This document shows, piece after piece, positions 1-64,000 of a DNA stretch of 64,000 nucleotides (positions are counted from its first letter, which is position 1; every line of letters begins with the position of its first letter). Made by a program: the position numbers and the translations under genes. Below the pieces are notes generated by a model that searched no databases, had not been told where the DNA came from, and saw only the letters and a list, made by a program, of their open reading frames with translations. The stretch comes from Rhizobium rosettiformans (lineage in GTDB: Bacteria; Pseudomonadota; Alphaproteobacteria; Rhizobiales; Rhizobiaceae): positions 1-64,000 of the forward strand of contig NZ_CP032407.1 of NCBI RefSeq assembly GCF_016806065.1, read 5' to 3'.

Positions 1-132
1 GAGGGTAGATTTGCCTGCGCCGGATCTACCGAGGAGCACGACGAACTGACCCTGGTTGAACGTCAATGTCGTTGTCTTCAAAGCTTGGGTGCCGTTGGCA
101 TAGGTCACGGCAACTCCGTTCAGAGCCAGCAT
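1..132 (-). CDS. phnC: Phosphonate-type ABC transporter ATP-binding protein, N-terminal 44 codons
   Basis: The minus strand reads an open frame from an ATG at 130-132 to the window edge. The 44 residues begin [14 protein letters not shown] and end in a Walker A motif, [10 protein letters not shown], so this is the start of an ABC ATPase. The short N-terminus and the spacing to the P-loop resemble PhnC, the ATPase of phosphonate uptake, but with only the first strand and P-loop visible a related ABC ATPase is possible. The remaining gene and any permease or binding-protein partners lie outside the window. The region upstream (133 onward) is IS debris. Confidence 0.65.
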
Positions 133-340
133 CACAATAATCCTGATCGTTAGTGGTGCATCGATTGAATATTTGCATCACTATGGGCGACATATGACGT
201 CCGTTTATCAGGCTCGTGAAACTTCAATGACAGCACTTAAACTCAGCTCTACCTCCTCGCGTAGCTGCGATGGAGAAATTTCACCCAGAGCCGCCTGATC
301 ATGACGGCCCGGTCCCAATTCTACACCACCTTGACGGATG

Positions 341-661
341 CTATCCCATATTCGGCCAGATAAACCGGCCCTTCTCCAGCCGCCGGGTAAAAAGGCAGGC
401 GCCCAGACCATCATGCCAGATGATCTTCAAAATATCCGATCTGCGGCCCCTGAAGACGAAGAGATGCCCTGACAACGGATCATGCTGCAGAACCTCCTGC
501 ACCCGAAGCGCCAAGGAGGGAAAGCCACAGCGCATGTCCGTATATCCGCGCCTTCCTGGCGGGCACCCTTGATCCCGAATATTCCCGTCAGCTGACCGAG
601 CAACTACGACAGGCAGGCGTCCCGGTTTGACCATGCCGTCGCTGGCAATTAATCTGAGCAC
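341..661 (-). pseudogene. tnpB: IS66-family TnpB (ORF2) remnant
   Basis: The minus-strand frame contains the conserved IS66 TnpB core: a TDMR-GFPSLALRVQ segment, then PLSGHLFVFRGRR and KIIWHDGLGACLFTRRLEKG, ending at RFIWP. TnpB is the small accessory protein of IS66 elements, made with TnpA and the TnpC transposase. Here the normal N-terminus is replaced by unrelated sequence, the C-terminal third is missing after the FIWP motif, and neither TnpA nor TnpC is present. It is a decayed fragment and marks a lost element next to the replication region. Confidence 0.75.
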
Positions 662-665
662 GTGG

Positions 666-800
666 CGGATGTTTGCAAGCAGACCCGGATGTTTGCGAGC
701 ACATTGGCAAAGAGCGTGAGCACGACGCCCGCTCCATTGTCAGATAATTCGAGCAGAAAATGCCGATGTTTGCGAGCAGAGGCGCTTATGTTGGCAAGCC
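666..800. repeat. Direct repeats resembling an IS21-family terminus
   Basis: An 18-bp unit close to CGGATGTTTGCGAGCAGA occurs at 666-683, 686-703 and 763-780, with a degenerate fourth copy near 785-800. Multiple short repeats at the element end are typical of IS21-family elements, where they bind the IstA transposase. No istA or istB gene is visible nearby, so I infer an orphan end left by a deletion. Confidence 0.45.
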
Positions 801-1415
801 GCTACAGTTATTGATCCTCGACCTTCGATTTCTGGCCGGGGTGGCCGTGGGCACCACCCTTGGCTTCTTGATCAACCCTGAAGCAGCGGAGAAGGCAGGG
901 ATCGACATTCAGTCCATAAAGAGGACTATGCCTCTTATTGGTTCTTCTCCAGCCGAGCCGGTCAAACAAGCTGATTGGCCAACCAACGAACACGCGAAAC
1001 GGGAGCTGTTCCGGTTTGCGATGTGGGACTTTGAGACATTTGGGCCGAAGTCTGAGATTTTGATCACAAGGTGCATCAGCATCGACCAGCTTTTATTGGC
1101 ATGCGAAATGCGCGTGAAGCTGAGCTGGATCTCCGAAGAAAGAACGGTCGAAGGCGTTTTTCAATCCAGCGCCCACAGCTGGAGCCTGATCGCTGCGAAA
1201 GCCGTGAACAGGAATGCTCCCACTGGATATTGAGGTGACGGACAACGCGCCCTGAGTTGCGGATTTGATATCGAGGAGATCAGCATCCTGGCATTCATTC
1301 CCCCCACTTTTGTTAGGGCTTTGTAACTGGCGCGCAGGATGACAGTGCCTTAATGGCACGTTATGGTGCGTGATATCTGCCACAGGCGGATTTGGGGACT
1401 GAGGGAATACCGACT

Positions 1416-2030
1416 GTGCGGAATCTATCCGACTATATCAAATCAAGGGAACTGGTTGAGACTACAGATCCAGATTTCCAGAGACCCTTGTACCGCAAGG
1501 AGGGATTCGGCGGCATAGTCAGCTTCGGCGAGATCGACGCAAAACTTTCCGCATTCCTACTCGACGAACGCGCGAAAACTGGTCTGACCCAGAGTGATTT
1601 CGCGACCCTGGCTGGTCTCGCTCGAGTGGTCTACAGCCGCTACGAACTGAACATTTCGCGACTGACCGTCTCTCGAATGATTCACCTTTCCGAGCTCCTT
1701 GGGTTCCTGCCGATGCAGATGATTCATGCCGCTGCACCTCATCTCTACGGTAAAAATCCTGAAGAGGCAGATGATCGTGTTGAACTCTTCAGACTCATTC
1801 ATGACCTCCCGCATGACACCATACGCAGTTTGATCGGTATAGTTGGCCAACTGACGCCTAAGGATGTTCTTGAAGCTCGGCAAAAAGCGGAAGCGGAGGC
1901 CGAAGCACAAGCTGAGGCCGAACGCCAACGACTGACTAGAAAAGCGGCGAGAGTCAGCAGGAAAGGCCGTCCCCCTGGCCGGCCACCAGGTCGAAAATCA
2001 TCCAAGGTCGATACCCCGACAGACGATTGA
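1416..2030 (+). CDS. XRE-type helix-turn-helix regulator with AT-hook-like tail
   Basis: The central part (DERAKTGLTQSDFATLAGL, then VVYSRYELNIS) fits an XRE/Cro-type HTH, which suggests DNA binding and transcriptional control. After the HTH come a helical segment, an Ala/Glu-rich coiled-coil-like stretch (EAEAEAQAEAERQ) and a basic tail, RKGRPPGRPPGRK, whose GRP cores resemble AT-hooks. I chose the GTG at 1416 because a GAGGGA ribosome site lies about 10 nt upstream; the frame stays open to a TTG at 1392. The product of 7509-7913 is a diverged relative with the same HTH-plus-helix layout. It lies just downstream of and convergent with repC. The target is unknown. Confidence 0.7.
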   Translation: MRNLSDYIKSRELVETTDPDFQRPLYRKEGFGGIVSFGEIDAKLSAFLLDERAKTGLTQSDFATLAGLARVVYSRYELNISRLTVSRMIHLSELLGFLPMQMIHAAAPHLYGKNPEEADDRVELFRLIHDLPHDTIRSLIGIVGQLTPKDVLEARQKAEAEAEAQAEAERQRLTRKAARVSRKGRPPGRPPGRKSSKVDTPTDD

Positions 2031-2079
2031 AGAACGGAAAGGGCCGTCAAGTGATGGCCATTTAGGAACGCGTCGTCCC

Positions 2080-3318
2080 TCACCCCGTTTTCCGATCGCT
2101 GTTCGCATTTGCACGCATCAGCGACATCAGCATCGGTCCCAGTCCGAACTCCCCTCCCCTCGCCCGGCGCGTGAGATCGCGGAGATATCCACCTGCCGAA
2201 TTGATATGCCCTGCCCTCTCCAAGATTGCAGCCATGGCAACCGCCGCGTTCTCCGGCCCCATCACCTCGCAAGCCTCCTGGTAAGCCGACGGGCTAACAC
2301 CAAGCATTGATCGTACCACCACCGCGGCGCCCATCAGCTCGCGCCAATGGGAGATCGTGCCGCCGGGCCCGTAGTCCGAAATCTGCGGGCAGGCTTTCAG
2401 GACCATCGACAGCGGGAACGCCTTCATCTGTTCCGGCTTTGCCAACGGCTGAGCAACCGCTTTGGGTGCTACTTCCAGCTCGACGGCTCCGCCCTGCACT
2501 TTTCCAGAGCTAGGTTCAAGTTCATAGATGGATTCGGGTTTTGAATTCTGTATGTGGCAGCCATTTTGAACAGCATTGCCGTCCATATTTTGAGAATCTA
2601 ACTGATTTTCCAGAAGGTTGAGGATTTCGGTGCGCAAAAGCTGCATCTCGTCGAGGATTGCCTCCACCTGGTGACGGTCAGGATTGCGGGGAAGTCGGCT
2701 GACAATGCCGACATACATGTCTTCGATGGCTTCCCAGTCGCCATCGGCCCCCTCCTCCATCGCTGCTGAAATCAGCTTGCGCACATCACGCCGGCAGATA
2801 GTCAGTGCCTCTTTGGCTCGCCTGAACTGCAGGCGTTCGGCAGCGACTTCCTGCGCCAGAATTGCAAGTTCCGCAGCACGAGCCAAAAGTGGAGAAAGAT
2901 CGAATCCAAAGGCCTGCTCGATATCGCCACCCTTGTCCCGGTGAGCGTAGCGCTTGCCGTTCGGACTATCCTTGCGCTGGATGAGCCCGGCTTCGACCAG
3001 GGCAGCCAAATGGCGCCGCAAGGTCGTTCCAGTGATGCCGTGCGCTCTGACAGAAAGCTGGGCGTTCGAAGGGAAGACCACCAATCTGCTATCGTAGTTG
3101 AGCACGCTTTCCGGATAAAACGTCAGCAATGCGTCCAGCACAGTCAGCGCCCTGTCCTGGAGGCCGAGGCGTTCACGGGCCTCACAGGCGTCGCGAAACA
3201 CTTTCCATTTTTCGACTGGGCGGTTTGGTTTCGTCTCGGACGTCTGAAGCTGTCTCTTCACGAGAGCAAGCACCGCCGGCCGCCGCCCAAAGGGCGTCGT
3301 CACATTTCCCGTCTGCAT
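2080..3318 (-). CDS. repC: Plasmid replication initiator RepC
   Basis: RepC is the initiator of repABC replicons and usually acts at an origin inside its own coding region. The 412-residue product matches the family length. It has the N-terminal GRRPAVLALVKRQ and RDACEARERLGLQDRALTVLDALL segments, the conserved SNAQLSVRAHG-TTLRRHLAALVEAGLI winged-helix region, and a C-terminal domain with YRDLTRRARGGEF-type residues (here GGYLRDLTRRARGGEFGLG). The ATG is preceded by GGTGAAGGA. It is third in the repA-repB-repC order on the minus strand, with the counter-transcribed RNA locus between it and repB. Its level is expected to set copy number and to be limited by that RNA. Confidence 0.95.
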   Translation of the reverse strand: MQTGNVTTPFGRRPAVLALVKRQLQTSETKPNRPVEKWKVFRDACEARERLGLQDRALTVLDALLTFYPESVLNYDSRLVVFPSNAQLSVRAHGITGTTLRRHLAALVEAGLIQRKDSPNGKRYAHRDKGGDIEQAFGFDLSPLLARAAELAILAQEVAAERLQFRRAKEALTICRRDVRKLISAAMEEGADGDWEAIEDMYVGIVSRLPRNPDRHQVEAILDEMQLLRTEILNLLENQLDSQNMDGNAVQNGCHIQNSKPESIYELEPSSGKVQGGAVELEVAPKAVAQPLAKPEQMKAFPLSMVLKACPQISDYGPGGTISHWRELMGAAVVVRSMLGVSPSAYQEACEVMGPENAAVAMAAILERAGHINSAGGYLRDLTRRARGGEFGLGPMLMSLMRANANSDRKTG

Positions 3319-3377
3319 ATTCCTTCACCTTTCTTCAGGCAAAAGAAATCCGCTCACCAAAACGATGCCAAAGACTC

Positions 3378-3406
3378 TTGACTGGGATTCATGGAAATGC
3401 GATTCT
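3378..3406 (+). promoter_or_regulatory. Promoter of the counter-transcribed RNA
   Basis: On the strand opposite to repABC, TTGACT (3378-3383) and GATTCT (3401-3406) are separated by exactly 17 nt. The -10 is poor but the -35 is near consensus. The position, in the repB-repC gap and pointing away from repC, is where the antisense RNA promoter of repABC plasmids sits. Confidence 0.55.
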
Positions 3407-3412
3407 CATTCT

Positions 3413-3473
3413 TGCTTAGGGAATACGAGAAGGGCTTCCACGACTTCGGTCGTTTGGGGGCCTTTTTCTTTTT
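3413..3473 (+). ncRNA. Counter-transcribed RNA (incA/ctRNA) of repABC
   Basis: The repB-repC gap of 160 nt carries a plus-strand promoter and, about 30 nt after the inferred start, a hairpin followed by a T-rich run. RepABC plasmids encode here a short antisense RNA of roughly 50-60 nt that pairs with the repC leader, lowers RepC synthesis and acts as an incompatibility determinant. The transcript limits given are inferred from the promoter and terminator positions, not measured. Confidence 0.7.
3440..3473 (+). terminator. Rho-independent terminator of the ctRNA
   Basis: ACGAC (3440-3444), a TTCG tetraloop and GTCGT (3449-3453) form a stable hairpin, followed by GGGGGCC and a T-rich run (3463-3473). 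The U-tract is on the plus strand, so it ends the antisense RNA rather than the repABC message. Confidence 0.65.
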
Positions 3474-3478
3474 GCCGA

Positions 3479-4459
3479 TTACTCTCCTTGTTGATCCAAT
3501 TTGTTCCGGTAGGCTTGGTACAAGTCTCCCAGGCTGTCAGCGATGAAATCCCCGAAGCCCGCGGCATCCCGCGCTTTTAGGGCGAAGGTGTACGTTTTTG
3601 CGTCCGCCTTGATATAGGCTGAAACGGCTTTGTCTTCTGACGACCACTTCTGGGTCCTAATCGCCTTAGGACTGCTCTGCTTCCCGACTGCCTTCAAGAA
3701 AGCCAGTAGTGCATTGAAACGGTCGTCGCCGCCATTTGCTTTGAAGTCGGCGGTCTCAATGAAGTTCAGTGCTTTCTCAAGAGTCGATGGACGCTCTAAC
3801 AGGTTCTTGAGTTCGTACCAGCGATCCCTCCCGATGCCCTTGGCTGCACCGACGGCATCAAGCACCAGTTTGGGAATCGTCGAGACGGCCAGCATCTTCG
3901 AGAGCGTTGCCCGGTCTATAGACAGGGCGGAAAGCACAATCGCGTTGTCGCCATCGAACTGACGACGGGCAATCTCTGCAGCGAAGACTGCCTTCTCGAT
4001 AAACGACAGGTTCGCGCGTGCGGAGTTCTCTTGACCTTGGGCGACGAGATGATCGCTGTCTTTAAGGTCTTTGACGACCGCACGCACTTTTCGTTCGAGC
4101 GCCTTGGCCGCACGAAGGCGTCTGTGCCCGAATACCACCATGTACCGCCCCATGGCTGACGGGTGCGGCCGCACAAGGATAGGAGTGTCCTGCCCGCGAT
4201 CTCGGATTGCTGACAGGAGCTCGTCGAAATCTGCCGGGTCGTCTTCGAGGCGGTCCCGAATGAACGAATCGTCGATGATAGCGGGATCGAGCTCGACAAC
4301 AGTCTCTCCCTCTAGAAAGCGATCTGCTTGCGCGGCCATCTCGTCTAGAGAATGGATAAGTGACTTCGAGGCCCCCTTGTTCGTATATTCGAGGATAGCC
4401 TTGGAGTTATCCGGCGCTTCCTCGCTCATGACGTTCATAAAAGGGTTCTTCCGCGCCAT
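3479..4459 (-). CDS. repB: Plasmid partitioning protein RepB (ParB family)
   Basis: RepB is the ParB-like centromere-binding protein that loads onto parS sites and works with RepA in segregation and in autorepression of the operon. The 326-residue product begins MARKNPFMNV, the usual RepB start. It carries the ParB nuclease-like box I and II region (DTPILVRPHP, then VVFGHRRLRAAKALERKVRAVVK), a NSARANLSFIEKA helix and a long C-terminal dimerisation half. The start has GAGGA about 8 nt upstream. The gap to repA is 71 nt and contains a parS-like palindrome. Confidence 0.95.
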   Translation of the reverse strand: MARKNPFMNVMSEEAPDNSKAILEYTNKGASKSLIHSLDEMAAQADRFLEGETVVELDPAIIDDSFIRDRLEDDPADFDELLSAIRDRGQDTPILVRPHPSAMGRYMVVFGHRRLRAAKALERKVRAVVKDLKDSDHLVAQGQENSARANLSFIEKAVFAAEIARRQFDGDNAIVLSALSIDRATLSKMLAVSTIPKLVLDAVGAAKGIGRDRWYELKNLLERPSTLEKALNFIETADFKANGGDDRFNALLAFLKAVGKQSSPKAIRTQKWSSEDKAVSAYIKADAKTYTFALKARDAAGFGDFIADSLGDLYQAYRNKLDQQGE

Positions 4460-4511
4460 CTTGTTATCCTCGGACCGTTAAGCGGTTGATTCGATGAAGA
4501 AACTTCTGGAT

Positions 4512-4527
4512 TTTGACGGCGGTCAAC
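4512..4527. promoter_or_regulatory. parS-like centromere site in the repA-repB gap
   Basis: TTTGACGGCGGTCAAC fits the repABC parS consensus GTTNNCNGCNGNNAAC at every fixed position except the first base. The repA-repB gap is one of the usual places for such sites. Confidence 0.65.
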
Positions 4528-4530
4528 ACG

Positions 4531-5736
4531 TTACATTCTCCCCCATGCTCGATGGATAAGCCCCTGAATTTCGAAATTCACGGCATCCATACACTCGATG
4601 GCGCGGTCGTAAGTCCCCCGGGTAAAGTTAGATCGTTCTAACTCGTAAAGACTCCGCTTGGTCAATCCGGCGTCAGAGATCGCAGTCGTCTTTACCATCG
4701 GCGTCTTCAAAATTTCCTCGGCGAGCATTGATTGCATGAAGCCAAGCATTTGAACTTGAGGCACGTCTTGCGGCTCAAAACGGGTGATCAGGTAGCGTAG
4801 CCAGTCGAGCCTTACGTCAGCACCAGCCGCCTTGATGGTCTTCGTGATGTTGCCGAGCATCAGCAAAAACTGGCTCATGGACATCAAATCCAGCATTTGT
4901 GGGTGGACGGTAATCAGAACCGATGTTGAGGCGGTGAGGGCAGTCAACGACAGATATCCTAGCTGCGGCGGACAATCGATGACCACAACATCGTAACGAT
5001 CATCGACGTCCATGAGGGCCTTGCCAAGTCGAGTGAAAAACCGCTTGCCCTCGCTGCCGGCCTGCATCGCGAGCGGGGTATCGTATTCGTACTCCTGCAG
5101 CTCGAGATTCGCCGGGATGATGTCGAGGCCAGGGAAATTGGTTGGTAAGATCACATCCGCAATCGGCTTCCGCTCGTCGTATCGGATCGTATCGTAGAGC
5201 GACGGGTTTTGATCGAGTTCGGGCTGAAAGCCATGCAAAGCCGAAAGCGAAGCCTGTGGATCGAGGTCGATGGCAAGAACTCGATGGCCCGTAAGCGCAA
5301 GATGCTGGGCTAGGTGGGCAGCAGTCGTCGTTTTGCCGCTACCGCCCTTGAAGTTCACGACGGCAATGACCTGAAGCTTGTCGCCCGGCTTGCGCTGTGG
5401 GAGGTATCTCTTGGCTTCGCTCTTCCCCGTTTCCGCGAGGTACTGCCGCAGCTCCAACATCTGCTCAGCTGTGTAGTACTTCCTATTCCCCGACATTGTG
5501 GTTGGGACCGGTCCCTTACCGTCTAAATAAAGCCGTTTCAGATTGCTTGGCGTAACGCCGAGGTAGTGGGCAACCTCACCCACAGAAAACTGCCGCAAGG
5601 TTTTCTTCGCGCTCGGCGGGAAATTCTCCAGCCGCAGCTGGTTAAGCCTGCGAGAGATTTCGGCACCTTGCATCAGTATCTTGTCGTCCAATTCGAACGA
5701 AGGAAGTGAGAACGCGTTCATAGAGTCGTTGACCAT
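4531..5736 (-). CDS. repA: Plasmid partitioning ATPase RepA (ParA family)
   Basis: RepA is the Walker-type partition ATPase and, with RepB, the autorepressor of the repABC promoter. The 401-residue product has an N-terminal MerR/HTH-like DNA-binding part (SVGEVAHYLGVTPSNLKRLY, about residues 51-70), the deviant Walker A motif KGGSGKTT at 130-137, AIDLDPQASLS, and VVVIDCPPQLGYLS. Length and domain order are normal for RepA. It is first in the operon, and the upstream 250 nt are AT-rich with a second parS-like site at 5898. Confidence 0.96.
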   Translation of the reverse strand: MVNDSMNAFSLPSFELDDKILMQGAEISRRLNQLRLENFPPSAKKTLRQFSVGEVAHYLGVTPSNLKRLYLDGKGPVPTTMSGNRKYYTAEQMLELRQYLAETGKSEAKRYLPQRKPGDKLQVIAVVNFKGGSGKTTTAAHLAQHLALTGHRVLAIDLDPQASLSALHGFQPELDQNPSLYDTIRYDERKPIADVILPTNFPGLDIIPANLELQEYEYDTPLAMQAGSEGKRFFTRLGKALMDVDDRYDVVVIDCPPQLGYLSLTALTASTSVLITVHPQMLDLMSMSQFLLMLGNITKTIKAAGADVRLDWLRYLITRFEPQDVPQVQMLGFMQSMLAEEILKTPMVKTTAISDAGLTKRSLYELERSNFTRGTYDRAIECMDAVNFEIQGLIHRAWGRM

Positions 5737-6940
5737 TCTGTCGGTAAAATTACCGAAACTGAGGATATGCCGTCATTATCCCCGATTCTCTGATTCCAGC
5801 AAGGAAAATTAAGTTAACAAAACCTTAAGGCCCATGAGGGGTCAAAGACGCGATGCTTTGGCGACGCGCGGACAGCGAGTGAAGCATTGCGCCATCGGTT
5901 GACTGCCGTCAAAACTCTTAATTCTGTAGTGACGACAACAAGTTACGAACTATAGATGCTACCCACCCGCGCACGGGCTAACGTGCTATTGTTCAAAGCA
6001 CCAATATTGGTTCGGTTCGTTTACAAACCCCATCGACCCAAACTGACGCCACGCGTCGTATATATCGGTGCGCCACCTCGTGAGGGAATCATCCAGCGGA
6101 TAATCTCTCACCGGCTACCTCTTCAGCCTCATCGGATCCCATCCCCAACACTGCCAATTCGTTTCCCGCGCGTCCCCACGCTAGTGTGTTTAGCCGGACG
6201 GGAGATAACCAGCCAGTCATCTTAGGTATTGCGAAATGTTGGGGCAGAGGCGGGTGAAGAGTGTGAGAGGGAGAACGCGAACGCCTCATAGCGGCGATCT
6301 GTATGAGATAAGCCGGAGTAGGGCAGGCTGTCGGCACTTTGTTCTCGCAGATGTCGAATTACACAGCTGCGGCAAGTTGATCGGCACGGGTAAGGCCGTT
6401 CAAGTTCGTGATCATGCTTGACTTCCACGGCTTTGACATTGGCGGCGGTGCAAACGCCCGGTGATCGAGGAGATCGACTCGCCTCTATTCCAGCAGATAT
6501 TCCCTACGGTCGCTGTGATCGCCAAGAAGACTGCCGCCCATTGTCAGTGTTTGCTGTTCCATTCGATGAGCGCAGCGGAAATATGCCGCCGTCAGCACCG
6601 ACTTCGTTGACATCGCGGCCGTTTGATAGGGCAGGGGAGTTCCGGCACTGGGACCCTTGCCATCTGTTCGAAACCTTTTGAGTGGCGCAGCCCGGCCAGA
6701 GTATAGGGCCGAACAACCCCTCCTGCTCGATCTGCCAGGCTTCACCGCTACAGCAGACTGAGCGGGAAGAGAGCCCTAGGGGAGGGGGCGGGCTCCCATC
6801 GAGCGACCCGCGCCCGCTGGATTGGCAGAGATCGCAATCGTCTGAACGGCAACTAGGTCGGCTCTTCAGTACTCTGATCCACAAAAACTGGACCGTTCAG
6901 TTTCCCGCGGTATTTCCCGGCTGGGAGAAGGAGCGGAAGC
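5737..6940. other. repABC upstream region and long non-coding stretch
   Basis: The first 200 bases carry the repA promoter region (AT-rich, with TTGACC on the minus strand at 5840-5845 but no convincing -10 at standard spacing) and a parS-like site. From about 5960 to 6900 only short open frames in all frames are present, without recognisable domains or ribosome sites. I see no gene in this part. The last 60 bases lead into an IS3-family orfA. Confidence 0.5.
5898..5913. promoter_or_regulatory. parS-like centromere site upstream of repA
   Basis: GTTGACTGCCGTCAAA matches GTTNNCNGCNGNNAAC except for the last base. It shares the GTTGAC/GTCAA arms with the site at 4512-4527, which supports both as RepB-binding sites of this replicon. 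Confidence 0.65.
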
Positions 6941-7207
6941 ATGAAGGCATCGAAGTTCTCGGACGCCCAGGAGGCGTTCATTTTGAAGCAGGGCGATGAT
7001 GGTGTGCCGGTGGCCGAGATTTGCCGGAAGGCTGGGATCAGCCAGGCTACCTATTTCAATTGGCGCAAGGAGTATGCGGGTCTGCTGCCCGACGAGATGC
7101 GTCGATTGAAGGCTCTGGAAGATGAGAATTCCAGACTGAAGAAGATCGTCGCTGACCTGACGCTGGACCGCGAGATGCTCCAGGACGTCATCCGCCGAAA
7201 GCTCTGA
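6941..7207 (+). CDS. IS3-family transposase OrfA
   Basis: The 88-residue protein MKASKFSDAQEAFILKQ... has the HTH_Tnp_1 pattern: GVPVAEICRKAGISQATYFNWRKEYAG, followed by a leucine-zipper-like segment (LKALEDENSRLKKIVADLTLD) ending in MLQDVIRRKL. OrfA binds the IS ends and, after -1 frameshifting, forms OrfAB. It is intact here but its OrfB partner (frame -1) is truncated, so it probably has no function. GGAG lies 12 nt before the ATG. Confidence 0.85.
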   Translation: MKASKFSDAQEAFILKQGDDGVPVAEICRKAGISQATYFNWRKEYAGLLPDEMRRLKALEDENSRLKKIVADLTLDREMLQDVIRRKL

Positions 7208-7508
7208 GGCCTGTCCGGAAGCGCAAGCTGATCGACGGTATGCTGGTGGACTGGGACATATCGATCCGACGGGCCTGCAAGGTCCTGAAGTTCGGCACAT
7301 CGTCCTACCACTACAAGTCCCGCCGCACCGGGCAGGCCCCACTCGAAAGACGCATCAAGGAGATTTGCGAGACACGCGTGCGGTATGGCTACCGGCGTGT
7401 GCATGTGCATTTGCGCCGCGATGGCTGGAAGATCAACATGGAGAAGACACGCAGGATTTACAGCGAGTTAGGGCTTCAACTGCGCAATAAGCATCCCAAG
7501 CGCCGGGT
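7204..7508 (+). pseudogene. IS3-family transposase OrfB, 5' fragment
   Basis: In the -1 frame relative to orfA the sequence reads RPVRKRKLIDGMLVDWD, then SIRRACKVLKFGTSSYHYKS and RYGYRRVHVHLRRDGW, the HTH_21 region of IS3 OrfB. It ends at NKHPKRRV, before the integrase core with its DDE residues. The remainder of the frame to 7632 is the antisense-phase reading of the adjoining regulator gene. Confidence 0.85.
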
Positions 7509-7913
7509 GATCGCAAACGGCTCAATGGCAAGATCATCGATCTCAGGCAATTGGATCTGCTTGTCGCGCAAAGGCTGCGTGACCTGGGAACCGATCGACA
7601 ACTTGCGCAAGCCAAAGTCGCTATGCTGCTAGGGCTGAAGGAGGCTACCTACGCCCGCTACGAAAACGCCTCCTCCTTGATGACAGTCGGACGCCTGCTC
7701 CACGTTTTCGAAGTCCTGAATATCACCCCGGAAGAGTTCTTCGATCCTCTCGTCAACGAACAGCCCTCTCACTCCAAAGCCGAGTCACGCGAGGCCCTGA
7801 GAGAACAGCTGATGGAGGAAATGGTCGACCACCTGAAAAAGCTCGACGATACGACCTTGAAGATGGTGCATGACCTGGTGATCGCCATGGAGCCCCGGAC
7901 TATCGGAAGGTAG
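7509..7913 (+). pseudogene. XRE-type regulator truncated at its 5' end by IS sequence
   Basis: The frame starts abruptly at the IS junction (DRKRLNGKIIDLRQLDLLVAQ) and runs through an XRE HTH (LAQAKVAMLLGLKEATYARYENASS), a VGRLLHVFEVLNITPEEFFDP helix and a C-terminal helical tail to a stop at 7913. Compared with the related 1416-2030 protein it lacks the N-terminal segment. The only plausible starts left are a TTG at 7551 and later codons, so a shortened product from 7551 is possible. Its own promoter was lost with the 5' end. The annotation as a broken gene is an inference from the junction. Confidence 0.65.
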
Positions 7914-8307
7914 TAAACGAATGGCGCGGCGAAAGCCGCGCTATAACACTCAGCGGGTTGGGTTTGGTTTCCGCCGCGCGCCGACCGCCTTTGGCGAACA
8001 GCTGGCGCTCATGCGGCGTCCTTCTCCGGCCCTTCTGGCGAAGCCATCGCTCGGATCGATCGGCGCCAGTCCGAGATCCGAGGCAAACAATGAAGAACAT
8101 CGGAGCTTTCAGCATAGCGCCGCCCCTCCTTCAGGGGCGGGAAAGCGGGAATTCTCGACACGGTTTTGACGGAAGAAGGGAAGCCGCAGGAGGCTTAGCA
8201 TAGCGCCGCGAAGCGGAAGCCGGGACCGACTTCCCCCGCCAAAACCGTTCCGCATCACCAGGCCCAAAGCGATCTAACCATCGGATGTGTGCCGAACCTG
8301 ACTGCAT
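7914..8307. other. Structured, GC-rich intergenic region with hairpins
   Basis: No convincing gene. It has a 7-bp hairpin with GAAA tetraloop (GCGCGGC 7924-7930 and GCCGCGC 7935-7941) just after the XRE stop, a second hairpin CGCCCCT/AGGGGCG (8121-8139), and a third larger one at 8160-8248. The phrase AGCATAGCGCCGC occurs twice (near 8111 and 8197). These may be terminators or a small structured RNA or DNA element. Confidence 0.45.
8160..8248. repeat. Long imperfect inverted repeat
   Basis: ACGGTTTTG (8160-8168) pairs with CAAAACCGT (8240-8248), and inside it GGGAAG (8178-8183) pairs with CTTCCC (8230-8235). The central part contains further short arms. It could fold as an extended hairpin of about 90 nt. 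There is no T-run on either side, so it is not a simple terminator. Confidence 0.5.
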
Positions 8308-8655
8308 TCAATGAAGCGTCGGGGCAGGGTCCGATAGGAGCTTCACCGCGTTCTTCACGACCTTACGAAGCTTTCGCCAATCAGGAAGGTCGCCTTCATT
8401 CACGCGTTCCTCGATGGCCGTAAGGATCCAGCCAACGCAGGCTATATCTTCGACAGCGCGATATTTATCCGAGCGATGGAAGCAAGCGACAATACGAGGC
8501 CGTGCGCCCTCGTCAGTTTTGGGGATCTGCGCAACCAGGTCCTGTGCATCGCGATAAGCATTGGCTACTCTCTCACGTTCATCAGGACCGGCTTGCGTGA
8601 TCATTCCGACAGTCCAAACCAGCGATTTCGAAAGGTCGACAACTTCGTCTGTCAT
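8308..8655 (-). CDS. Hypothetical protein, 115 residues
   Basis: I do not recognise the family. The product MTDEVVDLSKSLVWTVGMI... is soluble, mixed alpha/beta in appearance, with charged helices (DERERVANAYRDAQDLVAQI, PDWRKLRKVVKNAVKLL) and no signal peptide or membrane segment. The ATG has AAAGGATG about 10 nt upstream on the minus strand. Codon use looks like that of its neighbours and the frame is uninterrupted, which supports a real gene. It stands alone and is transcribed toward the structured region at 7914-8307. Confidence 0.6.
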   Translation of the reverse strand: MTDEVVDLSKSLVWTVGMITQAGPDERERVANAYRDAQDLVAQIPKTDEGARPRIVACFHRSDKYRAVEDIACVGWILTAIEERVNEGDLPDWRKLRKVVKNAVKLLSDPAPTLH

Positions 8656-8866
8656 GGCGTGATCATCCTTTTCGGTGTAACGGATTCAAAAGGGTACCAT
8701 CCTCTTTCTATACGTGCAAAGAGTAGATCTGCAACTTTCGATCGCGTCGCATCACGCCTTCATCTAGCGCCTGATTTGTGCTCTTTGGGAGCGTCCCTTC
8801 AAATGGCGAAGCCCCGATTTGCGGACGGGGTTGCTCTGCGCTATATCCTTCCCTAGGAGACCGCAA

Positions 8867-9034
8867 ATGCTCTTGAAAAAGTTTGACGCGAACAAGGAAG
8901 CCCTGATGCAGATCGGCCGCGAAGCGATTGCCGAGAGCCGTCGTTTGGGCCTGCCGCTCTCCGCTCGTGACCTCCAGAATGGGGCCGAAGATCCGGCGGC
9001 ATTTGAGCAGAAGACGCGTGTTTCTGCCGCCTGA
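8867..9034 (+). CDS. Small hypothetical protein, 55 residues
   Basis: I chose the ATG at 8867 because GGAGA lies 6 nt upstream; the frame is open further upstream but without a ribosome site. The product MLLKKFDANKEALMQIG... is hydrophilic with one predicted helix (KEALMQIGREAIAESRRLG) and no known motif. It may be a small regulator or an orphan antitoxin-like protein, but the sequence gives no proof. A divergent hypothetical gene ends its 5' region at 8655. Confidence 0.45.
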   Translation: MLLKKFDANKEALMQIGREAIAESRRLGLPLSARDLQNGAEDPAAFEQKTRVSAA

Positions 9035-9253
9035 GGGTCTAAATCTTTATCCCAACCTACCTGCGTCATCCTCGGCGGTCCCAACGGATCGCGCAAGTCG
9101 TCGGCACATTCAAAGCTGCAGCTCAACGACGATTGTAGAGCACCCTCAGGTCTCGCTGGGAGCAGCGCAGACACAGGAAACGTGAACGCAAGGTATGCCG
9201 GCTGTCAAAAAGGACATGTCTGCCTACGCCACAGCGTGAAGTGGTAGGTAGCC

Positions 9254-9781
9254 ATGAACGAAATTGAGATTGCCGGTATCAAACGTGAACTGCGTCATCT
9301 GCGCGAGGTGATTGTTACCGTCCTGGACAAAGGGAAAGACGGCGCCGATCTGCGTGTCGCAATCTCGTTCGGTTTGCATACCATATCGACCGGCTGCGAC
9401 CACGGGCAGCACTACATGTTCGATAAAAATGGCAAGCCGCGCCTGTTCAACGAAGACAGATATGCATTGTCGCTGGGGTTGCCTGAGCTTGCCCATCGTA
9501 TGATCGAGCAGAACTACTTTTCCTGGGAGTCGGCAGATCGTAATCGAGCCATGAACTTTGCAGTGATCGATGTCGCACCAGGCCGCATCCACCGGCTCGT
9601 AGACGGAATACATCAGGTCGTGTTTTTCTACCTTTACCCGGCATCTGCTATCACTGCCGACGTCAACCTCGTCATCACCAGCTGCCATTCGCGCGAGGTG
9701 GCGTTCAGCCGCATCAAGCGGCGGTTCAACATCCACACTCTTCTGCGCAAGTGCTTGTATGAAGCGAAGCGAATTCCCTGA
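9254..9781 (+). CDS. Hypothetical protein, 175 residues
   Basis: The gene starts at an ATG preceded by GTAGGTAG, and ends just before a strong hairpin terminator. The product begins MNEIEIAGIKRELRHLREVIVTVLDKG and contains several histidines (GLHTISTGCDHGQHYMF) but no motif I can assign. No signal peptide or membrane helix is apparent. Single-gene transcription unit judged by the terminator at 9787-9813. The function is unknown. Confidence 0.6.
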   Translation: MNEIEIAGIKRELRHLREVIVTVLDKGKDGADLRVAISFGLHTISTGCDHGQHYMFDKNGKPRLFNEDRYALSLGLPELAHRMIEQNYFSWESADRNRAMNFAVIDVAPGRIHRLVDGIHQVVFFYLYPASAITADVNLVITSCHSREVAFSRIKRRFNIHTLLRKCLYEAKRIP

Positions 9782-9786
9782 ATGAA

Positions 9787-9813
9787 AAAGGCTCCAGCAG
9801 AGCAGGAGCCTTT
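9787..9813 (+). terminator. Hairpin terminator after the 175-residue hypothetical gene
   Basis: AAAGGCTCC (9787-9795) and GGAGCCTTT (9805-9813) form a perfect 9-bp stem around a 9-nt loop, starting 6 nt after the stop codon. The flanking A-run and T-run make it likely to work in both directions. Confidence 0.75.
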
Positions 9814-10320
9814 CGAAAGGAATGCGGGTGTGCCTTACCGTGGTGTACCGGCCTCGAGGGCGCACTTGCTGACGGCGACTACCGAAGTAGAAGCCCCGCT
9901 GTCCGTAGCTACTTATTCTTTTATCACCCCCCGGGGTGTATTTCAAGGCGGGGGGAGGGTGGTCTGTTAGGGTGGGGCGTCCGAAGCTCGCTGAATTTCA
10001 GCATAGATGATTATCGCACCATGAACACATCAGGTGACCGCCTGCGGGCCTCGCCAGGAGCAATGTAGCCCGAAAAGATGGGAGCGACACCGGGGAGTAG
10101 ACATGGACGCTCCCAGGCGCACGGATCCTTCCGGCGATCGATAAGGTTCTAGAGCGCTCCGAACAGGCCGCTCGCATGCCGATGAAGCGCGCTGCGGTGG
10201 CGGATCGAGTCCCGCCGGGTGAGGGGAGGGAGTGGTAGACGCTCCGACGGTTTGGGTTCGATGGCGAGGCCAAACATTTAGTGGAACCAAAGCAGCGAGG
10301 TCTAGCGCCGGCCGTCAGTC
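9814..10320. other. Intergenic, no gene seen
   Basis: The open frames here are short, overlap on both strands and show no recognisable domain or ribosome site. A C-rich/G-rich patch (CCCCCCGGGGTG near 9926 and GGGGGGAGGG near 9951) is the only compositional oddity. Confidence 0.4.
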
Positions 10321-11343
10321 TCACACCCCGTAACGCGGCTGCAGTTGAGGATAGAGCCAGGGTTTGATGGGTTGGCCCCGGCGATCGCGCCTTTCGATAA
10401 CGATCGCTTTCGAGAGCTTGTTGTCGATTGCAGCCATCAAGACTTCCTCCTGGGCGCCCAATGCACTGCGCTTTTCGAACTCTTGTTCCCAGAGCAGCGC
10501 TTCCTTGATTACAAAAATGTCCCCGCGCTCACGCATCACCTTCGGATGGGTATGGAGCCAGCGCAGAAACGCAACCGCTTCCGGAGTCGAGCGCCACAGA
10601 GCGTCGTAGTGTTCGGCATAGGCCTCTGCGGTTTCGGGCTCCGACAGGTTCGATCCGTGCCAGATGGTCATTGGCAAGGGGCTCGGCGTGCCGGTCAAGA
10701 TCTCGGCAATGTATGGATTCTCGATAAAGGCCCGGCGCAGGATCGTTGCGGCCTCAACCATTCTGCCAGACATGATTTCAAGCAAGGCCGCCTCGTAGCG
10801 ATAAGGAGGGTAGCTGTCCGCCTCTTGCTTGAAGATCTTCTGGGCCTTTTTCTCGTTGCCCGTGCGCAAATACTCCGAACCGATCAGGTAGCGGATGCCT
10901 TGGTTGTCGCTGGGATTCCAGCGCAGCATATGCTCCAATATTTCGATTGCCTGATCCCGTCGACCAAGTTTCTGGTAGCAAAGAGCGACACCATGAGCTG
11001 CGCGCAAGAAAGGCCGGTTTTCCAACCAGGACCATTCGATGCGGCCCCGATAAGTCCGCGGGATAGCCGCTAGGCCAATTCCTAGCCCTCGTTCGTAGGC
11101 ATCGAGCGCCTGTTTGGCTTTGCCATGCTCAAGCATCGCGAAGCCGAGATGCACATGACCATCGATGTAATTCGGATATTGCTCGACCAGGTCAGCCAAT
11201 GCCAGATGGAACTTCTTCTGCGACAGGCTTCCGCTAGCGCGCTGATCGAGAAGAGTGTCGAGCCGACCGTCAGCTTCTCGCTCCTGGGCGCCATGCCGAA
11301 ATCGCGCGCCGTCGTCATCGAGTTCCAAAACCACAGCCGCCAT
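10321..11343 (-). CDS. Tetratricopeptide-repeat protein
   Basis: The 340-residue product has several TPR-like helical pairs: FHLALADLVEQYPNYIDGHVHLG, AKQALDAYERGLGIG, AALCYQKLGRRDQAIEILEHMLRWNP-type and RYLIGSEYLRTGNEKKAQKIFKQEADSYPP. TPR proteins act as binding scaffolds. The C-terminal third (from about residue 210) lacks the repeat pattern and has an aromatic, charged composition (MTIWHGSNLSEPETAEAYAEHYDALW). There is no signal peptide, so it should be cytoplasmic. It stands alone on the minus strand between non-coding stretches. The partner is unknown. Confidence 0.75.
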   Translation of the reverse strand: MAAVVLELDDDGARFRHGAQEREADGRLDTLLDQRASGSLSQKKFHLALADLVEQYPNYIDGHVHLGFAMLEHGKAKQALDAYERGLGIGLAAIPRTYRGRIEWSWLENRPFLRAAHGVALCYQKLGRRDQAIEILEHMLRWNPSDNQGIRYLIGSEYLRTGNEKKAQKIFKQEADSYPPYRYEAALLEIMSGRMVEAATILRRAFIENPYIAEILTGTPSPLPMTIWHGSNLSEPETAEAYAEHYDALWRSTPEAVAFLRWLHTHPKVMRERGDIFVIKEALLWEQEFEKRSALGAQEEVLMAAIDNKLSKAIVIERRDRRGQPIKPWLYPQLQPRYGV

Positions 11344-12023
11344 TCGATCTAAGCTCCTCCCGATGACCTGTTGCCCGCAGCACTAGAAATGCACATTTGC
11401 CAGTGATATTGATCAGAATTCTCCCTGAACAGCCGATATTGTTCGGCGATAAGCCGCTTTCGATCAAGCCCGGCATTGCCGCTCACTCCGACCCGAGCCT
11501 GCCGTTTCAGACCTGCGGAAGATCTCGCTCTTCGATCTCCCGCAGCCGGGACACGACCGGTCACGCCTCAAGAGTGCCCTGTTTGCATTCAGTTCAGGGC
11601 TCCTTACCTGCAACTTGGCTATGGCTTCATAATCGGGGAAGTAGACAAGCATCTGGTCGTCGTCGAGACGCTCCACATGCGGCAGCACTAGGGTCATGGT
11701 CCACAGATGCGACAGGTCTTCGGCGAGACCATTTTCCTGTTCGTCCATGCGAATTTCGGTCGGAGGCTGGATCCTAAAACAGGAGGCAGGGGAGGCGGAG
11801 TCCTCGCCCGTGTGACACCTCCAAAAGAAAGCGGGGGTGCCCACATCACATCCGATGCAGCGGCTGTCGGTTCGGACGCAGAGCAGGGGACTGCGTAGCC
11901 TAGCAAGATCGACGACTGCTGACGTTGACGTTTGCTCCGGGAGGGACCATATGCGAGGAACTCGTGGATGAAGCGACACGTTGTCGTGTTGATCGACCGT
12001 GTTCAATGAGTTAGATTGTCATC
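11344..12023. other. Intergenic, possible short ORF only
   Basis: The minus-strand frame 11464-11748 (94 codons from an ATG, MDEQENGLAEDLSHLW..., with a CPGC pair) could be a small protein, but it has no clear ribosome site or family match, so I leave it uncalled. Nothing else is recognisable. Confidence 0.35.
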
Positions 12024-12242
12024 ATGATGCACTTTGGCGACAAGATCGTTCCCGCCGAATTCCCGGAGCTGAACTTGCTCGCGTGGAACCGCAATCCCGT
12101 GCGCCCTATCGCACCTGACGAGGCATTCGCTCTTTATGAGCGGAACTGGCGCCTCGTAGACGCAGACAACCTGACGCCGCGGGAACAGCTGCTTATTAGA
12201 GAGCTGACCGACGAATGCGGCCACGGCGTGATGCTCGTCTAG
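12024..12242 (+). CDS. Small protein upstream of an AbiEii-like gene
   Basis: The 72-residue product MMHFGDKIVPAEFPELNLLAWNR... is acidic and lacks a DNA-binding motif I can name. It precedes, in the same direction, an AbiEii-type nucleotidyltransferase gene by 65 nt (or overlaps it by 28 nt if that gene starts at 12215). In AbiE systems the toxin is encoded with an antitoxin that is normally a larger winged-helix protein, so an antitoxin role here is only an inference from position. Confidence 0.55.
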   Translation: MMHFGDKIVPAEFPELNLLAWNRNPVRPIAPDEAFALYERNWRLVDADNLTPREQLLIRELTDECGHGVMLV

Positions 12243-12307
12243 CTTCCTCGCTTCAAAAAAGCGCTCTGCTGCCATATCATCCGAGCATCCATGAACGCGA
12301 GGCGATA

Positions 12308-13051
12308 GTGGCTTATCTTAAACCCGAGCACGAGATCATCGGAGAGCTGCTTGCCGGAATGGATGCACCATTCCTAGCGGAATGCCAGTGCTACTTCGGG
12401 GGCGGAACCGCGATTGTCCTGAAGAACAACGAGTACCGCAGGTCGCTCGACGTCGACTTCTTATGCGCGGACATGGAAGGCTACCGGAAACTGCGGGTCG
12501 CGTTCTTCGACCATGGCGTCGCTGCCGTGCTGCCGGACGGAGCGAAGGAGCTACGCCAGGTTAGAACCGACCAGTACGGCATCAGAACTTTTGTCGAATA
12601 CCAGGGCCAGGCAATCAAGTTCGAAATTGTCCGGGAGAGCCGCATCCCCCTCTCGGGAAATCTCGACCCAGACCTCGGCGTCCCCACCCTCGCGATCGAA
12701 TCAATGTTCGCAGAGAAGCTGCTCGCAAACGCCGACCGTTGCCAGGACAGTTCCGTTGCCTACCGTGACGCCATCGACCTTGGATTTCTTGTTCTCCAGA
12801 AGGGGGAAATCCCTCACGTGGCAGTGCAAACTGCGGAAGCAGCGTATGGCAGCCTCGTTTCGAGGAGCGCCGCCTGGGTGTTGAACAAGCTGCAGGATCC
12901 CGACCCGATCCGTTATGCCGTCGAGACGCTTGACATGCGACTAGAAGAAGCAAAGGCGGGCCTTGCCGCCCTTCGCGACGCTGCACGCCACACATGGCCG
13001 GACGCGGACATCCGGGCAAACCCGGAACATGGCGGAGGTTTTGACTTCTAG
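12308..13051 (+). CDS. AbiEii/AbiGii-like nucleotidyltransferase
   Basis: The segment CQCYFGGGTAIVLKNNEYRR followed by SLDVDFLCAD is the GG[ST]..D.D pattern of the DUF1814/AbiEii nucleotidyltransferase fold. Such proteins are toxins of type IV toxin-antitoxin and abortive-infection pairs and transfer nucleotides to RNA targets. Later segments (PTLAIESMFAEKLLANADR, VAYRDAIDLGFLVLQ) match the family layout (…EKL.A..DR…RD..D). I prefer the GTG at 12308, with GAGG just upstream; an in-frame ATG at 12215 overlaps the preceding gene and has no ribosome site. About 247 residues. Confidence 0.7.
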   Translation: MAYLKPEHEIIGELLAGMDAPFLAECQCYFGGGTAIVLKNNEYRRSLDVDFLCADMEGYRKLRVAFFDHGVAAVLPDGAKELRQVRTDQYGIRTFVEYQGQAIKFEIVRESRIPLSGNLDPDLGVPTLAIESMFAEKLLANADRCQDSSVAYRDAIDLGFLVLQKGEIPHVAVQTAEAAYGSLVSRSAAWVLNKLQDPDPIRYAVETLDMRLEEAKAGLAALRDAARHTWPDADIRANPEHGGGFDF

Positions 13052-13605
13052 CGGCCTTGCGGCACAGGCGCATCCGGCCGCGCGTGCGGCACGCAATATT
13101 AAAGAACCCACGCTGGTGGCGTACTGGCCGCGATGTCTTTCGTTCAGTCCCACGCGTAGCGCTCGCGGTTTGGTTCGTCTTCGGCGTCGGCTATTCGCGT
13201 GCTCAGCCGTCTTCTTCCGAGGGGCCGGAGAGAGCCGTCGCATGAGTACCTATACCAGCCTCTTCGCTCCGAAGTTCTATTCTGGCAGTTCTCGTTTCCT
13301 GGGTCTAAGGACAGTTTGGATGCAGTGCTTGGCCTGAAAAATCCGATATGAGCGAATGCCACGGCTCCTGCCAGCTCCGCCGCAACCACTGTCCATAACG
13401 ATGGAGGGACGCAAAACCTCGTAAATTTTGCAATACGAATCAATGTTTTAACAAAAATCGCATAACATTAATTATGGAACTAAAAACGAACGACGTTTAG
13501 AGTGTTTGTCATGGTGGCCCGCTACACTTAGATCGAGTTTCGGAGACACCGTCGGATGCGCACCTCGATCTCGGCGCGCATCCGGGAGAAGCTTACGGCT
13601 AGACG
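13052..13605. other. Intergenic with an AT-rich promoter-like segment
   Basis: No gene is supported. The stretch 13435-13500 is markedly AT-rich (TTTTAACAAAAATCGCATAA then TTAATTATGGAACTAAAAAC) compared with its surroundings and looks like a plus-strand promoter or regulator-binding region. Downstream of it only a 34-codon frame (ATG at 13555, MRTSISARIREKL) is seen. Confidence 0.35.
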
Positions 13606-14145
13606 TCAGGCTGCTGATGGGCCCGGATCATCAAATCCGCCAGCCCCAGCAGAACTGTTGTAGCGATGGTGATCAAGTCCGCCAGATATGACGCGCAGCA
13701 TCGGTTTTTGCCCAGCCATGACCTCTTGTTGACCTAGCGCCCCTCGTTCATGCCGCGACGCTTCTGGCTGATACTCTACCTTTTCGAGCACAATCTTCTC
13801 CGTGACGCCGTTCATATTGACCAATGACATCGCCTGACCTTCGCGCAGTCCAAGAAGCGCCAGACCACGAAGCGTCGTGATGGGCAGGAACATGCCCACC
13901 GGCCCATGAGACTGCCCGGTCGAGATCACACGCGTATCACTCTCTCCAGCTGCTACGCGGAAGCGTACACGGCTGTTGATGCTTGCAATATTACCCGGCA
14001 GGTCTTCTCGGAAAACGACGATGGCCTTCTCCATCTTGTTTCGGATCAGCGGCATCAGCAGGCCAGTTTGGTCATGGTGGCGGTCACGCAGGACCTCCAG
14101 GATGGTGAAATCCTTGGTCGTCAGGATGATATTGTCGTTCGACAT
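13606..14145 (-). CDS. Rnk-like nucleoside diphosphate kinase regulator (GreA/GreB C-terminal fold)
   Basis: The product has the Rnk architecture: a short N-terminal helical part (TTKDFTILEVLRDRHH ... LIRNKMEKA) and a GreA/B-like FKBP domain (INSRVRFRVAAGESDTRVIS, then FLPITTLRGLALLGLREGQAMSL). Rnk proteins bind RNA polymerase or affect nucleotide pools; in rhizobia they occur as several copies on plasmids. At 179 residues it is longer than usual (about 140) because of an unconserved C-terminal tail after VLEKVEYQPEA. It lies downstream of a second, truncated relative on the same strand. Confidence 0.75.
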   Translation of the reverse strand: MSNDNIILTTKDFTILEVLRDRHHDQTGLLMPLIRNKMEKAIVVFREDLPGNIASINSRVRFRVAAGESDTRVISTGQSHGPVGMFLPITTLRGLALLGLREGQAMSLVNMNGVTEKIVLEKVEYQPEASRHERGALGQQEVMAGQKPMLRVISGGLDHHRYNSSAGAGGFDDPGPSAA

Positions 14146-14284
14146 TTCGCAGTTCTCCGTCGCTCACCTCTGAGCGAATACATCGACAAGAATGGGAGAT
14201 CCCCTGCGCGCATTCCGCGCAGGGGTGACTATCCTGCGATTAAGGAGCCTCCATTGAGGGAGAGACGGCGGAGCGAGTGAGCCA

Positions 14285-14647
14285 TCATGCCACCTTGCTT
14301 GCTGCAAGGTTTGCCACGTGCTCGACATGAAGACGATGCACACGGCCGTCCCGTGCGACCCAGTCGATTGACTGGCCGGCAGAGAGGCCAATGAGCGCAG
14401 CGCCAATTGGTGTGAGGATGGAAATCCGGCCAGCGGCAATATCGGCTTCTCCGGGGAACACGAGTGTCACCGTGCGATCCTCGCCAAGATCACTGGTAAA
14501 GCGGACGGTCGATCCCATACGGACGACATTGGAGGCAATCTTGTAATTTTGCACGACGCGCGCACGATCGAGTTCGACCATAAGCTCCTCAGAGACTTCT
14601 GGATTGCGCAAAGCATGAGCTTCTGCGAGCCGCAAAAGCCTCTCATA
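14285..14647 (-). pseudogene. Rnk-like regulator truncated by an IS6-family element
   Basis: The frame reads YERLLRLAEAHALRNPEVSEELMVELDRARVV, then the GreA/B-type domain (MGSTVRFTSDLGEDRTVTLVFPGEAD, GRISILTPIGAALIGLSAGQSIDW) to a stop at 14285. The usual first 10-20 residues are missing because the IS6 element begins at 14648. The only remaining starts are a TTG at 14635 and later codons. It shares its fold with the intact gene 13606-14145 but is not a recent duplicate. Loss of the native promoter probably silences it, unless the IS provides one. Confidence 0.75.
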
Positions 14648-15540
14648 GGGGCCTGTCGCAAATTTTGGTAGTTAACGCGCTGTTGACCATCGGCGAGGAA
14701 ACTGCCGCTCCCATTATCGTGGAGCGCACAAATGATTCTGAATGCCATTGCCGAGAAGCTGAAGCGCCAGTCAAAGGATGAGTTCAAAGGGCGGCATTTC
14801 GAGGCATGGCTGATCGTGCAGGCGGTGACCTGGTATCTGCGCTATCCGCTCAGCTATCGAGATCTCGAGGAGATGTTTCGCGAGCGCGGCTTCGAGGTCG
14901 ACCACAGCACGATCAACCGCTGGGTCCTTGCCTATGCACCACTCATCGAGAAGAGGCTGCGCCAGTTTCGGCGCCCGCATTGTGGTTCGGTCCGGATCGA
15001 CGAGACCTATGTCAAAATTCGCGGCAAGTGGCGATACCTATACCGGGCCATCGACAAGCACGGAAACCCGATCGACTTCCTGCTCACCGCAAAGCGCGAT
15101 CTCGATGCCGCCAAGCGTTTTTTCCGCAAGATGCTGAAGAACGAGCCCTTGTTGTCACCGGCAAAGATCGGCACGGACGGCGCCAACACCTTTCCGTCGG
15201 TAATCAGGACGTCAGTCGATGACGGGCACCTGCATCCGGATCCGGTTCACTATGTTACCAAGCATCTCCAGCAAGGTATTGAGAGTGACCATTTCAGAGT
15301 GAAGAAGAACATGCCGAAGATCGGCGGATTCCAAACTTTCAGCACGGCGCGGCGAACGATCGCCGGATTCGAAGCAATGCTCTGGCTGAGAAAGGGCTTC
15401 GGCTTCACCGGCGATTGGACTGTCAATGATCAGAACGACCTGCTCGCGCGCCTCTTCGGACTTCAAAAGGTTAACAAAGCGTGAAGCGCACCCGATTCAA
15501 GGGCAAACTGCGGGCCGAACCTGACTTTGCGACAAGCCCC
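14648..15540 (+). mobile_element. IS6-family insertion sequence, complete
   Basis: The ends are GGGGCCTGTCGCAAATTTTG (14648) and, read inward on the other strand, GGGGCTTGTCGCAAAGTCAG (15540), a good terminal inverted repeat for the IS6 family. The 893-bp unit holds one transposase gene. The flanking 8-mers (CTCTCATA and GCCGCCCT) do not match, so the usual 8-bp duplication is missing. This fits cointegrate resolution or an adjacent deletion, as IS6 elements often cause. Confidence 0.85.
14732..15484 (+). CDS. IS6-family DDE transposase
   Basis: The 250-residue protein has the IS6/IS26 layout: an N-terminal HTH (LSYRDLEEMFRERGFEVDHSTINRWV) and the DDE catalytic domain with RIDETYVKIRGKWRYLYRAID (first D), a second D in KIGTDGANTFPSVI, and the final E in GIESDHFRVKK. 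Length is typical (about 230-260). All catalytic residues are present, so it is probably active. It catalyses replicative transposition that produces cointegrates. Confidence 0.92.
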   Translation: MILNAIAEKLKRQSKDEFKGRHFEAWLIVQAVTWYLRYPLSYRDLEEMFRERGFEVDHSTINRWVLAYAPLIEKRLRQFRRPHCGSVRIDETYVKIRGKWRYLYRAIDKHGNPIDFLLTAKRDLDAAKRFFRKMLKNEPLLSPAKIGTDGANTFPSVIRTSVDDGHLHPDPVHYVTKHLQQGIESDHFRVKKNMPKIGGFQTFSTARRTIAGFEAMLWLRKGFGFTGDWTVNDQNDLLARLFGLQKVNKA

Positions 15541-15822
15541 GCCGCCCTCATGAAGCCGACCAGCGAACCGCACAGCACCTTGCACTCTCGATCATCCAGG
15601 AAGTTGGAAGGTCATCGGTTAGAATTAGTGACGATTACCACGATATTTCGTGGGATTGCTTCCGGACACCACGGAAAGTAAGAATGGCTGCGATGCAGCT
15701 GGCATCTAGCAAGGAGCCGGATGGCCAACCCAGTAGCGATGGCGTCTCCTTTCATCGACGCCACAAGCGGCACTCCGCCAGGGCCGCTGCTCGATGCAGC
15801 CAGCCGGTACCGCGGTATATCG
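15541..15822. other. Intergenic, no gene seen
   Basis: This is the stretch between the IS6 right end and the end of the cytochrome c gene. I looked for the missing N-terminus of the rnk-like gene here and did not find it. No domain, RNA or clear terminator was recognised. Confidence 0.35.
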
Positions 15823-16317
15823 TCAAGGATTGGAACGCTCCCTCAACTCGTCCACCCGGTTCAGTTGATCATGCCGACGACGCATGTCTTCGGGCCAAGT
15901 TGACTTGATGTAGGAAAGGGCTGCGATGATCTCGTCATCCTCAAGCAAATTTTCAAAGGGGGGCATGCGCGTCTTGTAATTCTTGAGGTTGGCGGCCTCG
16001 GCGACACCGAGTTTGGTGACGTCGAAAAGAACCCTGTCCGGATGATGCCAGGTGTGGCCACTTGCGTCGTGCGGCGGCGCCGGCAGAAATCCTTCGTTGT
16101 CCGGGGACTTCCAATCCGGCTGTCCTTCGAGGTTTCGGCCATGGCAGGAAGCGCAATTTTCCAGGTAGACGACCTGTCCGCGACCGACGACGCTGGCATT
16201 GCCCGCCTTGAGCAAGGCGTCTGAGCCGCGGTCGAAAACAAGCAAAAACCCAACCGCCGCCGCGGTGACCGCTGCGACAAGTGCGAGCGCCCCTAGCGAA
16301 CGCTGGCTCAGCCTCAT
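15823..16317 (-). CDS. Membrane-anchored c-type cytochrome
   Basis: The 164-residue product has an N-terminal signal anchor (LGALALVAAVTAAAVGFLLVF), one haem-binding motif CASCH in GQVVYLENCASCHGRNLEG, and an axial-ligand candidate in TRMPPFENLLEDDEIIAALSYI. It is a periplasmic monohaem electron carrier. The ATG overlaps the stop of the upstream BNR-repeat gene by 4 nt (16314-16317), so the two are translationally coupled. A paralogue with the same GxxxFDANCASCHGPNG-type pattern is at 45667-46080. The copper-type neighbourhood suggests a role in electron transfer with copper oxidases. Confidence 0.85.
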   Translation of the reverse strand: MRLSQRSLGALALVAAVTAAAVGFLLVFDRGSDALLKAGNASVVGRGQVVYLENCASCHGRNLEGQPDWKSPDNEGFLPAPPHDASGHTWHHPDRVLFDVTKLGVAEAANLKNYKTRMPPFENLLEDDEIIAALSYIKSTWPEDMRRRHDQLNRVDELRERSNP

Positions 16318-17189
16318 TTGCCGAATTCCGCCCAGGTTTTCCCGCCATCGGTGCTGACCAGGATCTCGCTCTTGTGAGAGGCCGCGAACATCCTGTCCTT
16401 GTCAGTCGGGTCGACGGCAAGGTGTAGCAGAATTCGATCACCCCAGGAATCCGACTCGGTCTTGAAGTCCAGGTCCGCTTCGGCGGAGCGCACGAGGCCA
16501 CGCCCGAGGATGAACGCGTAGAGCGAACCATCCGGCGTCACCTCGACGAGACTTACCGGAGCACCTGCAAGGATCTCTTGCCAACTCCGTCCGCCGTCAA
16601 GGCTCGCTAACAGGCCGCCCTCGGTCGCGGCGTAGACAGTATCTGCTCTGACGGCCGACGCGGCCAAGTCGATCAGCTTTTGCGGCAGCGGTCCCACGAT
16701 CGACCATGTCTTTCCGGCGTCGCGTGTCACCTGCAACGCACCGTAGGCGCCGTAGATCATTTTCGGATCGGCGGCGCTAACCGTCATCTGGTGGAAATCG
16801 ACGGGACCGTCAACGCCTGCCGCCACCTGCTGCCATGTCACGCCGTTGTCGTTGGAGGCGATGAAGCCGAGACTGCCGCCGCCCGCAGGATGGCCGCTGG
16901 CGAAGAGCCGGCTGGGATCGGCCAGATCCGGGGTGAAGCCCATGAAGTCCTGCACCGGAGACACAAGTTCCGCCTGCCCGTCCGGGCCAGAGCGGAACAG
17001 CCCGTGGTGGGTCGCGATCAGAAGCTGGTCCGGGCTCCGGCGGTCGACCGCCAATCCGTGAATGTGGGTACGCTCCTGCAGTTCCGAGACTGAAACGGTC
17101 TCGGCCGCCGTTGCCGGTGCAGCAATAGTGGCCGTGCCCACAAGGCCTGTCATCAGGCCTGCAGCAATCATTCGCACGAATTCTTTCAC
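16314..17189 (-). CDS. Secreted BNR/beta-propeller protein (F510_1955 glycosylhydrolase-like)
   Basis: The 291-residue product has a signal peptide ending near ATAAPATAAE and repeated Asp-box-like motifs (SNDNGVTWQQV, TRDAGKTWSIV, SLDGGRSWQEI, STDGGKTWAEF), as in sialidase/WD40-like propellers. The HIHGLAVDRRSPDQLLIATHHGLF start matches proteins named F510_1955 family glycosylhydrolase, which are common next to cytochrome c and copper genes. No catalytic residues for a true sialidase can be assigned, so an enzymatic role is unproven. It is coupled to the downstream cytochrome c gene by a 4-nt overlap. Confidence 0.75.
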   Translation of the reverse strand: MKEFVRMIAAGLMTGLVGTATIAAPATAAETVSVSELQERTHIHGLAVDRRSPDQLLIATHHGLFRSGPDGQAELVSPVQDFMGFTPDLADPSRLFASGHPAGGGSLGFIASNDNGVTWQQVAAGVDGPVDFHQMTVSAADPKMIYGAYGALQVTRDAGKTWSIVGPLPQKLIDLAASAVRADTVYAATEGGLLASLDGGRSWQEILAGAPVSLVEVTPDGSLYAFILGRGLVRSAEADLDFKTESDSWGDRILLHLAVDPTDKDRMFAASHKSEILVSTDGGKTWAEFGK

Positions 17190-17206
17190 CTGTTCTCTCC
17201 TGCCCC

Positions 17207-17400
17207 TTAGACCGCCTTATTCAAATAACCTGCGGCCCCGACCGACTTCGAAATCTAGGCGACAACCGTGGAAGTCACGATCGACACGGTTTCGATGCAA
17301 GGTCAACCGTAACAGCCGCCTAGCTGTCGACGCAATGAATCGCCTTCTTCACGACGCCCGCGCAATGTCCACAGGTCATGTCGGGCACATTCAGTCTCAA
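17207..17400 (-). pseudogene. copZ: Broken copper chaperone (CopZ/HMA domain)
   Basis: The minus strand reads LRLNVPDMTCGHCAGVVKKAIHCVDS and then a stop codon, followed in the same frame by AAVTVDLASK and, after a one-base shift, TVSIVTSTVVA, a second stop, and GAAGYLNKAV. This is the whole HMA fold with the metal site MTCGHC, carrying at least two nonsense changes and one frameshift. A TTG start at 17400 has GGAG about 9 nt upstream. It lies between the BNR-repeat gene and the LTXXQ gene. An intact copZ is at 48230-48427. Confidence 0.75.
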
Positions 17401-17641
17401 TATTCCAGTCTCCTTCGTTCGGTCAGCGCGTTGAAGCGATCATGCGGGATGGAAGGTTACCCCCCTGCTCGATCACGGATGCATTGTCAAAGGAACCGCC
17501 CTGTTGAAGTGGCCCTTTCCGACAATGCCAAAATTGCTTTCCGACCGTCACGACGATAGAGCCTCCACAGGGGGCACCAAGGCCCCTCAAATGAAACTGA
17601 GATGCCCCATTTCATTAGAGCTCCGACATGTATCGCAGTGT

Positions 17642-17671
17642 CTTCCTGCGGCGAGCCGGCGCCGCAGGAAG
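17642..17671. terminator. Strong inverted repeat after the LTXXQ gene
   Basis: CTTCCTGCGGC (17642-17652) and GCCGCAGGAAG (17661-17671) form a perfect 11-bp stem with an 8-nt loop, 14 nt beyond the stop of the minus-strand LTXXQ gene. The flanks lack a clear U-tract on the minus strand (a GGTTTTG follows on the plus strand), so it is probably an mRNA 3' stabiliser or an inefficient terminator. Confidence 0.6.
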
Positions 17672-17684
17672 ATGGTTTTGCCGT

Positions 17685-18302
17685 TCACATCATACCCATC
17701 CGCATCAACAGTTGGTCGGCCGTCTTCTTCTGGGTCTCATCCAGCGACTCATAGAAGGGCTCGAGCGCCGTGTTCAGGCGGCGCAAACCGTCAAGGCGGG
17801 CCGACAGCATGCGCTCCAGTTCGGCAAGCGTCTGCAGCAGCGGTTTCGAGGAAGCTCCTGGCTGCATCATCGCGGGCATCATGTCCTTGGACGCGATGGA
17901 ATTCGCACGCAGGACCTCGGCGACAACCTCCCAGAGCGATTGCTGCGCGTCGGTGACCTTTAGCTCGGTCCGCAGGAAGGCGATCCTCCCTTCCACATGT
18001 TCGGGCGACATCATCTGCCGCATGGGACCGCTTGCGTCCATCTCCATGCCGCCTGCCCCCGTCATCCCGCGCATCATCCGGGCATGAGCGCCCATCATCT
18101 GCTCCATCATCTTCATCATGTCGCCGCCCATCATCTCCGAGGCGCCACTGTCGGGCATGGTGGCCGATGCACCCGCCTGCGGAGCCATGTCGCCTGTGAG
18201 AGATTCCGTGGTTCCGGAAGGCTTATGGTGGGCTTCCTCCGCTAGAGCGGGCGTGGAAAGCAGCAGTGTCGCTGCAAGAATGGTCTTCACGAGACTGGTC
18301 AT
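17685..18302 (-). CDS. Periplasmic LTXXQ-motif (Spy/CpxP-like) protein
   Basis: The product has a signal peptide (LVKTILAATLLLSTPALAEEA), a Met-rich segment (SEMMGGDMMKMMEQMMGAHARMMRG) and a helical C-terminal domain with VEGRIAFLRTELKVTDAQQSLWE and FYESLDETQKKTADQLL, the two LTxxQ-type motifs. The family includes Spy and CpxP, periplasmic chaperones or stress sensors; the methionines suggest copper or silver binding. An upstream in-frame ATG at 18314 would add MEQN. It follows the YVTN gene by about 50 nt and likely shared its transcript before the IS insertion upstream. Confidence 0.8.
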   Translation of the reverse strand: MTSLVKTILAATLLLSTPALAEEAHHKPSGTTESLTGDMAPQAGASATMPDSGASEMMGGDMMKMMEQMMGAHARMMRGMTGAGGMEMDASGPMRQMMSPEHVEGRIAFLRTELKVTDAQQSLWEVVAEVLRANSIASKDMMPAMMQPGASSKPLLQTLAELERMLSARLDGLRRLNTALEPFYESLDETQKKTADQLLMRMGMM

Positions 18303-18356
18303 GTTTTGCTCCATAGTTTGGTGTGAAAGCGGGCGGCGGTACGCCGCCCGTCTGGT

Positions 18357-19425
18357 TCAACGCGCCTGATAGGTGATTCCGTTGGGGCCCTTGCCCACCC
18401 GGTGGGTGCGAACGACGGACTGGCTTTCGACCGAAATCTCCGAAACGGTGCCTTCGACGATGTTGGTGACAAAGACGAATGCACCGTCGTCGCTGACGGT
18501 AACGCCGTGAGCCCCGGCGCCCGTCTGGATCGTCTTGACGACGTTTCCACCTGCGACGTCGATGACCGAAACGGTGTCATCTGGCTCTTCTTCAGTACCC
18601 TGGTTGGCAACATAGACGAAGCGACCGTCCGGAGTCGCGTGCACCTGGATGGGAGAGCGGCCGACATCGATGCGCGCGGCCACCTGTCGCGTGGCGGTGT
18701 CGATTATTGCCACCTTGTTCTCGTCGCGCAAGGAAACGTAGACGCGACTCCCGTCGGGCGTGAAGCCAACCTGGACCGGTGCGACGCCGACTTTGATGCG
18801 GGTGGTTTCGGAGTGAGAGGCTGTGTCGATGACCGACACGGTGCCGTCTTCGACGTTAGCGACATAGATGGACTTGCCATCCGGGCTCATCCGCAGGCCA
18901 TGCGGGTAGTCGCCAGTCGCTACAGCGGCTACGGTCCTGCCCTGTTCGAGATCGATGACCGACACCGTGTCGTCCTCGGAATTGGTCACATAGGCAAGGC
19001 CGCCTTCCGCATCGGCAATCACATGTGCGGGATGGCCGCCGACGACGATCGAGGCCTTCGGCCCAGACGTGATGTTTGTCGTGTCGAGGACGACCAGTTC
19101 GCCCGCGGTCGCAGCGCCGTGACCTCCGCCACCGTGTCCGCCATCGTTATCGCCGTGGGCGGCGTCATTTCCGTTGGAGCTTTCCCCTCCGTCGGACACG
19201 GGCAGCCCAACCGCGAGCAATAGATTCTTGCCGGGTACGAACTGGACATTGTGGGGCGTGATCCTGACTGGAAGGATTTCCACCTTCCCCGTTCCCACTT
19301 CGATCCGGCTAATGGTGTTTCCATATTCGTCTGCCGTGTAGACGAAGCCGGAGGCCACAGGCTCCGCCCTCGCTGGCGACGCAAATGACATCGCCATAGC
19401 CGTCGCAACGCCAAGCATCAAAGTC
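18357..19425 (-). pseudogene. YVTN beta-propeller protein, main part, split by an IS3 element
   Basis: This is a periplasmic propeller with repeats such as AYVTNSEDDTVSVIDLEQGRT, SIYVANVEDGTVSVIDTASH and FVYVANQGTEEEPDDTVSVI, and a His/Gly-rich insert (AHGDNDGGHGGGGHG). The first 27 codons lie beyond the IS at 20667-20746. In the present arrangement the frame stays open into the IS up to an ATG at 19520, giving a hybrid N-terminus. Internal ATGs in MLGVATAMAMSFASPARA could still give most of the signal peptide. The gene heads the run toward the LTXXQ gene. Confidence 0.8.
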
Positions 19426-19488
19426 TGGCCTGCTGCCGGTTTCTTGGACACCGAGTTAAGGTGCTTCCAATGAAACTGGAGTGCATTA

Positions 19489-19779
19489 ATGCAACGAAGG
19501 AAGTTCAGCCGCGAGTACAAGCTTGAGGCGGTGAGATTGGTTCGAGAGCGTGGGGTCGGCGTTGCGCAGGCATCCCGCGATCTGGATGTTCATGAGAATG
19601 TCCTGCGCAAGTGGGTCAGGGAATATGGTTCGGACCCAGCACAGGCGTTTCCTGGTCAGGGACAGATGAAGCCTGAGCAGCTTGAGATCGAGAGGCTTCG
19701 GAAAGAAGTGGCCAAGCTGAAGGCGGAGCGTGACATCTTAAAAAAGGCCGCCGCCTACTTTGCGAAGGACGTGATATGA
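19489..19779 (+). CDS. IS3-family transposase OrfA
   Basis: The 96-residue protein MQRRKFSREYKLEAVRLVRERG has an HTH (GVAQASRDLDVHENVLRKWVREY) and a leucine-zipper region (IERLRKEVAKLKAERDILKKAA) ending in AAYFAKDVI. An A6G slippery run, in codon phase A-AAA-AAG, is at 19740-19746, which is the site for -1 frameshifting into orfB to make the OrfAB transposase. The stop overlaps the orfB ATG. Confidence 0.9.
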   Translation: MQRRKFSREYKLEAVRLVRERGVGVAQASRDLDVHENVLRKWVREYGSDPAQAFPGQGQMKPEQLEIERLRKEVAKLKAERDILKKAAAYFAKDVI

Positions 19780-20636
19780 AGTTCGCGTTCATTGCAAAGC
19801 ACCGTTCGATCTGGCCGGTGGCATGGCTCTGCGAAGCGCTGGGTGTATCGCGTTCCGGCTTTCATGCCTGGTTAAACCGGTCTCCGAGCCAGCATGCCCG
19901 GTATGACGAGGCTCTGCTCGACAAGATCAAGGACAGCTTCAAGGATAGCGACCGCACCTATGGCGCGCGGCGTGTCTGGCACGACCTCCTCGCCGAAGGC
20001 CTCTCCTGTGGCCTGCATCGCGTCGAGCGTCTCATGCGGGAAAATGCATTGAGAGCAAGGCCGAGACGGCGTGGCTTGCCGAAAGACGACGGTGAGCGCC
20101 CTGTCATCATGCCGAATGTGCTAGACCGACAGTTCGCGGCAGCAAGACCGAACCAGAAGTGGGTGGCCGATTTTACCTATCTATGGACGGCTGAGGGCTG
20201 GCTCTATGTGGCCGTCGTCATCGACCTGTTCTCGCGACGTGTTGTTGGCTGGTCGATGAGCACCAATATGACAGCCCAGCTCGTTACAGATGCGTTGATC
20301 ATGGCCATCTGGCGCAGAGGCAAGCCAGATGCGCTCCTCCACCATTCGGACCAGGGTAGCCAATACACAAGCGAGCAGTTCCAGCGTCTCATGGCCGACC
20401 ACGGCATCACATGCTCGATGAGCCGATCCGGCAATGTCTGGGACAATGCCGCGATGGAAAGCTTCTTCTCATCACTCAAAACGGAAAGGACAGCTCGCAA
20501 GGTCTACAGGACCAGGGACGATGCAAAGGCGGACGTGTTCGATTACATCGAGCGCTTCTACAATCCAAAGCGTCGCCATTCGACACTGGGCTACCTCAGC
20601 CCTATGGAATTTGAAAACAAAGTGGGATTAGCCTAA
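19776..20636 (+). CDS. IS3-family transposase OrfB (integrase core)
   Basis: The 286-residue product has the HTH_21 region (YGARRVWHDLLAEGLSCGLHRVERLM) and an rve integrase core with the DDE residues in KWVADFTYLWT, ALLHHSDQGSQYTSEQF and GNVWDNAAMESFFSSLKTE. It ends YNPKRRHSTLGYLSPMEFE, typical of the IS3 group. It starts with an ATG inside the ATGA overlap with orfA and is in the -1 frame relative to it, consistent with translational frameshifting. Confidence 0.93.
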   Translation: MKFAFIAKHRSIWPVAWLCEALGVSRSGFHAWLNRSPSQHARYDEALLDKIKDSFKDSDRTYGARRVWHDLLAEGLSCGLHRVERLMRENALRARPRRRGLPKDDGERPVIMPNVLDRQFAAARPNQKWVADFTYLWTAEGWLYVAVVIDLFSRRVVGWSMSTNMTAQLVTDALIMAIWRRGKPDALLHHSDQGSQYTSEQFQRLMADHGITCSMSRSGNVWDNAAMESFFSSLKTERTARKVYRTRDDAKADVFDYIERFYNPKRRHSTLGYLSPMEFENKVGLA

Positions 20637-20666
20637 CTCGGTGTCCGAAAAACCGGCAGCAGGCCA

Positions 20667-20746
20667 GTCACGAGATATTGCGAAAATGTCGTTCGGCTCT
20701 CGGCGGCTTCGATTGCGATAACATTCTTGGAAGTGTTCCTTGTCAT
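20667..20746 (-). pseudogene. 5' fragment of the IS-split YVTN propeller gene
   Basis: From an ATG at 20746 (AAGGAG about 9 nt upstream) the minus strand reads MTRNTSKNVIAIEAAESR, then TTFSQYLV, and reaches the IS boundary. Joining this to 19425 across the element with one copy of the GTC duplication keeps the frame and gives QYLVTLMLGVATAMAMS, a complete signal peptide core. This reconstructs the original start of the gene. Confidence 0.8.
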
Positions 20747-20948
20747 AACCTTATGCTCCTTGGCTCTCAGCCGTCATCCTGGACGAGGGTCATCATGCCC
20801 GTCGCCGCAAGAGGGATGGTGGTAATGGAATGGTCGGGTACCCCGGTCAGGAACTTCACCTGAACAGGTAGTTCATGATCAATGCTCTCATATTCGCGAG
20901 TCCGACCATTGAGGTCGACTTGGAACGCACGAATCGGAGAGCATGCGC

Positions 20949-21347
20949 TCAAGCGGTCACGAAGAGACGCGGAGGCCGCAACTGACGCTGGGCGCCGCCA
21001 GGTTCCAATGCCGGAAAGGTCGTGACGCCAAAAGTCTCCACCTGCAGGGCGGCGGCGAAACTTTGTGAGGGCAACGGAGCACAGATGCCGCATCCAGGAT
21101 GAGCAACGCAGCAGTTGCCGTCACCGCGCTCCTCGTCATCACATGGTGCCGGATGTCCATGATCGAAACTGCTGATAAAGTTGCTAGTCTGCACACCATA
21201 TTGCGCTTCGCCAACCGGGAATGCATGAACATGGCCTGTACCGTAGAGAAACGCGCTGGCCGCGAGGAAGGTCGATATGCACACGATGAGCCAGTAGCGG
21301 GTAGCGAACGGAACCTTCCCATTCCGCTTGCTAGAGATCCTCGACAT
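20949..21347 (-). CDS. Small secreted Cys/His-rich protein (DUF2946-like)
   Basis: The product has an N-terminal export signal (YWLIVCISTFLAASAFLYGTG) and a metal-binding-looking region (SFDHGHPAPCDDEERGDGNCC, then HPGCGICAPLPS). The short C-terminal tail ends RPPRLFVTA. This layout, with paired cysteines and an RPPR-type tail, resembles small DUF2946-type proteins found in copper and cytochrome loci. I use the ATG at 21347; a GTG at 21365 in frame is possible. Two similar small proteins are at 25654-26007 and 47685-48053. The role is probably metal handling in the periplasm, not shown. Confidence 0.6.
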   Translation of the reverse strand: MSRISSKRNGKVPFATRYWLIVCISTFLAASAFLYGTGHVHAFPVGEAQYGVQTSNFISSFDHGHPAPCDDEERGDGNCCVAHPGCGICAPLPSQSFAAALQVETFGVTTFPALEPGGAQRQLRPPRLFVTA

Positions 21348-21365
21348 TCTGGCGACTGCCCTCAC

Positions 21366-21771
21366 GGCTTCACGTCCTCACGGCACCTAAAAGCTCTCAA
21401 CACGCTTAAAGGTAATCCGAACGCAACCGTAGCAACTTGCTCCAGATCAAACACAGATCGATTAGATGTTATCAGTCCCCACGAAAATCGCCCAACATGG
21501 AGCGCATTTCCAGCTGCTTGACGGGTAACTACATCGACTGCCAACAGAGGATATGGTCGGTGGCCGTGGCGACCAAGAGACGATCGCAATCGCCGAGTTT
21601 GCCGACCAAAACGACAGTCGAGCGCCCGCACTCAGCGCCAGTGCTGTCGCAGGATATTCCGCGCGTTATAAAACGATGGAACTCTCCTCGCGGGTATGGT
21701 GGCAAGGGGGTTCATTATGCCGTAATCATTGGTGGCCAGCTTTGGACGATAAACGGGTGACACATTCAAAT
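21366..21771. other. Intergenic, no gene seen
   Basis: This stretch lies between the start of the Cys-rich protein gene and the end of the cytochrome b561 gene, both on the minus strand. It should hold the promoter of the former. The open frames on both strands are short and unrecognised. Confidence 0.35.
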
Positions 21772-22350
21772 CTAACCGGCAAGTCCACTGTCCTCAGCCT
21801 TGGCTTCGCGCGAACGTCTGAACAGCATCCCGCTCATCACCCCGTCGCGAAACAAAACCGCATGCATTGCGGCGACCAACACGTGCACGGCGACCAGCGC
21901 GGCAAGCACCCAGAACAGCGTGCTATGGAGGGCGATGAAGTCTCGGGCGTTCAGGCCCGCAACGGAGGGCGCTTTGGGAATCGGCAAGCTCCCGAACAGG
22001 CGTGCCGGCGACATCAACGGCATCGGGCGATAGGCGAGCCAGCCGGTTATCACAACAGCAAGAACAAATGCATATAAGCACCACTGCACAAGAGCCGCGG
22101 CAGCTCGTGCGGGCAATGAAGGGCTTCGGCCAGGTGCACGTGTACAGACCCGAAGAACAAGGCGGAACACGGTGAGAAGAAAAATCAGGACGCCTGTAGA
22201 GATGTGCGAGGGAAGCCACAGCATTGATGCCATCCCAGAGCCCTTCATCGGGCCAAAAGACAGCGCGATCTGTATTGCGAACGTCCCCACGCTCAACCAG
22301 TGCAACAGCCGGATCGCGAAAGGCCACCGCAATCGAGATTTATCTGCCAC
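21772..22350 (-). CDS. Cytochrome b561-type membrane protein
   Basis: The 192-residue product has four transmembrane segments and the di-haem histidines of the bacterial b561 family: RLLHWLSVGTFAIQIALSF (TM1), LPSHISTGVLIFLLTVFRLVL (TM2), LYAFVLAVVITGWLAY (TM3) and HSTLFWVLAALVAVHVLVAAMHAVLF (TM4). Such proteins carry electrons between the quinone pool and periplasmic partners. It precedes the copper/cytochrome cluster on the same strand. The C-terminus (FRRSREAKAEDSGLAG) is an unconserved tail. Similar proteins are often named YodB/YceI-associated b561. Confidence 0.88.
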   Translation of the reverse strand: MADKSRLRWPFAIRLLHWLSVGTFAIQIALSFGPMKGSGMASMLWLPSHISTGVLIFLLTVFRLVLRVCTRAPGRSPSLPARAAAALVQWCLYAFVLAVVITGWLAYRPMPLMSPARLFGSLPIPKAPSVAGLNARDFIALHSTLFWVLAALVAVHVLVAAMHAVLFRDGVMSGMLFRRSREAKAEDSGLAG

Positions 22351-22888
22351 GCCCGATCCAGCCTACCAATTTGACCAATCGAACCCCTCACGGAACGCCC
22401 CGTTCGTAGGCCCGAATACGGACAGTCGCCATCAAACATGACACCAAGAAATAACCGACCCGGTGGACCATAGCAACTACGAGGCTGCGGGTTAGACAAA
22501 GATTGCCGCTACATTGTGGGGTACTCGCCCCACAGACCGCTCCGGCTCTGGTTTACGGGGTAGCCCGCGCTTGGCGCACGATGTAGCAGCTCCGGGATCG
22601 GATCACAGCCCGTAATGATAAAGTGCTCTCAGTGCAGTTCCTCCGTCCCGCAGTCCCAGTCAAAGATTTTCCCTTTGCCGCGACGTCGCTCTGTCAAATT
22701 CTCGGCGCAGCGACGTGGTTTCGGTAACCGGTGGGTTGCATTTCTACCCCTACCTCGAAGTGGCACACTGAATAGTTGGGAAAGATTGGGGAAAGGGAAA
22801 AGATCTTGATCTAGATTAAAGAATTACACTGGGTGGTAACAGACGGATAAATCCGAGCAAGCTCTGGCTCACTAGACAGGAGCATTCA
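22351..22888. other. Divergent intergenic region upstream of the ECF sigma gene
   Basis: It separates the divergent cytochrome b561 and sigma-factor genes. It contains the FNR-type box at 22806-22819 and otherwise only short unrecognised frames. Confidence 0.4.
22806..22819. promoter_or_regulatory. FNR/FixK-type box upstream of the ECF sigma gene
   Basis: TTGATCTAGATTAA matches TTGATNNNNATCAA at 9 of 10 fixed positions. It is 70 nt before the ATG of the sigma factor gene, a good distance for class II activation with a start point about 40 nt downstream. Confidence 0.6.
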
Positions 22889-23557
22889 ATGACCCGCAAT
22901 GAAGACCATGAATCGTTAGAAAGGATTTGGGAAGGCGACGGTGCCAAGCCGCACGATGCAGCCGTCCAGCGAGCGGTGGTCGAGGTACGGCAAGAAATAA
23001 TGCGTTTCCTTGAAAATCGGCTCCGCGATCGGGATGAGGCGGAGGAAGTGCTTCAACGGTTCACCTTACGCGCCCTGGAGCGGTCATTTCAGCTTCGCGA
23101 CGTTCGTACTATGCGTGGCTGGTTAGGGAGGATTCTTGCGACGACTATCATCGACCATCAGCGAGACCGGATAAGGCGTCGCAAGCGCGAAACAGCGGTC
23201 GATCCCGACAGTTTAGAGAACCATTCTACCGAGTCCGACCAAGAGCTTGACGCAACCATTTGCAATTGTCTGTACCGCTTATTGCCTACGATCAAGGCGG
23301 AATATGCGGACATCATCTGGCGCGCGGACATCCTCGGCGAGCCACGCGATCGGCTTGCGGCAAGCCTTGGAACCTCGCTGAACAACGTCACCGTCCGGTT
23401 GCACCGAGGCCGTCGCGCGCTTCGCAAGCGCCTAGAGGAGATGTGCCGGACCTGTCCCATACACGGTTTTCTCGATTGCTACTGCGAAAAGGCGGAACAG
23501 ATCGCCGCAGCACGTGCTGTCATTTCAAATCGCGAGGAGCCACCAAGAGACGTATAG
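22889..23557 (+). CDS. ECF-type sigma factor with C-terminal Cys cluster
   Basis: The 222-residue product has sigma region 2 (IMRFLENRLRDRDEAEEVLQRF, then RTMRGWLGRILATTIIDHQR) and region 4 (LPTIKAEYADIIWRADILGE, LAASLGTSLNNVTVRLHRGR). After region 4 a tail CRTCPIHGFLDCYCEKA gives a Cys-rich putative metal or redox site. The ATG follows GACAGGAG. No anti-sigma gene is next to it, so the Cys tail may be the sensing element. An FNR-type box upstream suggests induction under low oxygen. Confidence 0.88.
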   Translation: MTRNEDHESLERIWEGDGAKPHDAAVQRAVVEVRQEIMRFLENRLRDRDEAEEVLQRFTLRALERSFQLRDVRTMRGWLGRILATTIIDHQRDRIRRRKRETAVDPDSLENHSTESDQELDATICNCLYRLLPTIKAEYADIIWRADILGEPRDRLAASLGTSLNNVTVRLHRGRRALRKRLEEMCRTCPIHGFLDCYCEKAEQIAAARAVISNREEPPRDV

Positions 23558-23670
23558 CGACCCGCTCTTTTGGATCGCCGAAGCGTTGTCATACAGGAAA
23601 GTATCAGGTGATCAGTCGTCGCTGTGCATGGAGCAGTCCTTTACGGTCGGCGCGATCGCTGGGTGGACGG

Positions 23671-24549
23671 ATGATGGTTTCTCGCTTCACACTCATTCTC
23701 CTGCTGGTCGCTTTTCTCAACGCTCTCTGCTTTCCGCTCATCACGCTCGGCCTGACACACGCCCCGCATATGACCTTCGCGACACTCAGGGCTGTTTTGG
23801 CAGGCTTGGTTTTGGGCGTGGTCGCAATAATGCTTCGGCGGCCCATTCCAACGGACTTCCGATCGTGGATTGCTCTCGCGCTCATTGGCCTTGGAGCCAC
23901 CACATCAGCCTACTTCGGGATGTTCCACGCTGCTGAATTTGTTTCGCCAGGGCTCGCGACTGTCATTGCAAACAGTCAGCCCCTGATCGCGGCCGCGCTG
24001 GCATTTGCATTCCTTTCGGAACGGTTGCGACCCGCTCAATACGTTGGATTGGCGATCGGGTTCCTCGGGATCGTCACAGTTACCTTGCCTCAGCTAGACA
24101 TCAAGCAAGGCTTCGATGGTGTAATAGGACCGGCCTTCATCGTCTTGGCGGCCGCTGGCCTCGCCGTTAGCAATGTCCTGATGAAAGGTGTCAGAAACCG
24201 AATTGACCCTTTGGTCGCAATGTCGGCGCAGCTTCTCCTCGGAGCAATCCCTCTGGCAGTAATGGCGTTGGCGCTGGAACAGCCGTTTCAGATACACCTT
24301 TCGTCGGACTTCGGGTTCTCATTGATCGTTTTGGCCCTTCCCGGAACAGCCTTGGCGTACTGGCTCTGGTTTTGGGTGCTCGATCGCGTTCCGCTGAGCC
24401 AGGCGAATGCATTCACCCTCCTGACGCCGGTCTTCGCCCTGCTGCTCGGTATCGGGCTTTTCGGCGAGCAGTTCGGACCCTCGCTGGCATTCGGTCTGGT
24501 CTTGACGGCGATCGGCCTCGTGATCGTGCAGCGCTATGGCGGATCCTGA
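23671..24549 (+). CDS. EamA/DMT-superfamily permease
   Basis: I start at the ATG at 23671 (GGTGGACGG before it); the frame is open far upstream but only as the shadow of the sigma gene. The roughly 292-residue product has ten hydrophobic segments in two EamA halves, for example LILLLVAFLNALCFPLITLG and AFIVLAAAGLAVSNVLMKGV, and the LPGTALAYWLWFWVLDRVPLS signature. DMT permeases export metabolites or amino acids; the substrate is not evident. It follows the sigma gene by 113 nt and converges on the Crp/Fnr gene. Confidence 0.88.
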   Translation: MMVSRFTLILLLVAFLNALCFPLITLGLTHAPHMTFATLRAVLAGLVLGVVAIMLRRPIPTDFRSWIALALIGLGATTSAYFGMFHAAEFVSPGLATVIANSQPLIAAALAFAFLSERLRPAQYVGLAIGFLGIVTVTLPQLDIKQGFDGVIGPAFIVLAAAGLAVSNVLMKGVRNRIDPLVAMSAQLLLGAIPLAVMALALEQPFQIHLSSDFGFSLIVLALPGTALAYWLWFWVLDRVPLSQANAFTLLTPVFALLLGIGLFGEQFGPSLAFGLVLTAIGLVIVQRYGGS

Positions 24550-24566
24550 TTGGTCCGAAGGGGCGT

Positions 24567-25385
24567 TCAGGTTGATCGTCGCTCAAACCATGACATCGCG
24601 GTTTGCGGGTCAACCCCGGCTACCTCGATCAATCGATCGGGATCGAGTATTCGGAGTCTCCGATAGTGGAAATGCACGATTTTGTCTTTGCGCAACGTGC
24701 TTAGAACACGGTTCACGTGAACGAAGGTAAGGCCCGTGGCGTCCCCGATCTGCTCCTGTGTGAGCGGGATTACCATCTCCTCAATGCTGTTGCCGGGCCA
24801 TTGGGCCCGATGGCGCGTGAACAGTTCAAGAAGAAGGTACGCGACGCGCTCGCGCGCGGTGCGACGCCCGATACTCGTCATATGGTCATAGGCTATACTA
24901 GTGTCACGGGCCAGTGTGCTCGCCAGCCGCATGCTGACTTCGGGATCGTCCTTCAAAACGGTGGTCAGCACAGTGTTCGGGATGACCGAAACAACCACTT
25001 CCGTCAGGGCCTGCGCCCCATAGCTGATTTTAGCCCCGTTTGAAGTCGGCATTCCCATGACCGCTCCTGGTAGCGCGAAATGGACGATCTGCCGTCTGCC
25101 ATCTTCAAGCAGGGTGTAGACCGCTACCCAGCCGGACAAAAGGTTGAAGATTGACTTGCTCGTCTCGCCGATGCGGAACAGGTCCCGCCCAACCGGCATC
25201 CTGCGATCTCCCGTTCGAAACCGCGGAAGAAGCCGGTAGGCATCCGTCGACGGCGGCAATCCTATCACCGGAGCCCAAGCCTCGCTGTCGGCTCCGTCTT
25301 TCGGGCGCTTTGGGCGCCTGCTTAAATCATCAAGCGGACCGCCCGAAGGGCGTGCAGCTTCCTGTGCCGTAAGTCCTTGAAACAT
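24567..25385 (-). CDS. Crp/Fnr-family transcriptional regulator
   Basis: The 272-residue product has a cyclic-nucleotide-binding-like beta barrel (GDRRMPVGRDLFRIGETSKS, then LPGAVMGMPTSNG) and a C-terminal HTH_Crp with IPLTQEQIGDATGLTFVHVNRVLSTLRKD, whose recognition helix carries VNRVL where FNR/FixK have ExxxR, so specificity may differ. There is no N-terminal cysteine cluster for an iron-sulfur centre, so direct oxygen sensing like Fnr is unlikely. The N-terminus (about 45 residues) is an unconserved extension. GGACGGAG precedes the ATG. It is the obvious local candidate to read the FNR-type boxes in this window. Confidence 0.9.
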   Translation of the reverse strand: MFQGLTAQEAARPSGGPLDDLSRRPKRPKDGADSEAWAPVIGLPPSTDAYRLLPRFRTGDRRMPVGRDLFRIGETSKSIFNLLSGWVAVYTLLEDGRRQIVHFALPGAVMGMPTSNGAKISYGAQALTEVVVSVIPNTVLTTVLKDDPEVSMRLASTLARDTSIAYDHMTSIGRRTARERVAYLLLELFTRHRAQWPGNSIEEMVIPLTQEQIGDATGLTFVHVNRVLSTLRKDKIVHFHYRRLRILDPDRLIEVAGVDPQTAMSWFERRST

Positions 25386-25653
25386 GGTCTACTCCGTCCA
25401 CGTTGGAACTCATCGGTCGCGGCAAGAGCGACAGCGACGTTACCTCATGTGGTAAGGACGCTCGATCCCAACTTTTATTACAGTCGCCGGGCGTGCTGCC
25501 GCTCCGGTGGCTGTGTCCGCAACCAGCTATTGACCTGATGAAAATCCTCGCTCCGGTAACAACACCGTCGTCGTGCTTTGCCACCCCTAACTTTCCGACG
25601 CGGAAAACCAGACGAACAAGCACCGCGCCTTGGTCAGGACAGCGAGGAACTAC
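25386..25653. other. Promoter-side intergenic of the Crp/Fnr gene
   Basis: This stretch lies between the Crp/Fnr start and the end of the Cys-rich gene. Only unrecognised short frames are seen. A weak half-site (TTGACCTGAGGCAA near 25702) lies beyond it. Confidence 0.3.
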
Positions 25654-26007
25654 CTAGAGGCGATAGGATCGTGGGACCGGAGGATCTCGGCCAAGTATGA
25701 TTGACCTGAGGCAATCGTCGCCAAGAGCGGGGAGGGTCGAAGATTCACCTAATCTCCAGGTGAACTCGGTTCGGTGCCCGGTTATGAGCACCTGGCATGG
25801 CGAACATACTACCATGCAGCATGTCCGTTGGGAGGAGCAGTCATTCGGGGGCAATGGCGCTGCGAATTCGGGACTTAGGGCCATCTGGCACTGGGAGATC
25901 GAATGAACCGGCGCGAAACCTCCCTCATGCGCCAAGGCCAGCTTCCCCTGCACGAAGAAGGAAACCGCGCAAACGACCAGCAATGCCAGTAGCTTGAACA
26001 TGTGCAC
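25654..26007 (-). CDS. Small secreted Cys-rich protein
   Basis: The 117-residue product has a signal peptide (FKLLALLVVCAVSFFVQGKLALA) and six cysteines, including CSSQRTCCMVVCSPC, a possible metal site, and a proline/arginine-containing C-terminus (PPVPRSYRL). It resembles, in layout not in close sequence, the other small exported proteins at 20949 and 47685. Two FNR-type boxes lie upstream (26120 and 26266), the first about 113 nt from the ATG. Function is unknown; metal or redox work in the periplasm fits the context. Confidence 0.55.
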   Translation of the reverse strand: MHMFKLLALLVVCAVSFFVQGKLALAHEGGFAPVHSISQCQMALSPEFAAPLPPNDCSSQRTCCMVVCSPCQVLITGHRTEFTWRLGESSTLPALGDDCLRSIILGRDPPVPRSYRL

Positions 26008-26119
26008 TTACCCATCGCCTCCCGACTGTTTCACGCAACTCCCATATTTGCACGGGAGGATTCCATCCCGTCGCATGTCATGCAAGGTCGCACCATCGCA
26101 CATATTGCCTACGGACACT

Positions 26120-26133
26120 TTGACCGGGATCAA
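26120..26133. promoter_or_regulatory. FNR/FixK-type box upstream of the Cys-rich gene
   Basis: TTGACCGGGATCAA matches TTGATNNNNATCAA at 9 of 10 fixed positions. It is 113 nt upstream of the ATG of the minus-strand gene ending at 26007. Confidence 0.6.
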
Positions 26134-26160
26134 AGAGATCGCGGGCGCGCGGCGGCTGGG

Positions 26161-26202
26161 GCTGAGGCTGAGGCTGAGGCTGAGGCTGAGGCTGAGGCTG
26201 AG
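26161..26202. repeat. Hexanucleotide tandem repeat (GCTGAG)7
   Basis: Seven perfect copies of GCTGAG follow a degenerate copy GCTGGG. In frame it would encode (Ala-Glu)n on the plus strand or (Leu-Ser)n on the minus strand, but no gene is supported over it. It lies between the two FNR-type boxes, in the leader of the Cys-rich gene. Confidence 0.9.
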
Positions 26203-26265
26203 CAACTACCATTGCCCACGAAGCAAATTGCAACCAATTGGCGGCAACGATGATTGGGAGCGCAC

Positions 26266-26279
26266 TTGATCGAGATTAA
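26266..26279. promoter_or_regulatory. FNR/FixK-type box with a plus-strand promoter context
   Basis: TTGATCGAGATTAA matches TTGATNNNNATCAA at 9 of 10 positions. A CATAAT at 26302 would be the -10 for a plus-strand start near 26314, which is class II spacing. The first plus-strand ATG with a GGGAG site (26326) gives only a 17-codon frame, so the target on that side seems broken. Confidence 0.55.
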
Positions 26280-26779
26280 AGTGCATCCCGTCCACGCCGA
26301 TCATAATTAATAAGAAGTGGGAGAAATGAGCGGTGTTTCACGAGCCACGAATGGTATCGACAGCCTCGCCTGCGTTTGATCTAAAGCGTTGCGTAGCCCT
26401 GCTGGTCTCTCGCAGCCAAAGAAGGGCTGTGCTAAGCCCCTTCTTCGCCAAAAGCGACGGCTTGCTCGTCGTCGACCCAGCGTCACGCAAGCGGCGGTTC
26501 CGTTCAAATGCAGCTAGAACGAACGAGTCAACCTGCGACTTGATCCTTGCCAGTGGGTCAATTCGGTTGATCTGCGGATATGTCGGATCATCCGAGCGCG
26601 ACAAGCTCTGCGCGGCCGGGGTCGACGTTCGGATCGGCTCCTGTGCCCGGACGATTAGCGAACTTGTTACCTCTTTTGAGACTCTACCACCGGCCTGACG
26701 GCCTGTTAGAACGCGCGGTGGGGATCAGCTACCACTTGAATGCATTCGGGACCTTTAATGAAATCAGGCACCCCGATAG
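26280..26779. other. Intergenic with decayed coding sequence
   Basis: Frames of 60-120 codons overlap on both strands (for example minus 26338-26604 and plus 26333-26698). None has a recognised family. The presence of a complete FNR-type promoter just upstream suggests a gene was lost here. I cannot identify it. Confidence 0.35.
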
Positions 26780-28677
26780 TTACGGCGAGCGCCGGCTGGC
26801 GGTTGATAACGTGGAGGCTCGTTTCAATGTCTTGACAGGCTGATTGGCACTGTCAGGGTCGTCACCCTCGTTGGTTCCGGTCAACGCGGCAAGCTCCGTC
26901 TCGTCAAGGGTTTCCTTCTCCAGCAGTCTACGGGCCGTGCGCTCCAAAAGGTCTCGACGCTCCTTGAGCAAACGGATCGTTCGCTCGAACGCGCCATCGA
27001 TGATCGCGCGCACCTCCCCGTCGATTGCGTCGGCTGTCGCCTCGCCATAGTCGCGAGGCTGAGGATAGGCTGCCATCTGGTTCGGTGTCAGGAAGGAGCG
27101 CTGATCCTTCTCGAGGGCGACATGACCCAGCTTTTCCGACATCCCGTAGCGCATGATCATGGCGCGTGCGATGTCGGTGACTTTGGCAAGGTCGTCCGCC
27201 GCTCCCGTTGAAAGATGATCGAAGACGATCTTCTCGGCCGCCCGGCCGCCGAGCAGGACCGCCATCTTGTTCTCGAGTTCCTCTCTGGTCATCAGAAAGC
27301 GATCCTCGGTCGGACGCTGGATGGTGTAGCCCAGCGCGCCGATCCCGCGCGGGATGATCGACACCTTATGCACGGTGTCCGAGCCGGGCAGCGCCATGGC
27401 GACAAGCGCGTGGCCCATCTCGTGATAGGCCACAACCTCGCGTTCTCTCGGGTTGAGAAGGCGGTTTCGCTTCTCCAGACCGGCGACGATGCGCTCGACG
27501 GCGTTGTTGAAATCATCCATCGTGACAGCATCGGCCTTGCGGCGGGTAGCCAGCAGCGTGGCCTCGTTGACGAGGTTGGCCAGATCGGCGCCAGTGAAGC
27601 CCGGGGTCAGCGCTGCGATCTTTTCGGCATCGACGTCTTCTGCAAGCTTCGCCTTGCGCATGTGGACGTGCAGGATCTGGATGCGGCCCTGCTTGTCCGG
27701 CCGGTCGACCAGCACCTGCCGGTCGAAGCGGCCGGCGCGTAGAAGCGCGGGATCGAGAATTTCCGGCCGGTTGGTGGCCGCCAGCAGCACCACACCAATC
27801 GTCGGGTCGAAGCCATCAAGCTCGACAAGGAGCTGGTTGAGCGTCTGTTCCTTCTCGTCGTGGCCGCCCATCATCGGGCCAGCGCCGCGCGCACGGCCGA
27901 GCGCATCCAACTCGTCGATGAAGATGATTGCAGGAGCCTTGGCGCGGGCCTGCTCGAAGAGATCGCGCACACGCGCGGCCCCTACGCCCACGAACATTTC
28001 CACGAATTCCGAACCCGAGATCGAGAAGAACGACACTCGTGCCTCGCCGGCGACGGCCCTTGCGATCAGGGTCTTGCCCGTGCCGGGAGGGCCAAACCAG
28101 CAGAACGCCCTTGGGCATGCGCGCCGAGCCTGCCATACTCGTCCGGGTTCTTCAGGAAATCGACGATCTCCTGCAATTCCTCCTTGGCCTCATCCACGCC
28201 GGCCACGTCGTCAAACGTTACCTTGATGTCGGTCTCGACATAGACCTTGGCCTTGCTCTTGCCGATCTGCATCAGGCCGCCGCCGGCGCCGCCTCCCATT
28301 CGTCGCATGAGGAACACCCAGACACCGATGAACAGCGCCATCGGAACGACCCATGACAGGAGATCACGAAGGAACGTACTCTCGATCTGCCCGGTGACGA
28401 CGACGTCGTTCCGGCGGAGTTGCTCGGCGAAGTCGGGTTCGACGCGCGTCGTGATAAAACGGGTCTGACCTCCCTCTAGCGGTTGCCGGAAGCTTCCCTG
28501 GACGTAGCGATCGGAAACCTGCACTTCGGCGATGCGGCCCGCCTGAAGGTGACTTTCGAACTCACTATAGGGAATTTCGGCGACCTGGCTTGCAATCGTG
28601 AACAGGTATTGAAACAGCATCAGCCCGGCGAATGCCGCGAACCAGTACCAGATATTGAACTGCGTCTTGTTGTTCAT
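26780..28677 (-). pseudogene. ftsH: FtsH-type membrane AAA protease, frameshifted
   Basis: FtsH is a membrane-anchored ATP-dependent zinc protease. Here the N-terminal part (MNNKTQFNIWYWFAAFAGLM, a periplasmic domain, a second TM in LLSWVVPMALFIGVWVFLM) runs to about 28125, and the rest ([32 protein letters not shown], the zinc site HEMGH, C-terminal helices) is in another frame. Between them a CG pair is missing near 28119-28124 and an A is added near 28094-28096, which breaks the Walker A region [10 protein letters not shown] start at 28677; an ATG at 28707 is in frame. Unless these are sequencing errors, the protein is inactive. Confidence 0.85.
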
Positions 28678-28707
28678 CTTGCCATCACTCTGTCTGGGCG
28701 ACCGCAC

Positions 28708-29268
28708 CCCACCATCACCGCGATTGAGCTACACGGCGAGCCGCTTCCGCTGTGAGGGAATGCGGTTCGCACGCGCCATTTCCCGGCGTTGCAGTAAATA
28801 CCTTGGTCGCTTGTTCCTCGGCCCGATGCAAAAACCTTCAACCACGAAATCGAGCAAACCGATTATAGAAATCGTCCCCAAGACAATCCGGAAAAAGCGA
28901 AAAGTCATTTTGTCGAAATCCGTGTGCGAACTAGTAGCTGGTGGCACTGACCGGAAGATTGATCTGGGTTAAAGTTTGCCGCCGCTCGTGCGCCAGTCAT
29001 ACCTAACAGCGGTCATTCCCCGACCGCCTGCGGCGATCTCCAGAAACACATTGCAACTATGCCGAGTGGCCGCGAGCTACGCTCCGACAGTTTCGCTCGC
29101 CAGGGTGCAAGCCCAAACAAAACTATAACAGGGATCAAGGTTTTTGTTTTCCATTGCGAACATTGTTGTCCCCGCAATCGATGCAGGCCCGCTGCTCCGG
29201 GCTTGACCCCAACCGCTGCGTCGCCTGTGTCGGGACGAAATCTCTGTGCAGAAAGGCGGACAAAGACC
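28708..29268. other. Divergent intergenic region between ftsH and the DUF2933 gene
   Basis: It contains the FNR-type box at 28959-28972 and a weaker half-site (ATCAA at 29134-29138, with a poor left arm). No gene is recognised. Confidence 0.4.
28959..28972. promoter_or_regulatory. FNR/FixK-type box between ftsH and the DUF2933 gene
   Basis: TTGATCTGGGTTAA matches TTGATNNNNATCAA at 8 of 10 fixed positions. It is 250-280 nt upstream of ftsH and 297 nt upstream of the DUF2933 gene, so either could be its target. Confidence 0.5.
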
Positions 29269-29538
29269 ATGCCACCCAAGATTAGACAGTCCAGCAACGA
29301 CGACCAACCTCCACGGCGCATCTCCGCCACGAACATCGTACTATGGGGGTTCCTGGCCATCGGCGCCTTTTACCTGATTGCCGAGCATCGGGCCAATCTG
29401 CTCGGGTGGCTGCCGTGGCTGATAATTCTCGCTTGTCCGCTCCTCCATATCTTCATGCACGGACGCCACGGCGGACACGACCATCGCGGCGGAAGCTCGT
29501 CTTCGCCGAGTTCGAAGCGTCCTCCCCATCAACATTGA
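29269..29538 (+). CDS. DUF2933-type small membrane protein
   Basis: The 89-residue product has one or two membrane segments (ATNIVLWGFLAIGAFYLIAEH, LLGWLPWLIILACPLLHIFMH) followed by a His/Gly/Ser-rich tail (MHGRHGGHDHRGG ... PPHQH). This matches the DUF2933 layout (LP.L.ll.CPLmH.fMH..H). The ATG at 29269 follows AAGGCGGA. It is 20 nt upstream of the methyltransferase-like gene, so they form an operon, as often seen in copper and heavy-metal loci. Confidence 0.82.
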   Translation: MPPKIRQSSNDDQPPRRISATNIVLWGFLAIGAFYLIAEHRANLLGWLPWLIILACPLLHIFMHGRHGGHDHRGGSSSSPSSKRPPHQH

Positions 29539-29558
29539 GAGTTTCAGGAGCAGAAATT

Positions 29559-30203
29559 ATGCATGAGGACATCCCTGCATATGGGCTTTGGTCCCTGGCG
29601 ATTCTCAACTCTGCCGTATTTATCTTCTTCGCATTCAGCTTCTTCAAGCCGGCAACCGCTCGTGATTGGCGCTCATTTGGGGCATACAGCGCCTTCATTA
29701 TTGCGCTTTTCACGGAAATGTACGGGTTCCCGCTCACAATCTATCTTCTGTCAGGCTGGTTGCAGACGCGCTATCCTCAAATCGACTGGCTTTCCCACGA
29801 TGCCGGACACCTGCTGGAGACCGTCTTCGGCTGGCGGCTCAATCCGCATTTTGGCCCCTTTCATCTTCTGAGCTTCGTCTTCATTGGTGGTGGATTCATG
29901 CTCATCGCCTCGGGATGGAAGGTCCTCTACGAGGCGCAGAAGAAGGGCGTGCTCGCCACAACTGGCGTCTACGCCTGGGTTCGCCATCCTCAGTATGTGG
30001 GTTTCGTACTCGTGATGTTCGGATTCCTACTCCAGTGGCCCACCTTGCTAACCGCTGCTATGTTTCCGGTCCTTGTCGTCATGTATTGGAGGCTCGCCCT
30101 CCGTGAAGAACAGGAAGTTCTTGCACAATTCGGCGATGCGTATGCGCGATATATGAGAAACGTGCCAGGGTACTTTCCACGGCTGGTAGCCAGACCAACT
30201 TGA
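29559..30203 (+). CDS. Isoprenylcysteine carboxyl methyltransferase-like membrane protein
   Basis: The roughly 214-residue product has several membrane segments and the ICMT/PEMT C-terminal signature GVYAWVRHPQYVGFVLVMFGFLLQWPTLL, then YWRLALREEQEVLAQFGDAYARYM. The RHP and EE motifs bind the methyl donor in the family. In bacteria its substrate is unknown. CAGGAG precedes the ATG at 29559. It overlaps nothing and follows the DUF2933 gene closely, a pairing frequent near copper ATPases. Confidence 0.85.
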   Translation: MHEDIPAYGLWSLAILNSAVFIFFAFSFFKPATARDWRSFGAYSAFIIALFTEMYGFPLTIYLLSGWLQTRYPQIDWLSHDAGHLLETVFGWRLNPHFGPFHLLSFVFIGGGFMLIASGWKVLYEAQKKGVLATTGVYAWVRHPQYVGFVLVMFGFLLQWPTLLTAAMFPVLVVMYWRLALREEQEVLAQFGDAYARYMRNVPGYFPRLVARPT

Positions 30204-30329
30204 GAGTTCACACGCGAGTGACGGACACGTCCAAGCGTGCCAAGTGGCCCGAAGGGGCTGCCTTCTGGTCGTAGAGGGGCGTCGCTCATTATATTGATCC
30301 ACTTTAAAGTCTGAAGATCGTGGATCGCG

Positions 30330-30684
30330 TCAAACTTGCACCGCTCTGTATCTCTCGTGGCGAACATGGCCAAGCGATGAGACCGTTGCCATGATTTCGG
30401 CAACCTCCATCCGGTCGCTGGGTTCGCTCTCGAAGACGGCGACCACGATGTGCTGTTGGGTGCTGTCCGGAGGACGCTCCGCCGTGCATCAGGCCTTCCT
30501 CATGGTCCAAGGGATGGCCGCGTACGACCGAGGTTTGAATGATTCCAAGATAGACGGCTACTCCATCGGCCGACTGATATGCATCATCAGCCGATGCCAG
30601 GCTCACCGACGATAGTATCACGAGTATAGTGCTGAACACCCCCGGCAACGCGCGAGCGCTAACGACCTGCACAGCTTTGTCCAT
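30330..30684 (-). pseudogene. Frameshifted and truncated small periplasmic protein
   Basis: From an ATG at 30684 the product starts with a signal peptide (LPGVFSTILVILSSVSLASA) and ADGVAVYLGIIQTSVVRGHPLDHEEGLMHGG. After MHGG a +1 shift is needed to continue PPDSTQQHIVVAVFESEPSD and RMEVAEIMATVSSLG, then the frame ends early at RYRAVQV. Proteins with this VYLG...RGHP...MHGG pattern are normally about 170 residues and are exported. So the gene has a frameshift and has lost its C-terminal half. The name of the family is not certain to me. Confidence 0.6.
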
Positions 30685-30905
30685 TTGCTTAGGAGCACGT
30701 CCTGTCCTCCGCGTAGCCGCGATCGGCCGCTCACTCGCCACACTGGCTCGGCCACTCACGCATGGCGGGCCCTGGATGCCACCATCATCCTGCTCTTTGA
30801 CTCACAATTGTTCTCGGGAGCCGGCGCAGAGCAACTCACTGCTACCTTCACAATGGCGTGCTAAAGCATTGTCTCCAAAAGTACGCGCACCGAGCAGGCC
30901 GAGAT

Positions 30906-30919
30906 TTAACCTGGATCAA
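30906..30919. promoter_or_regulatory. FNR/FixK-type box upstream of arcD
   Basis: TTAACCTGGATCAA has one perfect half-site (ATCAA) and a 3-of-5 left arm. The same 14-mer occurs at 36922-36935, before the copB operon. It lies 145 nt upstream of the arcD ATG and is expected to give anaerobic induction of arcDABC. Confidence 0.6.
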
Positions 30920-31063
30920 AGATGACAATAAGCCTGACAGTTTAGATGCCAAACACTTGAGTTCGATTGCCCTAAGAAGAAAAACCGAAATCTAGTCGCT
31001 GAGAACGGGCGAACCACCGTTCGCATATCGCGCGGTTCACCTTCGAGTGATGGGAAGACGCAA

Positions 31064-32494
31064 ATGACCACTGCATCTGACACTGCGGAACCACGCAGGG
31101 TTCGGTTTCCAACCGCATTTACGATCCTGTTCGGCTTGATCGTTGTGGTTGCCGGTCTGACCTGGGTCATCCCGGCAGGCCAGTATGAGCGGGTCCAGAA
31201 TGCCGCATTGAACCGCGAGGTGCCCGTTGCGGGAACCTATGCGGTCACCGAGGCAGTGCCGCAAGGCATATTCGACGTTATCATGGCGCCGATCGCCGGA
31301 TTTTATAATCCCGTGACCAACATGGCGAACGCCATCGACGTCGCCCTTTTCGTCCTCGTGATAGGCGGGTTTATCGGTGTCGTCACCGCCACCGGCGCGA
31401 TCAATGCCGGCATCGAGCGGTCGATGAAAAAGCTCAACGGACGAGAAAAATGGATGATCCCGCTGCTGATGGCGCTGTTCGCCTTCGGCGGCACTACATA
31501 CGGCATGGCGGAAGAAACGCTTGCCTTCTACATGCTGCTGATCCCGATCCTGATTGCGGCGCGCTACGACGCGGTAACCGCGGTTGCCATAATTCTTCTG
31601 GGCGCTGGCATTGGTGTCCTTGGCTCCACGGTCAATGCTTTTGCCACAGTCATCGCCTCAGACGCCGCCGGCGTGCCGTTCACACAGGGGCTCGTGTTGC
31701 GCCTCGTTATTCTCGTTCTCGGCTGGCTCGCCTGCGTCGTCTACGTCATGCGCTATGCCGAAAGGGTGAGGCTCGATCCTACAAAATCACTCGTCTACGA
31801 CATGAAGGCAGACAACGAGAAGCACTTCCTCAGCACACATCATGAGGGAGCTGCATTCACGACGACCCACAAGATCGTGCTCGCGATCTTCGGCCTCAGC
31901 TTCGTCGTGATGATCTGGGGCGTGCTCAAGGGCGGCTGGTGGATGGGCGAGATGAGCGGCCTGTTCCTTGCATCTGCCATTGTCGTCGGTTTCGTGGCTC
32001 GGACGGGCGAGAAGAATTTCACGGATGCCTTCGTGAACGGCGCTCGCGACCTTCTCGGGGTTGCCCTGATTATCGGCCTGGCGCGCGGCATCGTCGTCGT
32101 CATGGACGCCGGCAAGATCACCGACACCATCCTGCATTGGGCCGAGGTCTCGGTTGCCGGTCTGGGCGAGATCGCCTTCATCAACCTGATGTACTGGCTC
32201 CAGGTGCTGATGTCGTTCTTCGTGCCGTCGTCATCGGGCCTCGCTGTTCTCACGATGCCGATCATGGCGCCGGTTGCAGACTTCGCAGGCGTCGGCCGTG
32301 ACCTGGTCGTCACCGCCTATCAATCGGCGAACGGTATCGTAAACCTCGTCAATCCGACCTTCGCCGTGGTCATGGGCGCGCTCGCCATCGGGCGTGTGCC
32401 CTATGAGCGGTGGCTGCGCTTCATGTGGCCGCTCCTCCTGATCCTCACCGTTATCATCATGGCGAGTCTTAGCGTCGCCACTCTCATTTCCTGA
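31064..32494 (+). CDS. arcD: YfcC/ArcD-type membrane carrier, probable arginine-ornithine antiporter
   Basis: The 476-residue product has about twelve membrane segments and the YfcC/DcuC-type start FPTAFTILFGLIVVVAGLTWVIPAGQYER, with later NPVTNMANAIDVALFVLVIGG and MYWLQVLMSFFVPSSSGLAVLTMPIMAP. It is the first gene before arcA, arcB and arcC, so it most likely exchanges arginine for ornithine for the deiminase pathway. The family also includes dicarboxylate carriers, so substrate assignment rests on context. GGGAAG precedes the ATG. The gap to arcA is 12 nt. Confidence 0.85.
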   Translation: MTTASDTAEPRRVRFPTAFTILFGLIVVVAGLTWVIPAGQYERVQNAALNREVPVAGTYAVTEAVPQGIFDVIMAPIAGFYNPVTNMANAIDVALFVLVIGGFIGVVTATGAINAGIERSMKKLNGREKWMIPLLMALFAFGGTTYGMAEETLAFYMLLIPILIAARYDAVTAVAIILLGAGIGVLGSTVNAFATVIASDAAGVPFTQGLVLRLVILVLGWLACVVYVMRYAERVRLDPTKSLVYDMKADNEKHFLSTHHEGAAFTTTHKIVLAIFGLSFVVMIWGVLKGGWWMGEMSGLFLASAIVVGFVARTGEKNFTDAFVNGARDLLGVALIIGLARGIVVVMDAGKITDTILHWAEVSVAGLGEIAFINLMYWLQVLMSFFVPSSSGLAVLTMPIMAPVADFAGVGRDLVVTAYQSANGIVNLVNPTFAVVMGALAIGRVPYERWLRFMWPLLLILTVIIMASLSVATLIS

Positions 32495-32506
32495 AGGAGA
32501 GTTTCA

Positions 32507-33733
32507 ATGACCATCCCCTATGGCGTTCATTCTGAAGTGGGCAAACTACGTCGGGTTCTTGTCCATCGTCCAGGTGCGGCGCTCGCTCGCCTTACCCCCT
32601 CGAATTGCCACGAGTTACTCTTTGACGATGTCATCTGGGTCAAGCAGGCCCGTGTCGAGCACTTGACCTTCGTCGATGCCATGCGTCACCGCGGCGTCGA
32701 GGTCGTGTTCCTGCGTGAAATGCTTGCGGAGACCTTGCGGATTCCGGAGGCGCGACGCTGGCTTCTCGAGCGGCGCATCAATGATGACTCCGTGGGTGCC
32801 GGTTTCGCGGACGATCTGAGGGCGCATCTCATGGAAGTCGAGGCGGACGCGCTTTCCCTGATCCTGATGGGCGGCATGAGCAAGGCGGAACTGCCGATCA
32901 AGAGTGCAAGCCTTCTTTCGGAAACGCTGCGGCCGGAGGACTTCATCCTTCCGCCGCTGCCTAACCATCTGTTCACGCGCGACACGACGTGCTGGATTTA
33001 TGGCGGCGTCACTCTCAACCCGATGCGTTGGAACGCCCGCAAGCTCGAAACCGTGAACATCGCCGCCATCTACCGGTTCCATCCTGATTTCCGCGATGCC
33101 GGTTTCCCGGTCTGGTGGGGCGATCCCGACAAGGACCACGGCCTCGCCGCGCTGGAGGGCGGCGACGTCATGCCAATAGGCAACGGCACGGTGCTCGTCG
33201 GAATGGGTGAGCGGACGACGCCGCAGGCCGTCGGCCAGCTCGCGCGCGCACTGTTTGCGCAGGGTGGAGCGGAACGTGTAGTCGCCTGCAAGATGCCGAT
33301 CGAGCGTGCCTCCATGCATCTCGATACGGTCTTCACCTTCTGCGATCGCGACCTCGTAACGCTCTTCGCGGAGGTGGTGCAGAAGATCGAACCCTATTCC
33401 ATTCGTCCCGGCGAAACGGAAGGATCGATCGACGTGCGCAAGGAAGGGCGGCCGCTCACCGAGGTCGCGGCCGAAGCGCTTGGGCTGAAGGAGCTGCGCG
33501 TGGTCGAAACAGGCGGCGACGCCTACGTCGCCGAACGCGAGCAATGGGATGACGGTAATAACGTCGTGGCGCTCGAGCCTGGGGTAGTCGTCGCCTACGA
33601 TCGCAACACCTACACAAACACGCAACTGCGCAAAGCGGGCGTGGAGGTCATCACCGTGCCGGGCGCCGAACTCGGACGCGGGCGCGGCGGCGGCCACTGC
33701 ATGACGTGCCCGCTCGTGCGCGATCCGGTTTGA
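32507..33733 (+). CDS. arcA: Arginine deiminase
   Basis: ArcA hydrolyses arginine to citrulline and ammonia in the cytoplasm. The 408-residue product shows the guanidino-group-modifying fold: [19 protein letters not shown] at the start, [38 protein letters not shown], the catalytic His region [13 protein letters not shown] and the C-terminal active-site Cys in [14 protein letters not shown]. Length is normal (about 410). It has AAGGAGAG 8 nt before the ATG and follows arcD directly, with arcB 12 nt downstream. Confidence 0.97.
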
Positions 33734-33744
33734 GGAGACAGTCC

Positions 33745-34746
33745 ATGCCAGTAAATCTGAAAGGCCGCAGCGTCCTGAAGCTGCTCGACTTCACAGCCGA
33801 CGACATCCGTTTCCTTCTCAAGCTCTCTGCGTCACTCAAGCAGGCGAAGTATGGCGGCTACGAGCAGCAACGGCTGAAAGGCAAAAACATCGCACTGATC
33901 TTCGAAAAGGATTCGACGCGAACCCGCACGGGCTTCGAGGTGGCGGCCTACGATCAGGGCGCCCACGTTACCTATCTCGGTCCGACTGGCACGCAGATCG
34001 GCAAGAAGGAGTCGATGAAAGACACCGCGCGCGTGCTCGGGCGCATGTATGACGGCATCGAGTACCGCGGCTTCGGGCAGGAGCAGGCCGAGACGCTGGC
34101 CGCATATGCCGGTGTTCCGGTCTATAATGGCCTGACCGACGAGTTCCATCCGACACAGATTCTCGCAGATTTCCTGACGATGCGGGAATATACACGCAAG
34201 CACCTGTCGCAGGTCGCCTTCGCCTTTCTTGGCGATGCCGGCAACAACATGGGAAACTCGTTGCTGACAGGGGCGGCGCAGATCGGCATGGATGTTCGCC
34301 TCGGCGCGCCGAAGGCCTGTTGGCCGGAGGAAGGTCTGGTGCAGCGATGCCAAGAGATTGCGGAAAAGACGGGCGCGAAGATCACGCTGACCGAGGACCC
34401 TGCCGAGGCGGTCAGGGGGTCCGATTTCGTCTACACCGACGTCTGGGTGTCGATGGGCGAACCGGATTCGGTGTGGAAGGAACGCATCGAATTGCTGACC
34501 CCCTATCGGGTGACCGCCGACATCATGGCGGCCACGGGCAATCCGCATGCGAAATTCATGCACTGCCTGCCCGCGTTCCACAATCGCGAGACAGAGATTG
34601 GCGAGAAGATCTTCCGGCAGCACGGCATCGGCAGCATGGAAGTGGCCGAAGAGGTCTTCGAGTCGGAAGCTTCGGTCGTCTTCGATCAGGCTGAAAACCG
34701 GATGCACACCATCAAGGCCTTGCTGGTCGCCACGCTGGGGTCGTGA
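33745..34746 (+). CDS. arcB: Catabolic ornithine carbamoyltransferase
   Basis: ArcB splits citrulline with phosphate into ornithine and carbamoyl phosphate. I use the ATG at 33745 (GAGGAGAC upstream); the frame is open into arcA. The 333-residue product has the carbamoyl-phosphate site [24 protein letters not shown], and the ornithine-side motifs VWVSMGEPD and FMHCLPAF. Length and motifs match the catabolic OTCase. It lies between arcA and arcC in one operon. Confidence 0.97.
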
Positions 34747-34747
34747 C

Positions 34748-35659
34748 ATGAGAGTTGTCATAGCCCTTGGGGGTAATGCCCTGCTCAAGCGCGGCGAGCC
34801 GATGACGGCGGAGGCGCAACGGGCGAACGCGCGCACAGCGGCTATCGCACTTGCCGATGTCGCGCGCGATCATGACATCGTGATCGCTCACGGAAGCGGT
34901 CCGCAGGTGGGCCTGCTGGCGCTTCAGGCCGCCGCCTACAAGGAGGTCCCGCCTTTTCCGCTCGACATCATTAGCGCCGAGAGCATCGGCATGATCGGTT
35001 ATCTGGTCGAGCAGGAACTGGCCAATGCACTGCCCAAGGACGCGAGGCTCGCCACCCTGCTCACCCAGATTGAGGTCGATCGAAACGATCCCGCGTTCAC
35101 ACGGCCAGAAAAACCGATCGGCCCGATCTATGAACTGGCCGAAGCACAGAAAGTCGCACAGCTCCATAACTGGCCGCTCATTGAGGAAAGCCCAGGCAGG
35201 TGGAGGCGCGTGGTTCCTTCTCCATTGCCCGGCAGGATCACCCAGATCGAGACCATCCGCCTTCTTGTGGACAATGGCGTCACCGTCATCTGCGCTGGGG
35301 GCGGTGGCATTCCGGTGATCCAGAACGCTGCCGGCGACCTTGAAGGCGTTGAGGCTGTGATCGACAAGGACCGCGCAGCCGGGCTTCTGGCGGAGGAACT
35401 GTCGGCCGATGCGTTCTTGATGCTGACGGACGTCGATGCGGTCTACGAAGCGTGGGGAACAGAGCGGCAGCGACGGATCGACCGCGTTCGCCCCGGCGAG
35501 ATCGACCCCGCTGATTTTCCGCCGGGTTCCATGGGACCGAAGGTCGAGGCGGCGGCTGCGTTCGCGTCAGTTGACGGACGGCTTTCCGGTATTGGCAAAC
35601 TTGAAGATGCGCGTGCCATTCTTGAACGGCGCGCAGGCACGATATTTTCGTTCGAATAG
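34748..35659 (+). CDS. arcC: Carbamate kinase
   Basis: ArcC transfers the phosphate of carbamoyl phosphate to ADP, the ATP-yielding step of the pathway. I use the ATG at 34748, one base after the arcB stop; the longer frame upstream is an arcB shadow. The 303-residue product has VVIALGGNALLKRGE, IAHGSGPQVGLLALQ, VICAGGGGIPVI, VIDKDRAAGLLAEEL and LTDVDAVY, all standard for the amino-acid-kinase fold. The last 23 codons are repeated in decayed form after adk (36321-36389). Confidence 0.97.
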   Translation: MRVVIALGGNALLKRGEPMTAEAQRANARTAAIALADVARDHDIVIAHGSGPQVGLLALQAAAYKEVPPFPLDIISAESIGMIGYLVEQELANALPKDARLATLLTQIEVDRNDPAFTRPEKPIGPIYELAEAQKVAQLHNWPLIEESPGRWRRVVPSPLPGRITQIETIRLLVDNGVTVICAGGGGIPVIQNAAGDLEGVEAVIDKDRAAGLLAEELSADAFLMLTDVDAVYEAWGTERQRRIDRVRPGEIDPADFPPGSMGPKVEAAAAFASVDGRLSGIGKLEDARAILERRAGTIFSFE

Positions 35660-35721
35660 GGCAACGTTCTCAATACGAGGGGTTGTCAGGACGTCGAAGA
35701 TCCGAGGGGTAAGAGAAGACA

Positions 35722-36303
35722 ATGAGACTGATACTGTTCGGACCGCCAGGAGCAGGGAAGGGAACGCAGGCGCAGCGCCTGGTCGAACGCCACTCCATTC
35801 CTCAGCTTTCCACAGGCGATATGCTGCGTGCTGCAGTGGCAAACGGCACCGAAATCGGGCGCCGGGCCAAGGCGATCATGGATCGCGGCGAACTCGTACC
35901 CGACGATGTAGTCAACCAGATGGTATCCGACCGGATCGATCAAGAGGATTGCCGCAAGGGCTTCATTCTAGACGGCTTTCCCCGGACGGTTGCGCAGGCG
36001 GAAGCCCTGACGGCGATGCTGGAGCAAAAGGGTGTCAAGATTGATGCGGTGATCGAACTGAAGGTCGAGCAGGCCTCGCTCATCAAGCGAATGGAAAAGC
36101 GCGTCGCCGATACGTTGGCCGCAGGCGGCACGGTTCGTAGCGATGACAATCCGGATACCTTCGCCAGACGTCTCGACGAGTACCGGCAAAAAGCCGCGCC
36201 GCTATTGAACTACTATCGTCGGAGAGGAGAACTCGTTACGATCGATGGGATGCGGGGCATGGACGTCGTTATGCGAGACATTGAGATCGTACTGACCAAG
36301 TAG
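35722..36303 (+). CDS. adk: Adenylate kinase, short form
   Basis: Adk interconverts two ADP with ATP and AMP. The 193-residue product has [14 protein letters not shown] (P-loop), [25 protein letters not shown] and [17 protein letters not shown], and lacks the long zinc LID, so it is a short-type enzyme. The ATG has AAGAGAAGA upstream. It is 62 nt after arcC and likely in the same operon. A chromosomal adk must exist elsewhere, so this is an accessory copy that fits an anaerobic energy module. Confidence 0.95.
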
Positions 36304-36320
36304 TTTCGGATTAAGTTGAT

Positions 36321-36389
36321 ATTGGGAAACTTGAAGATGTGCGTGTCATCCTTGGACGACACGCAGGCGCGGCATTCTCACTCGAATGA
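36321..36389 (+). repeat. Decayed duplicate of the arcC 3' end
   Basis: These 69 bases, read in the arcC phase, give IGKLEDVRVILGRHAGAAF then SLE and stop. The arcC end (35591-35659) gives IGKLEDARAILERRAGTIF then SFE and stop. By eye about 54 of 69 bases agree. The copy sits between adk and the stress-protein gene. Confidence 0.85.
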
Positions 36390-36410
36390 AACAGAACGGA
36401 TACTACCGCT

Positions 36411-36851
36411 ATGTATAAGAATATCCTTATCTCTACGGATGGTTCGGAACTTGCCCAAAAAGGCGTCGATCACGGGCTCTCGCTCGCAACGAATCTCGAC
36501 GCCAAAGTCATGGTAGTCACGGTCACAGAGCCGTTTCCTGTCTACGCGGGAGAAGGCTGGGCCCTTGGACCCGACGACTTCGGGCGCTACGATGCAGACC
36601 AGATCAAGTTCGCGCAGGAACTCTTAGCTCCCATCAAGGCGAGCGCCGACAAACTAGGCGTTACGTGCGAAACGCGCCACGTTCCTAACCGCCGCCCGGC
36701 GGAAGCAATCCTTGATACGGCGGCTGAGGAAGGTTGCTCCCTGATCGTTATGGCGTCCCATGGCCGCCGCGGTCTCGGACGCTTCTTTCTGGGCAGCCAA
36801 ACCCAGGAGGTGGTCAGCCGCTCATCGCTTCCTGTCCTCGTCGTAAGATAG
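36411..36851 (+). CDS. Universal stress protein (UspA family)
   Basis: The 146-residue product begins MYKNILISTDGSELAQKGVDHG and ends with the nucleotide-binding motif ASHGRRGLGRFFLGSQTQEVV, SSLPVLVV, the G-2x-G-9x-G(S/T) signature of ATP-binding UspA proteins. Such proteins help survival in anoxia and stationary phase. It lies 107 nt after adk, in the same direction, and may share the arc transcript. A second box-controlled operon begins just downstream. Confidence 0.93.
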   Translation: MYKNILISTDGSELAQKGVDHGLSLATNLDAKVMVVTVTEPFPVYAGEGWALGPDDFGRYDADQIKFAQELLAPIKASADKLGVTCETRHVPNRRPAEAILDTAAEEGCSLIVMASHGRRGLGRFFLGSQTQEVVSRSSLPVLVVR

Positions 36852-36921
36852 TTCGACAGCGGATGAGCACCGCTTCGAGCGTGTCCTTCGATCCAATACT
36901 AAAAATCTGCTGTACAGGACT

Positions 36922-36935
36922 TTAACCTGGATCAA
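36922..36935. promoter_or_regulatory. FNR/FixK-type box upstream of the copB operon
   Basis: TTAACCTGGATCAA is identical to the 14-mer upstream of arcD (30906-30919). It lies about 139 nt before the chosen ATG of the ATPase gene. Two identical sites before two metabolic operons support real regulation. Confidence 0.65.
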
Positions 36936-37060
36936 GGATTCCAGGGCTCGAACCAATGATTTTGAGCCCGGGCATCATACGCCTGCCGAGAACTGCGACC
37001 ACCCGAGGGGTCGCAGTTCTGCTGACCCGATGCCGCGTAGCCACGACAAGGAAAATGCTG

Positions 37061-39163
37061 ATGAGTTCACCACATTCCCACCACGGCCATCAGAACCATC
37101 AAGCGCACGCGACCGGGTATCGAAAGGATGAAGCTCATCGTGGTAACGTAGCTGCTGCCGGCTCCAGCCATTCCGAGCACTCTGGTCACGGCGGGCATGA
37201 CCACGGCGCGATGGTCGCTGACTACCGACGCCGTTTCTGGTTGGTCCTCGTGCTCACGCCGTTGGTGCTGTTGCTCTCACCGATGATCCAGCATTGGCTT
37301 GGCATCGCAGAGGTTTTGGCGTTCCCCGGCGACCGCTACGTCATCTTCGTGCTCTCAACAATTGCCTACTTCTATGGCGGTTGGCCGTTTCTGACTGGCT
37401 TTATCTCCGAGCTGCGGAAACGGCAGCCCAGCATGATGACCTTGATCGCGCTGGCGATCTCGGCCGCCTATTTCTACTCGGCCGCCGTCACGTTCGGTTT
37501 TCCGGGCGAGGAACTTTACTGGGAACTGGTGACGCTGATCGCCATCATGCTTCTCGGCCACTGGATCGAGATGCGTTCGATCATGGGAGCATCGCGTGCG
37601 CTTGAGGAACTGGTGCGGCTCCTGCCGGATTCAGCCACGCTGATCAGGGCTGACGGCTCGTCCGAGGAAGTGCCGATCTCAACCCTCCAGCCCGGTGATC
37701 ACGTCATCGTACGGCCCGGTGCAAAGGTTCCGGTGGACGGCGAGATCATTGAGGGTTCGTCCGGTTTCAACGAGGCCATGCTCACTGGCGAATCGCGACC
37801 TGTAACCAAGGGGGTCGGCGCCGCCGCCATCGGCGGCGCGATCAACGGGGCCAGTGCTGTCACCATCAAGGTAACGGCGACAGGCGACGCGACCTATCTG
37901 TCGCAGGTCATCGAACTGGTGAAGAAGGCGCAGGCAACGCGCTCGCGCACGCAGGACATTGCCGGCCGTGCCGCCACCTGGCTGACCTACATCGCCCTCG
38001 TCGTCGGCTTCGGCACACTGTTCGTCTGGTGGCTTCTCCTTGACGCCACGTTGGCATTTGCCATCGAACGAATGGTGACGGTCATGGTTGTTGCCTGTCC
38101 GCACGCCCTTGGTCTCGCTGTCCCGCTGGTCGTCGCGGTCAGCACATCGCTGTCGGCCGGCAACGGGCTGTTGATCCGCGACCGCGCCGCCTTCGAGCGG
38201 GCGCGCAATCTCAATGCGGTCGTGTTTGACAAGACCGGCACTTTAACCGAAGGGCGTTTTGGCGTCAGCGACATCGTCTTGCTCGCCGACGGCGACGAAA
38301 ACGAAGAACTCAGCGTTGCCGCTGCCGCCGAAAGCCAGTCCGAGCATCCTATCGCCCACGGCATTGTCGCCGAGGCGAAAGAACGAAGCCTGATCGTTCC
38401 CAAGGCAACCGACGTCAGCAACATCACAGGTGAAGGCATCGTGGCAAAGGTGGACGGCCAGGATGTGCGTATCGTCAGCCCCGGCCACCTCGCACGGCAG
38501 GGCAACGCCATCGCCCATGAGAGCCTCAAGCGACTGGAAGGACAGGGCAAGACAGTCGTCGTCCTCGTCCGCGACGGCGAGCCGCGGGCACTTTTCGCGC
38601 TGGCTGACATCGTGCGTCCAGAATCGAAGGAGGCCATCGCCGAACTCAAGTCCCTCGGCATCAACTCGATCATGCTCACCGGCGACGCCGAAGGCGTTGC
38701 AAAGGCGGTCTCCGAGGAACTCGGCATCACCGAATACTTCGCCGAAGTGCTGCCTGATCAGAAATCACAAAAGATCGAGGAACTGCAAGCGCGGGGGCTC
38801 TCCGTCGCCATGGTCGGCGACGGAGTGAATGATGCGCCTGCGCTCGTGGTGGCCGATCTCGGGATCGCCATCGGCGCGGGCACCGACGTCGCTGTGGAAT
38901 CCGCCGACGTCGTGCTGGTCAGAAGCGACCCGCGCGATGTGGGCGCTATCCTCGGCCTGTCTCGCGCCACCTATCGCAAGATGGTCCAAAACCTCGCCTT
39001 GGGGACCGGATACAACGTAATCGCCATCCCGATGGCGGCGGGCATTACTTTTGGGACCGGTTTCATGATGACCCCCGCGGTCGCTGCCGTCTTCATGTCG
39101 GCCAGCACCATCATCGTCGCCATCAACGCCCATCTTCTGCGCTCCTACAGGAGGCACAAATGA
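37061..39163 (+). CDS. copB: CopB-type heavy-metal P1B ATPase
   Basis: This is a P-type cation pump with a His-rich N-terminus (HSHHGHQNHQ, then HSEHSGHGGHDHG), a CPH metal motif in VMVVACPHALGLAVPLVV, the phosphorylation site [14 protein letters not shown] and MVGDGVNDAPAL. CPH and His-rich ends mark the CopB class, exporting Cu(II)/Cu(I) or Ag. I prefer the ATG at 37061, with AAGGA 8 nt upstream; the frame is open to 36956. About 700 residues, usual for the class. The stop overlaps the next ATG by 4 nt. Confidence 0.93.
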   Translation: MSSPHSHHGHQNHQAHATGYRKDEAHRGNVAAAGSSHSEHSGHGGHDHGAMVADYRRRFWLVLVLTPLVLLLSPMIQHWLGIAEVLAFPGDRYVIFVLSTIAYFYGGWPFLTGFISELRKRQPSMMTLIALAISAAYFYSAAVTFGFPGEELYWELVTLIAIMLLGHWIEMRSIMGASRALEELVRLLPDSATLIRADGSSEEVPISTLQPGDHVIVRPGAKVPVDGEIIEGSSGFNEAMLTGESRPVTKGVGAAAIGGAINGASAVTIKVTATGDATYLSQVIELVKKAQATRSRTQDIAGRAATWLTYIALVVGFGTLFVWWLLLDATLAFAIERMVTVMVVACPHALGLAVPLVVAVSTSLSAGNGLLIRDRAAFERARNLNAVVFDKTGTLTEGRFGVSDIVLLADGDENEELSVAAAAESQSEHPIAHGIVAEAKERSLIVPKATDVSNITGEGIVAKVDGQDVRIVSPGHLARQGNAIAHESLKRLEGQGKTVVVLVRDGEPRALFALADIVRPESKEAIAELKSLGINSIMLTGDAEGVAKAVSEELGITEYFAEVLPDQKSQKIEELQARGLSVAMVGDGVNDAPALVVADLGIAIGAGTDVAVESADVVLVRSDPRDVGAILGLSRATYRKMVQNLALGTGYNVIAIPMAAGITFGTGFMMTPAVAAVFMSASTIIVAINAHLLRSYRRHK

Positions 39164-40194
39164 CAACGGCAATCGAACAACCGGGAATTCCCGCCATACG
39201 ACTGATCCTTCCGCAACCGGGCAATGAGATATTCGCGCGGCGCCTTGCCGACGAAGGAGGCTGGGAACTTGGCGCGCTGGAGACGCGGCGTTTTCCTGAC
39301 GAAGAGACTTACGTTCGCATCCTCTCGGAGGTGAAGGATAAGACCGTCGATCTGGTATGCACCCTCGCACGGCCCGACGAGGGATTCCTCCGGCTGATCT
39401 TCGCGGCCGACGCAGCAAGAGAACTGGGAGCCCGTCAGGTCAACCTGATCGCACCCTACCTCTCCTACATGCGGCAGGATCGCCGCTTCCAACCGGGAGA
39501 GGCGGTGACCTCCAGGAGCTTCGCCAAGCTCGTCTCGTCGAGTTTTGACCGGTTGCTGACGGTAGATCCACATCTGCATCGCTATCCGGCCTTGTCGCCT
39601 CTCTATACGATCCCGACCGACACCTTGCATGCTGCACCGCTGCTTGCGGACTGGATCGCCGCGGAGGTCGACAAGCCCTTGATCATCGGTCCTGACGAGG
39701 AAAGCGACCAATGGGTCTCCGCCATCGCGGCACGCATCGGCGCTCCGCATGCGGTCCTGCGAAAAGTCCGCCATGGCGACCGCAATGTCGAAGTCAAGCT
39801 ACCGGACCTTTCCGAGTGGCGCGGCCGGCAGCCGGTGCTCGCAGACGACATAGCGTCCTCCGGGAATACGTTGATTGAGGCTGCCCGCCAGCTTCCGCTT
39901 CAGGGTTTCGTTCGGCCCGTGGTCGCCGTTGTGCATGCGATATTCGCCGACGATTCATTCCAACGCCTCGCGCCTCTTTGTGACCGCATCGTCTCGACCG
40001 ACTCCGTGCCCCACGAAAGCAATGCAATTGCGCTCGCCCCCTTGATCGGCAGCGCCCTTGCATCCGTGACCTCGGACATCGGCGATCTCGTGCGTCATCG
40101 GCGTCCGCCGGAACGGCTGGACGAAGTGGAACAGGCGGGGTTCGATTCCTTTCCTGCCAGCGACCCGCCATCCTGGACCAGCGGCGTGAATTGA
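39160..40194 (+). CDS. Ribose-phosphate pyrophosphokinase-like protein
   Basis: The 344-residue product has the PRPP-synthetase layout: LPQPGNEIFARRLADEGGWE, RRFPDEETYVRI, APYLSYMRQDRRFQPGEAVTS, then the ribose-5-phosphate loop in VLADDIASSGNTLIEA. The loop lacks the usual TGGT/TAGT (ASSGNT here) and the family's flexible arm is shortened, so it is a divergent member. It may interconvert ribose 5-phosphate and PRPP, possibly running in the ATP-forming direction. It overlaps the copB stop (ATGA) and precedes the phosphoketolase-like gene, so the three are coupled. Confidence 0.85.
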   Translation: MTTAIEQPGIPAIRLILPQPGNEIFARRLADEGGWELGALETRRFPDEETYVRILSEVKDKTVDLVCTLARPDEGFLRLIFAADAARELGARQVNLIAPYLSYMRQDRRFQPGEAVTSRSFAKLVSSSFDRLLTVDPHLHRYPALSPLYTIPTDTLHAAPLLADWIAAEVDKPLIIGPDEESDQWVSAIAARIGAPHAVLRKVRHGDRNVEVKLPDLSEWRGRQPVLADDIASSGNTLIEAARQLPLQGFVRPVVAVVHAIFADDSFQRLAPLCDRIVSTDSVPHESNAIALAPLIGSALASVTSDIGDLVRHRRPPERLDEVEQAGFDSFPASDPPSWTSGVN

Positions 40195-40227
40195 CAAAAA
40201 GAACGATTGACGGAAAGCGGCGACGGC

Positions 40228-42597
40228 ATGAACGAATTGACAACAGCAACATCAGGGACGTGGCAACAGGGATATGGTCCGATCAGCCACAACGATGAAA
40301 CGATCGAACGCGTAGCTGCCCTGGCGGCGTCCGGCCTGATCGAACCGGAGGCCCTCTATCGCATCCTTGCCGCAGCCGACCGGCTAACTTCCGCCGCAAT
40401 GTGGACCGTCGTCCATATGACCTATGCCCAACGTGTCGACCTTGCCGGCGCGCCGCTGCCAGCCGAGGCGTTCAAGTCGACGCCTGAAGGCCATACCGGC
40501 GGATCGTTGAACATGGTGCCCGCATTCGTCGGCTATCTCGCCGCCAACGCGATCACCGCGAAAACCCGTTCATGGCTGATGGGACAAGGCCATTCTGTCG
40601 CCGCGATCGAGGCGGTCAACGCGCTCACCGGGGATGTTTCTCCCGCGCAGAGGGGCCGCTATGATCGCAGCGAGAAAGGTCTCTCGCAGCTGGCAGCCGA
40701 TTTCTATTCCTATGCCATTGACGCCGACGGCAAAGCAGCGGTCCCGCTCGGCAGCCATGCCGGGCCGAGCACGGCCGGCGCCATCTCGGAAGGCGGCTAT
40801 CTCGGCTTCGCCGAGGTCCAGTATGTCCATGCGCCGCTGCCGGGCGAAAGCCTCGTAGCCTTCCTGAGCGACGGCGCGTTCGAGGAACAGCGCGGCTCGG
40901 ACTGGACGCCGCGGTGGTGGCGCGCCGAAGATTCTGGCCTCGCGATTCCAGTCATGATCCTCAACGGCCGGCGCATTGAGGAACGTGTCCAAATCGCGCA
41001 GCAGGGCGGCGCGGATTGGCTCATCGACCACCTCAAGCTCAACGGTTTTGATCCGTTCATCATTGATGGCCGTGATCCTGCCGCCTTTGCCTGTGCCATC
41101 ATCGAGGCAGAGAAGCGCCTTGAACGCTTTGCGGCTGATCCCGCCCGCAACTATCCGGCGCCAATTCCCTATGTCATCGCCGAGACGGTCAAGGGCTTCG
41201 GCTTTCCAGGAGCCGACACCAACGCGGCGCACAATCTTCCACTCGGGGGCAATCCCGCACATGATGAGCCGGCTCGCAACGCCTTTAACGAGGCGTCGCA
41301 AACGCTGTTCGTTCCCGCCGAGCAGATCGAGAGCGCCGTCGCTGAAATCGCCGTCTATCGCAGGCAGGGCCGAGAGCCGGAAAGCCGGCACGCGCTCGCG
41401 CTGCGAAACCCAGGCGCACCGAACCTGCCCGAGCCGGACTGGACGGTCGCCGGCGATCCGCCCGATTGCGCCATGCATGCGCTCGACCGCTGGTTCGTCC
41501 GCGTCGTGGACGCCAACCCCACACTCCGCCCGCGTGTAGGCAATCCCGACGAGCTACGTTCCAACCACATGGGAGCAGCGCTCGACCGGCTGCGCCATCG
41601 CGTGAACACCTCTGAGCCAGGCGTCGCCGACGCCATTGACGGCGCGGTCATCACCGCGCTCAATGAGGAAGCTGTTGCCGGCGCGGCGCTGGCCAACAAG
41701 GGCGGGATCAATCTGATCGTCAGCTACGAAGCCTTCGCTATGAAGATGCTCGGCGGCGTGCGGCAGGAGATCGTGTTTTCCCGGCGGCAGCGCGAGGCTG
41801 GCCAGGAGCCACGTTGGATTTCGGTGCCGCTGGTGGTCACTTCTCATACCTGGGAGAACGCTAAGAACGAGCAATCGCATCAGGACCCGACCATCGGCGA
41901 GGCACTGTTGGGCGAGATGTCCGACACCTCACGGGTGCTATTCCCGGTCGATGCAAACAGTGCCGTGGCTGCGCTGCGATCCGTCTACAATGGCCGCGGC
42001 CAGGTAGGATGTTTGATCGTCTCCAAGCGCGACATGCCGCATCGCTTCGATGCCGAGGCCGCCGACCGTTTCGCAACAGATGGTGCGGCCCATGTGCAGG
42101 GCGAGGCCGAAGGCGCCGAGCTTCAAATTGTGGCTATCGGCGCCTATCAGCTCGAGGAAGCGCTCAAGGCGGCCTATCGGCTTAGGACGCACGGTCGCCA
42201 TGTGCTCGTGACCGCGTTGTCCGAGCCGGGCCGCTTCCGCATGCCCCGCGATCCGATCGAAGCGGCATTCACGGCGAGTGACGAAAACCTCGCCCCACTG
42301 TTTCCGGCGAACATGCCGCGCCTGATCGTCTCTCACACGAGACCCGAGCCTATGCTTGGCCTGCTTCGGCGGCTGGATTCCGGCCCAGAGACGACCGCCG
42401 CGCGCGGCTACATCAGCCGGGGCGGAACGCTCGATGTGTCGGGTATGCTGTTTGCCAATCGCTGCTCCTGGGCTCATCTGATCGACGCCGCTGTTCCTCT
42501 CACCGGCTGGAGCAGAGACGATCTCCTCGCTCCCGCTGAACGGGCTGCCGTAGAGGGCCGCGGGCATCCCGGCGACATCGCTGCATTCAACATCTGA
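40228..42597 (+). CDS. Divergent phosphoketolase-family (XFP) protein
   Basis: The roughly 789-residue product is ThDP-dependent in layout: PEGHTGGSLNMVPAFVGYLA, LGSHAGPSTAGAISEGGYLG (in place of the PGSIHEGGELGY of classic XFP), a middle part with PIPYVIAETVKGFGFPGADT, and a C-terminal third with ISYEAFAMKMLGG-type residues (LIVSYEAFAMKML). It belongs to the XFP_N/XFP/XFP_C family but the usual GDGEAETGP is replaced by SDGAFEEQRGSDW. Such proteins are sometimes named xylulose 5-phosphate 3-epimerase. Likely acts on ketose phosphates, giving acetyl phosphate. I use the ATG at 40228. Confidence 0.85.
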   Translation: MNELTTATSGTWQQGYGPISHNDETIERVAALAASGLIEPEALYRILAAADRLTSAAMWTVVHMTYAQRVDLAGAPLPAEAFKSTPEGHTGGSLNMVPAFVGYLAANAITAKTRSWLMGQGHSVAAIEAVNALTGDVSPAQRGRYDRSEKGLSQLAADFYSYAIDADGKAAVPLGSHAGPSTAGAISEGGYLGFAEVQYVHAPLPGESLVAFLSDGAFEEQRGSDWTPRWWRAEDSGLAIPVMILNGRRIEERVQIAQQGGADWLIDHLKLNGFDPFIIDGRDPAAFACAIIEAEKRLERFAADPARNYPAPIPYVIAETVKGFGFPGADTNAAHNLPLGGNPAHDEPARNAFNEASQTLFVPAEQIESAVAEIAVYRRQGREPESRHALALRNPGAPNLPEPDWTVAGDPPDCAMHALDRWFVRVVDANPTLRPRVGNPDELRSNHMGAALDRLRHRVNTSEPGVADAIDGAVITALNEEAVAGAALANKGGINLIVSYEAFAMKMLGGVRQEIVFSRRQREAGQEPRWISVPLVVTSHTWENAKNEQSHQDPTIGEALLGEMSDTSRVLFPVDANSAVAALRSVYNGRGQVGCLIVSKRDMPHRFDAEAADRFATDGAAHVQGEAEGAELQIVAIGAYQLEEALKAAYRLRTHGRHVLVTALSEPGRFRMPRDPIEAAFTASDENLAPLFPANMPRLIVSHTRPEPMLGLLRRLDSGPETTAARGYISRGGTLDVSGMLFANRCSWAHLIDAAVPLTGWSRDDLLAPAERAAVEGRGHPGDIAAFNI

Positions 42598-42604
42598 GGC
42601 CATT

Positions 42605-43963
42605 ATGCTGACGCTAACATCTCTCGGCGGTGCGAGCACCGTCACCGGCTCGAAGCACCTCCTCACGAAAGGCGACAAGCGCATCCTGATCGATTGCGGC
42701 TTGTTCCAGGGACTCAAGAACCTGCGCGAGCTCAATTGGACGCCGCTGCCCGTGCCCCCGTCCAGCATTGACGCCGTAGTGCTCACCCATGCCCACCTCG
42801 ATCATTCGGGCTATCTTCCCAGGCTCGTGCGTGATGGCTTCAAGGGTCGAATCTTCGCCTCAGCGGCAACGCGCGACGTGGCGGAGTTGATCCTCAAGGA
42901 TAGTGGCTTTCTCAACGAAAAGGATGCCGAATACGCCAATCGCAAGGGCTTCTCCAAGCACGAGCCGGCTTTGCCGCTTTACGGCGTGCGCGATGCGGAA
43001 CGGGCGATGGAAATGTTCACCACTGTGCCGTTTGAAACCGCCTTTCAGCTTCCCGGCGGCGCGATCCTGAAATTCCGTCACGCAGGCCACATCCTCGGTG
43101 CGGCCAGCGCAGACATCGAATGGGGCGGCCGCCGCATTGCGTTTTCCGGCGACCTTGGGCGCTACGACGATCCTCTACTTCCCGATCCGGCTCCCGTTCC
43201 GGATGCTGACTACATCGTCGTCGAATCAACTTATGGCAACCGGACACACGATCCCGCAAACACGACCGAGGTGCTGGGAGAGGTTGTCGAGCGCACCGTC
43301 AAGCGTGGCGGTACGGTGATCATCCCCGCCTTCGCGGTCGGGCGTGCGCAGTCTCTCCTTTATCATTTGTGGAAGCTACAAACGGCAGGCCGGCTATCCG
43401 GGGTGCCGATTTATCTCGACAGCCCCATGGCAATCAACGCTACGGACCTCCTTCACGCGCACAGTGACGATCATCGTTTGACGCATGACGAATGCACGTC
43501 GATCTGCAAGATCGCCACCTATACCCGCGACGTCGAAGGCTCCAAGGCGATCACGGCCAGTGTCTGGCCCAAAGTCGTGATTTCCGCCAGCGGCATGGCG
43601 ACGGGCGGTCGCGTGCTTCATCATCTCAAATCCTTCGCGACCGATCCGAAGAACACAATCCTGTTCTCCGGCTATCAGGCTGCGGGAACGCGGGGGCGGG
43701 CCATGGTTCAAGGCGCGCGAGAGATCAAGATCCACGGTCAATGGATACCTGTCAGGGCAGAGGTCGACGATCTGTCGGTGCTCTCGGCGCATGCCGATAG
43801 CAATGAGTTGATGCGCTGGCTCTCGGGCTTCCAGCGTGAGCCGTCCCGTGTCTTCATTGTCCACGGTGAGGACGAGGCATCGGAAGCCCTGCGCGCCCGG
43901 ATCGATCGCGAACTGGGCTGGAATGCCACTGTGCCACGTCAGGACCAGGTGTTCGACCTATGA
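42605..43963 (+). CDS. Beta-CASP metallo-beta-lactamase RNA-processing-type protein
   Basis: The 452-residue product has the MBL zinc motif LTHAHLDHSGYLP, later FRHAGHILGAASADIEW, SGDLGRYDDPL, the beta-CASP region ESTYGNRTH and IIPAFAVGRAQSLLYHL, and the final SAHADSNEL and FIVHGE motifs. This is the architecture of RNA nucleases such as CPSF73-like and Ysh1-like proteins. It lies between the phosphoketolase-like and phosphorylase genes, overlapping the latter by 4 nt. An RNA-decay enzyme that supplies nucleotides to the phosphorylase would fit the order, which is an inference. Confidence 0.9.
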   Translation: MLTLTSLGGASTVTGSKHLLTKGDKRILIDCGLFQGLKNLRELNWTPLPVPPSSIDAVVLTHAHLDHSGYLPRLVRDGFKGRIFASAATRDVAELILKDSGFLNEKDAEYANRKGFSKHEPALPLYGVRDAERAMEMFTTVPFETAFQLPGGAILKFRHAGHILGAASADIEWGGRRIAFSGDLGRYDDPLLPDPAPVPDADYIVVESTYGNRTHDPANTTEVLGEVVERTVKRGGTVIIPAFAVGRAQSLLYHLWKLQTAGRLSGVPIYLDSPMAINATDLLHAHSDDHRLTHDECTSICKIATYTRDVEGSKAITASVWPKVVISASGMATGGRVLHHLKSFATDPKNTILFSGYQAAGTRGRAMVQGAREIKIHGQWIPVRAEVDDLSVLSAHADSNELMRWLSGFQREPSRVFIVHGEDEASEALRARIDRELGWNATVPRQDQVFDL

Positions 43964-45489
43964 CCACGCTCCTCTCTCATGCCGGTCCAGAACAACCAAC
44001 TCTTCGTGTTCGGCGCCTGCGATTGCACACGCAACACCAGCCGGTCGTCGTCATGCGCACTGATTGTCATGTCTGTCGCTCGGAAGGGCTTTCCGCCCGC
44101 TCGCAGGTTCTCGTCTCGGGTGGCGGACGGGAATTACAGGCAACGCTCTTCCAGGTGGAGGACGACGGACTATTGGCCCTTGACGAGGTCGGGCTCTCCG
44201 AAACCGCCTGGGGGATGCTGAATCTCGCCGAGGACACCGAGGTACAGGTTACACATGCACCCGCTGTCGAGTCGCTGGCAAGCGTACGCAGGCGCATCTA
44301 CGGCAACCGGCTTGACTCGCGCGCCCTCACGGAGATTGTGCAGGATGTGATCGCCGGCCGCTACACGGACGTGCAGCTTGCGGCGTTCCTGACCGCGAGC
44401 GCGGCGTTGCCACTCGACGAGAACGAGACGGCCGACCTCACCGGTGCGATGATCGCAGTCGGCGACCGGTTGCAGTGGGATGCCCCTGTTGTCGTCGACA
44501 AACATTGTGTCGGCGGCCTGCCCGGGAACCGAACCACCCCGATCGTCGTGGCGATCGTTGCGGCGAACGGGCTCATCATGCCGAAAACGTCCTCCCGTGC
44601 CATTACCTCGCCCGCCGGTACTGCCGACACGATGGAGACCCTCGCACCCGTGGATCTCGACATTGCCGCCCTGAAACGCGTGGTCGAGGCCGAAGGAGCT
44701 TGCATCGCGTGGGGCGGAGCGGTCCACCTCAGTCCGGCTGACGACATCTTCGTACGCGTGGAACGCGAACTTGACGTCGATACGGAAGGCCAGCTCATCG
44801 CCTCCGTCCTCTCCAAGAAAATCGCCGCGGGATCCACCCATGTCGTTATAGACATCCCGGTCGGCCCGACCGCCAAGATGCGTAGCGAGGAGGCCGCATC
44901 CCATCTCGCAACGCGGATCACAGCGGTCGCGGCCCGCTTTGGCCTGACGGCCAAATGCCTGCAAACCGATGGGTTGCAGCCGGTCGGTAGAGGCATCGGT
45001 CCCGCGCTTGAGGCGTTCGACGTACTAGCGGTCCTGCGAAATACGCCAGATGCGCCGGACGATCTACGCACGCGCGCCGCGATTTTGGCGGGCGTAGCGT
45101 TGGAGATCGGCGGCAAGGCCGAGAATGGAAAGGGGTTGGCGCTTGCACTCGAAACGCTCTCTGAGGGGCGCGCCTGGAAAAAGTTCGAGGCGATCTGCAT
45201 AGCCCAAGGTGGGATGCGAACGCCGCCCAGCGCACTGCATGTCCATCCACTCGAGGCTCCGCATGCCGGACGAGTCGTTCATATCAACAACCGCAAGCTT
45301 TCCCGGCTTGCCAAGCTTGCTGGCGCACCGGAGGCCAAGGCGGCCGGTCTCCATATGGAAGTTCGCCTGGGTGATGAGGTCGACCGTGGGCAGCCGCTTC
45401 TCCACATCCACGCGGAAACGCCGGGTGAATTGGCCTACGCACTCGACTATGCCGCTGGCGCCGGGGACATCATTGAGGTCGAGACCTGA
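43960..45489 (+). CDS. deoA: AMP/thymidine phosphorylase family protein
   Basis: The 509-residue product has an extra N-terminal domain of about 95 residues, then YGNRLDSRALTEIVQDVIAGRYTDVQLAAFL, the phosphate-site motif KHCVGGLPGNRTTPIVV, KTSSRAITSPAGTADTMETL and a C-terminal PYNP domain. Classic thymidine phosphorylase lacks the N-terminal domain; this longer form and the KxCxGGxPGNR sequence are those of AMP phosphorylase, which makes adenine and ribose 1,5-bisphosphate from AMP. The gene ends a five-gene coupled operon. No RuBisCO or ribose-1,5-bisphosphate isomerase gene is in the window. Confidence 0.88.
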   Translation: MTTLLSHAGPEQPTLRVRRLRLHTQHQPVVVMRTDCHVCRSEGLSARSQVLVSGGGRELQATLFQVEDDGLLALDEVGLSETAWGMLNLAEDTEVQVTHAPAVESLASVRRRIYGNRLDSRALTEIVQDVIAGRYTDVQLAAFLTASAALPLDENETADLTGAMIAVGDRLQWDAPVVVDKHCVGGLPGNRTTPIVVAIVAANGLIMPKTSSRAITSPAGTADTMETLAPVDLDIAALKRVVEAEGACIAWGGAVHLSPADDIFVRVERELDVDTEGQLIASVLSKKIAAGSTHVVIDIPVGPTAKMRSEEAASHLATRITAVAARFGLTAKCLQTDGLQPVGRGIGPALEAFDVLAVLRNTPDAPDDLRTRAAILAGVALEIGGKAENGKGLALALETLSEGRAWKKFEAICIAQGGMRTPPSALHVHPLEAPHAGRVVHINNRKLSRLAKLAGAPEAKAAGLHMEVRLGDEVDRGQPLLHIHAETPGELAYALDYAAGAGDIIEVET

Positions 45490-45666
45490 ATTGGCTCAAG
45501 CGCGGTAAGGTCGGCAACCGGCTTCGGCGCAGCTTGGGTGCCTGACACAAACGACGCGTAGCTTTTCGCAAGCCCCCGCGGGAAGGAAGGTTTGCAACTT
45601 AGCTGCCGGACCACGGGTCGATACGCCGGACCGACCCGTCATGAGGTAGTGGCCGTAACCGCTTTC
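45490..45666. other. Convergent intergenic region
   Basis: The phosphorylase (plus) and cytochrome c (minus) genes converge here. No clear hairpin with U-tract was recognised. Confidence 0.3.
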
Positions 45667-46080
45667 TCAGTGGATGCCGTTCGCGCGCTGCAATTCGCGA
45701 ATATAGGCGGTGATCGCCTCGATCGACGTGTCGCTAACACCCTCTACCGGCGCCATATTGCCAAATCGCCAGTGGTGGGCACGCACCCCTTGGCGTACAG
45801 CAAGCGTGAAGGCCATATCACTATGGTGGCTCGGCTCGTAGATCTTATGGATCAATGGCGGCGCAAGCCCGTCCCGACCCGACCCGTTCGGTCCATGGCA
45901 ACTGGCACAGTTGGCGTCGAACGCGGTCTTGCCCTGTTCGGCCATCGGCGAAAGCGATGACGACACTACGACCTGAACGATGGGCTCGCCGGTGCCAGAA
46001 CTGTCCTGCCGATTCTGCGTCCACCAGATGGCAGCGCCGGCAAGCGCTACGGTAACCACGGCAACAAGTGTTTTGTTCAT
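45667..46080 (-). CDS. c-type cytochrome, membrane-anchored
   Basis: From the ATG at 46080 (GCAGGATT upstream) the product has a signal anchor (MNKTLVAVVTVALAGAAIWW), one haem motif in GKTAFDANCASCHGPNGSGR, and a Met ligand candidate in FGNMAPVEGVSDTSIEAITAYIREL. It is a paralogue of the cytochrome at 15823-16317, with the same HHSDMAFTLAVRQGVRAHHW-type region. It follows the multicopper oxidase gene by 53 nt on the same strand, so it may receive or donate electrons for it. The longer frame to 46194 is a shadow. Confidence 0.85.
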   Translation of the reverse strand: MNKTLVAVVTVALAGAAIWWTQNRQDSSGTGEPIVQVVVSSSLSPMAEQGKTAFDANCASCHGPNGSGRDGLAPPLIHKIYEPSHHSDMAFTLAVRQGVRAHHWRFGNMAPVEGVSDTSIEAITAYIRELQRANGIH

Positions 46081-46133
46081 GTTCAATCCTGCGGGACCAG
46101 CGGCCTCCCGCCATAGGCGGGAGGCCTTCGAAA

Positions 46134-47615
46134 TCAGGCGGCGACCACGAATTCGGTCATCATCCCGGTCGAAAGATGTGGCATGTGATGACAATGCAGC
46201 ATCCAGCGCGCCGCCTCACCCGCATCCACGGCGATCGTAGCCATGGTCATAGGTGGAATATAGAGGGTGTCACGCATAGCCCCGCCCATCCTGCGTCCGC
46301 CGATCTCCACCACCTGGAAATGATGGCCATGCAGGTGCATTGGATGTCCCATCATCGACATGTTGTGAAAGCGGATCTCGACGCGGTCCCCGCTGCGCGC
46401 CGAAATCGGCAGATGCTCACCCCAGGTCTTGCCGTCGATCGTCCAGACATAGGGCTGCATCTGCCCGCCTAGCATAACGTCTATTGGACGGATGGCGCCG
46501 CGATCGGCAAGACCGGTCACTGCACGCAGGCGGGATTCCTGTTCCATCCCGATGTCGAACGCGGGCGCGTCGGCTTCGGCAAGGGAATCGATACGGCGAA
46601 CCTGCGCGCCGGGCGTCGCAAGAATCAGTCCCGTCCGTTCACGAGCCCCTTCACGAAGGGCCAGGACGGGCCAGGCACCGGTGTCTGGCAATTCAAGCTC
46701 CAGATCCAAACGCTGCCCCATCGAAAGGCCGAACCGATTGCCAGGTATGGGCTCGATCGGCTGACCGTCGACAGCGACGAGCCGGCCCGGCAGATCGCCG
46801 CTATCGATCCAGAAGCTCGTCGCGGCGGCCCCATTGATCACTCGCAGCAACACCCGTCCGTTCGCTTCGACCGGAACCGTATCCGGATCGTCCAGGGTGC
46901 GGTCATTGGCCAGATATGCGTCGAAATCAAAATCGTTCAGATCCATCTGCATGGAATCCATCCCACGCATCCCAGCCATATCGTGCCCGCCCTGACCCGC
47001 ACTCGGCATGGAGCCGTGGCCGCCATGATCCATGCCGGACATGGCATTGGCTTCGCCCATATCCCCGTGCCCTGCACCAGAAACGATCTCGGCGAGCACC
47101 TCTTCGGCCGGGCGGAAGCTGAAGTCATGTAAGAACATCACCACCTCCTGCCGGTCGGCCGCGATCTCTTCAGGACGCCGGACAACAAGAGGGGCCGCCA
47201 GCATCTGCATTTCTTGAATGGGAATGTGACTGTGCATCCAGTGCGTACCTGCCGACGGTGCGAAGTCATAACTGCGAACCTCGCCCGGCTTTAACGCAGC
47301 CAGGGGCGCGTCGGGTACGCCATCCTGCACGTTGGGCGGGATCTGCCCGTGCCAGTGAATGATCGTCTCGACATCCAGATCGTTGGTCAGATCGACCGTG
47401 AAGCGCTCGCCCGGATCGAGCATGACACCGGGTCGTCCGTCTGGGCCGATCAGCCCAAAGACAGACGCGGCCCGTCCGCCAATATCGAGTGTGCGGCGGC
47501 CGGCAGTTAGTTGGATGGGGGTTGCCGATTGTGCGAATGCAAACTGCGGAATATGCGCGTACGCTAGTGTTGCCGCACCTGCGGCAAGGAAGCCACGTCG
47601 TGAGAAATTTATCAT
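46134..47615 (-). CDS. Tat-exported multicopper oxidase (CueO/CopA-like)
   Basis: This periplasmic laccase-like enzyme oxidises Cu(I) or organic substrates with oxygen. The 493-residue product has a twin-arginine signal (SRRGFLAAGAATLAYAH), the four copper segments IIHWHGQIPP, GTHWMHSHIP, HPMHLHGHHFQV and HCHHMPHLSTGM, and a Met/His-rich insert (DHGGHGSMPSAGQGGHDMAG ... MDSMQM) of the kind that binds Cu(I). The Met ligand of the T1 site is present in the last motif. It forms an operon with the downstream cytochrome c gene. Length is normal. Confidence 0.95.
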   Translation of the reverse strand: MINFSRRGFLAAGAATLAYAHIPQFAFAQSATPIQLTAGRRTLDIGGRAASVFGLIGPDGRPGVMLDPGERFTVDLTNDLDVETIIHWHGQIPPNVQDGVPDAPLAALKPGEVRSYDFAPSAGTHWMHSHIPIQEMQMLAAPLVVRRPEEIAADRQEVVMFLHDFSFRPAEEVLAEIVSGAGHGDMGEANAMSGMDHGGHGSMPSAGQGGHDMAGMRGMDSMQMDLNDFDFDAYLANDRTLDDPDTVPVEANGRVLLRVINGAAATSFWIDSGDLPGRLVAVDGQPIEPIPGNRFGLSMGQRLDLELELPDTGAWPVLALREGARERTGLILATPGAQVRRIDSLAEADAPAFDIGMEQESRLRAVTGLADRGAIRPIDVMLGGQMQPYVWTIDGKTWGEHLPISARSGDRVEIRFHNMSMMGHPMHLHGHHFQVVEIGGRRMGGAMRDTLYIPPMTMATIAVDAGEAARWMLHCHHMPHLSTGMMTEFVVAA

Positions 47616-47684
47616 GATTATCTCCTCGGAACGTCTCGTCCCGTTTATCTGATCTAAGGTTGTCGTGGGCTCAAGCCCACGCGA

Positions 47685-48053
47685 TCAAAGGAGACGAAGC
47701 TTGGGAGGGCGGAGATTAACGCCAGGATTATGGCTCAATACTGCCGGTATAATAGTAGGACCATAATCTTCCCTAGCGTGGAAGACGCTGGCACCCCCAC
47801 GTTCCGGGATGACAAAGTTGAGTAGCCCTGTGCAGACAGCTGCACACATGGCGGCGCTCTGCGATGCGCAGTCCTGCTCCATTTCGCAGGACTGCGCATC
47901 GTATTCGGCAACCATGGCGGTGACGTGATACATCTGGACGCCATCAGCCGTGCTGGAATTCATGCGCACCATGTGGCCCGCGTTCGCCGTCGAGGCTACG
48001 GCGAACGCGAACACTACAAACAGTGCAAAGAAGCGACCAATCATTCCGCACAT
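47685..48053 (-). CDS. Small secreted Cys-rich protein near the copper oxidase
   Basis: The product has a signal peptide (GRFFALFVVFAFAVASTANAGH) and cysteines in SCEMEQDCASQSAAMCAAVC, and a tail RPPKLRLL. It resembles the proteins at 20949 and 25654 in size, Cys spacing and the C-terminal RPP motif, as expected of DUF2946-type proteins. I use the ATG at 48053; ATGs at 48044 and 48122 are in frame. It is 70 nt upstream of the oxidase gene on the same strand. Copper handling in the periplasm is a reasonable guess. Confidence 0.55.
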   Translation of the reverse strand: MCGMIGRFFALFVVFAFAVASTANAGHMVRMNSSTADGVQMYHVTAMVAEYDAQSCEMEQDCASQSAAMCAAVCTGLLNFVIPERGGASVFHAREDYGPTIIPAVLSHNPGVNLRPPKLRLL

Positions 48054-48229
48054 ATCACATTGTTGCACCCGACGTTCAAGCAGTCGAACCACCAAGGTGC
48101 CGAAAATCATTGCTAGAAACACCGAGAAAATTCGATGCTATCAAGAGTTCGACGAGGAAGGTCGCACTCAAACCCGCTTATGTCGGACGTGGCGCCGCCT
48201 AGCGGCGGGTCCGTCGCTGACCGACATCG

Positions 48230-48427
48230 TCAACGGTGCTGAGTAGCCGGATATCCTGCTTTTGCGAGTGCGGCCTCAAAGGCCTCACGAGACTGCTCGG
48301 ACATGACCACTATCTTCCTGCTCGATAGGTCAGGAGTGACCTTGGCGACGGGGTCGACGGATTGAATCGCCTTGGTGACGCTGCGGACACAACCGCCGCA
48401 GGACATATTCTGGATATCAAATTGCAT
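48230..48427 (-). CDS. copZ: Copper chaperone CopZ
   Basis: The 65-residue HMA protein [20 protein letters not shown] carries the metal site MSCGGC and the betaalphabeta fold sequence ([16 protein letters not shown], [14 protein letters not shown] end). It delivers Cu(I) to CopA or CueR. I use the ATG at 48427, since ACAGGAG precedes it by 5 nt; the ATG at 48451 would lie at or before the inferred start of transcription. It is divergent from copA and has its own CueR-type promoter. A broken paralogue is at 17207-17400. Confidence 0.92.
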
Positions 48428-48458
48428 GGGAATCTCCTGTTCATCGCTCATGCCATTT

Positions 48459-48489
48459 CAGATAAGGCTTCCCACCGTTGGAAGGTCAA
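48459..48489 (-). promoter_or_regulatory. CueR-type promoter of copZ
   Basis: On the minus strand TTGACC (48484-48489) and TATCTG (48459-48464) are 19 nt apart. The over-long spacer holds the dyad TTCC...GGGAAG (CCTTCCAACGGTGGGAAGCC). This is the MerR-family arrangement in which the activator distorts the DNA to align the -35 and -10. Confidence 0.85.
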
Positions 48490-48512
48490 GTCCCAATGCC
48501 AATAAATTGCTA

Positions 48513-48543
48513 TTGACCTTCCCATCGTTGGAAGCCCTATCTT
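48513..48543 (+). promoter_or_regulatory. CueR-type promoter of copA
   Basis: TTGACC (48513-48518) and TATCTT (48538-48543) are 19 nt apart on the plus strand, with the dyad CCTTCC-N7-GGAAG between them. It is nearly identical to the copZ promoter but inverted, with a 23-nt gap between the two -35 boxes. Confidence 0.87.
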
Positions 48544-48581
48544 GCGCTACGAATGCCGAAATTCGTACGCAAGGAGCCGCA

Positions 48582-51146
48582 ATGAACGCCCCGCTTAAAG
48601 ATCATGCAGTTTCATTCGAACCAGTAACACTTCGCATTGAGGGCATGAGTTGTGCCTCATGTGTGGGCCGCATTGAGAATGCGCTGAAGGCCGTACCGGG
48701 TGTCGCGGACGCCAGCGTTAACTTGGCAACAGAGATGGCCGATATTTCGTTCACTGCTCCCGTCGAGCACGGCGCCCTCGTGTCCGCGGTTGAGGATGCG
48801 GGGTATTCGGTTCCCGCAACCCACACCGAGGTCATCATTGAGGGCATGACCTGCGCGTCATGCGTGGGGCGCGTCGAAAGCGCGCTCAATGCGGTTCCAG
48901 GCGTCACGCAAGCGACAGTCAACCTCGCCACGGAGCGCGCGAGCCTGCAGGGAAATGCCACCGCTGCCGATCTTATAAAGGCAGTCGAAAGGGCGGGTTA
49001 TACGGCCCGAGTGGTCGATGGCGGTTCACAGCAACAGGACGAGGACGCCGCCCGTAAGGATCGCGAGCAGGCAGAGTTGCAGCGCGCCGTCCTTACTGCG
49101 GCGGTGCTGACGCTTCCGGTATTCGTATTGGAGATGGGCTCGCATCTCCTCCCGGGCATGCACGACCTCATCATGCGCACGATCGGAATGCAGTGGAGCT
49201 GGTACCTTCAGTTTGCGCTTACGACGGCCGTGCTTTTCGGCCCCGGCATCCGTTTCTACAAAAAAGGCTTTCCCGCGTTGGGGAGGTTTGCGCCCGACAT
49301 GAATTCGCTGGTGGCGGTCGGCACCATTGCGGCCTACGCTTATTCCATGGTCGCGACCTTCGCGCCCTCGCTTCTACCGGCGGGCACGATCAACGTCTAC
49401 TACGAGGCGGCGGCTGTAATCGTAACTCTCATTCTGCTCGGTCGCTATATGGAGGCACGCGCCAAAGGCCGCACGTCGGAAGCCATCAAGCGGCTTGTCG
49501 GCCTGCAAGCCAGGACCGCCCGCGTGCGCCGCGACGGCAAGACGGTCGAGATCGCCATCGGCGAGGTTGAGCCGGGTGATGTGGTCGAGGTGCGCCCGGG
49601 AGAACGCGTGCCAGTGGACGGCGAGGTGACCGAAGGCGAAAGCTACATCGACGAATCCATGATTACCGGTGAGCCGATTCCGGTGGCCAAGGCGGCCGGT
49701 AGCGCTGTGGTCGGCGGAACGGTCAACCAGAAGGGCGCGCTCGCCTTCCGCGCTACAGCCGTCGGCGGGGCGACGGTGCTTTCCCAGATCATTCGCATGG
49801 TCGAGCAGGCGCAGGGCTCCAAGCTGCCTATCCAGGCGATGGTGGACAAGGTAACCATGTGGTTCGTGCCGGTGGTGATCGGGGTGGCGGTGCTCACCTT
49901 CCTCATCTGGCTCGTCCTCGGGCCGGAGCCGGCGCTGACATTCGCTCTGGTGAATGCCGTCGCCGTGCTCATCATCGCCTGCCCGTGCGCAATGGGGCTC
50001 GCCACTCCTACCTCGATCATGGTGGGTACGGGGCGTGGGGCCGAGATGGGAGTGCTTTTCCGCAAGGGTGAAGCCCTCCAACTCCTCAAGGACGCCAAGG
50101 TTGTCGCAGTCGACAAGACGGGCACGCTCACCGAGGGCAAACCGGCGCTCACCGATCTGGAGATCGCAGGCGAGTTCGAACGCAATGACGTGCTGGCGCA
50201 CGTCGCGGCGGTGGAGGCCAAGTCCGAGCATCCGATCGCCCGTGCCATTGTCGAGGCGGCCGAAGCCGAAGGGCTTGCGCTGCCGGCGATCAGCGGTTTT
50301 GATTCGGTGACCGGTTTCGGCGTCAAGGCCGAGGCGGGGGGGGTGTCCATCGAGATCGGTGCGGACCGCTACATGGAGAAACTCGGTCTCGACGTCTCTG
50401 CCTTCGCTGAAACCGCAGCACGCCTCGGTGACGAGGGCAAGTCCCCCCTCTATGCCGCGATCGGTGGCAAGCTCGCAGCCATCATTGCGGTGGCCGATCC
50501 GATCAAGGAGACGACGCCCGAAGCGATCAGGGCATTGCACGATCTGGGTCTCAAAGTGGCAATGATCACCGGCGATAACCGGCGCACGGCAGAGGCTATC
50601 GCCAGAAAGCTCGGTATCGACAAGGTGGTAGCCGAAGTCTTGCCCGAGGGTAAGGTCGAGACAGTGAAGGCGCTCAAGGCCGAGCATGGCAAGCTCGCCT
50701 TTGTCGGTGACGGTATCAATGACGCCCCGGCGCTCGCTGAGGCCGATGTCGGCATCGCGATCGGCACGGGCACCGATATTGCCATTGAGGCCGCAGACGT
50801 GGTGCTGATGTCGGGAAGCCTGAGAGGCGTGCCGAATGCCATCGCTCTTTCGAAGGGCACGATCCGCAACATCAAGCAGAACTTGTTCTGGGCCTTCGCC
50901 TACAACGCGGCGCTAATCCCGGTGGCTGCCGGGGTGCTCTATCCCGTGTCCGGTGTCCTGCTCTCTCCTGTGCTGGCGGCGGGTGCGATGGCACTTTCGA
51001 GCATCTTCGTGCTCGGCAATGCGCTGCGCCTTAAGCGGTGGAAGCCGCCCATGGTGTCGGCGATCGGCAAGGCGCCCCAATCTGGGCGCCCGACAACATC
51101 GGATACCTCAAGCAATGTGCGCAAAATGCAAAGGGACGCGGCATGA
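48582..51146 (+). CDS. copA: Copper-exporting P1B-type ATPase CopA
   Basis: This Cu(I) efflux pump has two N-terminal HMA domains (GMSCASC twice, about residues 20 and 88), eight membrane helices, the CPC motif in [35 protein letters not shown] and [21 protein letters not shown] use the ATG at 48582 (AAGGAG 6 nt upstream); the long frame to 48372 overlaps copZ. Length about 854 residues is in the normal range. It is coupled to cueR by an ATGA overlap at 51143-51146, and both are induced from the CueR-type promoter. Confidence 0.96.
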
Positions 51147-51574
51147 ACATCGGTGAAGCAGCGCGCGTCTCTGGCGTGAGCGCGAAGATGATACGCTACT
51201 ATGAGCAGAATGGGCTCATCCCGCCGGCTGAGCGAACCGCGTCGGGCTATCGCGACTACTCCACCAATGACGTGCACATGCTTCGCTTCATCCGGCGCGC
51301 GCGCGATCTCGGTTTTTCGGTCGCCGAAATTAACGAGCTTCTGGGATTGTGGCGCGACCGCAGTCGCCAGAGCGTCGACGTCAAGCGTATCGCACTGGCC
51401 CGTATCCGGGATCTACGCCGCAAGATCGAGGAGATGGAGCAAATGGCAGCATCATTGGAGCATCTTGCGGCGTGCTGCTCGGGCGACAATCGACCCGACT
51501 GCCCCATCCTCGCCGATCTAGAAAATCCTGACGATGGCGATCAACCGAAACGGCCGCGTGGCGCGATCAACTAG
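51143..51574 (+). CDS. cueR: Copper-responsive MerR-family regulator CueR
   Basis: The product [39 protein letters not shown] has the MerR HTH, and the C-terminal metal loop [13 protein letters not shown] gives the two cysteines of the Cu(I) site (here [11 protein letters not shown]). It activates the two 19-nt-spacer promoters upstream of copZ and copA. The 143-residue length is normal. It overlaps the copA stop, so copA and cueR form one operon and the regulator is autoinduced. A C-terminal tail ([13 protein letters not shown]) is unconserved. Confidence 0.94.
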
Positions 51575-51750
51575 CGACTTGCGGAACAGGAGAAAAGGGT
51601 TCCGCCGGTAGAGGGCCAATGCGCGCGGCTATCGCCGGGCCTTACACACTGGTGAGCGTTGCTAGCAGAAACTGGCTTGAATTGTACGCAAGGTAGAGAA
51701 TAGTGCACGGGCGACAGCGGTTTGGCCATTGGTAACTCGGTGATACGAAG

Positions 51751-52811
51751 GTGGAATTTTTTGCTATAAACGGACGCTATCTAACCCAAGATATGAGTGG
51801 GGTTCAACGATATGCTCGCAATATAGTTGATGAAATTGATCGACTGCAGACAGCGCAGGGGTCAAGTGTACTTTCACCGTATGGCGTAGATCATCCTCAG
51901 TACCGGAATCTTAGTGGTCTCCCTTGTGGGTCCATGTCTGGTTATGCTTGGGAGCAAATCGAACTTCCGATTGCAGCACGTGGAAAACGGCTACTAAATC
52001 TCTGCAATATGGCGCCATTGTGGAAAACGGATCAGATAGTCTGCATTCACGACGCGAACGTATTTACGTCGCCCCTCAGTTATAGCGTAGGATTTCGCAC
52101 CACCTATCGGAGGCTGCAGCCGCTCATTGTGCGCAGGGCACTGAAAATTTCCACGGTGTCTAAAGCCTCGGCGCAACAGATAGCCTGCTATCTGCCCATT
52201 CCACTCGCTCAAGTTGAGGTCCTGCCGAACGGCCATGAACATGTACTCGAGTGGAAGCCCGATCGGGCCGTTATCTCGTCCCGGCTTCCGATCAAGGAAA
52301 GCGGCAGGCCGTTTGTGCTCGCCATAGGGTCGGATGCCATCCACAAAAATATCTCTCTTATTTTAGATATAGCACCGAGACTTGAGGAGCTTGGGATCAA
52401 TGTACTGATCACAGGGAAATGCCGACTTGTCGATGGCTCGGGTCCTGTTCCATCAAACGTTTATCACTGTGGGCGGGTGTCTGATGATGATCTGGCTACC
52501 TATTCGGTCATGCTCTATGTCTCGCATTTCCGTCGTTCACTGAAGGTTTCGGCTTACCGATCGTCGAAGCCATGGCACTAGGGTGCCCGGTCATCTCGTC
52601 AGACCGTGCCAGTATGCCGGAAATCTGCGGTGACGCAGCATTATTGGCCTCACCATCAGATCCTGAACGTTGGGTCCAATGTGTTGCATATCTTCTGCAA
52701 TCGATGAGTCTCCGCCAGGAACTGGCGGCTCGCGGACGCGAGCGAAGCAAAATCTATTCTTGGAACAAGAGTGCCGAAGGCTATTTAGACCTACTCGCGT
52801 CACAAAATTGA
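51751..52811 (+). pseudogene. Group 1 glycosyltransferase with a frameshift
   Basis: The first frame (GTG at 51751, MEFFAINGRYLTQDMSGVQRYARNIVDEI) and the second (52572 on, MALGCPVISSDRASMPEICGDAALL) together make one GT4-type enzyme. They are joined by LYVSHF and PSFTEGFGLPIVEAMALG, where one T seems lost in CATTT near 52526-52529. The EGFGLPIVEA motif contains the family's nucleotide-sugar-binding Glu. Function would be transfer of a sugar in exopolysaccharide synthesis. The gene has lower GC than its neighbours, no pathway genes around it, and is likely an inactive fragment or a transferred relic. Confidence 0.75.
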
Positions 52812-53719
52812 TTCAGCGTTATAATCACAAGCTCGGGCCCGACCTGGTGAAGCCCCCGCCTTGAACGGATACGAACCGCCGACCCCGCCATTCAGTCATT
52901 ATGTTCGCGCCGAAAATTCCTGTGCTGTCAGTTGCTTGCTTTCGAGAATGACCGATATGGGTTCTGAGGCTTTTGCTCCAGTTCCGAAGAGCAAAGGCTT
53001 ATAAATCAGAGTCCTACAGTGCGATCGAAACATGAGTAGCGTTTTGAAACCTGTCCGGCGGAGTCCAGCCGAACCCCTATTCGAGACGACGACGAGGGCA
53101 TGCCGTTGAAGGGCGCTGGAGCGTTTGGCGCATTAATCGATCATGATGTTCATTAAAGAGGGCAGGCCTTCGATCAGAAGGTTTCGAAGCGACTTAAGGG
53201 GCATGCGAAACTTCAGGATGTTCTGACAGAGGAAGATGTCAGAGGAAAATTTCACAAACGACCAGCTCTAGAAGTATCTCTGATCACGCTTGAAGTCTTT
53301 GGCGTCACGGAGGAAATTACAGACGCTTACGCCCCGATGGTATTGCCTTAGTCATACGAGCCAATAATCCATTCGTTTGAAGTGGATCCGCCTGGTGATG
53401 ATTTTCAAGCTCTGTTCCGCCCTTGGGCGGCGGCGGCGATCGATCACCAATGAGTTAGAGGCGATGCACATTCATATGCTGGAACCAAAAGGCAATGACG
53501 TCAAATTCGCCATCTATCCAAACATAAAGAACGGCGCCCGCAGTCTCGGCTACCCGTATTCAGATATGGCAAGAACCGACTTCCCTTTTCGCCTAAAAAG
53601 CGCAGACGGACATGTACCACATGAGGACGCTGACTAAACGGAAAAGCAATGAGCTCGCGCTTATCGGTAGCGGGCCCGCAACCGGCCGGCGCGCAGAACG
53701 CAGTCGACCACCTCTTTTT
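52812..53719. other. Decayed intergenic region
   Basis: No gene is supported. The piece around 53160-53351 reads in one plus-strand frame KVSKRLKGHAKLQDVLTEED then VRGKFHKRPALEVSLITLEV and stops, which looks like the C-terminus of a lost protein I cannot identify. The frame 53377-53637 has no recognised domain. Confidence 0.4.
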
Positions 53720-54748
53720 TCAAACCGATGGGTCGGCGGTCTGTAGATGCTGAGTGAGATTGAACAGAAAAAAATACAGGCCTACAAGACCTTGTTTAGA
53801 CTCGGCCAATGAGACGTCGGTATGCACACCCTTCGAGGCAATGTCATTCAACCTTCTAGCGAACAGCGAGAGCTGATCGAGCTCCTCTCTGAGCAAGTCC
53901 TTCGCCGTCGAGCGGCTTAAGCTCCGAGCGATAAATTCTTGGAGCCTATTCATATATTGTTCCTCACCCAAGGACCGCTCCTTACCATCGGTACAGCGCA
54001 CCAATCCATTCATCGCCGGAAAAAAATGGTCAGCGACAGATTTCAACGAACGCCTGACCTCCGTCAGCAGCAACGATGAATCCTCGCTGTCGCGTGATGC
54101 CACCAACTGTGCTGCCTTTGTCAGCTTGACATAAACTTCATTGGAATGGGCTCGGAAATAATTGTTAACCTCGGTCTGAACCTCAGCTAGGAAGTTCTGC
54201 GGATTTGTCTGCAACTGAAGCTGTCGCTCGACTTGGATGGCGTAATTCAGACACCGTGTTTTGAGGCGGGCTCGAATTGTGTTGAGTGCCGTTATGCGTA
54301 GACGTATCGATGCCTTTTCCTGAGTGTTACGATCCGTGAAAGCAGCGATGTCGAATGGATCCATTCCAGGAGGGAGCATCATGTCGTTTATCGTACGCTC
54401 CCATTGAGAAAGCTCAGCGTCGATCTCGCCCGCGCCGACGCGTAAGACGTTTCTCTCATCTCCATCTTCGTTCTGCCCTAGGCTGAAATCCAAGGTGTGG
54501 ACTTCGAGCCATCGTTCAAGAGAAAACTCATACAGGTACTTGTGAGCCTCTTTAGTCAGATGGGCCGCGTCGTCGAAGATCACGCGGGCAACCTCATGCT
54601 TATTCGGATTGAGCTCGCGCAGAAAGATTGCAGACGATGGATAGTCGTTTAGGTGACGAGCCAAACGCAGGCATCCCATCACTGCCTTTTCGACATTATC
54701 GTCTTCGAGGTGATCAAAAATTCGTTCGATGATCGGAGCGTAGTCCAT
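53720..54748 (-). CDS. AbiTii-like hypothetical protein in a defence context
   Basis: The 342-residue product has an N-terminal segment similar to the AbiTii fold (AVMGCLRLARHLNDYPSSAIFLRELN), a middle helical part (NYAIQVERQLQLQTNPQNFLAEVQTEVNNYF), and SVADHFFPAMNG, which resembles a conserved motif of phage-defence Abi-like proteins. I do not have a firm family assignment. It is on the same strand and downstream of the STAND-NTPase operon, separated from it by an IS256-family element. Before that insertion it may have been cotranscribed. No membrane helix or signal is seen. Confidence 0.55.
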   Translation of the reverse strand: MDYAPIIERIFDHLEDDNVEKAVMGCLRLARHLNDYPSSAIFLRELNPNKHEVARVIFDDAAHLTKEAHKYLYEFSLERWLEVHTLDFSLGQNEDGDERNVLRVGAGEIDAELSQWERTINDMMLPPGMDPFDIAAFTDRNTQEKASIRLRITALNTIRARLKTRCLNYAIQVERQLQLQTNPQNFLAEVQTEVNNYFRAHSNEVYVKLTKAAQLVASRDSEDSSLLLTEVRRSLKSVADHFFPAMNGLVRCTDGKERSLGEEQYMNRLQEFIARSLSRSTAKDLLREELDQLSLFARRLNDIASKGVHTDVSLAESKQGLVGLYFFLFNLTQHLQTADPSV

Positions 54749-54971
54749 TGTGGTTTTTTCCTCGCTGGAATGGAAAGTGATCAGTCTCTGTTTCTTGGCC
54801 AGGAATATTGCGTAGCTGGGTCCGGTTTCGGAACACCGAATGCAACGACGTAATCATTCGCGGGATGTCGCAGCGTGCATGCCGATCCAAGAGAGATCCA
54901 CGCAGATGGTCCCCTCACGATTTCTATCAGCCAGCATCAAAATCTCCCTTTGTACGGGGAGGTTTGATGCC

Positions 54972-54979
54972 AAAGTTGC
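54972..54979. repeat. Left target duplication of the IS256 element
   Basis: AAAGTTGC at 54972-54979 recurs at 56398-56405, exactly at the two ends of the element. Confidence 0.9.
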
Positions 54980-56397
54980 GATCGTGTCCCGGCGCGTGGT
55001 GTAGCTGGTTGGTAGCGAAGCCGCTCGCGAGCGCGCCCTCCAATGTGCTGTAGGGAGCGGGCGGCGTAGCGGTGGTCACCAGTGTTTTCCGGTAGGGTCG
55101 GGTTGCTTAGAGCCAACCTGAGGGACACCACCGATGACCGACGACATGATGAACCTGCGCTCACTCGTTGAGAAGAGCGCTGATGCAGATTTGCTGCGCG
55201 AGATGATCGGCTTTGCTGCCGAGAAGCTGATGGCGCTGGAAGTGAGTGCGAAGACCGGCGCGGGCTATGGCGAGAAGAACAGCTTCCGACTTGCCCAGCG
55301 CAACGGCTACCGCGATCGAGACTGGGAGACACGAGCAGGAACCGTCGAACTGCGCATTCCCAAGCTTCGCACAGGCAGCTACTTCCCGAGTTTCCTAGAA
55401 CCGCGCCGAATGGCCGAGAAGGCTCTGACGGCAGTCATTCAAGAGGCTTACATCCAAGGCGTTTCGACCCGATCCGTCGATGATCTCGTCAAGGCGATGG
55501 GCATGTCGGGCATCTCCAAGAGCCAGGTATCGCGGCTCTGCGAAGAGATCGATGACAAGGTCAAAGCCTTCCTCGACCGCCCTATCGAGGGCGAGTGGCC
55601 ATATCTCTGGATCGATGCCACCTACCTGAAGGTTCGTCGCGGCGGTCGTATTGTCTCGGTAGCGGTCATCATCGCCGTGGGTGTGAACACTGACGGCCGG
55701 CGCGAGGTGCTCGGCATGGAAATAGGCACATCCGAGGCAGAAGCGATCTGGACCGAGTTCCTACGCAAGCTGACCAGACGGGGCCTGCGCGGCGTCAAGC
55801 TCGTGGTCTCCGATGCACACGAGGGCATCAAGGCAGCCGTATCGAAGGTGCTTTCCGCAACATGGCAGAGGTGCAGGGTTCACTTCATGCGCAATGCCCT
55901 CGCTCATGCGGGCAAGAGCGGACGGCGTGTCGTCTCCGCCTTCATCGCCACGGCCTTTGCCCAGGACACCCCGGAGGCGGCAAGCACCCAATGGCGCAAT
56001 GTCGCCGACCAGATCAGGCCGAAGGTGCCGAAACTCGCCACGCTGATGGATAGCGCCGAGCAGGACGTGCTCGCCTACATGACCTTTCCCAGGCAGCACT
56101 GGGCAAAGCTTCATTCCACAAATCCGATCGAGCGTCTCAACGGCGAGATCAAGCGACGCACAGAAGTCGTCGGCATCTTCCCCAACGACGATGCCATCGT
56201 CAGGCTCGTTGGGGCGCTGCTGCTCGAGCAAAACGACGAGTGGGCCGTTCAGCGATCCCGCTACATGACACTTGAGACCATAGCAGCAATGAGCGATGAT
56301 CCACTTATCAGCCTGCCAGCCGCAAGCTGATCAATTCCCGGCTTTGTCCGGAAGGCACGGCCAGCGCCGGAGCTACACCACGCAGTGGGACACGATC
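54980..56397 (+). mobile_element. IS256-family insertion sequence, complete
   Basis: The ends are inverted: GATCGTGTCCCGGCGCGTGG (54980) and, read inward from the other side, GATCGTGTCCCACTGCGTGG (56397), continuing into TGTAGCT. The unit is 1418 bp with one transposase gene. A perfect 8-bp direct duplication (AAAGTTGC) flanks it, which is usual for IS256. The intact ends and duplication show a recent insertion that has not been followed by deletion. Confidence 0.95.
55134..56330 (+). CDS. IS256-family (mutator-type) transposase
   Basis: The 398-residue protein has the mutator-type core: [29 protein letters not shown], then [27 protein letters not shown] (first D), [14 protein letters not shown] (second D), the CHRH-like [11 protein letters not shown] and the final E in [23 protein letters not shown]. 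Full length is normal (about 400). It is the only gene in the element and should be active. Confidence 0.95.
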
Positions 56398-56630
56398 AAA
56401 GTTGCTGACCCAGGGTATCGTTACAGCCGAAAAATGGCCGACGATTGATCGGAATCGTGGCCGGCTTCAGCACGGAATCCACACTCAGACCGTGGATCCA
56501 CCTACAAAGGAGAAATTCGATGCCACTCGAATGAACAATTGACAAAAATCGTGAAGTGAAAGGGTCCGAACCAGCGACCCAGCTTAGAGAAATGATTTCA
56601 TAGTAAAGCGCACGGATTGGCGCAGTTTTA
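56398..56630. other. Right flank of the IS256 element, uncertain coding
   Basis: The frame 56396-56755 on the minus strand (ending GCNDTLGQQL) would continue through the IS site as WHQTSPYKGRF and stop at 54937 if the IS is removed. It has no recognised domain. It may be the end of the neighbouring coding region in a shifted frame. Confidence 0.4.
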
Positions 56631-58034
56631 TCATGTGCCACAAGGGAGGTTAGCCTTTTCTTCAGGCTTCCAGCATTGATCAAGGTAAGCACAGGCTTGG
56701 CAGCAAACGCGAGAGTCGACTGCATGAACTTGGCATCTTTTTTCGCGGCGATCAAGAACGACCTGATTCGCGCAATGATGAGGTTGACCGTCGGGGAAGA
56801 AACACTGCGGAGAAACTGAGGGCATCGAGACTGGGCCTCTTACTGCCCTGTGAGGATGGAGACTGCTCCAGCAGTGGAACTGGCAGGCCGCAATACGAGG
56901 TTCAGGCAAAATAAAATGATGGTCCGCGCCGGTTGCCGCAAGCCACTCTCCACCGCCCGGGAAAGGGCGCACCAATTCTCGTCCCAGCCTGTCAACCTTA
57001 AACCCTGGAAAATTCGAAAGGCTATCGATTTTAAGCTTCCCTGAAAGTTCATGACTACATTGGGCAATCAAGCCATCGATTGCATTCCCGATTTCATCGA
57101 TATGCCCTTCTATTCGAGGCTTTCCTTCATCATCGTATCCATCTGAGAGCACAAAAGAGGATTCCCCGTTTGTTACGCTGATGACGGCGCCATCCTTTCG
57201 CGCGATATGAAGCGCAGGAAAGACTCTCAACTTAGGCTGAACGCCATAGATCTTGCTTCCTTCCTTCTCGACAACTATGTGCACGCCTCGGTAGACGCCA
57301 CGCACATCATCAACCGCAATATAATTCGATAATTGCGCCGGCCGAAGCGGGATCGGTGCGTCGGCGGTAACTTTTGACCTGTGCAGCAATTCGAAAATTC
57401 GCGGCGCTTTCGCGAAAAAGTCTGCTCGCAGAATGAAGACTATGTCTTTTTCAACCGGATTTCCCAAGAATGTCGCAACTGGATTCAGGAAAATGGCCAT
57501 CCATTCGCCGCTGATGAGTACTGCTCGCGGCAATTCATGGGCGTAGCTCTCCTTAAGGACCTGCACATAGCCAGCCACTTGGCGTAGATAACCGTCCCAC
57601 GCCTTGTTGATCGGGCAGTCCTTTTCTTGCCCCTGGTCTTTAATGTGATTGAGGCCCTTCACTATCATTGAAACCGGTTCGGATGCCTCAGAAGGATTCC
57701 TCGCAGTTATGGCCGGTACGTCCCACGCCTTGGCCTCCACCAGTAAATGAGCCTTGTTACTGAGCGCACTTACACCGAGATAATCCATAAACCTGGTCGT
57801 CTCGCCCTTTAGGCGCACCTCTTCACGCACATTCCCGTCGATGCCGCGGTCCCAACCAAGGAGTGCCAGCAATTCATCAATGAACAGTAGACGCGTGTCG
57901 TGCTCATGCGGAACCCGGTTAGGATCCAGATCACTAAATGTGTCTCGGTCCTGCTTCTCGAGTTCCAGATCCACCCGCACGAGTAAAGCCCTAAGGCCAA
58001 GCTCAAAGTCATTTGCATCACTCCAAGGATTCAC
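56631..58034 (-). CDS. PD-(D/E)XK nuclease-like protein in a defence operon
   Basis: The product starts MNPWSDANDFELGLRALLVRV and has a restriction-endonuclease-like core: FIDELLALLGWDRG, D84 in RFMDYLGVSAL and E100-A-K102 in HLLVEAKAWDVP, the D...ExK triad. A second conserved half (about residues 230-370) has no known name. The ATG overlaps the upstream 1620-codon gene by 4 nt, so they are coupled. After about residue 371 (near 56905-56922, an A-run) the frame stops looking natural; a one-base shift gives FCLNLVLRPASSTAGAVSI and a stop at 56840. A frameshift is likely. Confidence 0.7.
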   Translation of the reverse strand: MNPWSDANDFELGLRALLVRVDLELEKQDRDTFSDLDPNRVPHEHDTRLLFIDELLALLGWDRGIDGNVREEVRLKGETTRFMDYLGVSALSNKAHLLVEAKAWDVPAITARNPSEASEPVSMIVKGLNHIKDQGQEKDCPINKAWDGYLRQVAGYVQVLKESYAHELPRAVLISGEWMAIFLNPVATFLGNPVEKDIVFILRADFFAKAPRIFELLHRSKVTADAPIPLRPAQLSNYIAVDDVRGVYRGVHIVVEKEGSKIYGVQPKLRVFPALHIARKDGAVISVTNGESSFVLSDGYDDEGKPRIEGHIDEIGNAIDGLIAQCSHELSGKLKIDSLSNFPGFKVDRLGRELVRPFPGGGEWLAATGADHHFILPEPRIAACQFHCWSSLHPHRAVRGPVSMPSVSPQCFFPDGQPHHCANQVVLDRREKRCQVHAVDSRVCCQACAYLDQCWKPEEKANLPCGT

Positions 58035-61000
58035 TGGAGCAACTCCGGCAACCGATACATCAGCCTGCGCGCCTGCGGCCAGCCAGCCTGCAGAAATATC
58101 TCAAGGCATTCGATAAGCTCGCCACGACGCTCCGGGCGACCTGTGAAAAGCACTTTATAGTCGGCAAGAAAGACGCCGAGCATGCGCACAACCAGTCCGG
58201 CCCCCAGCGACTCGAACTGATATCCAAACGTCTTCCCGGACCGCAGCAGATCCACCATCATCGCAAAGGCGGCCTCGGGCACGGCGGGAGCCAGTTTTTC
58301 AACAAGCTGCAAGAGGTGATAAATGGTATGCGGATCGGCATTCCCGCCAATGTCCCTAATCAATTGGGAATATTCACGCTCGAAAGCGCGCAGAAGCGGC
58401 TCGCTGCCCGGATCCTTGTCCGCTTTTTCCTTGGTCACACTGTTCAGCGCGAAATAAAGCTGGCTGCCGGCGGTATCGAGCAGCTGAAAGCAGTTCCTCT
58501 TGACCTCTATGGATTGGTCATCCGCTTCCCGCCCTGCCAACTGCTCCTGTGCCGCCCTGACGACAGTTTCGAATATCCGCTTCGTGCGCAAGCGTATGTC
58601 GTGTTCGTCCGCTCCGACCCCGCTAATTCCAGAAATGAGAGCTGGGCGAAGCGAAAAAAGGACTGCCTTTATAACTTCGCCATGCTCCCATGGTCTGGTC
58701 AGCCATCTGTCGAGCAGTTTCCGGACATCCTCCCGAGCGTACCGAACCCAGAGGATCGTCAGCAGAGGCACGATGCCAACCAGAAGGCGCTGCTCCCGCT
58801 CGCTCCCGGGCGCTTCTCGCTCCGCGAGGTAACTGAGCAGTGCCAATGAACGGTCTTGGTCGCTATGCACCATTGCTGTGCCCAAGTGGCCCAGGACGTG
58901 CGTGATAACGGCAATATTAGTTTCAATCTCCAGTCGATCGCGCATGATTGACCAGAATTTTTCCTGGTCGACCGACCAAATGCTTCGGACGCGCAGTAAG
59001 GCATTCATCCGGACTGCGGGATGCGGGTCCGCAGTCAGCTTCTCAGCGGCTCCGATAAGCCTGGGATAGAGATCCGGTCGCTGGAGAAACAAGTCCCATA
59101 TCGCATCTGCGGCTTCAACCCGGGCTGCGGGCGAGCCCCAGGATGACGAAGTCTCAAAATTGGATTCCGTATCAGGATGAACTTCTGGATTGTCAGACCT
59201 GCTAGCAATGTCGAGCAGGGATACGAAAGTCTCGTCATCCTCCGTTGACACTGGCTCACTGCCAGACCCAAGAAGACGGCGCGAGACGAGCTCGGCGCAG
59301 CCTTGCCCGACGAGACCTTCCGCGGATCGCTTCAGTGAAGAATTGACGGCGGGATCTGTGAGGCTGGATCTAAGTGTGTCCAGCAGCTGAAGCCAGCCCT
59401 CCAGCCCAAGCTCCGGAGAACTGCCAGCTTCACCGCTCTTGCGCAACCGGACCCTGACCGCATTGATCGCCGCCATTAAAGACGTGTTTTGCTCGACGTC
59501 CCGATCGAGGTCAGGGATGTGGTCAAAATCTCCAAACTCGTGGCTACGAACCGTGATCTTGTAACGTCGGTCGTTGTCAGAGACAGGCTCAACCTGGTTT
59601 TCATCCAGAAACTGCCTTGCCTCATCGTTGACCAAATCTTCCCGACCAATGCGACCAAATAAGCGCAGGAGAAAATTCCGCCGGGCCGCGCTCGGCTTGA
59701 CATATTGGTCGAAGTTGAACGCCAGTGCAGACTGTTCAAGCGTCTGGCGTTCAGTCTCCGAGCGCAACGAGATCCCGGCCACTACCGCATCGATGGCATC
59801 CTTCTGGGTGTCGGAAAGCAAAAGAAAAATCTCGCTCGTGGCGAAGGGCCAAACGGCAGACAGTAAGTCTCCTTTGCGCTCAGCAGCGCAAAGAAAAATG
59901 CGAGACCAAATAACCGCCCAGCTTGCCGACCCGACAAGGCATTCGAATAGCAGTGTAGCGTTTGACTCGGACGTGGTCAGCAGATGCTTCCGGAATTGCC
60001 AGATCAGTTTTTCCGCGCCTTCATGCCTCTCTTCGTCGGGATTACTTGCCCAGATGTAGCTGTAATCTTCGCGTACCCTGATTGTTCGCCCGCCAATCAC
60101 GGCAGTCTTGTCTGTCCGATCGCTATCCCGATGTCCTTTCCTTAAGACATGTCCATCGACAGCGCTGACCAGAGCGGAAACCGCCTCGCGGGGATGTCTC
60201 TCAAGAAATTTCGGAAAGTATTCGCCCAGCGACCAGTGGGCCATTTGATAGTCTTGTCGTGCAGAAGAGATCAGCGGCAAGATTCGGCTGTTGCCAAGAC
60301 TGGTTTTGTGATCGTCGACGACCTCGTGCCCGAACACGATGCGATAGATTTCAGCCGCAAATTCGGGATCGGCATTGCCGATCTTTTCGATCTTGTAGCA
60401 GACAGCAGGAACTTCAACATGGCCAAGCCGAGCCAGACGATCTTCGGCGAACAGCCGCGTTAGTAGCCCTCGCGAAGCAGTCGAGTTGGTCTCGAAGGTG
60501 TCAATCACGAATTCGAGGCTCCACCGGACTGCGTCATCGTCAGCCTGTTCGAATCCGAATTTTAGCAACTGTCTCGCGGCCTCACCGAGAGCGAGCCGCA
60601 GCCTGTCTTCCTTGACCTCCTTCAGGAGATTATCCAGCAATCTGGCCACGGATCGCCACACATCAGCAGGACGCTCTGCCAGATGGCGCGCCAGACGCAC
60701 CCATGGCTCGATTGGCACTTCCCCCACATCTTCAATCCGGATCGCAAGCGCTCCGACAATCTGCGAGAGCCCGTTCGCTGCTGATGCGCCACTTTCGGCC
60801 GAAACCCGGCCCAGCGCACCGCAATCCTCTGGATCTTCAGGGAGTTCGGCAGCCAGCCTGCTGGCCATGATGCGAATGACGGGATCCGCCTCCGTATCGC
60901 AGACCAGCGTCCATATGGCAGACCAGAAAGCGGACCGGTTTGTGTCATCCTCCCAAATCTCGTGTAGAATGAAACCTACGGCTGGTGCGATCACGAGCCC

Positions 61001-62893
61001 TAGGGCGTCGCCTTTCCGAAAGCCAATCGTTCCGGCCTTGATCGCCTCGTAGTCGAGGTACAAACGGGCAGTCGCATAGTCGAACAACAGATGATGCCGG
61101 AATTGTATCCAGCGTTTCCGGCTGTCCTCAATGAGCACCCCCTCTTTGCAAAGTCCTTGAAGAACCAGTGGATGATCGGAAGCAGCCGAGGCGAATGGCA
61201 CCCGGAGCGTCCGTTCTCTGATCATCGCGCCGACGATGTTCGTTAGGCAGGCCCGCGCCTCGAACCCGAGAGATTCGACCCGGCGCTCCCAGTACAACTT
61301 AAGAAGCTCTGACTGCGATTGGACGGACCTCAGGGTCTCCGTATGGCCTTGCAAGAGCAGTTCGCTGACCATACGGGTATTGAAAGGAACGCTGACAAGG
61401 TCCCGGAGCCTTTCACCAGCACCGTCGAGACAGACCTTTAGCTGAGGAGAACCCGCAAGCAGCTGGGCGAACTCCGACTCCTGCCAGGCTGGAACAACCA
61501 AATGTCGCACCCGCGCAAATTCAGGATCTGAAAGATCCGTATCAGGCGGCGAGCCCTTGAACAGCTCCCTGTATTGATGCCCCATTCGAAGATCGAAACT
61601 TCGAATAGAGGCGACAACCGTCCATCTTCCCTTGAGCTCAAGCACGCGTTCGATCAACAACCTGAAGACGCTCTCGCCAGGACTTCCGCGCGTGGCATCT
61701 AATGCATCGATCATGAGATAGGCGGGACCAACCCCATCCCAGGCTTCAAGCACATCTAAAAGCGGGTGCTCCAAACCGAGTTCCGCCTGCAAGTCTCCAA
61801 GCGTCGCGATGGAATATCGGTCGATAGCGAGTTCCAGGACGTCGGCGCGCTGTTTCAAAAGTGACTTTGCAACGAGGCTCATCACGCCGCTTTTGCCGGC
61901 GCCGGGTTCTCCGATAATCAGAAGGGGGCCAGTGTGTATCGCCTGTTCGACCGCAAACTGACAATCGCGCGTGATCGTCAGAGACTTTCCACCGGGGACC
62001 TCTATCCTTTCGTAGCGCGTAAGGGCCTCGGATACCTCCTTGGAGTGCTTTTTCAAAACTTCTATGTCGTCAGCAAAACGCCTCGGCGGCGGCAAGTGGA
62101 TCCCGCTACTTGCCAACTGCTGACGCAAGGTGGTGTCGTCCCCCCCACCGCGGTCCTGCATCATCTGCCCACAAATATTTGAGAGCGCGGAGTAAACAGA
62201 AACGGCATCGGTCGTAGCCCCGCAAGCCTTCAAAAGTGACCCGGCGGCAAGGGCATGTCCTTGCCCATCGTCGAAGGTGTAGACGCGTACGAATTTTGCA
62301 AGATCATGCAATAGGGCCGGAGCCATCGGCTCGCTCGTTGTCCTCGTCCAGGCATCTTCGATGAGCGCTTTGAACACATCTATGGCCCGACGCTGCTCAT
62401 CATTAAGCTCCCCGCCTCCAGGCTGCCGCCAAATTGCTAGCGCCTCAGGCAACGCAATGCGCACGCGCTCGGATGCTTGCGGACTGACCGCGAGCACCAA
62501 ACGATCAACTTCGGGATTGAGCGGACGGTTCCAGCGTCTTGAAGCATCGCCGCGCCTGGCTTCGAACCAATGTCGCACGAACTGCCGAACAGTATTGCCA
62601 AGAGCCGAGTTCGGGTTGGGAGAGAGATCAACGCTGGTTTTTGCTTGAATGGCAACGAAGCCTCCGTCACTCGTCTCCATGAGGAGATCATCGACCGGCG
62701 CCTCTGTCTCAAATCTGATCCAGAGGGGCCGCGCAGCGCCCAGATCGAAAGCAGGATCGAAACGATCGCCCGCCAGTATCCAGGATGCAATCAAAGCGCC
62801 AAGCTGCTGCTGGAATCGGATACCCGCAGTCGTGGCAGCGCCTCCGCCGCCAATACGGTCTGAACTCGGGTCGGCCTGCGGTGTATCGGTCAA
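58031..62893 (-). CDS. Large STAND-type NTPase with N-terminal nuclease domain
   Basis: The 1620-residue protein has three parts. Residues about 22-130 resemble a Cap4/DUF4297-type nuclease: GIRFQQQLGALIASWIL, FETEAPVDDLL (E62/E64, D68-D69) and VAIQAKTS (Q83-A-K85). Residues 305-620 are a P-loop NTPase: IIGEPGAGKSG (328-336), YLMIDALDA (392-400), ASIRSFD near 429. The remaining 1000 residues are helical repeats. This resembles Avs-like antiviral STAND ATPases, in which a C-terminal sensor detects a phage protein and the N-terminal effector cuts DNA. The nuclease gene 56631-58034 follows directly, coupled by 4 nt. Confidence 0.7.
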   Translation of the reverse strand: MTDTPQADPSSDRIGGGGAATTAGIRFQQQLGALIASWILAGDRFDPAFDLGAARPLWIRFETEAPVDDLLMETSDGGFVAIQAKTSVDLSPNPNSALGNTVRQFVRHWFEARRGDASRRWNRPLNPEVDRLVLAVSPQASERVRIALPEALAIWRQPGGGELNDEQRRAIDVFKALIEDAWTRTTSEPMAPALLHDLAKFVRVYTFDDGQGHALAAGSLLKACGATTDAVSVYSALSNICGQMMQDRGGGDDTTLRQQLASSGIHLPPPRRFADDIEVLKKHSKEVSEALTRYERIEVPGGKSLTITRDCQFAVEQAIHTGPLLIIGEPGAGKSGVMSLVAKSLLKQRADVLELAIDRYSIATLGDLQAELGLEHPLLDVLEAWDGVGPAYLMIDALDATRGSPGESVFRLLIERVLELKGRWTVVASIRSFDLRMGHQYRELFKGSPPDTDLSDPEFARVRHLVVPAWQESEFAQLLAGSPQLKVCLDGAGERLRDLVSVPFNTRMVSELLLQGHTETLRSVQSQSELLKLYWERRVESLGFEARACLTNIVGAMIRERTLRVPFASAASDHPLVLQGLCKEGVLIEDSRKRWIQFRHHLLFDYATARLYLDYEAIKAGTIGFRKGDALGLVIAPAVGFILHEIWEDDTNRSAFWSAIWTLVCDTEADPVIRIMASRLAAELPEDPEDCGALGRVSAESGASAANGLSQIVGALAIRIEDVGEVPIEPWVRLARHLAERPADVWRSVARLLDNLLKEVKEDRLRLALGEAARQLLKFGFEQADDDAVRWSLEFVIDTFETNSTASRGLLTRLFAEDRLARLGHVEVPAVCYKIEKIGNADPEFAAEIYRIVFGHEVVDDHKTSLGNSRILPLISSARQDYQMAHWSLGEYFPKFLERHPREAVSALVSAVDGHVLRKGHRDSDRTDKTAVIGGRTIRVREDYSYIWASNPDEERHEGAEKLIWQFRKHLLTTSESNATLLFECLVGSASWAVIWSRIFLCAAERKGDLLSAVWPFATSEIFLLLSDTQKDAIDAVVAGISLRSETERQTLEQSALAFNFDQYVKPSAARRNFLLRLFGRIGREDLVNDEARQFLDENQVEPVSDNDRRYKITVRSHEFGDFDHIPDLDRDVEQNTSLMAAINAVRVRLRKSGEAGSSPELGLEGWLQLLDTLRSSLTDPAVNSSLKRSAEGLVGQGCAELVSRRLLGSGSEPVSTEDDETFVSLLDIASRSDNPEVHPDTESNFETSSSWGSPAARVEAADAIWDLFLQRPDLYPRLIGAAEKLTADPHPAVRMNALLRVRSIWSVDQEKFWSIMRDRLEIETNIAVITHVLGHLGTAMVHSDQDRSLALLSYLAEREAPGSEREQRLLVGIVPLLTILWVRYAREDVRKLLDRWLTRPWEHGEVIKAVLFSLRPALISGISGVGADEHDIRLRTKRIFETVVRAAQEQLAGREADDQSIEVKRNCFQLLDTAGSQLYFALNSVTKEKADKDPGSEPLLRAFEREYSQLIRDIGGNADPHTIYHLLQLVEKLAPAVPEAAFAMMVDLLRSGKTFGYQFESLGAGLVVRMLGVFLADYKVLFTGRPERRGELIECLEIFLQAGWPQARRLMYRLPELLQ

Positions 62894-63158
62894 AACGCTA
62901 TCGCCTCAATCGGTCGTTGGATTTTTACCATCCCTCGATTTATCAGCTATGGGTTGCGCCCTCTAGCAGACTCGTTCAAACGGCACTTCAAACCCACATG
63001 AAATCACATAGTAGGTCGTCCGGTGTAATTCGACGTCAACTATTGGATCCAATATGCGGACACCTTTTCGCGCCCTTCTAGATCGAACCGACCACGCTGG
63101 CATCCAACCGCAAGGCCCGATTTAAGCTGATGCGGATTCCTCGTCACACCAACTGATA
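62894..63158. other. Upstream region of the STAND-NTPase operon
   Basis: The minus-strand operon promoter must lie here. No hairpin or operator was recognised, and no gene is supported. Confidence 0.35.
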
Positions 63159-64000
63159 TCAAATCACTCCCCACGCCCGAAACCTCCCCCTGCCCGTCAT
63201 CTCGCGAAGACCGAGCTCCTGCACGATCCGCCGCGCGCCCTGAGGCGTCACCTCAAGTGTCTTCGCCACCATGCCGGCCGAGATCAACGGCCGCGACATG
63301 ACGAGCTCCACGAGCTCCGGCAGCCTCGATGACGTCCGGCGTCCCTCAAGTTTGCGCATCATCATCTGCCGCGCCAGCACCAGGCGATCATGCTCCTTCA
63401 GCCCGGTCTCGGCGGCAATCACCAACGCCCTTGAAATCGCCAGCAACCGCGTCTCGCGATCACGATGCCGGCGCCGATCGACGGGAATAGCCTTGAGCCC
63501 GACATTGATCGCTGCGAGATGGGTGCCGGTGGTGACGCCACCCTCGCGCAGGACCGAGGCGGCCAGGAGCCGACCGAGCCAGGGCGCATGCTGGAGCACG
63601 GCGATCTCATTCCAGGCATCGAGCGCCACGATGGCCTGCAGGACAGGCGGCAGATCCTGGGCGCGCGCCAGTACAGCCCGCCACTCCTCCAGCCGCTCGT
63701 CCTCATCCCAGTCGAGATCGTAGACGAAGGGATCCTTGTCCGGAGCGTTTTTGGCGCGCCCCGGCTTCTTCGCCTCGTCGATCACGGCCCCGGATCGGGC
63801 GAGTACTGCATCGATCGCTGCAAGCGCATCACCCAAACCATCATTGTCAAGATTTTCGGCCTCCCCTACCCCAGCCCCAGTGCCACCCACCTCAACATTG
63901 CCATCAGACACCCCCTCCCCGTCTCCTACTGATGATGCCGCGGGCCACGCCCGCCCGCGCAGCGAGGCGAGGCCGGGGCTTGAGAGCGCCCAACCAGCTG
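63159..64000 (-). CDS. RHE_PE00001-type DUF1612/HTH protein, 5' end outside the window
   Basis: The frame runs past the window edge ([17 protein letters not shown] upstream of the first GTG at 63911), so the 5' end is missing. The C-terminal part is typical of rhizobial RHE_PE00001 proteins: [83 protein letters not shown] and the HTH at [37 protein letters not shown]. Such proteins are frequent on rhizobial plasmids and their function is unknown; the HTH suggests DNA binding. Confidence 0.85.

Follow-up and report, generated by a model that had tools for sequence, protein, structure and literature searches.

A predicted STAND-like ATPase and an overlapping PD-(D/E)XK gene on a repABC replicon: a candidate anti-phage pair of the PDC-M54 type

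Two overlapping genes, here called A and B, lie in the window (the whole 64,000-nucleotide stretch of Rhizobium rosettiformans DNA that was analysed; contig NZ_CP032407.1, positions 1 to 64,000). They may work together as a single coupled unit, a plasmid-borne anti-phage candidate of the PDC-M54 type, in which A would act as an Avs/NLR-type sensor and B as a second effector, a reading to which we assign a probability of roughly one half. To judge from its motifs and profile matches, A is STAND-like, combining a D-D...QxK nuclease motif, a P-loop ATPase, a winged-helix-like motif and probable HEAT-type repeats. A matches the PADLOC model PDLC04702 (PDC-M54A) with 2026 bits over residues 8-1620 and B matches PDLC04706 (PDC-M54B) with 529 bits over residues 1-467, in both cases nearly the full length, indicating that their pairing is not due to chance. 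PDC-M54 is a candidate two-gene system of PADLOC-DB 2.0.0 whose models carry no functional description, and no paper naming it was found in the literature searched. The layout in the window, two adjacent genes with a 4-bp overlap, does not differ from that of PDC-M54. An earlier note on this DNA had suggested that the two-nuclease operon would be an uncommon layout; as a new layout it has to be given up, as the same gene pair is already catalogued, but the described pairing of a STAND-like ATPase that bears a nuclease motif at its N-terminus with an overlapping PD-(D/E)XK gene holds, in a family catalogued as a defence candidate. What is added here to the PDC-M54 listing is the domain reading, a Cys/His cluster in B and a Shedu partner of A. 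That note was silent on the Cys/His cluster, on the HsdR_N identity of B and on the Shedu partner in related loci.

Gene arrangement and genomic setting

The position and 1620-residue size of A, its P-loop and the presence of a second coupled gene are all borne out by the ORF listing and the sequence (Table 1). The overlap of B with the stop codon of A likewise stands, but the start of B is GTG and not the ATG given earlier: the GTG at the junction is the first start codon of the B frame in the ORF listing of the window, and the overlap reads GTGA in all six A/B junctions examined. Both genes are under purifying selection, with dN/dS values of 0.18 (A) and 0.34 (B) between the window and locus L001.

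Table 1. Features of the A/B locus, in positions of the window
Feature	Positions	Strand	Basis
Gene B (PDC-M54B), 467 aa	56631..58034	-	PADLOC PDLC04706 match
B residues 384-467, Cys/His cluster of the C-terminus, putative site for a metal or Fe-S centre	56634..56885	-	Conservation
B residues 84-156, predicted HsdR_N-type PD-(D/E)XK core (D84, E100, K102, Q152xxxY156)	57567..57785	-	Conservation; hhalign
GTGA overlap, 4 bp (A stop and B GTG start)	58031..58034	-	Sequence
Gene A (PDC-M54A), 1620 aa, TTG start	58031..62893	-	ORF; PADLOC match; family alignment
A residues 661-1620, C-terminal part with probable HEAT/ARM-type repeats, sensor candidate	58031..60913	-	Profile matches
A residues 598-608, winged-helix-like FRHHLLFDYAT after the NTPase	61070..61102	-	Within the stretch matched to 9n00
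A residues 328-400, Walker A GEPGAGKS (328-335), Walker B LMIDALD (D396, D399)	61694..61912	-	Motifs
A residues 15-235, nuclease-like region, Cap4/LmuA-like D...QxK motif	62189..62851	-	E62, D68, D69, Q83, K85, Q104

RepA, RepB and RepC homologs are encoded on the same contig, and the locus thus sits on a repABC replicon. At E<=1e-3, searches returned 892 A homologs (8000 candidates scored) and 74 B homologs (7999 scored). The distribution of A is patchy, with matches at E<=1e-30 in 3 of 63 genomes of the genus. Enterobacterial relatives of A are among the matches listed; searching E. coli genomes by distant DNA gave nothing useful on the partner of enterobacterial A. A phage-borne origin of A was rejected, as A had no match in phage records or viral contigs (600 viral pattern stretches held no relative by tblastn), an absence that also counts against the main reading.

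The setting bears on the idea that A has no part in defence and that the operon serves plasmid maintenance or DNA repair, which we consider quite improbable. Its location on a repABC replicon would suit such a role, and the PDC status is itself a prediction: for two other PADLOC candidates, PDC-M63AB and PDC-S04, one study saw no defence activity (PMC12409345). However, A homologs also occur on other plasmids and on chromosome-size contigs, some of them beside defence-type genes (a NACHT protein with HEPN; Shedu; SngB/BrxC_D-like), and this context, like the patchy distribution, speaks against a maintenance or repair role.

Domain composition of A and B

The N-terminal region of A contains a D...QxK motif like that of Cap4/DUF4297 nucleases. 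Among the 139 A proteins counted, D68, D69, Q83 and Q104 are invariant, and E62 and K85 are each kept in 138. The LmuA model, from the Cap4/DUF4297 nuclease of Lamassu, matches the N-terminal regions of 2 of 18 A-family members (best E 1.2e-5), whereas the A of the window is matched neither by this model nor by the DUF4297 Pfam family. Profile comparison of the A N-terminal domain with LmuA-type domains is weak (hhalign, E 0.09-0.16); it beats all of the 20 shuffled decoys used for each pair, yet at E 0.16, and against HsdR or B the same domain does not rise above its decoys. The nuclease motif proposed in the earlier note is therefore conserved, but its Cap4 label is weakly supported, resting on the motif and on weak profile matches.

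In the NTPase, G328, K334, D396 and D399 of the Walker motifs are present in 139/139 A proteins, as is H600 of the winged-helix-like motif, and the Pfam AAA, nSTAND3 and NACHT families match weakly across members of the A family. A profile of the N-terminal 660 residues matches PDB 9n00, a 1523-aa "AAA family ATPase", with an overall E of 2.2e-14. This match is carried by the NTPase (5.5e-7) and winged-helix (1.1e-4) stretches; the collinear stretch with the nuclease motif has an i-E of 48 and is not significant alone. The 9n00/9n01/9yix protein therefore resembles A in its collinear matching stretches and differs from it in length and in that non-significant stretch. No papers with these codes were found in the literature searched, and PDB searches with single sequences, the B profile or the A N-terminal domain alone gave nothing useful. 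The C-terminal region of A matches profiles of HEAT-repeat proteins (best Integrator subunit 4, E 3.7e-5; Adaptin_N, E 0.04), backing the helical repeats described earlier; these are probably HEAT-type and may serve as the sensor.

In B, the profile similarity to HsdR N-termini together with a D-ExK-Q motif identifies a predicted HsdR_N-type PD-(D/E)XK nuclease. Residues 13-104 align with the HsdR profile at a probability of 96.1% (hhalign, E 3.5e-9), a score above 20/20 shuffled decoys; the comparison proteins L003 and L005 exceed Pfam's HSDR_N cut-off. The same Pfam family matches 13 of 30 B proteins weakly (best 0.0056) and does not match the B of the window. All core residues listed in Table 1 are kept in 78/78 proteins, counted from 84 sequences after six protein ids below 440 aa were dropped. 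The C-terminus of B holds a second conserved feature, a cluster formed by C384, H420, C421, C434, C444, C445, C448 and C454 (78/78) and C465 (77/78). A frameshift artefact was rejected as the source of this Cys-rich tail, given its conservation in 78 homologs. B thus resembles the N-terminal nuclease of type I restriction HsdR in the aligned region and differs from it in having the Cys/His cluster and neither a helicase nor an adjoining methyltransferase; no helicase, HsdM or HsdS family scored above cut-off in A, B or the immediate neighbours examined.

Partners of A in related loci

Twenty intact A loci were compared, after exclusion of three with a broken or partial A (L072, L081, L082); L103 duplicates L001, and match H9, identical to H8 in coordinates, identity and score, was left out. 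B adjoins A in 6 of these loci, SduA (Shedu) lies immediately upstream of A in 2, on Rhizobium and Agrobacterium plasmids, and neither is beside A in the remaining 12. The earlier note had held that a rare co-occurrence of the two genes would count against a coupled operon. They are commonly together in the clade of B-type A proteins (6 of 7 loci examined) and never so outside it (0/13). Where both are present, the A and B distances are strongly correlated (Mantel r 0.978, n=13 pairs, p=1e-4), which shared descent can also produce. At least 25 of 74 B proteins lie on a contig equal in size to one bearing a listed A protein, a lower bound as 120 of the 892 A proteins were listed.

Because 12 of 20 intact loci have neither B nor SduA adjoining, A may work alone, with B optional. 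A would then be complete as sensor and nuclease, with B in an accessory role of guidance, restraint or repair; as a DNA-end-binding partner related to HsdR N-termini, for instance, B could confine A to phage DNA or shield the host. We regard this alternative as rather doubtful, although it accommodates the conservation of the A active site in loci without B and the result of a search of nine other A-bearing genomes, in seven of which B was not found anywhere (of these, the genomes G526 and G511 are 74-75% complete and their A is broken or partial; in L078 the contig stops about 730 bp downstream of A, and the absence of B there rests on the genome-wide search). Against it, the catalytic residues of B are kept in every protein counted, and B seems to matter in the loci that have it, to judge from the conserved overlap and the correlation of its distances with those of A.

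Shedu, a PD-(D/E)XK nuclease family as described in PMC12137116, resembles B in its nuclease class and in adjoining A in two related loci. It differs in lying upstream of A, B being downstream, and in having no sequence relation to B, for which reason B as a distant Shedu was rejected. The neighbouring-ORF check of A loci recovered both known SduA genes; a search of ten genomes for SduA gave no match with the controls also silent, and does not imply absence. With B, Shedu or neither beside it, A has the look of a sensor platform that unrelated nucleases have joined. Tentatively, A could be a STAND platform that twice gained an overlapping PD-(D/E)XK gene from unrelated families, B downstream and Shedu upstream, both nucleases of a pair being needed for defence and B perhaps being metal- or Fe-S-dependent.

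The HsdR_N type of B and the PD-(D/E)XK family of the Shedu partner also fit a DNA-directed, restriction-like complex similar to type I restriction or Hachiman, in which A would be an ATPase that senses DNA or DNA ends and B would do the cutting, without a protein ligand. This is unlikely, as A is STAND-like with no helicase family above cut-off, and no methyltransferase gene is seen between the AbiTii-like and DUF1612 genes.

Proposed mechanism and relation to known systems

If A and B do form one coupled system, the C-terminal repeats of A would recognise a phage-derived ligand in the manner of Avs/NLR-type STAND sensors, whereupon nucleotide binding and oligomerisation of A would switch on its N-terminal nuclease. 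B, as a second effector nuclease with a C-terminal metal-binding domain, would have its translation tied to that of A and its activity licensed by A, perhaps within an A-B complex, and the cutting of phage, possibly also host, DNA would abort the infection. The domain reading of PDC-M54 gives precise mutants for testing this candidate, and the conserved Cys/His cluster that accompanies the PD-(D/E)XK domain of B, as yet unexplained, can likewise be tested. It seems, from the two related loci that have Shedu next to A, that nucleases of this family can be coupled to a STAND-like sensor; if true, this would bear on the control of Shedu-type nucleases and would add A to the sensors that have taken on further effectors.

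Among known systems, WonAB was rejected as an identity for A/B, being an ABC-ATPase pair according to PMC12137116. The apparent tripartite plan of A, with an N-terminal effector, a central STAND-type NTPase and C-terminal repeats, is that of Avs/AVAST systems, of which Avs1-4 are described as carrying nuclease effectors (PMC12931631). A differs from them in its extra nuclease gene and in the lack of any Avs model match at E<=1 in the window's A, the Avs2 model matching 7 of 18 A relatives weakly. Nuclease-protease pairs have been recurrently gained by Avs, Hachiman, Lamassu and DRT, with an MBL-fold nuclease that is protease-activated (PMC12799240). Family-model searches gave no protease match at the window locus, which sets it apart from these pairs, as does the fold of their nuclease; the likeness lies in the recruitment of separate nuclease genes to several sensor systems.

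The A/B operon and its setting

The gene for a large STAND-like ATPase (A) and the overlapping downstream gene for an HsdR_N-type PD-(D/E)XK nuclease (B) make up a genuine, conserved operon that belongs to a catalogued candidate system. Its striking properties are two conserved nuclease sites, a Cys/His cluster in B, and a Shedu nuclease as the partner of A in a related clade. The overlap between the A stop and the B start that the earlier note described is present, but ATG, given there as the B start codon, is wrong: A ends in the four bases GTGA, whose TGA closes A and whose GTG begins B. All six A/B junctions inspected (window, L001, L010, L064, L065, L085; the latter five being fetched relative loci) carry GTGA, and as the window and L001 are near-identical, these represent five independent cases. 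GTG is the annotated B start in L064 and L065, and in L001, L010, L064 and L085 the B frame offers an earlier possible start that would lengthen the overlap with A. Comparing the window with L001 gives dN/dS values of 0.18 (A) and 0.34 (B).

The contig spans 136,910 bp and encodes RepA, RepB and RepC homologs, which places the A/B locus on a repABC replicon. L001 (Rhizobiales bacterium R1607_A) is ~96% identical to window 56435-63995 and 52860-54979; the AbiTii-like gene is near B there as well, the IS256-family element is missing at the corresponding place, and B is intact in the window.

Features of the locus and its surroundings (window positions; those beyond 64,000 continue the contig numbering)
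Feature	Position	Strand	Remarks
RepA, RepB, RepC homologs	5709-2164		
Probable metal-resistance cluster	46134-51574		multicopper oxidase, plus P-type ATPase-like and MerR-like ORFs (latter two by eye)
Weakly AbiTii-like gene	53720-54748		PADLOC E 6e-4, Pfam below cut-off
IS256-family element	54980-56396		transposase 55134-56330; between B and AbiTii-like gene
Gene B	56631-58034	minus	467 aa (ORF call)
Gene A	58031-62893	minus	1620 aa, TTG start (ORF call)
DUF1612/HTH_13 gene	63159-64000, on to 64292		upstream of A, crosses window end
Tyrosine recombinase	65196-66443		after DUF1612/HTH_13 gene

Partners and distribution of A

Of 20 A loci that are intact, full-length and include flanking sequence, six have a B homolog directly downstream of A (window, L001, L064, L065, L085 and L080, a longer fetch of L010), and two have a Shedu nuclease (SduA) directly upstream: L067 (Rhizobium leguminosarum CB782) and L068 (Agrobacterium sp. 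T29), with PADLOC scores of 492 and 470 bits. In the longest frames the latter genes also overlap A, through TAATG and ATGA; the A starts given in the public records lie 63 bp further downstream, and in the alignment such a start would remove a preceding conserved G-G...A-T...G stretch. Neither partner was found in the remaining 12 loci among ORFs of at least 60 aa, in a check that recovered all eight known partners, which argues that A alone may suffice in some clades. A genome search found B missing from 7/9 other A-carrying genomes.

In the A tree, a single clade of 22 members (support 0.998) holds the B-bearing proteins; for nine of the members the partner is unexamined or unlabelled, and L012 of genome G644 has none. 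The two Shedu-bearing proteins are sisters in a different clade. Distances for A and B correlate (Mantel r 0.978, p 1e-4) over 13 pairs, seven of them joined by equal-sized contigs or neighbouring locus tags, and shared descent can be another source of this correlation. Sequence comparison found no relationship between Shedu and B. Plasmids other than the 12 records that carry A also hold Shedu relatives (60% identical), indicating that Shedu is not bound to A. A non-exhaustive literature search found no description of a STAND-Shedu pair.

Across 385 genomes of the class, full-length A and B were found in the window's own genome only; one other holds an A fragment interrupted by stops, and a further seven give weak B-model matches in ORFs of ~1130-1200 aa of HsdR type (2/7 checked). 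A is present in three of 63 genomes of the genus. One is the window's; in G1384 it lies on the L001 contig, and in G1383 neither B nor SduA adjoins it. Records of Bacteroidota and Actinomycetota in the plasmid collection hold relatives as well; one of these records, at 11.85 Mb, must be a chromosome. Among other homologous loci, that of Nonomuraea (L074:1464-10833) has a 1040-aa ORF and a BrxC_BrxD/SngB-like gene upstream of A; in another (L075:5998-12971), which lacks B, the gene upstream of the A homolog encodes an OLD-like TOPRIM domain; and in two (L072:5902-10795, L081:124-5000) the A homolog is split into two ORFs.

Domains of A and B

D84, E100, K102, Q152 and Y156 of B are conserved in 78/78 proteins. 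A B profile aligns with eight HsdR-like ORFs at their N-termini (probability 96%, E 3.5e-9; score 68.3, against 20.9 for the best of 20 shuffled decoys), so that D84 and E100-A-K102 fall on the HsdR motif; the two of these ORFs that were checked (L003, L005) have HSDR_N and helicase domains above Pfam cut-offs. Pfam HSDR_N itself matches 13/30 B proteins (best E 0.0056) and does not match the window's own. The final 84 residues hold C384, H420, C421, C434, C444, C445, C448 and C454 in 78/78 and C465 in 77/78, a cluster retained even in a divergent Sphingobium B, which can be read as a candidate zinc or iron-sulphur site.

In A, D68, D69, Q83, Q104, G328, G331, G333, K334, D396 and D399 are invariant in 139/139 sequences (that of the window, 18 from loci, and the 120 listed out of 892 homologs), and E62 and K85 have one exception each. 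Cap4-type PD-(D/E)XK nucleases show the D-D...QxK pattern, and LmuA carries a domain of this type. Direct family evidence for a putative Cap4/LmuA-type nuclease in A is thin: the LmuA model matches 2/18 A-family N-terminal regions (best E 1.2e-5), not that of the window's own A, and six LmuA-type domains compared by hhalign yield E 0.09-0.16. Relatives also have ORFs of 1337-1380 aa whose N-termini are LmuA-like (L095-L097), possibly another STAND-type family. The ATPase region gives weak matches (E<=0.1) to AAA_22 (18/18), nSTAND3 (10/18) and NACHT (9/18), and the C-terminal region matches HEAT-repeat proteins (best E 3.7e-5). The closest PDB relative is 9n00 ("AAA family ATPase", 1523 aa; overall E 2.2e-14); the ATPase and winged-helix stretches are each significant alone, and the collinear nuclease-motif stretch is insignificant alone (5.5 bits, i-E 48).

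Possible mechanism and catalogued counterpart

Both active sites are conserved, which argues for A and B each being a working enzyme. At about even odds, the favoured interpretation is that A would be an Avs/NLR-like sensor equipped with its own nuclease and B a second, licensed nuclease; the trigger may be either a phage protein or DNA. Nearly full-length matches to PADLOC-DB models identify A as PDC-M54A (2026 bits) and B as PDC-M54B (529 bits). PDC denotes a phage or putative defence candidate, found by guilt-by-embedding and, according to passages of the sources, mostly lacking experimental validation (PMC12988326, PMC12548924). Since both proteins match these models and no paper naming PDC-M54 was found in the open PMC literature, the A+B layout is, as far as could be seen, uncharacterised yet already catalogued.
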